From Tetracentron sinense (Eukaryota > Streptophyta > Magnoliopsida > Trochodendrales > Trochodendraceae), in NCBI GenBank assembly GCA_015143295.1, contig CM026563.1, positions 3,968,001 to 4,032,000 of the forward strand: 64,000 bases of DNA, given 5' to 3'. Both the position numbers and the translations under genes were made by a program. Shown piece by piece: positions 1 through 64,000 of this stretch. Position 1 is the first letter of the stretch. Every line of letters starts with the position of its first letter. The notes below the pieces were generated by a model. The model saw nothing but the letters and a program-made list of their open reading frames with translations, ran no database searches and was not told where the DNA came from.

Positions 1-9857
<9,857 letters not shown>

Positions 9858-10130
9858 TTCTTCTTCTCTACCGGAGATTCTGTCAACGATGAATAATAGA
9901 CGAAGAAGAAGAATGAGAAGTGTTGATTTAAATTAGGGTTTTTCCCTATATACACCCAGTGTTACTGGGGGACCATATATAAAGACTTATTTTTTTTACA
10001 CCTACTTTTTTTTCTTTGACATAAGTGCCCTTGACCTCCCAAAAGAACCGGTTTGGGTTTTCTTCGAATTCTTTTCCCTAATACACCTAGGGTTTAGATG
10101 GGATTCGTATCAACACCCACCTTTTAAAAA
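9858..10130. other. MAPK 5' leader and upstream DNA
   Basis: CT-rich leader, the core promoter listed separately, then AT-rich DNA with several variants of CCCTA and ACACC. No ORF or named element is recognised beyond the promoter. Confidence 0.4.
9933..9952 (-). promoter_or_regulatory. Putative MAPK core promoter: TATA box and telo-box
   Basis: Read on the minus strand, TATATA lies at 9952-9947, about 90 bp before the ATG, followed by AAACCCTAA (9941-9933), the telo-box found near many plant start sites. The leader down to 9858 is CT-rich. Position and motifs fit; no transcript evidence is available. Confidence 0.45.
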
Positions 10131-10230
10131 CTTTACTTTTCTACACCCCAATTTTTTTGGGGGAAAGTACATAAATGGGCCCCAGTTTCGAAAAAACCCG
10201 GGAATAGGCCCTAGTTTTCGGTACTTATTT

Positions 10231-10260
10231 TTGTAGGCTCCCACGCGTGGGAGCCTACAA
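10231..10260. repeat. Perfect 30-bp palindrome
   Basis: TTGTAGGCTCCCACG is followed at once by its exact reverse complement with no spacer; symmetry ends exactly at 30 bp. It lies in degenerate transposon-like DNA (10131-10797) that has no coding frame I recognise. Confidence 0.9.
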
Positions 10261-10797
10261 CACATGTTTGACATTAGAAATTTCTATCCAAAATACCCCA
10301 CTATACCCCTCACTGTTGCTTGCTTCCCAAATACGAAACTCGGTTACCTCTATCATCCGAAACCCTTCGGAAGCCCCAAATGTGAAACACATTTTCAAAT
10401 CCTTCGTAAAAATCATTACCACCATTGCCGAAACCTTGTGTGTGTTTGAAAAAGATTATAAAGTCCACAATCTTCTACAGGCATCGTATTGAAGAAGAAG
10501 AGTCTGGTATTCAGCTGTAGGATAAGTTTTATACTTATTTTTAAATTTACAACTTGAAAAATGGGCCCCACAGTTAATGAGTAGTTAGATTTTTGATGCA
10601 TTTTCGAGATTAGAATAGCGATTTTCATGATTATTATTAAGATTTTTGGGACTTTCAAAGGGTTTTGAATAGACTTTGCAAAGGGTTTTGACCTGCTAAA
10701 ATGCTAATTTTTCCGATTTTTACTTACTATATGGTTATTTTGTAGATTTTTAGTTATCACAAGTGTTCTTTTTCGAGATTATCTTATATTACAGTGC

Positions 10798-11061
10798 ATT
10801 TTCGATGGTTACAATAATCAGTTTCGGGATTTTCTGTTATTACAGTGTATTTTCGATGGTTGCAATGCTCATTTTCGGGATTTTTTGTTATGAAAGTGGT
10901 CATTTTTAATGGTTACAGTGCTCATTTTCGGGATTTGCTGTTATTAAAGTGGTCATTTTTTATGGTTACAGTAGCCATTTTTGTATTTTTCTGTTATTAC
11001 AATGTTCATTTTCGATGGTTACAGAACTTATTTTCAAAATTTTTCTATTATTATAGTGCTC
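10798..11061 (+). repeat. 52-bp tandem repeat, five copies
   Basis: Five units of 51-54 bp start at about 10798, 10849, 10902, 10955 and 11008. Shared core: ATTTTCGATGGTTACAGTGC, a TTTCGGGATTTT block and TGTTATTACAGTG. A weaker partial unit precedes the array. It lies just upstream of the DUF1985-type ORF. Confidence 0.8.
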
Positions 11062-11103
11062 ATTTTCTGATTACTTATTGTTTTACAATTTTGCAGCTAC
11101 AAG

Positions 11104-12394
11104 ATGCATCTAAAGAAGAGAGCTGGTAGGAATAAGGAAAACTTTCATGTAACCAAAAAGGAGAAGGGGGGGAAAAGGGAAAGAAGAAAGGGGGGAGAAT
11201 GGGAAGAGGAAGAAGGAGGAGAAAGGGAAGAGGGAGATTCTGAAATAAAATATCAACCCTCAATTAAATGTTCCCTCACAACATGGTTTGAGGAGATAAA
11301 ACCCTTATTGGAGGCAAATCCAGAAAGAAAGAGAATCTGGATGGAGAGTTGCTTTTCTCATTTGTATGACATATCTAGGATGATACAGTGTGGCCAGACA
11401 GTCCATCATCTTCTCCAGAGGCGTAAATGAGGCCTACGTTTTGAAGTATGTGGGAAGATTCTAGAGTTCACGGTGTTGGACTTTACTTTGATTATGGGCC
11501 TTAATGCCCAATCCGAGGCTCCAATCATTACACATGGAGCGTCGTCAACTTCTTTCAAGTTTCGGAAGTTTGGGAACTTGACGGTGATAAAAAAATGCTA
11601 AAGTTGTTGAGGCGTTGAAGGCATGTGACAACGATATGGATGCGGTGAAGCTGTCACTGATCCTTTTTATTGAGTTGTTGCTCGTAGGGACCGACACTCA
11701 TGTGGCTGTTAACACAGGTCATTTGTGTCTAGTGGACGACTTGCAAGCCTTTAACAAATACCCGTGGGGCACTCTGGGTTTTGAGTTGTGCAAAATGGCC
11801 TGCAAACTGCTCGTTTTACCCATAAGCAATACAATATCAACAAATGTGTTATTGCCTTACAGGTAAACATATCACTTATTAATTATGTTGTTTTACTGTG
11901 TTAGATAATTTATGCTTATTTTACTTACACTAATAATAAAATTTATGACCGATGTCAGATTTAGGATTATGAGTGCATCCCAACACTTTGGAGACTATGT
12001 TCTCGTAATGCATCCCCAAGTGCAATGACTTTTACACGTGTACTGCGGTGGAAGAATACATCATACCTAAGCTATAAGTCACTTGCAACTTCAATATTCA
12101 ATTTAAATAAAGTATATAATTGTCTTTGTTGTTTTACAATATTTAATATTCAACTTCAACTACAATATTCAACTTGCAACTTTTCATTAACAATATGTTT
12201 ACTTATAACATTGCCTTTGTTGTTTTACAAATTCAACTGAGCAATATAAAGGCTACTATTGCAGAGAATGAGCAACATGTGGTGAAGGACGTGCTTGCAC
12301 GTTTAGTAAGTTCCTCAAAATTGCCCCGTGAAAAGAGCGGGCATGAGGATGAGGATGTTGATTGTAAGCACCCAATTTTTACACCCCCTTCTTA
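11104..12394 (+). pseudogene. DUF1985-type transposon protein, broken
   Basis: A lysine/glutamate-rich leader from ATG 11104 is followed by sequence typical of DUF1985 proteins, which in plants travel with Ulp1-like proteases in Mutator-like elements: LEFTVLDFTLIMGLN, VKLSLILFIELLLVGTDT, LVDDLQAFNKYPWG, then after an apparent intron (donor at 11863) DYECIPTLWRLCSRN and RVLRWKNTSYLSYKSL. Damage: an in-frame TGA near 11428, a one-base shift in the A-run near 11589, and a TAG near 11961. No Ulp1 catalytic domain is present, because the Gypsy LTR at 12363 cuts the locus. The family name is from memory; the motif resemblance is fairly strong. Confidence 0.65.
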
Positions 12395-14847
12395 ATCATG
12401 GTTAATGATCCTAACCATGGTTAATACTCCCTAACCCTTAGGCAAATCCTAGGTCAAACCTAAGCAAACCCTAAGCCTAGGTAAACCTAGTCAAACCCTA
12501 GGCAAACCCTAATCAAACCCTAGGCCTAACCCTAGGTAACCCAAGGCTAAGAACCCCAAAACCGAAACCAGACCATCCTGAGGGCCCAAGCATGGGCCCC
12601 ACAAACCTTAGAAGCCCGTTAGAGTGGGGCCCGCATATTGATTTTGAAAAATTCAGGAACTGCGGTAATAACTTTACCGTCATTTCCTCAATTAGTAAAA
12701 TGAACAGTGATCATTACCAAAAGAGACAAGGTTGGGCCTGATTTAGCAAAAATCAGGTAATGGCGGTAGAGTTTTTACTGTCATTCTCATTTTTGTTCTA
12801 TACCAGGAATGACGATAAATAGTCCACCGTTATTCCTGGAGTTTGGTTCGAAACTCTGCTGGCACCCCCCTAGCCACTCTAGCTTTGCCTCCTTAGTGTC
12901 TAGCACTTTGATTTCAATCTCTAAACCACCCCAAGGCCTTCCCAATCCAATAAAAAACCCCCATCCTTCAAGCTTCAGGGGATTCCACAAAAACCATTAG
13001 GAAAACTCTATGTTTTTTTACTGTGCAATCCAAAACCATCCTCATTCTTCCTTTTCCTTTGATTGAGGATAAACCAAGAGCACCCAGGAGCTACCCAGGC
13101 CACCTCCACTGTTCCACCACCGTGCACCAGCCCACCACCACTGTACACTGTCTCTTCCACACCGTGAGCATCAAGCGGCAAGGTAGGACCTCCCTACCCC
13201 TTTTTCATTTTTGTTAAGGCATTGTAAGGCCCCTGGTCCTACTCCAGGGGCCCTTATTTTCCGTTTTGATTCATTTCATCCCAAGGACAGAAGTCCCCCT
13301 ACCTCTCCATAGGTATGGGGGACCCTTTTAAGGGTATAGACTCGGGTACAAGACCCCCTACGTGCATGGCACAACCCCTTACTTTCTAGGGGACCCTCAG
13401 TTCATGAGGGATCCCCTGGAACAGACCTTGTCCAAGCCTAGGAAGGGAAAAATGAGTTACTGGAAAAAATCAGGAATTGTGGTAAACTCAGTACCGCCAT
13501 TCCTGGACCTCTTACTTGCAGTAGTTGTAGCACTCCTTTGAGTAGCCCTGGTCCATTCCAAGGCCTAGATTTGGTCCCTAGGACCTTCCCCTCTCTCCCC
13601 TAGTCCTTCCAGGTTCACCCAACTCACTTAACTATGGTTAAAATCCTCTCTTTTGGAAACTGTCCAAAATGGCGGTATATACTCTACCACCATTCTGAGT
13701 TCTTAATTACTGTGTGTTCATGGCTACTGTAGGCCCTTTTTTAGCCAAGTTCAGGGCCCACCACAAGCCCATGACATCTAGGGGAGTCCCCTCTTCAATC
13801 CAGAGGGTCCAAAATCCAATGGGTTAACCCCTGACCAGTCCCCCTGACCTGCAAACCATTTCCAGAAGAAGCTTGGTAATGGCGATAAATAGATTACCGT
13901 CATTCCAGTTCTGTAAAGAATTGGAAATGGCGGTAATCCTTTTATCGTCATTTCCTGTTTTCTGTAACTTGCTTTGTACATGGCCCAGACCAGGTAAAAG
14001 GCCATTCTAGGCCCTGCCATGCTATCTAGGCCTGCCCTGACCAGACTAGACCATTTAACTGGGGTTAACCCCGATTAGTATTTAACCATGGTTAAGGCTA
14101 CTTAACCCTTGGAAAATCCCAAAAATTACTAAAAAAATTCAAAAAATGTAAAAATACCAAAAATACAGACCTTTTACCTTTTAACCACGGTTAACGGTCC
14201 TAACCATGGTTAACTCTCTCTTTAACCCTGATTAACAACCCTAATCATGGTTAAATCATTTTGGCCTACCGGGCCTAATCTCTTAGCCTACTAGGCTTAC
14301 TCCTGGCCTACGGGGCCTAATCCTAGTCTACCGGACTAATCTTTGGCCTACCGAACCTAATCCCTAGTCTACCGGACTAATCATTGGCCTCCTAGCCCAA
14401 ACCATGCACTTAACCAACCCGGTCAACCAAACCCTAGTCTACCAGACTAGATCCTTAGTCATCCCGGTGCATACACACTCTCCTAGCCTTAGCACGGGCT
14501 TATGTGTCAGAACTACGCTTGGTCTGATCTCACCCCTGTGAGTACGTAGGCAACCTAACCCGGGTTCGACCCTAGTTAGCCTTTCTTTCTTGGATTAGTA
14601 TAATCTAAAGACTTAGACATTTGAATAACTTTGACCTTAATTTGGCTTACACTTAAAAAGTAGGTAACCATTACAAAATGGGGGTCTCATGGTGCCTAAC
14701 ACCTTCCCCGAGACTTAATCGAACCTCTTACCTAGAACTCTACTGCAAACCATAAGACCTTATCCACCTCCCGGGGAATTATCCATTCTCAATTAATAAG
14801 TAGCGACTCTAAATCAACACCCGTGGGTAACAAAACTCGTGCTCACA
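12363..14847 (+). repeat. 5' LTR of the Gypsy-type element
   Basis: Begins TGTAAGCAC and ends GTGCTCACA, an inverted pair with one mismatch, and is directly followed by a primer site. 2485 bp. Contains a degenerate telomere-like run (about 12405-12560), many ACCATGGTTAA palindromes and a 20-bp tandem array (14263-14400). No second copy is in the window, so the ends rest on the terminal motif and primer site. Confidence 0.7.
14263..14400 (+). repeat. 20-21-bp tandem array in the Gypsy LTR
   Basis: About seven alternating units of the forms GGCCTACCGGGCCTAATCCT and AGTCTACCGGACTAATCTTT. A further degenerate unit lies near 14434. Confidence 0.7.
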
Positions 14848-14851
14848 GCTA

Positions 14852-14869
14852 TGACGACTCTGCTGGGGA
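14852..14869 (+). other. Primer binding site of the Gypsy-type element
   Basis: TGACGACTCTGCTGGGGA begins four bases after the LTR. It resembles TGGCGACTCTGCTGGGGA, a tRNA-Arg-type primer site I associate with Tat/Ogre elements; the tRNA assignment is from memory. Confidence 0.65.
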
Positions 14870-15721
14870 TAAGGATTGACTAAGGTTCAACCCGGAACCT
14901 AGGTTTAAGCTAAATAAACCTCAAAATTATTCAAATGCCTAAGTATTTAACCTAATATTAATTCTTTTATCTCTTTTGGGTGTATTGTGTACTTTGCATA
15001 TCATACATATCATAGTAGTGTAATGACCCATTAAACCTAGTAGACAGGCTTATTACGCTTACAGCTGCTGGATGATCATCCTCAGTGTCAGAAGCTTAAA
15101 AGTTTTGAAGGTCTGCGGAATTACGCATGTTGGGTGATTACCCTCAAAGAAGGATTCTGAACGTTCCTGTTTACACCAATCGTCCCTTTTCAGGTATGTT
15201 CTATACCTGAGGAGTCACATATACAGTGTTAAGTGATCCTTACCCTTTTAAGAAAACACTTGCATTACCCTAGCATTCAGTATATAAACTAGGCTATGGT
15301 ATAGTCTACAAGCAATCCGCCTGGAGGGATACTCTATCCTCTAACCTGCTTATACCCTATACATGTCCCTAATCATGGTTGATTATCCGGGCATTTTACC
15401 CAGGTAAGCACCCATCCAAGGGCATGTAATGAGCTATACTTTGTGCTTGTAATAAAATACATCCGACCCTGTGTCCCGACATCGTATATGGGGTTCAAGC
15501 CCCAAGTAGACAGGTCTTCACCAAGACCTATCCCAACCTTGACCTGATAGGCCCTCGGTTCCCAACAACCCAGGTAAAGCATATTGGACCTCTGTCCATT
15601 TGCCCTATCGGATCACATGTGCCTTGTCATACCAATCAAAAAATACAATCATCATCATTATCATCATTTGCATTTGCATCAGTATACACAGTTCACTCAC
15701 AATTTGTCTTTGTCCAGGTAG
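14870..15721 (+). other. Gypsy-type leader before gag
   Basis: Untranslated leader between primer site and gag ATG. No ORF is supported. An ATC/ATT microsatellite-like run lies near 15648-15670. Confidence 0.6.
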
Positions 15722-15913
15722 ATGGCAGGACCTTCAGGGATTGTTAAGACAGTTGGTCAACCGTCACGGCCCGTACATTTGACCTCTCAGGCGGTATGTG
15801 ACAATAACCTCCAAAAAACAATTGAAGCCCTCACTCCTAGTCAGTGTCTCGCTTGGGCTAAATACTATAAAATGGGATCCGTCTTAGACCTATCCATGGT
15901 TAAATCAGACCCG
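15722..15913 (+). pseudogene. Gypsy-type gag, N-terminal part
   Basis: The ATG at 15722 opens a frame beginning MAGPSGIVKTVGQ that stays open to the Copia insertion point, where it ends in SDP. The continuation is at 26943. Start chosen as the first ATG after the leader, just past CAGGTAG. Confidence 0.6.
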
Positions 15914-17272
15914 TGTTGCCCAGCTAATAGACCCTAGAGGGGGGGTGATTAGGGTCAATGGTAATTTAAAAATTAATCTAAGTGATTTATGCGGATTTTA
16001 AATGAGTTAACATAATTGCTACAAGTAATAATAAGATAAATAGTGAGAGAGAGAGATAAAGAATACCACACACAAGAATTGATATCGGGGTTCAGCAACT
16101 TGCCTACGTCCCCGCCTTTAAGCTTTCCGCTTTAAGGATTTTCCCACGATTCCACTAATTGTACTCTTTTTACTGGCAGAGAGCAAACCTATACAATCCT
16201 TTTCACAGGCTTAGGATAAAACATCTTCAAGAGAATGCCTCTCTTGGATACAAGAAGAACTCCTTCTTCACTGGTGCAAGAATCCTCATTTCTTGACTTA
16301 GCTTTTTACAAAGAGTTGTTGCATATTGAATCCGAAATTGAAAACTCCTTATTGAGCTAGATAAGAATGGAAAACAAATCTAATAATCTCTCAAAGATGA
16401 TTGGAATTGAATGCTCTAACATAGAGGGATTGGGATTTTAGGTTTTCAATAAAAAAAAAAACATAGTATTGATTGCTGGAACAGATTAAATAATCATTGA
16501 ATGAATGAATAGTGTAAGATTGGTATCTTTTTGTTCATAAATAAGCTCTATTTATAGTGGAGCAATCAATATGACTGTTGAAGGAATATTTAATGTGAAC
16601 TAGCCGTTATACTCAGTTCCCGCAAGCACTCGTCGACGAGTGAGTCTGGAAACTCACTGGAGACGTCGCCGAGTGAAAACAATAGCCAAATTTGGTTTAC
16701 TGTCATGTCACTCGTCGACGAGTCCCTTGCACTCGTCGACGATTTCTCTGAAAAATTACAAAGAACTCATCTTAGTGAGATCAAAAAGATGGGTATGATG
16801 CTATGGTCCATAGGCATTCATAAAATCATTATTTTAATCATTTTTAGGCCCTTAGAATGATATCCAAACTATTCTAAGTCTCCTAGGGTCTATCTAGCTA
16901 ACTTTGAGCAATCAAGTTCCAAGATCTTGAGGACTTTACATGGTCCTAGATACTCTTGACTTAAACACTAAACTCCTTTGAGAGTTGGTCTTCTTATCGA
17001 ACTCATGGAGCTTCAGTCCTGATGAGTCTTCATGATTTCGCTTTAGTCCTTAAAGCTTTTTCCTTGAATTGACTTATACTTGGCTTTTGACTTTGATTCT
17101 CTTGAGTGGTTGACCTTTTCAATACTTCATATCTTGAATGATGATCTTAATGCTCTTTTTCTTTGAAAGTATACACACTAAATGGAAACATTAGCATCAT
17201 ACAAATCATTCCATTATTGTGTTATCATCGAAACTATTACGGGTACTTAGAGTTGTAACCTTGAGGCTAACA
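15914..17272 (-). repeat. 3' LTR of the SIRE-type Copia
   Basis: 1359 bp. Read on the minus strand it holds a cluster of the palindrome ACTCGTCGACGAGT (16744-16628), then a TATA box CTATAAATAG (16557-16548). It matches the other LTR throughout except for a 342-bp surplus there. Confidence 0.92.
16548..16744 (-). promoter_or_regulatory. Copia LTR promoter region: palindrome cluster and TATA box
   Basis: Palindromes ACTCGTCGACGAGT at 16731 (imperfect), 16710 and 16628, with a degenerate copy near 16651-16674, then GCGGGAAC and CTATAAATAG at 16557-16548. The layout fits a U3 enhancer followed by a core promoter. Confidence 0.6.
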
Positions 17273-17286
17273 ATCTCTCCATTTTT
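17273..17286 (-). other. Polypurine tract of the SIRE-type Copia
   Basis: Minus-strand AAAAATGGAGAGAT directly precedes the 3' LTR. Confidence 0.8.
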
Positions 17287-17887
17287 CATGATGACATAAT
17301 AATGTGAATGACTTAGGATTGAGCTCTCCCTCAATATATATATTCAATGAATTTTTGAAGTTAGCTCCCCCTAAACATATGCATTTCTATAAAAGGTTCA
17401 GATTTCATTCCTTATGCATATTTTAGATATTTCAATAGATAGATCATCATGGTTTAATACCAAGAGAAATTCCACAAAGGTAATTATCAATTTTTTATTT
17501 TTCATTTTTCAACACAAGTGATCAAGTCAAAATACTCAATGGAGGTTCTATGATAATAATTTAATCAATGTAAATTTTGAACCAAGAGAAGTTCCACAAA
17601 GAAGATAAATTAGAAAATTTCATTCAAGAAGGATTTCATAATTCATAAACAAGGTAACCAAACATCTATTTTGCACAATTTTCTCATAAACAACATTCAC
17701 ATGCAACAACATTCACATTTTTCTCCCCCTTGGCATCATCAAAAATGAAATGGAGAAAAGTATACTCAACTCACTATAAGAAAGGAAAAAGATCTCATAT
17801 ATATCAGAAAATGTAAGTACAAGTATGATTTTTTCAAAAAAAAAAAAACAGTCAGTAAAAAAATAGAAAACTAAAACAGGGTCTTCA
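17287..17887 (-). other. Copia 3' untranslated stretch
   Basis: AT-rich DNA between the extra ORF and the purine tract. The phrase GAACCAAGAGAA..TTCCACAAAG recurs near 17460 and 17583. No coding signal. Confidence 0.5.
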
Positions 17888-19838
17888 TCATATCTTCTGT
17901 CTCTTCCTTGAGCTGTTAGGCTTGGAAGAAGTGTTCTCGGAAGTTTCAGCCTTGGATAGGTCTTTGGAGGAGGAAGAGGTGTCACTAGAGATAACTTGCT
18001 TAGCTGGTTTTTCTTTAGGTTGCTCTTCTTTCTTCTCTTGTGGCTGCTCTGTTGTCTTCTCTTGTGGCTGCTCTGCTGATTGTGCTTGAGGGTGAGCTGG
18101 GATTTCCACATTAGTAGGGATAGGTACAAGTTCAAGCTTCTTTGTAATGCTCATCATCTCAATGGCTACTAGATGGAATTTTGAAGCCATTTCACTCATG
18201 ACAGGTGCCTGTGCATCAAACAATCCTGCCATCTGCTAAAGGCAGCTAGCTTGAACATTGACAGCCTTCCCAATGCTGATGACATCATCACTCAGCCTCT
18301 CACTCACCACAGAGGCATCCACTGCCTTCCTCTCTATCAGTGACAAGATAGAATCAACTCTGTTCTTGATTACTTCACCTGCAATCTCTATCTCCTCAAG
18401 TCTAGGCTCAATCTGCTCATCTCTTGACTTCAATTAAGCCTGAATACCATCCAACCTTGACTCTAGAGAAGACATGCTAGCTCTAGTCTCGGACTAGAGG
18501 CTCACAAGGCTCTCCCTCACTGAAGCCTGGAACTAAATATGGGATTCTCTCATCTCCCTATGAAATTGCTCCATGCTAGAAGCCATGGAAGCAATCTGCC
18601 CAACCAAAAGGCTCATCTGGTCCTCTGAAGCTGCTGCCCTGGAGGGTGGCTCAAATACAGGCACTGAATCCTCAAAGTGAGGTGAGTCCTATCTGTATGA
18701 AGACTCAGGATGCTCAACCTCAACTACCACATCTGGCCATATTGGCTCTGCCTCTGCCTCTGTATCAGGCTCAACATCTGACTCTGACTCTACTAGTAAC
18801 ATTGGCTCTGCTGCTGAAGAAGGATGAGGGACAGGAGAATAGGTAGGAGAATGAGAAGGTGGAGGAGCAAGAATAGGAAGAGGAGTTGAAGAGTCTAGAA
18901 TGGTAGAAGGAGCTAAGGTAGATGAAGGGATGGTTTGGGATTTTGGAACCCAAACATTACTGGAGTCAATCAATGTGTAGCCCATACGCATTATGGTTGC
19001 TTTTGAGTACACATCGGAGTTAGTCAAATTTCTTTTGTCTTGATACATAGACACAGGAACTTTGAAATTCTTGAAGATTCGAGTAAGAATAAGTCCAAAT
19101 GGCAATCTGCTAGAAGATTTCTTAGAAGCATCAAGTATGACATGCATGATGATGAAAGAAAGGTCAATGTGTTTGGTGGTTAAGATACACCAAATCAAGA
19201 AAACATCAAAGAAAGTTATGAAATCTCTACCACCACCTCTAGGAACAATATCATAGGTGATAATGTGGTGAGCAAGCCTAGCATCAAGGGTGAGATCCTT
19301 GAGCTTGGGAGGGATAGGCTTTGTGATGTCTTTGTTGACACACAAGATTTTTAAAGCCTCTATAACATCAAATCCCTCATGGGAAATCCACTGATTTGTG
19401 GTGTAATTTTGGAATTCCCCACTTGGTAATTTGAGTATAGATCTGAGTTCAGCAAGATTAAAAGAAATAAGCTTAGCATGAGCATAGGAAGTGAATTTTT
19501 GAGTAGATTTGTCAAAAGAGAGATGGGAATAAAACTGTTTAATCAGGTCAGGGTACATTGGTTCACGAAATTCAAGAAAATGATCCCATTTAAGGGCTTG
19601 AAATTTGGAGGCCAGAATATCTAGACCTATTTCCTTGAATAAGGCGAAGTCTGGAACCTTACCAAAAATTGGTGCTCTCTTGATGAAAATCCTGCAGATA
19701 GTTCTCTTCTGCCTTCTTGGACTGGAACAAACTTGGAGCTTCCTTCTGAGACGGCTCACCTGCCTTTTCCTTGCCTTTCTCTGCTGCAGATGGTTTCTTC
19801 TTTGCTTTCGGCATAGGGTTCTTCATATGCGGAGCCAT
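17888..19838 (-). pseudogene. Envelope-position ORF of the SIRE-type Copia
   Basis: An extra ORF between RNase H and the 3' LTR, same strand as pol. An ATG at 19838 opens MAPHMKNPMPKAKKK; the frame shifts near 19700 into a 356-codon frame with IKQFYSHLSFD, LDARLAHHIITYDIVPRGGG and FFDVFLIWCILTTKHIDLS, which match the domain annotated as putative plant transposon protein. A proline/acid-rich linker, a helical region (EEIEIAGEVIKNRVDS) and a repetitive EQPQEK tail follow, in the same frame but split by stops at 18689, about 18434 and 18233. About 650 codons if intact. I see no clear signal peptide or fusion peptide, so 'envelope' describes position only. Confidence 0.75.
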
Positions 19839-19999
19839 TGTCTTGACAAATTTTTAGAGAAATAGAGGTTTTGGGAATGAAATAGAATGATTTTGAGTCA
19901 ATTTTGAGGTGAGATGAATGGGGTTTGAGGATCTAGGAAAGAGAGGGAACTCGGATTTGAAAAGATGGAACAGTGAATGATTTGTGAAATTAGATTTTA

Positions 20000-20185
20000 A
20001 TTTATAGTCCCGCAGTCACTCATCAACGAGTAGGTTGGACTCGTCGCCGAGTGGCTAAGAAAAATCCAGATTTAATATCACTCGTCCCCGAGTAGTGAGG
20101 ACTCGTCGCCGAGTGGCTGAAATTAAGCAACTGTTTTATGCATTCGTCTATGAGTACAGCTTTGTACTGTGACTCGTCACCGAGT
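20000..20185 (-). promoter_or_regulatory. Putative internal promoter before the envelope-position ORF
   Basis: Six copies of a 14-bp near-palindrome related to ACTCGTCGCCGAGT lie at 20172, 20142, 20101, 20080, 20039 and 20018, followed on the minus strand by TGCGGGA and TATAAAT (20006-20000). The ORF ATG is 162 bp further on. The LTR has the same palindrome cluster, TGCGGGA and TATAAATA in the same order. Promoter function is inference. Confidence 0.5.
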
Positions 20186-20396
20186 CCAAACAAAATTTCT
20201 AAAATCTTTGATTTTTCAAGATCAAACCGAATTTCTTAAGATTTAAATCTTCTTTTTATTAATTAAAAGATTATTTTGAACATTCAAAACCTCAATTCAA
20301 ATAGATATAATCAATAAACACATTCCAACATTCAACACAGATCAACATGTAGCACATTTAACCAAGATTTCTCAAAATTTCATTTTAGGCATATTT

Positions 20397-20801
20397 TCAT
20401 TTAATGTCACATAATCTAAACATGCCTAATTCTCTTCTTAATGTACTGAATCTATAATAAGGGAGTGGTTTAGTAAATATGTCAGTAAGTTGGTTATTTG
20501 TTTCAACAAATTCCAACATTACATCCCCATTTTGAACATGATCTCTTATGAAATGATATCTTATATCAATGTATTTAGTTCTAGAATGTTGAATAGGATT
20601 TTTGGTCATACAAATTGCACTTGTATTATTACATTTAATTGAGATTTTATCATAAAATAATTTGAAATCTTCTAATTGTTGTTTCAAGTAAAGAGTTTGA
20701 GCACAACAACTCCCAGCTACTATATATTCAGCTTCAGCTGTAGATAGAGCCACTGAATTTTGTTTCTTACGAGACCTTGAAACTAGTCTAAGAAGTGACA
20801 T
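20397..20801 (-). pseudogene. Copia RNase H and C-terminus
   Basis: The RNase H core KKQNSVALSTAEAEYIVAG with its catalytic glutamate, SRTKYIDIRYHFIRDHV, and the usual end TDIFTKPL. It is shifted relative to the RT frame by a change near 20780. Ends at the stop at 20397. Confidence 0.9.
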
Positions 20802-20830
20802 GTGTCACTAGTGCTCTTCCGATCAACTTT

Positions 20831-22130
20831 TCATCTAGCAAAGTCAGCATCAGAATAACTAAAAATTTCTAATGATGTGTTCTTAGGGTACCAAAGTCCT
20901 AATTCAATTGTTCCAATTAGATATTTGAAAAAAACAATTATAGCAATCATATGTGATTCTTTAGGATTAACTTGAAATCTAGCACACATGCATACACTAA
21001 ACATGATATCAGGTCTACTAGCAATCAAGTATAACAAACTACCAATCATACCTCGATACTTAGTTTCTACCACACTTATGCCTTTTTCATTTTTATCCAA
21101 CTTGGTAGATGGACTCATGGGAATGTCAGCTTCCTTTGAGTTGTCCATTCCAAATTTCTTGAGAAGCTCTCTTGTGTACTTGGCTTGATTGATGAATGTG
21201 TCTTCCTTTGTTTGCTTGATTTGAAACCCGAGGAAGAAGTTCAATTCTCCCATCATGCTCATCTCGAACTCATCTTGCATGGTTTTAGCAAATTCTTGAC
21301 AAAGAGTTTCATTAGTAGATCCAAAAATAATATCATTAATATAAATTTGCACTATAAGCATATCATCATTTTTAGATTTTATAAACAATGTAGTATCAAT
21401 TTTTCCTCTAATGAAATTATTTTCAAGTAGGAAGCCACTTAGTCTATCATACCAAGCTCTTGGAGTTTGCTTTAAATCATATAGGATTTTAGTGAGTTTG
21501 AACACATGATTATGCATTTTATGATTTTCAAAACAAGAAGGTTGTTCAACATATACTTCCTCCGAAATAAATCTATTTAAAAAAGCATTTTTAACATCCA
21601 TTTGATATAGTTTAAAATCTTTAAAACTAGCATATGCAAGAAGCATTTTAATAGCTTCAAGTCTAGCAACATGGGTAAAAGTTTCATCATAATCAATTCC
21701 CTCTTTTTGGGTGTATCCTTGAGCTACTAGTCTAGCTTTGTTTTTAATGATGTTTCCACTTTCATCCTTTTTATTTTTAAAAATCCACTTAGTACCAATT
21801 ATAGATTTACATTTAGGTCTAAGTACTAAGTCTCATACTTGGTTTCTTTCAAATTGATTAAGTTCCTCTTGCATAACAATTCCTCAAGATTTATCATTAA
21901 TTGCTTCAAGTACATTCTTAGGTTCAATTTGAGAGAGGAATTCAAGGTTATTACAAATATTTCTTCTTGTTCTTACACCTTGTTCCATATTTCTAATAAT
22001 GAGATTTTTAGGATGGTCTTTTATTAATCTCCATGTCTTAGGAAGTTGAGTTTCATTTTCTTCTTCATTTTCATCTAAGTTTTCAACCTCTAAGGTTTTG
22101 TCAACATCATTAATTATCTTGATTTTCATT
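20831..22130 (-). pseudogene. Copia reverse transcriptase, degraded
   Basis: RT core with [34 protein letters not shown] and the active site YINDIIFG, where the first aspartate of YVDD has become asparagine (GAT to AAT). [29 protein letters not shown] and YSDADF follow. The N-terminal segment (21884-22129) is in the same frame but separated by a stop. The frame ends with TGA at 20831 and shifts before RNase H. Confidence 0.9.
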
Positions 22131-22299
22131 TTTATCTTTATTGATTTCCAAATTTGCTATATCTTTAAATATGTTTTCTATTGGATCATCTTTATCAAAT
22201 TTCTTGGATTCAAATGGATTAGATTCATCAAATATAACATGTATTGATTCTTCTACAATTAGGGAAATTTTGTTATTTCCCTATAGGCTTTGCTATTAG

Positions 22300-23490
22300 A
22301 AGAATAACCAATAAATATTCATTCACTAGATTTTGGTTCAAATTTCTTTAAATTGTGTTTGTTATTTAGAATAAAACATTTGCATACAAATACTTTAAAG
22401 TAATCAATATTTGGTGATCTTCCTTTCCAAAGCTCATAAAGGGGTTTTATTTAATTTATTTCTAATAACAACCTATTGATTACATAACAAGAAGTACTAA
22501 TGACCTCAGCCCAAAAATAACTACGAAGTTTATGTTCATTTAGCATTGTTCTACCCATTTCTTGTAAGGATCTATTCTTTTTTTCAACTACCCTATTTTG
22601 TTGAGGAGTTCTAGGAGTGGAGAAGTTATGTTTGAAACCATTTTCTTCACAAAAATATTCAAGTTCTTTGTTCTTGAATTCTCCACCTCTATAACTTCTA
22701 ATATTATTAATGGAGTAGTCTTTCTCATTTTAAACTCTTTTACAAAAATTTTCAAACAAAACATGCACTTCACTTTTATGAGATACAAATAGCACCCAAG
22801 TGAATCTAGAGTAATCATCAATAATAACAAAAGCATAAAGTTTACCACCTAAGCTTGCTACATCATTTAGCCCAAACAAGTCCATATGCAATAATTTCAA
22901 AGGCCTAGAAGTAGATATTTCTATTTTCTTTTTAAAAGATGACTTAATTTGTTTTCCTAGTTGGCAAACATCACAAATTTTATTTTTTGGAAACTTGGTT
23001 CTTGGCAAACATTTTACAAGTTCATTTTTAGACAATTTAGATAGTAAATCCATACTTACATGGCCTAACCTTCTATGTTAAAGCCAACTAGTTTCATTCA
23101 TAGCTGAAAAACACATTAAGTTTTGAGAGGTTAATTCATCAAAGTTTATAGTATACACATTTTCATATCTATGAGCAATAAACATGATATTAATATTGTG
23201 TTTGTCTTTAATTATGCAAACATTTGATTTAAAAGACACATTTAGACCTTCATCACACAATTGACTAATATTAATTAAATTATATTTAAGACCATCTACT
23301 AATAAAACATTTTCAATGAAAGTAGTATTGTCCTTACCAACATTACCTATTCCGATGATCTTCTCTTTCGCGTTGTCCCCGTAGGTCACTCGCCCTCCAT
23401 CTTTAGGAGTGATTGAGATGAAAATCTTTTATTCCCCGGCATGTGCTTTGAGCATCCATTATCCAAGAACCATCTTAACTTGGAGGAGCT
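22300..23490 (-). pseudogene. Copia protease and integrase, degraded
   Basis: The protease motif reads LDNGCSKHM where LDSGC is usual, with a frameshift just after it. Then come the GAG-pre-integrase region (NVLLVDGLKYNLINISQLCD), the H-C zinc site (HRRLGHVS, CDVCQLGK) and the integrase core (LLHMDLFG, FVIIDDYSRFTWV). Stops replace a tryptophan before HRRLGH (23078-23080) and a glutamine after FCKRV (22730-22732). The second catalytic aspartate is lost: RSYRGGEF for RSDRGGEF. The first aspartate and the glutamate (VVEKKNR) remain. Confidence 0.85.
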
Positions 23491-23920
23491 AGACTTCTAA
23501 CATACCTACAAGATAAGTTTAAGTAACTCCAATGTATGTTCCTCCCAGTACCCACACAGTTTTGGTTGGTGCCCAAACTGATTTATGATTGGTCTTGGGA
23601 GTGAATGATCCCTTTGGGACCCAAACTTTCTTCACCATTTTCTTTCCATTAAATGTAAAAAAATGCATTAGATGGTGGGTTTAAAGTACTAGTTGAGTTT
23701 AAGAAAAAGTTTTGGTATTCATTTTATTTTGTAAAGGGATTATACCTAAGTCTAGCCTTACCAAAGAAGCATCTTTGTTGGACCAATAGTCTCTCTAGAT
23801 TCTTTTCACTCATAGACAAGGTGTGAGCTATCTTAGTCAAATCTTTGACTTTAGCTTGAAGTTCTTCACACTCACAAGATGAGCCATGGGATGAATTTTG
23901 AAATTCTTTTAATTTTTCAT

Positions 23921-25115
23921 TTAAATTTCATTTTCATTTGCTAGGGAAGTCCTTTCATTTTGTAAAACTTCACAAGAATTTGTAAGAGTATGAATGTCCT
24001 TTTTGAAAGATTTGTTCATTGAAGTAATTCTTTTGAATTCTAAGTATAACTCATTAAAAGCATCCCTAATTTCATCATAAGAAAGGGATTCATTGAGTGA
24101 AGGAGTTACCTCATCCTCATTTATCATGAGGCACAAGTTCGCCATTTCTTCATCACTTGAAGCTTCCGAGCTGCTTTCCTCAGAATCATTTCATGTAGCC
24201 TTCATAGTTTTTTTCTTGAATCTTTTGCTTTTCTTAAGTTGAGGATACTCCGTCTTGATGTGTCCCGCCTTTTTGCACTCATAGAAAATAATCGGTTTTT
24301 TCTTGCTTGATTCACCTTTAGATACTTCCTTGGTGAATTCTTTCTTGAAAGGCTTTTTCTTGAAGTTCCTTTTATTTTTTAGGAACCTTTTGAATTTTCT
24401 TGCCATGAAGGCAATGTCTTCATCTTCATCACTTTCTTTTTTTTCTTCACTTTCTTCTTGATGAGAAGACTTTAGAGCAAGTTCTTTCTTGAGCTTGGGC
24501 TCATCTTCTTGATGTCCCTTCATGATCACTTCATGAGTCATCAATGAACCTAGAAGCCCATCCATATGGACCTTGGTCAAGTCCTTTGCTTCTTGAATGA
24601 CTATCACTTTAGGAGGCCATTCCTTTGGCAATGAAAGGAGCACTTTTCTTACATTTTCTGTACTAAAATAAACTTTACCAAGTGCCTTTAGTCCATTCAA
24701 AATATTTGAAAATCTAGTGAACATTTCACTAATTGATTCATTTTTTTTCATTTTGAAAAGTTCATATTTGTGAACCAACATACTAATATTTTCTTCTTTA
24801 ACTTGGTTGGTTCCTTCATATGTAACTTGAAGATTATCCCATATTTCTTTTGTTGAATCACATCCAGAGACTCTAGTAAACTCTTGTGGGTTAAGAGCAC
24901 AGTACAAATTGCTAATAGTCTTAGACTTTTATCTGAATGAGTTTAATATCAGCATCATTCCACTCTTCCTCAACTTTAGGAATTCTTACATCATCAACTA
25001 CTTTTGTGGCAAGATGTGGACCTTTGACTATGACTCTCCAACATTCATAGTCAAGGGCTTGGAGGTAGAACATCATCTGGATTTTTCAATAGTTATAGTT
25101 TTCTCCATTAAACAA
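23921..25115 (-). pseudogene. Copia gag, degraded
   Basis: Capsid-type polyprotein. FYLQALDYECWRVIVKGP and CALNPQEFTRVSGC mark the retrotransposon gag domain, followed by an acidic/lysine-rich linker, a zinc knuckle region (YECKKAGHIKTEYPQ) and a coiled-coil-like tail (NELYLEFKRITSM). Damage: TGA near the start where tryptophan is expected, a frameshift near 24925, a TGA at 24191, and loss of the first and last cysteines of the CX2CX4HX4C knuckle. Confidence 0.85.
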
Positions 25116-25223
25116 TGGAGGACGGGTGGTCGATTAGCCCTCTCCTAAGGTAGTAGGAAAAAATTTTGTCATTTAAAATCGTTAACTCTAAGATGATTAA
25201 ATCTGAATAGCTAGAGTACCAAA

Positions 25224-25234
25224 CTTTGATACCA
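25224..25234 (-). other. Primer binding site of the SIRE-type Copia
   Basis: Minus-strand TGGTATCAAAG lies two bases past the LTR end, a one-change variant of the initiator tRNA-Met primer site. Confidence 0.8.
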
Positions 25235-25236
25235 AT

Positions 25237-26937
25237 TGTTGCACAGCAAATGAACCCTAGAGGGGGGTGATTAGGGTCAATGGTAATTTAAAAATTAATC
25301 TAAGTGATTTATGCGGAATTTAAGTGAGTTAACACAATTGCTACAACCAATAACAAGATAAATAGTGAGAGGGTGTGATAAGGAATACCACACACAAGAA
25401 TTGATATCGGGGTTCAGCAACTTGCCTACGTCCCCGCCTTTAAGCTTCCCGCCTTAAGGATTTTCCCACGATCCCACTAATCATACTCTTCTTTACGGGT
25501 AGAGAGCAAACCTATACAATCATTTTCACAGGCTCAGGATAAAACATCTTCAAGAGAATGCCTCTCCTGGATACAAGAAGAACTTCTTCACTAGTGCAAG
25601 AATCCTCAATTCTTGACTTAGCTTTTTACAAAGAGTTATTACATATTGAATCCGAAATTGAAAACTGCTTACTAAGCTAGATAAGAATGGAAAACAAATC
25701 TAATAATCTCTCAAAGATGATTGGAATTGAATGCTCTAACACAAAGGGATTGGGATTCTAGGTTTTCAATGAAAAATAGAGTATTGATTGCTGGAACTGA
25801 TTGAATAATCAATGAATGAATGAATAGTGTAAGATTGGTATCTTTTTGTTCATAAATAAGCTCTATTTATAGTTGAACAATCAATATGACCGTTGTAGGA
25901 ATATTTAATATGAACTAGCCGTTGAAAACTAGCCGTTATACTCAGTTCCCGCAAGCACTAGTCGACGAGTGGTCTGGAAACTCACTAGAGTCATCGCCGA
26001 GTGAAAACAGCAGTCAAATTTGGTTTACTGTCATGCCACTCATTGATGAGTCCCTTGCACTTGTCGACGAGTTCTCTGAAAAATTACAGAGAACTCATCT
26101 TAGTGAGATCAAAAAGATGGGTATGATGCTATGGTCCATAGGCATTCATAAAATCATTATTTTAATCATTTTTAGGCCCCCAGAATGATATCCAAACTAT
26201 TCTAAGTCTCCTAGGGTCTATCTAGGTAACTTGGAGCAATCAAGTTCCAAGATCTTGAGGACTTTACATGGTCCTAGATACTCTTGACTTAAACACTAAA
26301 CTCCTTTGAGAGTTGGTCTTCTTATGGAACTCATGGAGCTTCAATCTTGATGAATCTTCATGATTTGACTTTAGTCCTAAGAGAATCAAAGTCAAAAGTT
26401 AAGTATAAGTCAATTCAAGGAAAAAGCTTTAAGGACTAAAGTCAAATCATGAAGACTCATCAAGACTGAAGCTCCATGGGTTCCATAAGAAGACCAACTC
26501 TCAAAGGAGTTTAGTGTTTAAGTCAAGAGTATCTAGGACCATGTAAAGTCCTCAAGATCTTGGAACTTGATTGCTCCAAGTTACCTAGATAGACCCTAGG
26601 AGACTTAGAATAATTTGGATATTATTCTGAGGGCCTAAAAATGATTAAAATAATGATTTTATGAATGCCTATGGACCATAGCCTCATACCCATCTTTTTG
26701 ATCTCACTAAGATGAGTTCTCTGTAATTTTTCAGAGAACTCGTCGACGAGTGGCATGCTTTGATTCTCTTGAGTGGTTGACCTTTTCAATACTTCATATC
26801 TTAAATGATGATCTTAATACTCTTTTTCTCTAAAAGTACACACTAAATGGAAACATTAGCATCATAAAGATCATTCCATTATTATGTTATTCTCGAAACT
26901 ATTAAGGGTATTTAGAGTTGTAACCTTGAGGCTAACA
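25237..26937 (-). repeat. 5' LTR of the SIRE-type Copia with internal inverted duplication
   Basis: 1701 bp, against 1359 bp for its partner. The surplus is an inverted copy of LTR sequence (26379-26752) that forms a long hairpin with 26058-26378. Palindromes lie near 25957, 26038, 26058 and 26739, and a TATA box is at about 25860-25870. Confidence 0.9.
26058..26752. repeat. Long inverted repeat within the Copia 5' LTR
   Basis: Arms 26058-26378 and 26432-26752, about 321 bp each and nearly identical, separated by a 53-base loop. The right arm is the reverse complement of the left, and normal LTR order resumes at about 26758 (TTTGATTCTCTTGAG). The other LTR lacks it. Confidence 0.9.
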
Positions 26938-26942
26938 ACTCG

Positions 26943-27401
26943 CACCTCATAAACGCTGCTATCCAGTGTTGGAACTCATCGTACATGGTCTTCCGTTTCA
27001 GTAAGAACGAGTTATGTCCGACTTTGGAGGAAATTCAGCACATTTTGGGCTTAACCATGGAGGGCGAAGCCATAATACCGCGCTATAAGACAACATACCA
27101 GACAGACCTCTCAAGGTTCTTGCATATCAAGTCTGTCTGGTTGCAGCACGGTCGTAACGGCTCTTATGATCGGATACCCATAAAATATCTGAAAGATCAT
27201 TACAGCCACAAGTGGAACCCTGACACCATAACAACTGAACTTCCCGATCTCAATGCCTTTACACTGATAGTCATGTCTCAATTGGTATTCCCGAAACACT
27301 ACACCATCGCCGACTCAATACTGGTAGGGGTTATCGAAGACATGCGCAGCTCCGGAACAGTTGTACAGTCATCCTTGTCCTCCCTCACCAAATCTATCTA
27401 A
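26943..27401 (+). pseudogene. Gypsy-type gag, continuation after the Copia
   Basis: The frame resumes in phase with 15722-15913 and includes MVFRFSKNELCPTLEEIQ, a motif of the N-terminal gag region in Tat-like plant elements. It runs to a TAA at 27399. A further open stretch in the same frame to about 27593 has no recognised motif. Confidence 0.62.
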
Positions 27402-28096
27402 GAGGTGTATTTCACCCAAAAAAAATTATATGGGGTGTTTCACAAATTATACACCCAACCCACAACCGAATCGCATGCACCACCCCTTTTTCTCCGGATA
27501 GAATCACAACCTATCACGATTGAACTCAAGGAGAGTTCAATCATACCCATAGGTCAACACATGTCCTTGTTCACCCCAATTAATTATGGTTAAGATCCAC
27601 TAACTCTTAGGGTTCAGTAATCTAGCCTTGTTTACGTGCAGTGAGGAAAGCTCATTCAAATATGAGTGTTTTTGCAATATTTTCTGAAGTTTGAAAATGT
27701 AAAACTGAGAAGATTTGTGCCTGATAGCGTAGCTTTGGATGGAGCTAATTTCGAGCTAATTTCCAATGTCTACACATGTTTTAATTTTTTTGATGCGCCG
27801 GCTAGCCTGAAGACTTAAGACCCACAACTAGGATTTCATTAGATTGTCGCCATGCCATTTTTTCTTTTGTTTTGGGAGGATGTTCTATTTCATTTTGACC
27901 AAGTTGGCTATTAACACCGAACAGTTATAACATCACAATAAACTGGAACAAGGTTTACCAGGAAAAAAAACTGGCAGAAGCGTTCACTAGTTTAACTGGC
28001 ATGGACTGGGCTTTGATTACTGCAAGAAACTAGAGTATCAAGCCTATACATGTGTCAAGCCAGCATGCATAACAAAGCTAATGAACCCCTTGCTTG
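27402..28096. other. Flank between the Gypsy remnant and the SPK1 3' end
   Basis: Holds a short hairpin ATTGAACT..AGTTCAAT (about 27508-27534) and GGTTAAGATCCACTAACTCTT (about 27588-27610), both with relatives near 34940-35110 and 38835-38935. Otherwise AT-rich with no gene. Confidence 0.45.
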
Positions 28097-28277
28097 GGAG
28101 ATCTGATCACAGTCAATTGCAATTGAATTCAAGTGAATTCAATTGCATGTGTCAAATATGCATTGGAAGAGAAAATTTTGAATTTGATTTTCCGCCTCCG
28201 TTTCCCTCCATTCCATATATGACACATACAATTGAATTCACTTGAATTCAATTACAATTGGCTGCGATCAGATCTCC
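28097..28277. repeat. Fold-back MITE downstream of SPK1
   Basis: 181 bp. The left end GGAGATCTGATC is matched by GATCAGATCTCC at the right, and AATTGAATTCAAGTGAATTC at the left by its inverse at the right, giving arms of about 57 bp around a loop of about 65 bp. A clear target duplication is not seen. Confidence 0.75.
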
Positions 28278-28577
28278 TTCCTTGGAATACTATTACAGGA
28301 TTCGATTGCATTTTCTGATAGTGATAATGTATATTTAAAAAATGGAAATTGAAGCAAAAGGTTAGAAGCATTAGATTGTGGCACCTGACCTCAAAGAAGC
28401 AACCATGCCAAAAACACACAGGCTCACATAGAGCTTGTTGGATTGATAGCATATACATGAAAAAACTGAACAAAAATATATGAATCTGGCCCCAAACGTG
28501 CACAAAAAATAATAAAAGAGACCCAACCAAAAAAAAAACTAAAGCAGTGCTATAACAAATCCACAGCATCAGAGGTC
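28278..28577 (-). other. SPK1 3' flank, probable 3' UTR
   Basis: 300 bp downstream of the SPK1 stop. No minus-strand AATAAA is evident, so the cleavage site is unknown. The open frame here is taken to be chance. Confidence 0.4.
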
Positions 28578-28835
28578 TCACAGGATTTCAGGGATGTAGT
28601 GAGAAAGCTCTTCAGTGAGGGACTGGAACCCATTCGAGAGCTGGATGTGGAAATCGTTGCCTTCCTTGTCGTCTTCCTTCCCAATCAACCTAAAGTGAAA
28701 TCCGAACGCACGCTTACAAACCGCCTTGAATTCTAGTAGTGCGGCAATTAGTTGCGGTAGTTCCTGTGAATGCAGCCTAGTTGCAGGCTCACCCGACAGA
28801 AAAGTCGTGCATACACTCAAGACTCCACTGTTCAC
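28578..28835 (-). CDS. SPK1: SPK1 last exon
   Basis: 85 codons plus TGA: VNSGVLSVCTTFLSGEPATR, LPQLIAALLEFKAVCKRAFG, NGFQSLTEELSHYIPEIL. The expected end IPAILSEL is cut to IPEIL. Acceptor CTGCAG. Confidence 0.94.
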   Translation of the reverse strand: MNSGVLSVCTTFLSGEPATRLHSQELPQLIAALLEFKAVCKRAFGFHFRLIGKEDDKEGNDFHIQLSNGFQSLTEELSHYIPEIL

Positions 28836-31800
28836 CTGCAGATCCACAATTTGTTTAGATCAAAATCACAGAAATCTGGGCTCAGACTGTAAGTTCAATG
28901 AGCCAAGACAAATGAAAAACGCTGATTACACCAGAAAGAAGGTAAAAATAAAAAATAGAAAGGATAAAGGGAAAAAGAAAAAAGAAAAAAGTCTTAGAAA
29001 ACGGAAGTTGAAGGGGATAGCCCACACAAAAATGGTAGACATGGCTGAGTTCTAACTCAACTTGTAATGTTTAAAAGATTGGTTTAAAATATTAAGAATG
29101 AAATACAATGAGGATAAGGCGGCTCATGATTAACTAGGATCCCAGCATCTCACCTGAACTGCAACACTGCTTTGGAGTATCCTCTGTGGACTCTGGAGAC
29201 GTGGAAGCTGATCCCCTTCGGAGCTGCAGGGCTCATCAAGTTCATTCCGTAGCGCAGCCGTCCAAGTTTCAATCATCCCAATGGCATTTTCTACTGGCGA
29301 GAACTCAAGAGATTCAGATTTTATTACCAAGAGTCGATTCACCAGGGCAGGGAATGAGCCCTCAGTCTGAAGTACAGTACGCCGCATCCACTGGTCTTCC
29401 AATCCACCTTGTGTCTTACCACTTTTGGTAAATGGGGTGTCAAACAAGAAGCGATCAAAGACACGTGCGTGCATTCTTCCAGTGGAAAGAGAGATCCTCT
29501 CTATTCTACTGCAAAGATTTTCATCTTCCATGACAGGATCCACCGCAATTATCTGCAGATAGCAAACTCCAGGCTGCAACTCATCTGCTTTGACTTGTCT
29601 AGAATCTGGAATTATGTGTAGGGTATGATTCCCATCCATCCTGCACTCATATATATGACTCAGCTTCTCCATTATGTCACCTAAGCTTACATCACAGGGC
29701 TCTCGATATACATATTCCTTTCTATCCAGCTTCCCAAATCGGTCTCCATAGAATCCCACTCGATAGTATGTTGCATCAGTGACTGGTATTGGGATTGATT
29801 CATAGATGTTGGTCAGCAATGTGTAGCATTTCGCAAGCTGCCCAAATGCCCTCCGGCTTTTATAAACTGGAATTATGAGCTCCAGAATGCTTGCACAGAA
29901 ATGATGGAGCTCAGCTTGAGAGAAAAGCTTATTTGCAAGCTGGAGGTATTTCACAGCAGAATCAACTGTCAATTTCGATGCACCGTATCCCTCTACCTCG
30001 GCAGCAGAAGCCTCAGCAGTAATCTCACTGCTGACCACGGGGCATATTTTACGTAAAGCAGCCACATGATCTCTGCTCCACACAGCATCATTTCTTCCAA
30101 CAAGAGCCTGCATGCATGTATGTTATCATCAGTCTGTAATTTTGTGGGAAATATTTGTGCTCCATTGTCTATTATATAACAAAGAAGCTCCTTAAAATAA
30201 GTATATGAATAAATGCCGAATTGAGGATACCATGAACTATAACTAGGATGGTCTTGTACTATTTTTCCCTTCTTATTTATAGGTAACTTTGATAGCACTT
30301 ATTTGACTGAAATCATAGCTTTTAATAGAGTGCAATGGCGAAACAGAATCCCCAAATATGTTGGGATAAGCTACTGATGATGATGACACGTAAACTATAT
30401 ATATACTGGTACTACCTCATATATATGGGATATATTCTGTCTTTCTACATTTACTCGTATTGACAAATATCCGTATATAGATTCTGTCCTACATGTGCTC
30501 TAATCGACAAATATCTACAAAATAACATGCTGCCCTGGGACCTGATCAGCACAATGATTTCTAGTGAACCAGGCATTGAAGGCATTGGGATGTGTCCATG
30601 TGCATGGTTTTACCATGTCCCTGTATAGAAAAAGGGGACTCGGTAAGATTAGATGAGAACCAAACAAAGATCGCTTTTTGTATGGATGCTCCTGAGTATT
30701 TACATATATCTATTGGCCTTCACTGGTGCTACACAACTATTCCTCACAGCATTATGTCCCTTAAAATATCAAACTGTACGGAAGTGTTGGCATAATGGGT
30801 TTGTCAAAGTCCCAAACCACGTATTCAAATCTAACATGCGTCGATATGTAAGTTAACAAATGTTGGTCATTACAAACATCCATAACAGTAGACTATTCAC
30901 CTGCATTACGACACCAGCAACAGCAACAGCACATTGTGCTGCTTCAGCCCAAGATTGCATCTCCTGATGTGCATCACACAAATGAAGTAACCAAATTATG
31001 TGAAGATTCGGGACAGAGGCATATGCCATTGCGAGTTTATAAAAGCTCTCTGTAGCTGCATATCTATCCAGAGTCATCACAGAAGCCTGCAAGATGAGAA
31101 TGCAGTTGATGTCGGCATATTCATATAATAGCTTCAATTTTCTGCAAGAGATTTAAAGGTCTTCTAAAGAATGTTAGAAGTTACCAAAAGTGCATGTTCC
31201 AGGCTAGCATCAAGGGCTAGAAGAAGACTATCAGACAGATATTTCACCTCTGACCAGGACCATCGGTTCTCTGACACAACTTCTGGAATTGCCACAAGAG
31301 CATTCTCAGGAAGTACACACTCTTTTAATAATTCGAAGCTCCTATTTTCATCAGCCATTTCCTCCAAAGACTTCCTAAGACGCCGAGCTTCACTGCTCTC
31401 TTGGAGAGTTCCATCGAACTTCATCTGAGTTAATTGTACATCAGACATCAGCTCCGACAAGGTAATCGTCAGCATGACCCTCAACCTTGTTGTTTGCAAA
31501 AGGTAATAGAATGAACTCTGCCAAAGTGAACATCAACATTTTATGTCAGTAATTGAGATCAGCCAGTGTACTGAATTTTACAGACCTCAAGAGCCTACCC
31601 TCACGAGTATCTGTAGCCCAATAACTGCCCTTTTTCTGATATTATCATTCCGAAAAACTGCAAGCCGAAGAAGATGGAAAGCAACTTGCTTTAAGAAATG
31701 GTCATTCTCCCTCGACATCAGTGTAGCTCCATGAAGATTGAAGACACGGTTGAATACAGGAAACAAAGCATTCCAAAAATCCAGTGGTTGACTTCGTGAG

Positions 31801-34800
31801 AAGAGGCTCGTAAATATGGACGTAATGCAATCTAGTCTCACATAATCAGTAGCAATGTTATGAGAGGCTGCAGCAATGGAAAATTTCTCAGTTATCTCCA
31901 AAACCTGTAGACTGATGGCAGCACTCAAGTTTTCTTCCCAAAGTTCCTGAATTGGATGGCAAAGTTGTCAACTGTCTCAGATAACAAAAAATAAATCAAA
32001 TGAATAATGCAGAGAAACAATACCAGCTTTTGCCTCAACATTGGGTGCAAAGATTCTCTCTGCCACAAATAACCATTTTCAGGTGTTCCCTGAGGCTGCA
32101 TTAGAAATGTTTAAACCGTACTTCTCAGTGCACCATTACCATTTTAATTGTTAACCCATAATATTTGTGCACCAAGTTATAGTTAGTTACCAGGATGAGT
32201 CACAAAACTATTTCAGGGAAAGAAAAAAAAAGCCAGAAATATGCGGCCTAATTATCTGGCAGAAACGTTTTTAGACAGAAAGCACATGATCAGTAAAGTT
32301 TTTAGAATGACAGTACAAAAACTGAAAAAGAAACAGGTAAGCATACTCTAACTTCTTGCCGAGATGCCTCAGACAGATAGTTGTTGATTGCAGGGGAAAG
32401 CCTATCAGAGTATTTTGGGGATGTGGGCCCTTCCCCATCGGGGCTGCGAGAACTACAGCCCATAAGCATGGTGTCAGCTGGTTTTCTTTGCTGTAAACAC
32501 ATAATGCAACATTAAAATACAGATACCAACCAGGGAAGACCAAAAATAACAATGACAAAATGTACTGACACATTCAAAATCAAGTTTTATATCAATTTAA
32601 TCAATAAACTAATTGGGAAGAGAAAGAAAATAACAACTTTCTGAAGACAAAAAAAAAAGGTTTTAAAGGGCATTGTCACAAGGCAGGGAACCAAGTTTTA
32701 GTCTTGAGGCTTGCATCTTATTTAATATAGAAGAGGTATCTTACGCATCACTTACACAATGTCTCAAGGAGCTGCCTAACAAAAGGCTATATCACAGCAG
32801 ATCTAGGCACAACACTTTGATGATCCATTTTTATTTATTGTAACACCCATTCCGCAATATAATGGTCTTTAAGAGATGAAGAGTTCTTCAAATGCATTCT
32901 TTGATAACCAAACCAAGAAAAAATTGCATTTTTTGATAGAGAAAAAGCCCTTATATCATTTGTAATAATTTACTCGAAGCCCTTGCCTACAAAACCCACA
33001 CCTGCTTCTTTATATTTCTCTACCAGTAGCAAACATAATTAATGCATTTTGATACTAAAACTACAATCTTCAGGTAACAAGATTCATTATCTACATTTAG
33101 GCTCTGGCATTGTCTTGGCCGTGACACACAAGACTTACTTTTCATTATGAATCCATGGTTTGGAGGTATTAGGTTATGTACTTATTAACTTAGGCATTCG
33201 GTATACAATGGGATTAAATGGTAATGTAGAAAAGAAAGTAGATGACATGATAGAGTGCATGGAAGGCGGGGGTTAGGAGATAGAAATGAGATGGGAGATG
33301 TTTTGAGTTTGTGATGGCATGTGATCTTACAATAGCCTATGTTGCACAGACACGAACACAGGTGTTAGACTCGAACTCGGATACCGAGTGTCAGATTGGT
33401 CGAACTCTAAAAAAATGGGATTCAAGGACACAGGAGGATACTTTTATTTCAAAACATTACTTTACTCTAAAGTTTATATGAATAATACTATAAAAGAAAA
33501 CAAAATTAAATAGAAATAAAAAATTATTGCAAACAACACTAAGTAAATTAAAAAATCTGTAAATGAAGTATTACGTTCAAAAGTCAAAATAGAACACATT
33601 ATACTTTTAACAAATAACTATACTGATTGATCCATTATATGATTAGTCTCATAGTTTGTCAAGTTTCAAGTACCAAACAAGCTATGTTTAGCCACTATTA
33701 ATCTGAAATAAATATCATTTATAAATATCATGTATGAATGTTCATCAAACAAAATAAATAAGATATGAATTGAAGCAAATGTAGTAATGAACATATATTA
33801 ATTTTATGTTTGGGACTCTCTCTCTCTCTCTCTGCCCTTTCCTTCTCTGTTGGTTCCTTCAATACTCTCCTGATTTTCCTTTTCCGTTAAAAACAAAGGG
33901 ACAATGATTCTTCCCCCTTTCAGGATTCCGGGTTTCTCTACCCTATATATGGCACATATGCTCATTTATTTGGACTACCCAACCTATTAGTCAACTGTAC
34001 CACTACCTACTTCCCATTCTCCAACGGGATGATCAGTAGAAGTTCTTCTATTGATCATTTCCAATTAGAGATATCATTTTGCATTAATTTTTTAACAATA
34101 TCTCACCTAGAAATGGCACCGATTAGCTACAACTGATTGGTTGCATATGTGTAGTCAAAATGTCACCTAAGTGATACCTAGGCCACCATTTAGGCAGGCA
34201 ATCATTAAGACAAGGAACCTATTAGTGCCTAGGAATCATCCCCAGACACTAAAACACTAATACAAAGGCACCCGAGACCCACACAAAGTTCAACATCATT
34301 CAAGAAAACATAAAGTAATTTACAGATATGTATAATAAAAACAAATTAAACATATTTTGTCAAAGTCACCTTATTTCTCCAACATATGCTCTTTCATTTT
34401 TGTAGTGGCATTTTGTTCTTATGTAATGTTTTATTTCTAATTTTCAAGAATATATGAATATCTTATATTTGATAATTTCAATAAATAAAGTACAATTGGT
34501 CACCTAGGCATCGCCTAAGCAAAGCCTTGTCTAACAAACCCTTATCATCTGTGTTGCCGAGACGCTTGGACCACACTGGTTTGGCTTCGGTGCACACATG
34601 ATGTAGAGACTTGGAGTCATTATGATGTAATCACTCAGCATTATACATTTTCTTTTGAAAGTTACCCCTTCTCTTTGACACGTTATTCCAGTAAATTATG
34701 TCAATGGAAAATGCGTTCTTTCTAAGAAATTTTTATGGTTTACCTTACATTGTCATGAAACGTTCTTAGGCCCAACTTTGACATAAACTCATGAGCTGCG

Positions 34801-37800
34801 TTCAATGGAGCAAAAATCGGTTTTAGTGGGTTCTTTCTTAGTGTGTTTTTGCACTTTGTGCTTTAAAGCATTTTTCATAGCATAACCATATGGCATTAAA
34901 ATTGCTGAAGTTTGCACTTATAGTTATAGTTGGGATCATATTTCATCGCAATTGAACACGGGAGAGTTCAATCGCATTTACAGAGCCCCTTTACCTGCCC
35001 TTTAAACTCTGATTAAAAAGTTTTAACCCTGAGGGGTAATATTTTTTTAATATTTGTTTTGTAAAAACCAAGGTTAGATGGTTGAACTTTAAGGGTTAGT
35101 GATTCTTAACCACATTCATGGGGACACATGTTAACACATCAAATCTCGACATCCAACATCTATCATAAAGCGAGAAAACACTCAAAAGCCATTTCATAAA
35201 TTATCAACCACGAATGAATGTGCAATGTTTAGCTACAATTATTTTTGTTTAACACGCTCATGTTAACTGATAAAAAAGGAAATCCGACTTTCAGATTAGA
35301 TATAAACCTCAAAAAGAATGAGACACTCCTCCAGGAGTTCGAAAAATAATCTGGTTCGAGCAATGCTTTGCTGCCATGCCTTGACAAGTGATGCATCATC
35401 CAGATTGCGTATGATTTGCAAAATAACGATCAAGACTTCACGCTTTTCAACAGCATTCATATCGTAAAAGACAGGAATCTCATCCAGGATCTGCATGCAC
35501 TACAACTTGACAAATTAATAGGATTATACAATTAATCATAGGCAGTCAGTAGAAAGTGAACTATAAATGTACTTATCCTTGTAGAACAAATAATGCTTCT
35601 CAGAGCTTTCATATATCCTCATCTAAGCAATACTTCAGCACATGACTTAAAGCTTTTATGCATGGAAGGGTAACAATAAGGTATTCGTCGCAATTAAGTT
35701 AAAGCCATATCACACAAACATTTTATTTTCCAAAAAAAAAATATCTACTTACCTAAATAGATTAACTTATATAGGCTAATACATAATTTATCCTTATTAT
35801 CATATCTAGTTAAATTGTACTGATGTGCCAGTGTACCAGACTTCCTAGGTTGGTATATGTCTAATTTACATAGACATAAGATGCCATGCAGCCAAAAAGA
35901 AAAAAACGTAAGATGCCATATACATGCAGTACTATGCTAGACTAATTTATAAATTTGTGATGCCCAAAATATATCTAATTGAATTTTGGTATAATGATAA
36001 TACACAATTCTCATACTATGCAAGCAATGATCTGTCACCTGTGTAAGGAAGAGGAACTCAAACAGTTGCAATGGACTGCATACAAATATGACATGCCATT
36101 ATGAACAGCACCAATAAATGCCATATGTTGTGGGGCAATTCAAAACTCTTATATTAAGCTTTGAAACTAAGGGCTCCATCACTTCTCAGAACTAAGGCCC
36201 TCAATGCAGAATCACTGCCAGAGAGATAAAATAACACTAATCCTATTCAGTTCATAAAATTATTGTGTATCAAAACAGAAACTAGACACGTATAATTTGA
36301 AAATCAACAGGAAACAGAACACACCAACAATCGATAATAAGGAAAGAAAATGGGATAAAAACAGAACATAACATAATATAGGTAGACCTGCAAAAAGACA
36401 ATGGTATGGTCAGCATATCAGAGATGGCTGATTAACACTATTACTCTGTGTATTTCAAGTTATCTAAAGGGTAGAAATTTATGGTTATGAACCATTGAAG
36501 AAAAGAATCTGTTAAAAAAAGAACACATGCAGCAAAGCTTGAAAGGGACATGGTGGCTTTGTTAGTCAGTGTTTATATTCACCGTAGGAATGAAAAAAAA
36601 AGATGCATTATTATACTCATAACAACTTATTGCCGTTATAGACATGTAAATTTTTTCTTCCTCAGCATTTAAGTAAGAATGTTTTATATATGGGAAAATA
36701 TACAAAATAGGGAAAAGCAATTAGCGAAGATTAAGACTACAAAGAAAGTTCTCTATATTAACACCCACAAGGATAAGGTTCCAGTTCCTCCCAAATATCC
36801 TCCCTCTTTATATCCTTCGACTCCTTTAGAATGGATCTATCAAGAACCAACCAATCGGGGAGAAAACATTCAGAAGGATCGAGGAGAATCATTGAAGATC
36901 CTCCTATTTCACTTTCCATATCCCCGAACATAGAGTATAAGGAAGCATCCTCCTAAGCAATCTACCTGCCCTTACGGAAGGACCATTCGGCCAAGATGGA
37001 AAGACTTCCTTGGCCTATCAAGTGAAATCCCCCGCCCAATGTCAAAAACATATAGGAAAACGCTCCATCTGAACCTAACACCATTATCGTGAACAGAAGA
37101 GATGACAAGATTTTCTCAACGCACCTAATGGGGCATCATAATCCAGCAGTGATTTAGATGATTTACCATGGAACTTTTACACAAGAGGGCCATGCAAAAT
37201 TCAAAATAAAGGCTTTAACTAGGACTGTCAACTATCCAGTTATTATCCATATCCGCTCGTATCCGATTAAGCGGGATATCTATCCGAATAGGTATTCGGC
37301 CAATCGGATTCGGATATCCATTAAAGACTCCATTTATTAACGGAGCGGATACAGAAAGTCCACTATTTGCTAAGATAAATATTCAAACCGGTTAATAAAT
37401 CACATAATATATTATTTATATGACATATATATAAACTTTTCTACTATTATAAGCCTTTAACAAAAGCTCGAGTACAATTTTAATTCCTTTACATATAGAA
37501 GGTTACTAAAGTAATTAGACAACCTCATATAATTACCCTCTTACGCTACCCACAAACCCTAACCCTTCATCTTCGACAATTTCAGCCGTTCATTTGGAGT
37601 TCGGAGCCTCACTCTTCGGTGGCTCTGTGTTGAGCTTCGTCTTCCTCCTCCTCTCCTCTCCTCTCCTCTACCTATTGTTTGCTTCAAAAGCTTTGGAGCT
37701 CTAAAAGGGGACAGGTGTATTGCTTCCGCTTTCCATTTCAATATCAAGAGTCATTCCTCTTTCCTTAATCTCACATCTTCCAACTTGTTTATTGATCACT

Positions 37801-40800
37801 GGTAATAAGTCACTATCTACCTGGTTAGATTCATTTTTACGGTTTTACCATATTTTTCTATGTTATTTTTTCAAAATATTTCAATGCGTCACTAAAGGAT
37901 AATTGCTCAAGGGCATCAACAACTCTTGAGGAGAAAGAACAGAAGTGGAACAGATTGACATAGGTTGATGAGCCGGTTAGTTACTCTCCACATGTTGAAG
38001 ATGCATCTCACTTGAGTTAAGCTTGTTTCTTAAACATTACACAAGAACGTGAGATAAATTCCATGCTACTGCTACCACAATACCACCCTATGGCCTGTGT
38101 TTGATTAAACATGCATTTCTTTTTAATGTAATTTAGAATAGGTTCATACACTATTATGTAATCTGATCATTCATTCCAATAGTAGTCAAATTCGGATATA
38201 TTTTCTTAAATAATTCATTCGGATATCAAACAATCAAATTCGGATATTATTTGTATTCGATTACATAATCAGAAGAATATGGATAATATCCGAATCTGAA
38301 AATTAAAATGACTTTTAATTTCTTAATTCAGAATCCGTCAGGTATCAGAGCGGATTTCGATAATCGGTAAAATTAAACGAAATGTATACAGATATAGTAC
38401 TATTCGCTTTAATTCTTGGATGAACCAGCACATCCCAAACTTTCATAACCCGAGAACGGGCTTCCTGTTGCATATCAGGGATTTAGAGGAATTGGTGGAG
38501 AAAATACTTTTTGGATTTGTTATCCAAATTCAAGTAAAATTATAATTACTCGTGAAACTATAATTTTTTGGCTGAAATTTCATACGTGAAACGAAACTCA
38601 CGGATATTCCGAAAATTGCAATATATCGGTCGAGATTTTATCCCCACAAGATATCACAATATTTTGACTCTGGATAATATAAAATTTCAATTTTCTAACA
38701 TTCTGGTACAAATTCTAGCGGGAAATAGATAATGGACTGCAAGGTCAACAAGAAAGCTGACCCACCCAATTGAAAAGCGACACGCGACAGTTAAGCTGAC
38801 CTTGTAACTTGCTCAATGGTAGCTCCCTATAACTGTAGTTAAGAATCACTAACCCTTAAGGTTAATAAATCTAAACTTGGCTATTAGAAAAAAAATCTCC
38901 TTTTTAACTTCCTTTAACTGTGGTTAAGATTCATTAATCCTTATTGTTAAAAAATTGAACCTTAGTTAATCAGTGGTTAATATTCACTTTGGTTTAGATG
39001 CAACCGGCGACTAGACATGTGGCCTGTTTCTTACTGGACGTGGCCCAATAACCTTCTGCATTCAGCTAGCAAGCGTACCATGTATTCTGGTAATCAGTAC
39101 TCAATTTTAACCGAACAATGACTTTCAGAAGAAAATTCAAGAAGAACCTCTAAAAGTCCATTTGTTACAAATTATTTGCTTGTTTGTATTACAGAGTAAG
39201 AGTCAACACATCCATGTGAGGAACATTGACCAAATCCCCAAAACTGAGACAAATTGATGCCATGTGACAGTTTTTTTTTTTTGGATCGGTAAAGTATCAG
39301 ATATATTAGAAATCAAACGAGTTAAAAAATTTACAGAGATGTAAACTAGAGGGCCTAGAAAGCAGAAAAAGACAGAAATAGTAAGAACATAACAATGACA
39401 ATTGTTAACAGTTTCAGCAAGGATTCATTTTTTTTTAAAAAAATTGTCAACATGCTTTTTTCTTCTTAAAAAAGCCAGATTTATTTTTATTTTATGTCAA
39501 TGCATTAGGCCTCTAGATCAACAATGCAGTCAGACAAAAATTATACCTCCTCGATTTTTATTAGATAAAAAGAAGGAAAAATGAGGGAAACCCCAAATCT
39601 TTCTTTTTTCAACTTAGATAATGATGTTTAGTCCTAAATAATTATATGTGAAATATTAAGGTCAGTCTATAGATTTGCCCGAAGTTTTTTAATGAAAAAC
39701 TTAATCTTCTATTCAAAGATAATTAAGAAAATATATATATATAAATAGATATAACAAAGATATTTATGGACAAATCAATATGTATTTCTAATTCAAAATA
39801 TTGATTATTTTGATTTATTAATTTTGAAAATATGGAGTTAATTTAATGTTATGAATTAAACATTGTTTTACAAAAACAGATTAATTAGGATACATCTTGA
39901 TTGTATTATATGAGTTTATGAACTTGGGTTATATGACTACTAGATCTTATAAACAATTTTTGCATGTAAATTTGGATGCCAGAGTCTACATAGGCCTATC
40001 ATGGTTTGTTAAAGTTTAGAGTGTGTAATATATTAGTTAAAGTTTCCTGAAATATCAATGTTGCACATTTTTCATCATTTCTCCAAAAAACTCAGATATA
40101 TTATGCCAAATCAAAACTTTCCAAGGTATGTTCCATCCCCACAGTGCGAGATCTCACATAAACTGAAGTTTAAAACCTTAAATAAGGAAATTTTCCCTAT
40201 CCAAAGAAAACATGAGCCTCGTATAACCGTTTGAAAATATAGTTACATTCTGCACTCCCTCAGATTCTTGAAAAAAATTTGGACACGTCCTTTCTCCATT
40301 GGTAGGGACCAAACTATAAAGGCAAGAGGATACTTCACAAAATTTTCCAACTCCACATTTCCCATCTTCCAAAATCTACTTCTTTTCCCCTTCCAAACAA
40401 AGAAGCAAATATGGCTCAAAATATCCCCATGTACTTTCATCATTCCATTCACTGTATTAAACTCCCATGTACTTTCATCATTCCTTTCACTGTATTAAAC
40501 CCGATAACTGTCCTTCATAAATAGGAATTTTTCTTGCTAGAGTAGCATAGGAAGGGCTTTATTCATTAATCTCGACTTTCTATACCTCGTGTACTTTCAA
40601 TAGGTTTAGAAATCCTTTCCCCTTTCCAAACAAAGAAGTAAATATGGCTCACAAAATCCCCATGTACTTTCATCATTCCTTTCACTGTACTAAACGTGAT
40701 ACTGTCCTTCATAATTAGGAATTATCCTTGCTAAAGTAACATAGCCGTTTGCAAAGAAGGGATTTATTCATTACTTTCTAAACCTGCATGTACCTAGTTC

Positions 40801-42884
40801 CTTAGGCCATCACACCTGATCCACTTGACAAGATGAAAGTCTTCTTGTAACCTCTTGCCATTCTAAAGAAAATCCCTTTGAAGTTTCCATACATGTGTTG
40901 CAACTGAAGCAAGCATCTTGAATAAACATGTGTTATATCGATAGGCTAGCTAGATTACTTTTGATCTATGTTGAACAGGCACGGGCATGAGCACGGGTGT
41001 TGGAGTTAGACTCAAATGCGGGGTGTTGGATTCGTTGAACCCCAAAAAAAAGATTCGATGACACTATATGAATAATACGATGAAAGATTAAAAGAAAACA
41101 AATTAAAGATGAAAGCAAATTAACTTTTATTCATATCAATTAAATCAGTCCCTTTTTTTTCTTTTCTTCTTTTTGGGAGTTTAAGGTCTACCAACCTAAT
41201 AAGGTCTACTTAAAAAATCACCAAAAAAAGGTCTACAAAATAACATGGCAACAATATGGTGATTTGATGACAAACTTTGAGTTTGTACCTGAGACATATA
41301 TACGTTACTTTTTGTTCTTTTTTCCTGAAAATTTTACTTTTATTCATTAGTATAAATAATAGATATAAGGAAACAAAACCCTTTATTTTACTTGTATAAA
41401 ATAAAAAATAGGTTACTTCGAAAAACTACATTTTTGTCAAAGGAAACGCCAATAAGATGAAGAGGAAGAGAAGGGAAGAAGCAGCAGGAAATGAAAGCCC
41501 AGGGGTTGGTGCAGTTGGCTAGCATCCCGAGTTTGCTCCATGTGGTTGTGTGTTTAACACCCCCTCCTCGACTTACCCTGGAGTCCACAGGGAAAAATCC
41601 GAGTAGGTCGGTGCGGACACCCAAGGGACTAGTCCTTGCCTCAAAGGGTTTGGGACACCCTCTGTTACAACAAAAAAAATTGCAATTAGTCTGCGTATAT
41701 CTCTCTCTTTTTCTCTTTTGTTTTATTCTTCTTTTGCTTTTCTCTTGGAGGGACAAGTTGCCCTCTTTCGTCCATTTTTTCCTTCACTTCAGTAGTCCCC
41801 CTCCCCTTCCCCTTCCCCTTCCCCCCTCCTCCCTCTCTACCTCCAACCTGGTTGATTTTACTATTGTAGGAATTAGTAGTCTCTCCCCCCTTCTCTCTCC
41901 CTTTTGTGTTGGATAACCGATGGTTCCTCCTCTCTTTTTTTATCTTAGGAAACCAATGGTTCCTCTCTCTCTCTCCATCTTTCCTTTTCTGTTGGAGGGA
42001 TTGGTGGAACCTCTGGTTTCTTTTCCGTTTAAAATTCAGGGGTGGCGGCTCTCCTTTCTATTTTCTGATGACGAGAGTCAAAAAAAATATGCTGAACTTT
42101 ATGCTAATTATATGTAGTTGCATCCATCTTTTTGTCAAATAAACACTTGTAGCTTTTGGGTATCAGGTGAATCTATTTCCAAACCCAAGTCCAAATCTAT
42201 GCCCAGAAGCACGGACTCTTGTTTCTGTAAGAGAAAAAAAACCGAGTCCATGGAGATTATGTGTAAAAATCTGTGTCCACGCGTATTGACACATGACCCG
42301 CCTGCTATCTTGAAGAGTTCGTGCAACACAGCTTCTGATCAACTTGACATTTCCTCTAAGGGTCCGTTCTTGCGCTAACACTTGCAAAGTGCCGAGACTT
42401 TAAAGTCTTGTCATTTGAAAATGTTTGTGTTCTCATATTAACTAAATCGTGAGTAATTTGCAGGAATTTAAATTCCACGGTTCTTTTGATGTGAGAAATT
42501 ATAGCTAAGAATTCAATTTAAAAATAGACTGCTATGAATTCAAAATAATAATTAAAAAAAAGTCCTAAACTATATGTAAATCATTAACATAGTTTACCAA
42601 AATGTACCAATTCCTTAACTTACAATCTAACCACAAATTCATATGTAAATTTCTTAAAAATTGAACAATAACAAATCCAAGTGTCTTAACATAAATTTAA
42701 GTAGATTTAGAAAGGACCATCAATCATTCAAAAAAAAAATTAATCAAATGTTTTTTTTCAAGGCGATCTATGTGTACATTAGATACACAATCGCAAACCT
42801 TCTAGTCTTCCTTTTCACCATTATGAATCAAAGCCATCTCCAAGCAAGATCCAAATAAGCCCTTATGACTGACCATGAAACATT

Positions 42885-42933
<49 letters not shown>

Positions 42934-45900
42934 GATCGTTAAATAAAATTATATTAATCGCAGAAGGTATAGGAAAGACAAGAACAAGTTCACAAAGAGT
43001 GAACACAAAAGGCAAGTGCTATAAAGTAACCCTAACAGAAAATAAGACAACCATCAAGAAGGAGCCCATGCGAACAGTAATAGTACAAAAACTCCTTTCT
43101 ATTCGACAACAGATAGAACACCCCCGCTAGAACACCATGCAATCAATAAATAACGAACTCGTGAGTGGACCATGGCTAGGGATAGCACAATGTCTTCGAA
43201 TATACAAAATTTTCTTTTCTTCCAACCGGGTGACAACCCCTGAAAGAAGCACCCAAACTGTAGCCACTGAGGCTTCCAGCAAATTTACCCGCCAACAAGA
43301 TAAAAAGCCCTGGAAGGAGAGCATCGAGAGACCCAAACAACTCAAAGATGGGAGAAAAAGGCGGTCCAAAGTGCGGGCGCAAAAGATCAATGCAGGAATA
43401 AGTGATTCACAATTTCTTCCATTGACAGGCACCAGATGCATCGATTTGTCAAGCTCCACCCTCTATTCTTTAAGATGATCATAAGTCAGGATCTTGTCCA
43501 GGTATGTTGTAGTTGTACATAAAAAGAAATATATCTTTGAAGGCATATTAGGGTACCACAGAACCCAAAAGGAAAACCGACTATGACAGGGACGTGAAGC
43601 CTGGAGGACGGATCTTACTATAAACTGACCTTCGCTGTCCCTAGACTAAACTCAACAGTCGCTAGCTAGAGGAATTGAGAATCCAAAAAATAGGCAATTT
43701 AGGATCCTAACACCTCAACCTGGGGATCCAAGTCAATGACCCACCACAACGCTCAAACGATGATGCTATTGAGGCACCCTTGTCTAATGCTATTAAGTGT
43801 ATGTTCCCAAAATCTTGCTTCAATGAACCATGCCCACACAAGTCCAACCAGAATTTGACCTCCCTGCTCCCCACTTTGAATTTAGTCTGTTGCGAAAACG
43901 TATCCCTTTCATAATTGATTTTCAAAGCCCAACCCTATTGGGCCTAGAGAAGACTACTTTCGATTCTCATCTACTCAATACCCCCACCAACAAAAAACCA
44001 AAATCCACAAGACAACAGCCCAAAAAAATCTTAATCCCAATGCTGAATCTACATCTAACGATCACTCTCCCATCTCTGCTAATTAAGTGAAAAAACACTC
44101 TACCATCCACTCCACATCACATATCATCGCCCACAGGATAGTAAGATATCCACTTCTTACACGATCCCTCTCCACATCACAGACCATCCCCAACCTTAAA
44201 GCAAAGGAGATTTAAGAAAGAGGTGAAGCCATACATTTCTCTACAACAAACCCTGGATCCCAAGGCTTCTTTCAAATCTAAATAGGGAAAATGTTATCAA
44301 TGCCTTCAATGGATATGGAAGTAAAACGCCATATAAACGGCGTATATAGAGAGGGACAGAGAGTTAAGTACGGTTATCAACGGAGCGGATTTGAAGCGAA
44401 TAGTGCTCTATCCGTATCCGCTTCGATTAATTATACCTAGTATCCGAATTCGCTCCGATATCCGGCGGATAATAATTTAGGATATCCGAATTCGAATTCG
44501 GATATTATTCCGAATAGTTAAACTCCAAAAGAAAACAATCAAAAAAAAATTCCTAAGAGGATCAAATCCAAAATGAGAAATCAAATTTGAAATTCAAAGA
44601 AAAAGAACAAACTGGATAAATACCGGTAACAGTGACCGAATTCCGGGCTGATCTGGCTTCGTCCCAGCAACATTGATGAAAAGCTCCAATTGAAACCCTA
44701 ACGAAACTCAAGAAATTAGGAATTTTCGACTTCTCAGATTTGAGTATTAAGATTAGGGCAAAGAGGGGTTTTTTTTTTTCCACCATGCCTATCCAAACGC
44801 CTTATAGCAAGCACACACAACTTTAATGGCGGCCAATATTCACCAAGGCTTCTTCGGATCCAGACAAAGAGAAGAGATTGAACCCCGGGCTGTCGACATC
44901 GCCATAGCTTTAATGGCAGCCAAGTATCCACGTATCCGCCAAAAGCTTTAGCAAAGCTCCATCTCGGCATAGCTTCAACGAACTGGTTTGGTTGCATAGG
45001 AGAGGAGGGAGGGCATAGCCGCATAGTACATGAGACAGAGAAGATGGAAAGGGGAAAGGTGATTCGAAGAGGAGATATTAGGTTTAGGTTTGTAGGTTAA
45101 ATATATAAATTCAGTGATAAATTACTTTAATACCCTCTAAATTTAATACAATTACAATATTACATATTATATTAGTAAACATTTGTTTATAATATATGAA
45201 GGGTATATTTGTCTTGTAAAAGTATACCTATATCATTAATCGGTCCGGATATTTAGCGGATCGGATAGTCCACTATCTATATCCGCTCCGTTTATTAAAC
45301 AGATAGTTTAATGACTATCCGAATCCGATCCGGCGGATACCTATTCGGATAAATATCCGGCTAAACGGATACGGATCCGGACCGGATTCGGATAATATTT
45401 CGGATAGTTGACACCCCTAGAGTTAAGACTTATCGGAAAGACGATACGGACGACCACCGGAGAATTTTCGCCGCTAGATGAAACTGCATTTACTCTCCAT
45501 TAGACTAAATGGTGACGGCCCGATATGCGACATTGCCGGACAGGATAGGAGCCAAGGAGATGAGAGGAGAGAGAGACGTGAGGAATAAATGATGAATGAT
45601 GTAAGGCCCCAAGTCATTTTCAATTGAAGTCCTTCCCTTATTGGTGGAATTGAAAACCCAGTTTCAAGGGTCTTTGACGCGGAAAATGCAAATACTAAGA
45701 CTTTTAAAAAAAGGACAGCTTCCAATTTGTCAAGTCCCAGGAATTAACAATTCTCAGCCTCCAATTCCTTTAATGAGAACTCTCCAAAGCTTTTTCCACA
45801 TATTGATCCCAAACCCTTCCGAGATCGAGCAAGCCCAAAGGCGGAAGGCCAAGATAAGAGCTAGAAATAGTACCATGCATATGATCCAAGTACCTAGCCC

Positions 45901-48900
45901 ATTCTAATGAGAAGAGTTCTCATTAAATTAACTCTAATACCTTAGACCTCTTCAAAACATCTAAGAAGGGCTCTCAAATTCACAACTTCCACCCTAGAAG
46001 CACCAATATACAAGTGTCTTCTGCATCTTGGAGATAAGATATTTAAGGGCCCTCCTCTCCCACTTTAAAACCCCCAACAGGACAAAGTTCCTCCGTTTTA
46101 CACAATATCTTGCTTAAAGCATTTGCCATTATAATGAAAAAGAGAGAGGGTGATTTCTTTGTTCAAGGCCTCTAGAGAGGTCTTACAAGGATGGAAAAGA
46201 TGAAAAGGATAAGCAAACATCTTACTTCTCCACTTGCTTTCAAACCCCATTCTTCCCAATAAATAATCGAGGAAGAAACACTCCAAAAGATTGCAGGTCT
46301 TCTCTAATTTTTTTCTACAGCACACACATTATACCTTCACATTCTAGAGCCAATGCATTCAATTCCCATAAGAACCCCACTGATAATCTCTTACGCTGTC
46401 ACAATTGCCTTGGTAACCCCTATAAGCTTATCTACTACACCCTTCAACCGAAAAGCAAGGAACTAGAACAATCTTACAAAGGTTAAAGAACACTCTAATC
46501 AGCCTAAAGTCTTTCAACCCCTCTGCCCATTCATAAAATAAGGGTAACAAAAGTCAAATTAGAAACTTTATCCCATATACCTCTAGCATGAAATACATCA
46601 AACACCTTCATTAGATGTTAAAAAAACGTATAATATTCTTATTTAATGTGCTGGGGATGTGAAATTAGTAGCAAAGGTTCCACAAACAATCTCAACATAT
46701 CAGGAAAAGGCAACACAATAAAATGAGATATTAACAATGTTTTGAACCTGTCCAATAAGTGGGAAATATAGCTGCGCAATGTACAATTTTTCTTCGTGCT
46801 TTTGGTATCGAGCATCAAATTCATGCTTGCACATAAGAACTACCAAGATTCGAGCTGCCTACAGAAATCAAAGAGCAATAGTTATGACAGGGTACTAGAT
46901 TTGATAAGTAGCCAGAATAGAGGGAACAATCACATCTATGCAAATATCCAAGGGACCACTCAAGAATATATCCTTCCGGTAACAAAATGACAACTATTCA
47001 GACAACAAATCGTATCAATTATCTATAATGAACTCACTTTGGCCCTTTGAGATAAATCATCATCATCCGACGTAAGGAAAAGCTCTTGTATTAGAATGGA
47101 TGAAAGGTAGTTCCTGCGAGAAGAAAATGCATTTAGTAACACAAATGTTCCTTTGTTATGACTTATGAGAACAGAGAAATGTTGTGTCAAAAGATATTTA
47201 ACTTTTAAAAGCATGAAACAAAGATCACAGCTGCAATACGCCCGTCAATGCTACCTTTTTTTGCTACACTAGGTGCACAAAACGTGACTATACATAGGTT
47301 TATGTTAATGTTTAGTATAACCAAGGTATTAAATTTCGGTTTCGGTATAAACTTCGGTCGCTAAGGAAGTTGACACATTTCGAGGAAGTTTAAAGAAGTC
47401 CAAGGAAGTTATGTAAAAATTAAAGAATTCTACGAAACTTTAAGGAAATATTGAAAATTTAATATGAAACTTTAGAGATTCACTAATTAAGTATAAATAC
47501 ACATCTAGAATTCATTATATTACTGATGCAAGCATGTAGTACTCAAATGTGAGAATCATATTAAGTGACATACGTTGTCTGCTTGTTTGAGTTGTAATTT
47601 CTTTCTGATAATTCTCTATATTGTCAGATATTTTTAACTATATTTTATCCTCCTTTTCAAGCGAAGGTGATATATAAGCCTTTATTTTTTCAATGATTAT
47701 CCATGGTAATTGTTTTAGAAACCTGAAAAACTTATGAATGCACATTTAAGGTGATAAATAATTTAAATTTGATTTAGTTTATAAACCTCTTTCAATAGAT
47801 GAGCTCAATGCTTTTACAGGACTGAGCCAACATGTGAAGAGGAAGAGATGAGTAGTTAGATAAATTTTAATTTATGAAATACTGTTAGAAATTTATTTAA
47901 TTATTTAATATTATTAAAAATCTCATATGGGCATAATATGCTAATAATAAAATTATTAGAATAATAAATTATAATTTATAATAAGGTTAATGCTAACTGA
48001 CTCTAATAATAAAATTATAATTTATAATAAGGTTAATGCTAGGGAAACATGTATTTTCTTATGGAGAAAATAAGTTTAAAGCAAGTGAAACTAGCACTAC
48101 CCTTTCAAATTAAAACTTAAAAGCCCTTCAATTTTAATCTTTTTCTGTACACTTTGGTTAACTTCCAACGAAGTTATGTATTTTCCCAACATTTGTTTTC
48201 TATTTCGATTGAAGTTTCCGGACATTTACTAGGAAATCCAGTATTTCTAAAATACAAATGCATTTCGCTTCGGTCACCATGGAAGTCGACTCAATTCGGT
48301 CAACTTCGGCGGAATTGAGGTTATTTTTGACACCATGACTATGACTAGTGAACTTGGTAACCTTTACCATGACATTTTTACCCTTAAATTAATAACCAAA
48401 TGCACTAAAGTTGGGGGTAGTTCATTCTTTTCATAGGGGACCAATCATTAAATGCAGCAGACAAGATTATGTCTTCCATTCTCCTATCCGAGTTTCTTAT
48501 CAGGTGGGTTGGCAATTGACGACACCAATGGATGCCAAGAATGTAATCTGGACTATTTTGCCTAGAGCTATTTCGTGGTCCATTTGGAGAAAGAAAAAAA
48601 AAATCGTGTCTTCAATAATTCCTCCTCTTCAACTTCTCGAGTTATAGCTTGTATTTGACGCTCAATTGTGGAATGGTGTTCAATTAGTTAGTTGGGGGTG
48701 GAAGTGGGTGATATTTTGTTGTGAGAAGTCACCTTATTACCTGTTGTATGTTTATCTTTTTTCTGTAGTTCCATTTCTACTAGATCTTATCAGTATACCT
48801 CTCTACTTCTCTGTTACCTGCTTGTATCTTGTTTGATATATTAATATATTTGACGTTTACTGATCACAAAAAATACAGCAGACAAAACGTACTGTTTGGC

Positions 48901-51900
48901 TTTTCTTATAACTTTTTGCCTGCTCCATTTAATGATTTGTCCCTTATGAAAATACCAAACTACCCTTGTATTTAATTGAATGATAGTCAATACCAAAGGA
49001 TAAAAATGACAAGTGAAAGTTACCAAGTTCACAAGCCTTAGTGGATACTAGAAATTCCCAAATGTGTATGGGTGTGGGGGAGGGGGGTGTTCTATTAACG
49101 TGTTTCCAAACAAAATGCCTAATCGCTTCTACATAGGGGAGGCAATGGGTTAGGCTTAGTTTATCCAAATTTGGTTCACAATCTGAATGTGACCCGTTTA
49201 TAAACCAGTTGAAAGGATAAACACCCAAACCAAACGCAATAGTGGACCTATCATCCCAAAGTCACCCACAAACCTATTTAAAATATTTAATTAAATTTAT
49301 TTATTTTGACATTTGAACTTAAACCTAATATTTAATAATTATAATAATTAACATAATATATTTACTAAGTAGAAAAGTTAGGAAGTCAAAAAGTTATTAG
49401 GATGGTAATTTGGGAAGTTACCAGAACCACCATCGACCTATTGCCACCCTTATATTAAAGTGATTAGGAGGGTTATTTGGGAAGTTAAAAGGTCAGCGAA
49501 GTTGTAAATCAATGGAAAAGAAGAGAAAAGGAAGTTTATTCATTAAAATGACAGTTTTGGAGTTCAAAAGTTAGAAGATAAGTCCAGGGATGTAGGTACC
49601 AAAATTAGCTTCAGAGAGGCCTAAAGGCTCAGTAGACTAGAATTACGAGGAAGACAACTCAATAACCCTTAATATATGTATGTGTGTGCTTCGGAAACAA
49701 ACCCTAAAATCTGACCAATTAGGGAATGGGATGGAGTCAATTCGGTACAAATGGCAGTTTGGTCTAGTGATTTCAGCTGGCATAATAAATAAAAAATTCA
49801 AAATTTTTTTTTAAAAAAAAATGCAAATCGACTCTATTTTTTGTTAAGAAAACATTGAAAGGTTTTAATTAGAATCATCCACTTGGTTTTCAATAGGAAA
49901 AGAAACAATCGAAAAAGAGAAATCTTCATAGAAAATAGAAAAAACAAGCAATGTGCAAAAGTTACCACATGTGATGTCCTTCAAAGAAGAAGGCACAAAC
50001 CTTTATCTCCTCATGTGTGTACAGTGTGCAAAAGTGGTGATGAATCCATAAACCACTTTTTCATCCCTTGTAAATGGCCCAGTGCATATTGAATCATTTC
50101 TTGTTTTAGAGTAAAAATTGCAATGAAATCCTACACTTTTGGCAAATAATAAGGTATAACGTGGATGTATACCCTCCGTGCCATCCAAGAATTTAAAAAA
50201 TGGTTTCAGGGACTGTATCAGTCCCAACTGAAACCCATACAATCGGTTTCGGACGATACAATTTTGTTTAAAAACATAAGTAGAAAGACAAAGCCAAGTA
50301 GAATTGTAGAAATGTAAGATGAGTAGAGTAGCCAATTAAAATACCAAATAGTCAATAACAAATAAACAATAAGTCATCAGAATTTATTAATTTGTTAATT
50401 ATGTAGAACATCTTATGTTATAGGGATATTCTGGGTGGTAGTGGTATACTTCTACTTATACAGAATAGAATGTGTATTTCTCAAGTGTTTGGAATATAAC
50501 AAGAGAGGAAGAGAGACTCATGTCTCTCCAACTCATTTTTCCCCAAATCTCTCTTCTCTTCCCCTTCTTAATTGTTCTTCAAACCCTAACCCTAAAAGCC
50601 TAGATCTACAACAACCTACCTGGTATCAGAGCAAAGGAACCATCAAACATCAATACATAGACATCAGGAAGCTAAAAGAGAGGAGAAAGTTTGTTGACGC
50701 CAGCCGCTGATGGCAGCGTCCGTACTGTTGACGTCAACAGTGTACAGATATTGGATCTCGTCTCCCAAGGTAGATTTTAATGTCATGATTTTATAGAATT
50801 TAGGGTTCAAGTTACATGTAATTTGGAGTTGATTTGAAGAAGTTATGATATTTTTAGTGAAAAATCTAAGAAAAAAATGAGAAAATGTTGATCTGGAGTT
50901 CTCTAAAGATTTGATCTCTATATGAGTTGTTTTCTTTGGTGGATTTACTGTTTTTAAATGCTTGTTCTTATGGAAGTGGTTTCAAATCGTTTGGATTAAT
51001 ATTTAAGCTCCAGTGAGGTGATTTTCAGACCATTTTTTTAAAAAAAATTTAGGGGTTGTTTTTGCTTATTTCTTGGTATTTCCCATTCCAATTGGTAGAG
51101 ATTGTTGCTTGATTATTGTAGAAGCTTTGAAAATGTTTTTTGTGGTTGGATTAAACATTGTTATGGTCGTGGGACCAATCCAGGTGCTGTGAAGAGCCCC
51201 GTTTTGAAGTGTTTTAGATTGTGTAGTCCTTGGACAGCATAGTATTTGTTATGTGGAGATCAAGAGTAAAGTTGTAAGGTTTGATTTGTGTAGATCAGAC
51301 GTTTGTTGCAATTTCAGAAGTTAGTCAATCCTCTAATGTTCAATTAAATGCTGAAAGGAGCATGTGTGTGACTCAAAATGAAGCTCCCAACCTTCTGATT
51401 ACTACCGTGAAGTTTAATGGACAGAATTTCCTTCCGTGGTCTCAGATTGCTATGCTATATGTTAAGGGAAAAGGGAAGGCAAGATACTTGGCTGATGTCA
51501 TCACTATCCTTAGCCCTTCTGACTCGACGGTTGTTAAATGGGATCAAGTGAATGCCACTAAGATGTCTTGGCTTCTTCAATGCATGCAGATATTAGTAAC
51601 CAGTATTTGTTCTTATCCACGCCAAGTAGATATGGGATATGATGAATGCAACATATTCTAAACTGAGAATACTGCTCGTGTGTATGAGCCACGACAAAGT
51701 ATCTAGCAGATGAGACAGCGAGACAAGCCTCCATCCACCTATTACTCCACTCTTCAATGTCTGTGGGAAGAGTTGAATCACTATCAGACTTTTCAGGCCA
51801 TATATTCAGAGAATTTTGCTAGCCTGCTGCGTATAAGAAGTTGGTTGAGAAAAATAGGGTGTTTGAACCCCTTGTAGGTCAAGAGATGCTTTGGCTTCCT

Positions 51901-54900
51901 TGTCATAAAGAGACAGCAGAGGTGGTGGTCAATTGGGAACATCTAGAGCTGACTATGAATGAGTTAAGCTGAAGTGTGAACATTGTGGCTGTACTCGCCA
52001 TAATAAGGACATTTGTTGGGATCTCCATGGTCGATCTCAGCAGAGGGCTTCCACTAGTGATGGACGAAGAGGAAACCATTATGGTAGTATAGGGGGGTCG
52101 AGTGCCCACTTGTCCCTCCTGGATATTCGATGCCTATTCCTCCACCTACACAGGTTCTTTTCGCGGACAGTACCAGCCTCTCCTGTGATGAGATTGAGGC
52201 ATTCAGACTTTTCATTGCTCAACTGGAGCCACCCAATACTCCTAAGTAATTTGCGCACTCGGTACATCTGCTTCAGCCCTCAATGCCTTTGTTTCCACTC
52301 CCAATCTCGTCATATCATATTTGTTTTGTTAACAATAAAGTGACATTGGATGATGTCTCTTACTCTTCCATTACTGGGCAAGGGTAATGTCTCAATTAAT
52401 CCTTCATTGTCATTATCCTTTGTTCTTCATGTGCCCAACTTTGCTTTACATTTCGTCTATAAGTCACATCCCAAAGTCCTTGAAATGTAGTTTCACATTT
52501 TTTCCATCTCACTGTCTTTCAGGATTTGGAAACGAGGAGGATGATTGGTATGGGCCATGAGGAGGGAAGACTTTACTTGCTGGACCTTCCATCACATGTT
52601 GCTTCACTAGTCCAGCATATACCTTCTGCAATTGGGAGTAGTACTTCTAAGGAGTTGTTATTGTGGCACAATCGTCTTGGCCACCCATCTATGTTCTTAC
52701 TAAAGCGAATGTTTCTGAGCATGCTAAATCTGAGATGTGTGAATATGCTAAATATGTAGAACTTCTTATCCTACCAGTGGTAAAAAAAAGCAAGTCACCC
52801 TTTGATTTTGTTTATTCTGATGTGTAGGGACCTTCCACTGTTGCTTCTTTTCGGGGTTTTCGATATTTTGTTCCTTTTGTGGATGACATTTCCAGTGTTA
52901 TCTAAGTCCAAAAGTGATATTTGTTTTGTATTTAAGTCATCCTACAAAATGATTAAAACCAAATTTGATGCCAAAATATAAATTCTTAGCTCTGATAATG
53001 ATGGGGAACACCGGAACACATGTCTGGTGATATTGCTTCTTATTTTGATGATTATAGCATTATTCATCAAACCACTTGTGTAGGTACACCTCAACGGAAA
53101 GGTGGTGGAACAAAAAATCGTCATTTATTAGAAGTCACTCATTCTCTTTTGTTTGCTATGAATGTTTCTTAAGTTTTTTGGTCTGATGCACTCTTCACTG
53201 TTGCTTATCTTATTAATCATGTGTCATCCAGAATTTTACAACAGAAAATTGATATTGATGTTTTGTGTACACCTAATAGTTTGTTTTCCTCACCTCCTAA
53301 AGTCTTTGGGTGTACCTGTTTTGTTCACGTGTCTCGTTCTGATCGTACTAAGCTTGACCCAAAAATACTGAAGTGCCTCTTTACTAGGTATGCTCCCAAT
53401 CAAAAAGGGTACGAATGTTTCCATCCTCCTCGAAAGTTTTTTGTCTCTATGGATGTAACATTTTTTGAGTCCACTCCCTTCTTTTCTGTCAAGGGAACTT
53501 CTCTTTAAGGGGAGAGTAGCAATGAAGAGATGTCCCCTCTACTTATTATTCTTCCTTCTTTAATATATGAGAGCAATAATGGAATGAAAAGTGGTGTTGG
53601 TAATGGGCATTGGGAGACTCCTATTGAGAAGGAGAAAGAACTGCAGTTGTACTCAAGGAAAAAAGAGACTAAAAAAGGCCCTCATGAGCCCCACCAAGCA
53701 ACCTCTTCAAATCCACCTATTCCAAGTATTCCTCCTACTCCTGTGGTTGTTGGTGATTTAGACCTTCCTATTGCAGTTAGGAAAGACATTCATTCGTGTA
53801 CTCAATATCATATCTCCAACTTTGCTTCTTATTCTGCATTGTCTCCTTCATATTGTACATATACCTTGGCCTTGTCTTTTGTGTCTATTCATTGTAGTGT
53901 TGCAGATGCTCTCTCAGCCTGAATGGGGAAAGACAATGGAAGTGGAAACGCAGGCTATTGAAAAGAACAATACATGGGATATGGTTGATTTACCACTAGG
54001 GAAGAACACAGTGAGGATTTACAGTGAAGTATCACTTAAACTGATAAGTTGAAAGATATAAATCTCACTTAGTGGCCAAGGGATACACTCAAACGTATGG
54101 CATTGACTACTAGGAGACATTTGCTCTCGTAGCCAAGATGAACTCTGTTAGAGTTCTTTCATCCCTAGCAGCCAATCAGGATTGGCCCTTGAAGCAGTTC
54201 GATATGAATAATTGCATTTTTGCATTGAGACTTTTTGGAAGAAGTGTTATGACACCACCTCATGGCTTTAGGTGTCCCTCCTTTGATGAGAAGGTGTGCA
54301 GATTGAAGAAGGCTTCGAATGGCCTAAAACAGTCACCCGAAGTATGGTTTGAAGGTTTTAGAGTGCCAAGGTGAAAAATGGGTACAAACATAGCCAAGTT
54401 AACCACACTTTGCTCATTAAGCACTCAAATAAGAGAGTTACAACTCTTATAGTCTAAGTGGATGACATCGTAGTTACTGGAAATGATCATGATGAGATGA
54501 GGAAGCTAAAGGATCAGTTAGTGAAGGAGTTTGAGAGTAAGGACCTTGGTCAATTAAAGTACTTTCTTGGTATTGAAGTTGCTAGATCCAAGAATGATAT
54601 TTTCATCTCACAGTGGAAGTATATTCTTGATCCCCTATAGGAGACACACATGATGAGGTGCAAACCATGTAATACTCCTATCAACCTGAATCAAATGGAG
54701 TTAGTGGTTATCGTCTCATTGATGCAGGAGGATATCAAAGACTTGTTGGCCGCCTTATCTATCTGTTTCTCACCTGGCCTGATATTGCATATGTCGTCAG
54801 TGTAGTGAGTTAGTTTATGCATGTCTCATTTACAAGACACATGGATGCCACATATGGAATCCTCAAGTATTTGAAGTCTACTCATGGCAAAGGTTTATTG

Positions 54901-57900
54901 TATGCTCGATTTGTTGACACTCGAGTTGAGGCCTATACTGATGCAAATTAAGCAGGATTAGTTTTAGATCGATGTTTTACTACAGGATACTGCACCTTTG
55001 TGGGAGGCAATCTTATGACTGGAGAAAATGCCTCAACGGACACCTTAGCAAAGGATGAGGCCAATTGGGATATATTACTTTTTTTTACATGCAATAGGGA
55101 TATATTATATTATTGTGGTGCAACAAATCTCTATTACTGTATCATACTTCCCTGATTGCAAGGTTTGTCTTCTCTCTCTCTCTCTCTAATATTAGATATA
55201 TATATATATGTAACATTTTAGTGGCACCGCTCATTAGAACTTATACAAAGCGCCCCCATGAAAGAGGAAATGTGGCAAGTTGTTCTTAATCCAAACCGTT
55301 GGAGGTCAAGGTAGACCCTTTAGGAGACACATGGCAACAAATAGGTCGATCAAATGTTTCTAGACCATCCGATTTAAGGTAAAAAAAATCAAGGATTTCT
55401 ATAAACTAAGTAGGGCCTAGTGAACCCTAGGGGGTTAATGTAGACAAACTAAGGTATAACCACTGTTTAGAATCATTTGATTGGCCTATAATTGCCACGT
55501 GTCTCCGATGGGACCCACATTGACTTCCAACGGTCAGATCCCCAAAGGAATGCCACAATCGAGATTCTAGGAGGCGCTCACTATAACTTCTAATGAGCAG
55601 CGCTAATAGGAACCATTCCTTGTATGTATGCATGCATGTGTGTGTATGTGTGTAACTGTGTATATATAAGTGATCTGATACAACAGAGTCCATTTATTGT
55701 TAGGGAGGGGGGCTTTAAATGTGGCAGTTGAGGTGATGCGGCCCAAGGGTCTTGTTTGAAAAACCATCACCACTCCACATGGCATGCTTCCGTTCAATAG
55801 TTTTTGGTCATGTGGAGAAAATGAGTTTTCTTTTTGTTCTTTTCTTTTTCGATTCTAAAAAATCTGAAATATCTAAAGATTGTTATTCATTGGGTAAATA
55901 GATCAATACACAGAGGCACCACCCACTTGGACAATGAGGAGAATCCTCTATCAAGTGGACGGTCTAGATTCACACATCAGCCTCTATGTGCAAGAAAATC
56001 CCTGACCTAAGTCCTAACAGGAATGGAGTCTATTGTATCTCCCCCCAAAAAACTGCTCGACTCTAAAGGAGAATAATCAAACACTTTGGATATGGGCCCT
56101 ACCAAAAATATGTTCCATCATTCTCCTTTATTGGGCAATTAATGGTTGGCGCAATTGGGGCTAGCATTCTCCATGCTCAAATTTCTCAATTCCATTCTAA
56201 GCTACTATGATGTTCTGAAACAAAATGTATCAATCTGGAGAGATTTCTTTAGCGTAGGATTATATTAGTCGCAAAATCAGCTGAAGGGTGTATTTCTATG
56301 TCCGAATATAAGATATAAATCAGAAATCAGATAAACTCTAGGTTTAGATATATAGCTATACAGATATACATAAACAGAACCCCTACGTGTTTGTATTCTG
56401 TAGCAAGCAAACAAGTGAAAATAAAATGCTACTTTATTTAATATTGGAATCCATCTAATTGATCTACATGGTATCAATTATGTTAAGTCGCACAAAGATG
56501 TTAACATCATCAGGAACAAGAAATTTCAGCATACACACTTCCAATACTATTAGAATGTTAGTCAGCCAGAAAGAAAATGATAGGAGATGATGTTTAATAA
56601 TTAGGTACCTATCTGAAGGATCTCTACCAGGCATTTTCACGAAAAGATCATGATCACATATGATCTGCAAAAATGTAAGCTTGCAATCATGCAGAACAGA
56701 TTGGCATAACCCAGTGAACTTTTCCATGTACAAAGACACCTGCAGAAATAAAACACTTCTATTTATGTGAAATTAAAAGGAATAGCAACAACAACAAAGA
56801 CATGCCTTTTAACATTTAAATGGTAAATTAGAAATGCATAAGTTCTAGTAATAAATTGCATTGCCACCACACCCTAGCAGTTCAGTGTATGGGAACAATG
56901 TAGGTCACAAGTTACTGAAAAAAAAAATATTCACAAGTTTGCTCCAACTTAGCAAGAAAAAGACAACAATACCATAACTTCTTGCGTGCATACCAGCACT
57001 TGTGCACCATCAGAATGCTGCAGTTATGCGTAAAATAATACTCGGGTAAAACAATAAGAAAAATAAAGGAAAATAATATCAAAACTTCCGAAGAAAAACC
57101 TGAATTTACGCTTGAATTGTTTGAATGAAAATGAAGTTTAACCTGAGATACAGGCATTTATGTTGGGAGTATATAAAAGGGAAACCATGAAATGAAGTTT
57201 AACCTGAGATACAGGCATTTATGTTGGGAGTATATAAAAGGGAAACATGGTTTCCTTGTCTCTGAATTGCACGTTAACACAGTAATTTGCATTGGTATAT
57301 TTCATATTCATATGATGCCCATTTTGCTTTATCGTGCATATACGTTCGGGAGCTAGTCAATTAGCTGATTCAACCTGCATAAACATGCATGCAGCATAAT
57401 CTACAAGCCTGAGTTGCCTGAACTGAATAGCTCATGCCTCACAATCATTGAGTAGCATCCCCGTGGAACAAAAGTAGAAAATGAAAAAAGGGAAGGCTCT
57501 GGATTTCCAGAGAAAAGTTACCATGCAGAAATTTCAAACAATGATTAAATTTTCCAAACGCTAGACAATTGGAAGTTTTTAGCTTCCAAAAATCTATTTC
57601 TCAGTGATGACATATTCTACACTACGACGTGCAGTGATGGGGTTCTAATCAAATCATTCTCAAACTGTGCATCTTGAATGCATATCATGTGTTACAAAAC
57701 CAAAACAAATAAGTTAATAAATTTAAAAGATTTTTGAATGTAAAGCAGAATTACCAGTTCAAAAACTTGGCGAGGCTCAATGATGGACAAAAGATCATAA
57801 CAAAAGAATGCCAAACTGCTGTTCAAACGTTTTGCCAAGCTTAACCCCTTCTTGCAGCGCTCATGCACCTCTGTTAGGAGGCAATCATACAACTGCATAA

Positions 57901-60900
57901 TACATCTGAATACACCTTCCTTCAATTGCAATGGAGGAACATCTTCACCTATAGCACAGAAAGAACAAAAAAAAATTGAACTAGAAGAAATGAAGACTTC
58001 AATCAGATTAATGGCCCACTTTTACTCCAATATACGTCACTATGTCAGAAACTGAAAGAGTGAACCTCCATGCTTTAATGGAATTGACTTGACAAAAATA
58101 AATAAATAAATAACTAATTCTGACAGAACAATATCAGAAAGCAATCTTCCGAGTAAAGAAATCACAAAAACAGATATGGTATCCCCATTATTAAAGTCAC
58201 TTGCCCAGTCGAAGTGATAACAATTCTTTGCAAACTTTGGAACATATGTTGCGCGGACTCTTCTAACCAGGTGACGTGTCCGTGTCACACATGTTGGACT
58301 CCGACACGTATCGAGTTCTTGTTGGACACCTCCAGATTTTCTTTTCTTCTATTCTTTACTTACACAACCAAAATTAACATGCACCATAGATAGGTTTTCT
58401 AATTTGTCCTTTTGAAAGTTTATAAGTGGAAAAAAAAAACTATTGCATTCAATTATGCCCTTTTTTATAAGTATATTATATAGATCATAAGATATCCCAA
58501 CTGAAAATGCACCCCAAGCCCTCAAATCTTATTTCTTGAGGGTTGCCGGGTCTAACACCTCGCATCCGTGTTAAAATTCCGTGCATTATTAGTTGGGATA
58601 TCTTATGATACATATTAAACATAAATTTAAAAAAGGCATAAATGAATGCCTATGCAGCGTCTATGCAACTTAGCCTGGAACACGAAATATTATTAAACAA
58701 TCAGAGGATAAATCTTTAGCAAGTCTTGAAACCAAACTTGATTGTTAACAACCCTATTTGGGTACGGGTACAGCAAGAACAGAAATTATTTCCCCTTTTG
58801 TCTGGGAGTATAAATGATACAAAACTTCCTCCAAGTAATTGCAGACCATTTGTACACTATCAGAAACAGTTCACAAAAGGAATCCTATCCAGCCCTTCTA
58901 TTCTATCTAGGCGATATCCTTCATTCAGCATAGAGGATGGAGTATGGCTAACCGGTGCTTTATGTGTTTCCAAGCGGAAGAGACTGTGGATCATCTTTTT
59001 GTGCATTGCCCAGTAATGAAGGAGGTGTGGAACTTTTTCCTATCACGCATGGGGGTGGCTTGGGTTTTTCCCTCTTCCTTTCGAAATCTCCTAGATTGTT
59101 GGTATTGGGAAATTGGGGTAGAGGGGCGGGTGTTTGGGAGGTGATTTGGGGAGTCCTTCCTGGGGCTATTTCTTGGCTTTTACTGGAAAGAGAGAAGTCG
59201 TAGAGTGTTTGAAGATGTTTCGTCTACCGTGTCCCGGCTTTGTGACCGTATCTGGATGGCAGTTTTGGAGTGTGTTGGGGCTCATTGTTCCAAGGAGGAA
59301 ATCCAGGATATTTTGCTCTACTTTGTGATTTCCCTAGGGAGGGGGTGTTATTGTTGTGTCGCTAGTCGGTGTTGAGTTTACTTACTTGTAAACTCTGTGG
59401 TCGTTTGTATCTTTCTAGCTTTTCTTTTGCTTCTTTTTTTAATACAATGCACTATAGATCAAGAAAATATGCAATAGCAAGATAGAGTTTCAGAAGAAAA
59501 TCTTCACTTCAGCCATCCAACTCTTAGTCTATTAGCCAACATATGATCTAATCTCTCCTTATCAATCATTGATAACAGAAATTAATGTTTCTTGGTATCT
59601 CTTGTAGTAAACATGGAGGGGCTAAACACAAAATGCAGACTACCTTGAGGGCTTAGACTTGGAGCGACTACTCCGGCAATACCAGAGAGTATTTATGTTT
59701 CAAAGAAATATAGAATCAAGGTTATATGAGCAAAAGAAGTTTTAGCAAAGACTAAGACAATTGGCTTGATAATGACAGGCATAATCACAAAATAGAAGTT
59801 TGAGAATTATTGGCCTAAGAAAAAGATTCGTAAAAAATTGAAATTTTTTTAAAAAGTCAAGAAAAAAATAGAATATTATTTCTTACAAACAAAATATTCC
59901 ATGTATCAGATAAATATTGCGACTTTGGAAAAAATAGCCAATAATTTGCATTTAACTCATGCCTTTTCCAAACAGTCACAAATAATTAGCAAAATAATTG
60001 TTTGACGACAAAGCCGCGTATTAATCGCGACCTTTTGAAAAAAAATTGTCAAACTTTATGATTATGACAAACAACAAACTCAGTATCTGCAAATTTATAG
60101 ATGACAATCCAAATGTCCCACAATTAGCACAAACAGCTATGCCTATGAGCATGGTTCAAAATATTGGTATCAATTGTCGTATCGGTAAGTCCAAAACAGG
60201 ATACGTATCGACGTATCGGATCGTATCGGATGGATACGGCGGAAAAAATCAAGATACACTAAGAAATGTTTGGATACGCAAGGAAAAACTTGGATACCTT
60301 TCATAAAATTTCTTTTAATGCAAATCTAAGCTATTAACAAACTAAATGAAGGTCTCCAATTATGTTTATAACCATACATATGAGAGCTAAGGCACTGATC
60401 AAGGGGTGGGGGAGCTAAGGCCTTATCCCAAATAAGGTCTCCAAGTAGTGGCTGGAGCAGTGGGGCGATCAAGGGGTGGGGAGCAGCTAGCAAGGTGGTG
60501 AGAAACATCTGGAAGAGTTGGGAACACGGTATGCATAAGAAGGTGATCGGGACATGTATGGAAATAAAGGAAAAGATCTAAGAACACTTTTCTTAGAAAT
60601 ACCCCTGAGATATTCTCTTTTATATAATAGCGGATCTAAGAACACTTTGCTCCAGCCACTACTTGGAGACCTTATTTGGGATAAGGCCTTAGCTCCCCCA
60701 CCCCTTGCTAGCTGCTCCCAACTAGAATTTGCGACTTCTGTAATTATCTACCAACCTAACTTATTTGGGATAAGGCACTGATCACGACGCTGATGATAAT
60801 TATCTATAAAACAGTGCCAGATTATGCCCATGCACGATAAAAACTGACATTCATACCCCAATTAGGAACTTAGAGACCAAGATACAGACGCCTTTTTAAA

Positions 60901-62455
60901 TACAGCATTAGCAAATCGACGTCTTGTTAATAGAGACACCCACATTATGCTGCATCAGACAACAAACTTTTAACTTCTTTTTTCATTGGCTTGATAACGA
61001 TAAGTAACTAAAGTTTGAAACTGCTATAATTATTTATAAATGACAATAGGAAAATTTCCATAATTAGCTGTTTGTAAGCACAATCAACTGTATGGACAAT
61101 AAATAAAATTTGCAACTTCTATAATTATTTATAAATGGAATTTATAACCAGTTATGAACTTATAGAGCAAGACAAACTTAGGAATAGAGGCCTTTCTAAG
61201 TACAGCACTAGCAAATCGATGATCCTGTAAAAAAATCCATGAAATTCTATTATTCAAGAATTTCCAGCCCAGTCAATTATCATGCAACAAATGTGACCAG
61301 ACTTGGTGTAAAATGTCTTTGAGAAGTGGTATGTGCATAGAAACGAAGACTTTTTCTTTTTCTTTTTTTTCCTATTGGAGGTGCACAAACAGGGGTTTGG
61401 CTGAGCCCCCGACCTGACCTTACCAAAGAAGCAGTATTACGAACATAAATATTATTCAACCCTGGCATCATTCTCTATCAAACTAGAGACGTAATCTAAA
61501 AACTCAGAAAGCAAAAAACAAAAACAAAAACAAAAAAATAAGAACATATTCAGAAATAAGACTGTTTGGTAAATGTCTACCAATCCAACATCTACATATT
61601 TTTGCATAAGAGGTTTTGCCTCTGAAATAATAAGTAACCTCAAAGTTACTTATTGTGCTAAATTAGGTATAGGTTTATTTGTGCACATGAGCATTTAATT
61701 CACTTGAAACTGACTTTTATGTACTAAATACTTTTGCAAATGCTTTCTATATCCCTAATAAGTGCTTTTTCTATCCATCCCATTGCAAATAGCCCTCCAC
61801 TAAGTGCTTATCTGTATGTTTTAACTTTTACCAAACATGAGATCAAAAATAAGAACTGTTTTTATTTTCAAAAATGCTGACTACCACATGGACTATTGTA
61901 AAACATTCTAGATCAAATTCAAATAGCTCTTATCAGATGGGATAAGAGTTGTCAAATGGACCCTAAGTTTACACAAGTTTCAGTTGCCGGAAATAATATC
62001 ATATGAAATTACTTTTATGGCGTTATGTATTAGTAAAAGAATTATCATGTGATTTTATTTCTAGCACCTAATACCTATATAAAGTTAGATCTCTCTCTCT
62101 CTCTCTATCCCTCCCTCTCACATATATATATATATATATATATATATGGGAATGACATCCTTCACTAAGGCTTGTTAACCTTCACTAGTCTCTTTTACCC
62201 CTATATAATTGAATACCATTTTACTAAATATATATAAGGTATTTTAGTATTTTTATAGGGGACAGTTCATTAAATAGGGAAGACAAAAGGTACAAAAAAA
62301 GTCAAATTGTACTTATTCTCTCCAGTATTTAATGATTGGTCCTCTATGAAAGGACTAAAATGCCCTTAACTTTAGCTATTTTGATAATTAATATAGGGGT
62401 AAAAGTGTATTGGTGAAGGTTAACAAGTTCACACACTAAGTGATTGTTAGGAACA

Positions 62456-62495
<40 letters not shown>

Positions 62496-62948
62496 GCACA
62501 AAACTAGGATAATTATATACAAGTTTCAAAAAGTTCTGAATTGATTCCAAATTCCCCATATAGATATCGAAACAGACATGAATTATTAAAAGACTTTTAA
62601 GGACAACTAGAAAACAGATGGGAACCAAGAAAAGTTTAAGGAAACTAGGAAAGGAACCCCTTGTAGTGTAAACATATTATGACAATTATAAAGACAAATA
62701 CAAATATCCATACAATATAAACACAGAATAATTTTTGCACTACAATGGTATAATGATATACTTAAAAACCGTTGCCAACTACTGGAAATATTAGACGTAA
62801 ATTTTATCAATTTTCAACTACCTAAGGGAAGACTTTGATAGAAAAGACGTGTTTGCTCCAGTGCCATTGATTTTACTACTAGCTCCAGGAAAAACCAAGC
62901 CATTGCCAGCACATCATCATAAACCGGTCCCACAGGATAGCCTTTAGC
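28578..62948 (-). CDS. SPK1: SPIKE1, DOCK-family Rho-of-plants GEF, C-terminal 13 exons
   Basis: SPK1 activates plant Rho GTPases (ROPs) through its C-terminal DHR2 domain and acts upstream of the SCAR/WAVE-ARP2/3 pathway in cell shape. Minus-strand exons: 62822-62948, 57755-57948, 56609-56739, 47038-47113, 46748-46858, 35308-35490, 32347-32490, 32024-32095, 31599-31946, 31185-31517, 30901-31086, 29154-30107, 28578-28835. Their sum is 3117 bp, 1038 codons plus stop, with matching phases at every junction and no internal stop. The whole DHR2 region is present; the N-terminal part (C2-like DHR1) lies off the right edge. Compared with the family as I remember it, about 34 residues are missing after GYLWQR, six (LDQESN in Arabidopsis) after NIYESI, one in the RERIFSLSTG motif, and the C-terminus lacks SEL. 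Introns reach 11.3 kb through transposons. Gene identity is secure; full function is uncertain. Confidence 0.95.
28836..29153 (-). other. SPK1 intron, 318 bp
   Basis: Last intron, purine-rich on the plus strand near 28930-29010. No repeat recognised. Confidence 0.7.
29154..30107 (-). CDS. SPK1: SPK1 exon, main DHR2 catalytic region
   Basis: 318 codons in phase 0. Blocks: ASAAEVEGYGASKLTVDSAV, YYRVGFYGDRFGKLDRKEYV, HTLHIIPDSRQVKA, GVCYLQIIAVDPV, TQGGLEDQWMRRTVLQTEGS, LEFSPVENAIGMIE. Departures from the family: six residues missing after NIYESI, SRIERISLSTGRMH where SRRERIFSLSTG is usual, and EPCDVSLGD for EPRDVRLGD. No stop or shift. Confidence 0.95.
30108..30900 (-). other. SPK1 intron, 793 bp
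   Basis: Contains ATGTTGGGATAAGCTACTGA near 30359-30378, followed by GATGATG, resembling the tail of plant SINEs. Similar wording recurs near 60765. No gene. Confidence 0.5.
30901..31086 (-). CDS. SPK1: SPK1 exon, ASVMTLDRYAA to AGVVMQ
   Basis: 62 codons in phase 0: ASVMTLDRYAATESFYKLAM, LLHLCDAHQEMQSWAEAAQC. Start of the DHR2 helical repeats. Acceptor TCTTGCAG, donor GTGAAT. Confidence 0.94.
31185..31517 (-). CDS. SPK1: SPK1 exon, SSFYYL to LEHALL
   Basis: 111 codons in phase 0: SSFYYLLQTTRLRVMLTITL, SELMSDVQLTQMK, ENRWSWSEVKYLSDSLLLAL, DASLEHALL. Acceptor TTGGCAG, donor GTAACT. Confidence 0.93.
31599..31946 (-). CDS. SPK1: SPK1 exon, ELWEENLSAA to GLQILVR
   Basis: 116 codons in phase 0: ELWEENLSAAISLQVLEITE, NIATDYVRLDCITSIF, LHGATLMSREND, FLKQVAFHLLRLAVFRND. 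Acceptor CAATTCAG; donor GTAGGC, chosen over the alternative GTGAGG because it keeps the conserved V-R before SSFYY. Confidence 0.92.
32024..32095 (-). CDS. SPK1: SPK1 exon, shortened by an in-frame deletion
   Basis: 24 codons in phase 0: PQGTPENGYLWQR runs straight into ESLHPMLRQKL. Family members I recall carry about 34 more residues between these blocks (SQPYSLREALAQAQSSRIG is part of them). The two blocks are contiguous in the DNA, so the segment is absent rather than spliced elsewhere. Confidence 0.88.
32347..32490 (-). CDS. SPK1: SPK1 exon, QRKPADTM to ASRQEVR
   Basis: 48 codons in phase 0: QRKPADTMLMGCSSRSPDGE, SPKYSDRLSPAINNYLSEAS. Acceptor GTTTACAG, donor GTATGC. A serine/proline-rich linker before the helical region. 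Confidence 0.9.
32491..35307 (-). other. SPK1 intron, 2.8 kb
   Basis: AT-rich. Contains a CT microsatellite at 33815-33833, a member of the GACACG...TTGGAC repeat family near 33345-33430, CCTAGGC-type repeat pieces at 34150-34310 and 34500-34545, and the GAACTT..AAGGGTTAGTGATTCTTAACC repeat near 34940-35115. No coding signal. Confidence 0.55.
35308..35490 (-). CDS. SPK1: SPK1 exon, ILDEIPVFYD to CLILFE
   Basis: 61 codons in phase 0: ILDEIPVFYDMNAVEKREVL, NLDDASLVKAWQQSIARTRL, EECLILFE. Acceptor GCATGCAG, donor GTTTAT. Confidence 0.93.
37220..38405. mobile_element. hAT-like non-autonomous element 1
   Basis: Left end TAGGACTGTCAAC, close to the TAGGGGTGTCAAC terminus of element 2; both have subterminal GGATATCCGAAT-type repeats on each side. 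Flanks are GCTTTAAC (37212-37219) and GCTTTAAT (38406-38413), an 8-bp duplication with one change. The right terminus is eroded. No transposase frame. Confidence 0.65.
38835..38960. repeat. GTTAAGAATCACTAACCC repeat, two copies
   Basis: GTAGTTAAGAATCACTAACC and GTGGTTAAGATTCATTAATC occur in tandem order here; relatives are near 27590 and, inverted, near 35090. A small dispersed repeat of unknown class. Confidence 0.5.
39273..39400 (-). repeat. Possible LINE 3' tail
   Basis: A run of T followed by GGATCGGTAAAGTATCAG, then ATATATTAG, looks like the reverse of a plant LINE 3' end (GATCAAAAAA type). 5'-truncated; no coding sequence remains. Confidence 0.35.
40382..40745. repeat. Local duplication in the SPK1 intron
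   Basis: 40382-40550 and 40616-40745 are about 90% alike (TTCCAAACAAAGAAG, CCCATGTACTTTCATCATTC). Inside the first copy a 37-39-bp piece is itself doubled (about 40425-40500). Confidence 0.7.
41500..41680 (+). mobile_element. tRNA-derived SINE-like element
   Basis: GTTGGTGCAGTTGGCTAGCA at 41505-41524 resembles a Pol III A box, and GGTTGTGTGTTTAACACC near 41544 a degraded B box at the usual spacing. A non-tRNA body follows, ending in ACAACAAAAAAAATTG. The layout fits a plant SINE; the family is not assigned. Confidence 0.5.
42891..42929. repeat. TA microsatellite at a LINE end
   Basis: About 19 TA units, directly beyond the 3' end of the minus-strand LINE sequence. Confidence 0.95.
42930..44360 (-). 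mobile_element. LINE 3' half, degraded
   Basis: Minus-strand remains of a plant LINE: VKFWLDLCGHGSLK and GGSLTWIPRLR from the region after the RT, then a zinc-binding RT domain (NRCIWCLSMEEIVNHLFLHC) with CX2C and HX4HC visible near 43380-43450, then a 3' tail. Frame breaks throughout. The hAT at 44369 follows, and RT-like sequence resumes beyond it. Confidence 0.7.
44369..45419. mobile_element. hAT-like non-autonomous element 2 with 8-bp duplication
   Basis: Ends TACGGTTATCAAC and GTTGACACCCCTA (10 of 13 match as an inverted repeat). Flanks are exactly GAGTTAAG at 44361-44368 and 45420-45427, the 8-bp duplication of hAT elements. Subterminal GGATAT/ATATCC repeats crowd both ends. The middle (44520-45060) has frames such as MRLCPPSSPMQPNQF that may be captured host DNA. 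No transposase. Confidence 0.85.
45640..46560 (-). pseudogene. LINE reverse transcriptase remnant
   Basis: The minus strand reads LLDYLLGRMGFESKWRSKM near 46160-46270, the LINE RT block usually seen as LDYVLQRMGFGSKWRSW, and GKCFKQDIV. Heavily broken. Probably the upstream part of the LINE at 42930-44360, separated by the hAT. Confidence 0.55.
46748..46858 (-). CDS. SPK1: SPK1 exon, AARILVVLMCKHEFD
   Basis: 37 codons in phase 0: AARILVVLMCKHEFDARYQK, EKLYIAQLYFPLIGQ. Acceptor CTGTAG, donor GTTCAA, a non-consensus but acceptable GT donor. No long ORF spans it, so it is easy to miss. Confidence 0.9.
47038..47113 (-). CDS. SPK1: SPK1 exon, NYLSSILIQELFL
   Basis: One base plus 25 codons: NYLSSILIQELFL, TSDDDDLSQRAK. 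Acceptor TTCTCGCAG, donor GTGAGT. TSDDDD replaces the usual TWDHDD. Confidence 0.9.
48343..49059. repeat. MITE interrupted by a LINE
   Basis: The left part starts near CTAGTGAACTTGGTAACC and the right part ends GTTACCAAGTTCAC..GGAAATTCCC-like, an inverted pair shared with the intact relative at 62148-62458. The middle (48465-48885) is a LINE insertion with its target duplication. The outermost left terminus is lost. Confidence 0.65.
48465..48875 (+). mobile_element. 5'-truncated LINE insertion with 10-bp duplication
   Basis: Flanked by CAGCAGACAA at 48455-48464 and 48876-48885. The frame VIWTILPRAISWSIWRKKKK is the conserved C-terminal stretch of plant LINE ORF2, followed by a 3' tail ending GATCACAAAAAATA. 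Inserted into the MITE. Confidence 0.8.
49870..50100 (+). pseudogene. LINE zinc-binding RT domain fragment
   Basis: The frame DVLQRRRHKPLSPHVCTVCK, SGDESINHFFIPC carries CX2C and HX4C of the zf-RVT domain. It is cut off soon after and faces the second Copia at 50393. Confidence 0.65.
50393..50613 (+). repeat. Probable 5' LTR of the second Copia
   Basis: Begins TGTTAATTATG and ends CTACAACA eight bases before the primer site. No partner copy is present, so the ends are inferred from the terminal motif and primer site. Confidence 0.45.
50621..50632 (+). other. Primer binding site of the second Copia
   Basis: Exact TGGTATCAGAGC, initiator tRNA-Met type. Confidence 0.85.
51281..52110 (+). pseudogene. 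Second Copia gag
   Basis: VKFNGQNFLPWSQIAMLYVK and MSWLLQCMQ belong to the Copia gag domain. The zinc knuckle CEHCGCTRHNKDIC (CX2CX4HX4C intact) is near 51976-52017, after stops and shifts between 51661 and 51970. Confidence 0.75.
52526..53510 (+). pseudogene. Second Copia integrase region
   Basis: LLLWHNRLGHPSM is the GAG-pre-integrase histidine motif. Broken integrase core follows, then VFGCTCFVHVSRSDRTKLDP and PRKFFVSMDVTFFE, the usual C-terminal part. Several stops, for example near 52757. Confidence 0.75.
53930..55035 (+). pseudogene. Second Copia RT and RNase H, truncated
   Basis: WGKTMEVETQAIEKNNTWDM, then RLKKASNGLKQSPEVWF, then VDDIVVTGNDHDEM with a stop just before VDD, and LGQLKYFLGIEVARSK. 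RNase H start (AYTDANXAG) is visible near 54935. The sequence breaks off after GGNLMT at about 55020. Confidence 0.8.
55221..55610. repeat. Long fold-back element (MITE, MULE- or hAT-like)
   Basis: 390 bp. The left end CGCTCATTAGAACTTATA pairs with TATAACTTCTAATGAGCAGCG at the right, and inner blocks CCGTTGGAGGTCAAGGTAG and GGAGACACATGGCAA pair with TGCCACGTGTCTCC and TTGACTTCCAACGG. Arms exceed 120 bp. A 9-bp target duplication is only weakly suggested (AACATTTTA/AACCATTCC). Confidence 0.75.
56609..56739 (-). CDS. SPK1: SPK1 exon, VSLYMEKF to PGRDPSDR
   Basis: 43 codons plus two bases: VSLYMEKFTGLCQSVLHDCK, LTFLQIICDHDLFV, MPGRDPSD. The final AG joins G of the next exon as arginine. FVKMPGRD has lysine where glutamate is usual. 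Donor GTACCT. Confidence 0.92.
56740..57754 (-). other. SPK1 intron, 1.0 kb
   Basis: Plain AT-rich intron apart from a 61-bp tandem duplication at 57130-57246. Confidence 0.7.
57130..57246. repeat. 61-bp tandem duplication
   Basis: The unit at 57130-57190 is followed by a near-identical copy from 57191 (AATGAAGTTTAACCTGAGAT onward). Only a terminal base or two differs, so it is recent. Confidence 0.9.
57755..57948 (-). CDS. SPK1: SPK1 exon, EDVPPLQLKEG to QVFEL
   Basis: Two bases plus 64 codons: EDVPPLQLKEGVFRCIMQLY, LTEVHERCKKG, SLAFFCYDLLSIIEPRQVFEL. Acceptor GCTATAG, donor GTAATT. Confidence 0.92.
58252..58575 (-). repeat. GACACG-family dispersed element, copy A
   Basis: The end CGTGTCACACATGTTGGACT, followed by CGACACGTATCGAGTTCTTG, is the inverse of the end of 63117-63432 (TCTAACAAGAATCAAATTCG). 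Partial relatives near 33345 and 40980. Non-coding; class unknown. Confidence 0.55.
58870..59460 (+). mobile_element. LINE 3' end with zinc-binding domain
   Basis: ANRCFMCFQAEETVDHLFVH is the zf-RVT domain (CX2C, HX4HC). WGVLPGAISWLL follows in a shifted frame with VFEDVSSTVSRLCDRIWMAV. The 3' tail ends near AATACAATGCACTATAGATC. 5'-truncated and frameshifted. Confidence 0.75.
60402..60706. repeat. 58-bp inverted repeat with 189-bp spacer
   Basis: 60402-60459 (AGGGGTGGGGGAGCTAAGGC onward) is the reverse complement of 60649-60706. Within the spacer, GGGGAGCAGCTAGCAAGG (60477 on) is again inverted just past the right arm (CCTTGCTAGCTGCTCCC). Confidence 0.85.
62089..62147. repeat. CT and TA microsatellites
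   Basis: CT-rich run 62089-62120, then TA repeats 62122-62147 up to the MITE; TA repeats continue beyond the MITE at 62459-62490. Confidence 0.9.
62148..62458. repeat. MITE inserted in a TA microsatellite
   Basis: Ends GGGAATGACATCC.. and ..GGAACACTC with inner inverted pair GCTTGTTAACCTTCAC / GTGAAGGTTAACAAG. Same family as 48343-49059. Both flanks are TA repeats, so it probably landed in one TA tract. Confidence 0.75.
62822..62948 (-). CDS. SPK1: SPK1 exon (most upstream in window)
   Basis: 42 codons plus one base: GPVYDDVLAMAWFFLELVVK, SMALEQTRLFYQSLPL. Acceptor ATATGCAG, donor GTAGTT. The final G joins GT of the next exon as glycine. The preceding exon should end in sequence like RSK and is not found up to 64000. 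Confidence 0.9.
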
Positions 62949-64000
62949 CTGCATATCAGAGTAATACAGTGATAAAATTATTTAACTTAGAGAATAAACA
63001 TATAACACATGCCAATTCAAAGATGGTGCCTTAATGCGCATGTCGTTGATGAGAAATTTACTGAAAATGACTTTAAAGCATATAATATTATATTCTTAGT
63101 AACTAATTGCAAAAACCCAGACACGAGTGTTGGACTTCGATATGGATGTGAGCATTTGGATTTGGTGACCTCCAAAAAGTAGGATTCCATGGCTCAAGAG
63201 ATATTTCAATTATTTAGTGCCTAGTTGATTGGAAAATTTATGACACATATTTTATACTAATAAATAAGGGCATAAATGAATATAATAGTGTTGTATCTAA
63301 ATGATAAACCAGAACACATATATATGGTGCATGTCAATTTACGTTGTGTAGGAAACTAGCAAAAGAAAAGAAATCCAGAAGAGTCTAACAAGAATCAAAT
63401 TCGAGTAGGAATCCGAAATGTGTCTGACAGGCACTTCACCCATTTAAATGTTTTTAAGAAACCCAAAATGTTTACAAGAAGTCTTTAAGGAAGAAAAAAA
63501 GTTAACATATAAACAAAATTGTCTCTCAGTTATATATTATGCTCTAGCAAAGAGAAGTTCAAACCATCGACGACATGTATCCTAATGTTTCCTATGAAAT
63601 GCTTCATTATCCATGGGAACTGACATGAAACCTACCCACGATATTAAAATTATAGTATTTTTTTACACATTTTCTATGAAAAGCTTATGTTTCCATGTGT
63701 ACCAACATAGAACCTACCTATGTGGGTTTACAAAATTGAATCATTTTTGTACACTTTGGTAGAAACATGTTAGTTTCATACTTCCATTAGCCAAAGAACG
63801 ACATCGACTTCAAGTGTCAATAGTAAAGGATTTTGGCAGCATGTTTCGGTATGTTTTGATAAGTTTGATACATTTCGATGAAATCTACCAAAACATGCAA
63901 AACATTTATATAAATTATTACATGACTTCGATTGACTTGACTTTGGTCGACGACATGAAGTAAAATCAATCAAAGTCATCTATTTTTACTGAGAAAACAC
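62949..64000 (-). other. SPK1 intron, upstream edge
   Basis: No SPK1 exon found. Contains GACACG-family copy B (63117-63432) and, at 63830-63970, degraded repeat with TTTCGGTATG and TTTCGATG words like that near 47330 and 48260. Confidence 0.55.
63117..63432 (+). repeat. GACACG-family dispersed element, copy B
   Basis: Starts CAGACACGAGTGTTGGACTT and ends near GTGTCTGACAGGCACTTCAC. Opposite orientation to copy A; about 315 bp, AT-rich middle, no ORF. Confidence 0.55.

Follow-up and report, generated by a model that had tools for sequence, protein, structure and literature searches.

The envelope-position gene of a Ty1/copia element in Tetracentron sinense probably has a promoter of its own, since it is preceded by a cluster of palindromic boxes and a TATA box like those of the element's LTRs, and most of the relatives that we sampled retain them. 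We analyzed a 64,000-nt window of this genome (GCA_015143295.1, contig CM026563.1, 3,968,001-4,032,000), in which positions 20185-19839 of the minus strand quite probably serve the envelope-position gene as internal promoter and 5' leader and share their ancestry with the LTR promoter; this is a prediction from sequence. How the extra gene is expressed in plant envelope-bearing copia elements was left open in 2010 (PMC2829016). The TATA box at fixed spacing, the leader, and the cluster together predict that transcription starts at one site, about 31 bp downstream of the TATA, a prediction that is precise and cheap to test.

The element and its internal box cluster

The element lies on the minus strand, with the following main features:

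15914..17272, minus strand: 3' LTR, starting with TGTTAGCC and ending with GGGCAACA; ends set by eye
25237..26937, minus strand: 5' LTR, limits set by eye, with an inverted LTR stretch inside at about 26386-26755
20397..21832, minus strand: end of pol, RVT_2 followed by an RNase H-like open stretch (by eye)
20834-21646, minus strand: RVT_2, Pfam domain match
17723..17730 and 17365-17372, minus strand: two exact matches to the polypurine octamer AGGGGGAG
19662..19838, minus strand: first part of the envelope-position ORF (MAPHMKN...), 59 codons up to an in-frame stop
18689..19822, minus strand: main open stretch of the envelope-position ORF, matching PF20167 (Transposase_32, E 3.9e-20 for 18692-19759)

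Direct repeat pieces common to the two LTRs are 87-94% identical. The gag and reverse transcriptase are of the copia type (Retrotran_gag_2, 2.6e-23; RVT_2, 3.5e-42), and two marks of Sireviruses are present: multiple AGGGGGAG tracts before the 3' LTR, here in two exact copies, and a polyC integrase signal near the LTR 3' ends (ACCCCCC at 25262 and ACCCCCCC at 15939). By its gag and RT and by the polypurine and polyC marks, we would class the element as an envelope-containing Sirevirus. The polypurine stretch directly at the LTR, ATGGAGAG, has diverged from AGGGGGAG, and the PBS position (25223-25231) reads TATCAAAGT, two transitions away from the Sirevirus 9-bp PBS, TATCAGAGC.

The last open pol stretch ends at 20397, 211 bp ahead of the box cluster, and in the window copy the distance from the end of pol to the start of the envelope-position ORF is 558 bp. 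This copy of the ORF is broken: the ATG frame is open for 59 codons only, and the long open stretch sits in another frame.

Three further observations concern the element and its surroundings. The inverted LTR stretch at 26386-26755 within the 5' LTR has one perfect box (26738). By eye, there is a possible target site duplication on the minus strand, CGAGT at 26938-26942 and CGGGT at 15909-15913, with one mismatch. An ORF at 29130-30113 with DHR-2 lobes A and B encodes a DOCK-type exchange factor and is probably a host gene exon.

The predicted promoter and leader contain these parts:

20018..20185, minus strand: internal cluster of six 14-bp boxes, ACTCG-N4-CGAGT (20018-31, 20039-52, 20080-93, 20101-14, 20142-55, 20172-85)
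20007..20017, minus strand: 11-bp tail after the last box, GACTGCGGGAC, resembling the tail of the last LTR box
20000..20006, minus strand: TATAAAT, proposed internal TATA box, 25 bp from the start of the last box
19968..19975, minus strand: CACTGTTC, proposed transcription start region, 31 bp after the TATA start
19839..19975, minus strand: proposed 5' leader, with 7 G in 137 nt; its first ATG is the ORF start

In plus-strand order, the six boxes start 21, 41, 21, 41, and 30 bp apart, and their arms (20018, 20039, 20080, 20101, 20142, and 20172) score 9, 10, 10, 10, 8, and 10 of 10; the centers are often asymmetric, making these near-palindromes. Read along the minus strand, the boxes are followed by TGCGGGA, TATAAAT, and the start of the ORF, whose ATG (19838) lies 162 bp from the last TATA base and 168 bp from the first. 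The same order of boxes, motif, and TATA occurs in both LTRs. An earlier note on this DNA had described both the six near-palindromes with TGCGGGA and TATAAAT 162 bp before the ATG and the shared order in the LTRs; the coordinates confirm both (in the LTRs, TGCGGGA at 16624 and 25953, TATAAAT at 16556 and 25871), and shuffles and simulations bear out the former.

With up to two mismatches, ACTCGTCNNCGAGT has 27 matches in the window, while 100 shuffles averaged 1.07 and never exceeded 4; these counts take both strands, so that a palindromic site may count twice, and the shuffles were counted likewise. Scored by their arms (at least 8 of 10), there are 31 boxes in the window, compared to a mean of 7.7 and a maximum of 16 in 30 simulations, and the simulated windows never held more than two boxes per 170 bp. 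On the minus strand, TGCGGGA occurs three times in the 64 kb, at 20014, 16624, and 25953, that is, in the cluster and the two LTRs only; TATAAAT occurs 15 times in the window and three times inside the element (20006, 16556, and 25871). The shuffles and simulations, together with the recurrence in relatives described below, rule out a chance origin of the box-TATA order.

TATA spacing and leader in relatives from the same genome

To pick relatives independently of their boxes, we searched with the ORF protein, which gave at least 120 matches at no fewer than 114 places, the window included. From 93 out of 113 places we took a linker of 801 bases, mostly upstream of the ORF start. Loss of the cluster from ORF-bearing relatives, which the earlier note had raised as evidence against an internal promoter, is not what we saw: when arms must score 8 of 10 or better, 83 of the 93 linkers hold three boxes or more, 85 hold one or more, and eight hold none, although these counts are not independent events because the copies share ancestry. 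The mean is 4.96 boxes per linker, compared to 0.14 in a first-order Markov resample of each.

The distance to the TATA is uniform in most linkers. Counting downstream from where the last box starts, TATAWAW begins at exactly 25 bp in 71 of the 93, at 24 bp in two, at 29 bp in three, and at 46 bp in one; the other 16 have none within 80 bp, and eight of these lack boxes. Within the 83 linkers with at least three boxes, 69 have TATAWAW at 25 bp, and outside offsets 20-35 it occurs 30 times in about 63,900 bp. Twelve of the 85 box-bearing linkers have no TATAWAW at 24-25 bp (three at 29, one at 46, eight with none within 80 bp); four of these exceptions have four or five boxes (L041, L052, L054, L085) and the others six (L044, L056, L060, L077, L089, L097, L110, L118). 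Six-box linkers fall into two spacing classes, 30-41-21-41-21 (23 linkers, including the window) and 21-50-21-42-21 (24 linkers), with partial forms as well, and both classes mostly retain the TATA at 25 bp.

For each of the eight box-less linkers we looked at the two longest blastn alignments with other linkers, and none of these extends into a box cluster. Four of them match the foreign upstream sequence of L036, the match of L079 begins just before the TATA, L107 and L119 match over about 50 bp only, and L091 matches nothing. One foreign sequence stands upstream of the ORF in L036, L050, L053, L076, and L104, ending at varied distances, perhaps because one mobile element has inserted near the ORF start more than once.

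Downstream of the TATA, we examined 75 linkers with a TATA at 24-29 bp and, for the leader itself, the 61 of those with an ATGRCNCC start; the window is in both sets. Of the 75 linkers, 59 have the motif CAYTRTTC 22-43 bp downstream of the TATA start, and in 31 of these the distance is 30-32 bp; elsewhere the motif occurs twice in 55,575 bp. The G content of the 75 linkers, in 20-nt bins, is 0.12-0.18 upstream of the cluster and 0.20-0.29 across it, falls to 0.005 in the first 20 nt from the TATA, stays at or below 0.057 to +120, and is 0.23 in the first 20 nt from the ATG. The G deficit in one copy alone is not distinctive, because the ORF of the window copy itself contains a stretch with lower G than its leader.

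The leaders are also poor in start codons. From TATA+31 onward, the 61 leaders contain seven ATGs in 6,649 nt, where 100 dinucleotide shuffles gave 22.4, with a minimum of 12; 54 of the 61 have no ATG at all. Control stretches gave 110 ATGs against 80.6 between the first box and the TATA, and 232 against 250.9 in the 150 bp before the first box; on the opposite strand of the leaders, CAT is found 236 times compared to 203 when shuffled. The TATA-to-ATG stretch thus looks, as expected, like a 5' leader, with a sense strand nearly devoid of G and ATG and with few acceptor-like sites.

Expression of the ORF could instead depend on an LTR-initiated RNA that is spliced, or on readthrough of pol, with the boxes doing something else, such as acting as an enhancer for the LTR promoters. 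Both modes are named in PMC2829016, which cites predicted splicing for the extra genes of BAGY2 and Athila and stop-codon readthrough as the source of the SIRE1 envelope-like protein. The window leader does contain a good acceptor-like site, TTCCCTCTCTTTCCTAG, and in 25 of the 61 leaders no in-frame stop separates the TATA from the ATG. In the set as a whole, however, acceptor-like YAG sites are found in 8 of 61 leaders, compared to 18.3 when shuffled, 31 of 61 have no AG, and 36 of 61 carry an in-frame stop ahead of the ATG; the few acceptor-like sites argue against splicing into the leader and the stops against readthrough. Neither mode requires a TATA at fixed spacing or a loss of G that begins at the TATA. 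We consider expression by splicing or readthrough unlikely.

Boxes in LTRs and conservation of the internal cluster

If the internal promoter is related to the one in the LTR, the two should share parts, and the LTRs of the window element hold the following:

16628..16744, minus strand: 3' LTR boxes, starting at 16628, 16661, 16710, and 16731
25957..26072, minus strand: 5' LTR boxes, starting at 25957, 25989, 26038, and 26059
16549..16556, minus strand: TATAAATA of the 3' LTR
25864..25871, minus strand: TATAAATA of the 5' LTR

The sequence GCGGGAAC is located at 16623 and 25952, once per LTR. For comparison we used six LTRs, two from the window element and four from relatives. Palindromic boxes lie upstream of the LTR TATA in all of these, that is, in both window LTRs and in the 3' LTRs of L009, L012, L017, and L020; these four are all of the examined loci that have a long 3' LTR match, and each has boxes in the linker too, so that the cluster recurs at both places in relatives, as the earlier note had asked. 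The LTR boxes are spaced 21-50-32 or similarly, and CAYTRTTC follows 41-51 bp after the TATA in five of the six LTRs.

The order is common to LTR and linker but the spacing is not: the TATA is 25 bp from the start of the last box internally and 85-101 bp from it in the six LTRs; the gap from tail to TATA is 60-76 bp longer in the LTR. The proposal in the earlier note of a second, internal promoter related to that of the LTR gains support from the fixed spacing, the conservation, the leader, and the shared tail; its claim of an exact copy of the LTR layout fails because the box-to-TATA distance differs.

The 11-bp tails provide a further link. Tails of the LTR and of 68 linkers match at 5.57 of 11 positions. 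The tails of other linker boxes gave 1.52-3.00, a range whose upper value comes from a single linker. Shuffled tails got no higher than 3.42, and 500 common permutations of the columns all fell short of 5.57. Boxes, tail, TATA, and start motif stand in identical order in LTR and linker, and a common origin of the two promoters, rather than convergence, is likely.

We also considered GCGGGA as an essential third part of the promoter and rejected it: only 6 of 75 linkers have it in the 11-bp tail, and a looser tail motif is common instead. The tail GCGGGAAA of some LTRs is what we took to be a candidate E2F-type site, a reading that we dropped since GCGGGA is absent from most linkers.

To compare the parts of the linker, we aligned all 93 with the window as guide, unconditioned on boxes, and scored columns with letters in at least 60%. 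Mean column identity, which gives a contrast among kin copies and not a count of events and in which the aligner may favor boxes, is 0.805 in box arms, 0.684 in box centers, and 0.529 between boxes. It is 0.589 in the upstream linker, 0.583 in the 11-bp tail, 0.816 in the TATA, 0.670 from TATA+7 to +25, 0.706 from +25 to +50, 0.617 in the remaining leader, and 0.652 at the ORF start. The seven TATA columns rank only 26th among 532 seven-column windows because the W positions vary; the T, A, T, A, and last A columns reach 0.85-0.98, with neighbors at 0.45-0.60. The top seven-column stretch (0.924) is not the TATA but lies in the leader at TATA+45 (window positions about 19955-19961), and the seven-column window at TATA+31 is also among the best conserved.

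These figures bear on the idea that the boxes act not as factor sites but as DNA or RNA that forms hairpins or is rich in CpG, being targets or sources of small RNA and methylation or places of template switching. The internal cluster has a CpG o/e of 1.23 and the 3' LTR cluster one of 1.49, compared to 0.17 in the RT part, and the LTR palindrome region of maize Sireviruses is described as a small-RNA hotspot (PMC5311732, PMC10760457). Yet the outer ACT/AGT letters of the boxes, which lie outside the CpGs, are conserved too (column identity 0.71-1.0), and such a role predicts neither a TATA at a fixed 25 bp nor a leader. As a replacement for factor binding we find it quite improbable, but it can hold alongside a promoter role. 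That the cluster is a passive relic of an old LTR or repeat, kept through recent common ancestry, would fit the tail motif common to LTR and linker but is the least probable reading of all, given arms and TATA at 0.805 and 0.816 against spacers at 0.529 in one alignment and two spacing classes that both mostly retain the TATA at 25 bp.

The same boxes are also found outside this family. The exact 14-mer ACTCGTCGCCGAGT occurs 133 times forward and 132 times in reverse in the 1.16 Gb genome, compared to 1 and 0 for a backward control. Among about 100 listed places we examined 28 loci with ACTCGTCGCCGAGT, the first 8 plus 20 that we picked. By the context of the box region, 16 are pol/ORF linkers, 11 share LTR-like sequence with L016 (L001, L002, L013, L015, L016, L018, L022, L023, L025, L026, and L028), and one, L021, is neither.

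Ty3/gypsy pol pieces (RVT_1, RT_RNaseH, and SH3_Tf2-1) are present in L023, and we then sought them in all 28 loci. Seven of the 11 LTR-like loci have such pieces nearby on the strand of the boxes: in L016, L022, and L023 they end about 0.7-0.8 kb before the boxes, as for a 3' LTR; in L015, L025, and L028 an RT lies about 3.5-3.9 kb after the boxes, as for a 5' LTR; and L013, which looks nested, has them on both sides. None were found in L001 and L002 (3 kb each), L018, or L026. L016 further contains RT and RNase H pieces that lie on the other strand relative to its boxes. The family is likely a chromovirus, judging from a sole Chromo match, in L016, that falls just under the Pfam cut-off.

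All 11 LTR-like loci have the 21-bp box spacing, with a TATAWAW that lies 79-192 bp beyond where the last box starts. Within 200 bp, all 11 have TATAWAW on the downstream side, and three of the 11 have it upstream of the first box. The box sits upstream of a TATA in both Ty1/copia and Ty3/gypsy elements, and so it is used by two superfamilies in one genome. Shared boxes in Ty3/gypsy LTRs point to one host factor serving unrelated elements.

Proposed mechanism and known systems

We propose that a host DNA-binding factor, probably a dimer, would bind the boxes, which are spaced at about two, three, or four turns of the helix (21, 30, and 41 bp). The TATA, 11 bp past the last box, would direct RNA polymerase II to a start about 31 bp downstream, giving a short, separate mRNA whose leader is poor in G and has no ATG ahead of the ORF, and which, in intact copies, would be translated from the MAP... 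start. If this is true, such elements run two promoters on one kind of site.

A bolder extension concerns the product of the gene. The ORF protein might be a nuclear regulator rather than an envelope, made from its own promoter and binding the boxes of linker and LTR so as to activate the element or counter its silencing, with Ty3/gypsy elements of the same genome having acquired the boxes to exploit the ORF protein or the same host factor; we regard this as very doubtful. A search of 1102 candidates, drawn from a collection perhaps poor in plants, gave no match to the ORF protein at E 0.001, and no solved structure matched it up to E 1. Two basic stretches, PKAKKKPS near the ORF start (19662-19838) and SSRKRQKI at the end of the last open piece (17888-18235), resemble nuclear localization signals, by eye only.

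The earlier note knew of no description of this arrangement, but one was published in 2010: Bousios et al. reported palindromic boxes upstream of the LTR TATA in 13 Sireviruses, nine of which have ENV, with box clusters ahead of the ENV-like gene (PMC2829016). In that account the box regions are CpG islands, with the LTR TATA on average 37 bp past the island, and an internal promoter is favored although none was conclusively identified. The window element resembles these RM boxes in having LTR boxes upstream of the TATA and a second CpG-rich cluster before the ENV-like gene (PMC2829016). Where the RM-box criterion is at least eight copies in 3' LTR and linker, we count six internal and four 3' LTR boxes with arms of at least 8 of 10. 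A CGG-CCG signature is given for 12 of the 13 published elements, Tnd-1 being without it (PMC2829016); the core here, ACTCG-N4-CGAGT, lacks it, unlike most RM boxes, and we file it as a variant.

Like soybean SIRE1, the window element is a Sirevirus with an envelope-like ORF after pol. In SIRE1 a single stop codon separates pol from the ORF (PMC2829016), whereas here the distance is 558 bp. Internal promoters and stop suppression are both listed among modes of ENV expression (PMC3414828), and extra ORFs in plant elements are touched on in PMC7264820, PMC11963269, and PMC11728184. The extra ORF of sunflower Athila also has partial similarity to PF20167 (PMC11728184). Athila is a Ty3/gypsy element, in contrast to the copia-type pol (RVT_2) of the window element. 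Maize Grande is likewise Ty3/gypsy. Its gene23 also lies between pol and the 3' LTR with its own upstream promoter, but is antisense to gag-pol, and a palindrome cluster is not mentioned in the portion of that report available to us (PMC7264820).

Among the titles and abstract openings searched, which covered few subscription journals and preprints, there was no report of a TATA box or transcript start for a Sirevirus ENV gene. The arrangement is therefore known and the box sequence a new variant, while the promoter anatomy (fixed TATA, start motif, and leader) is new as far as our searches go; what we add to the available account of 2010 (PMC2829016) is the TATA at fixed spacing and the leader before the ORF.
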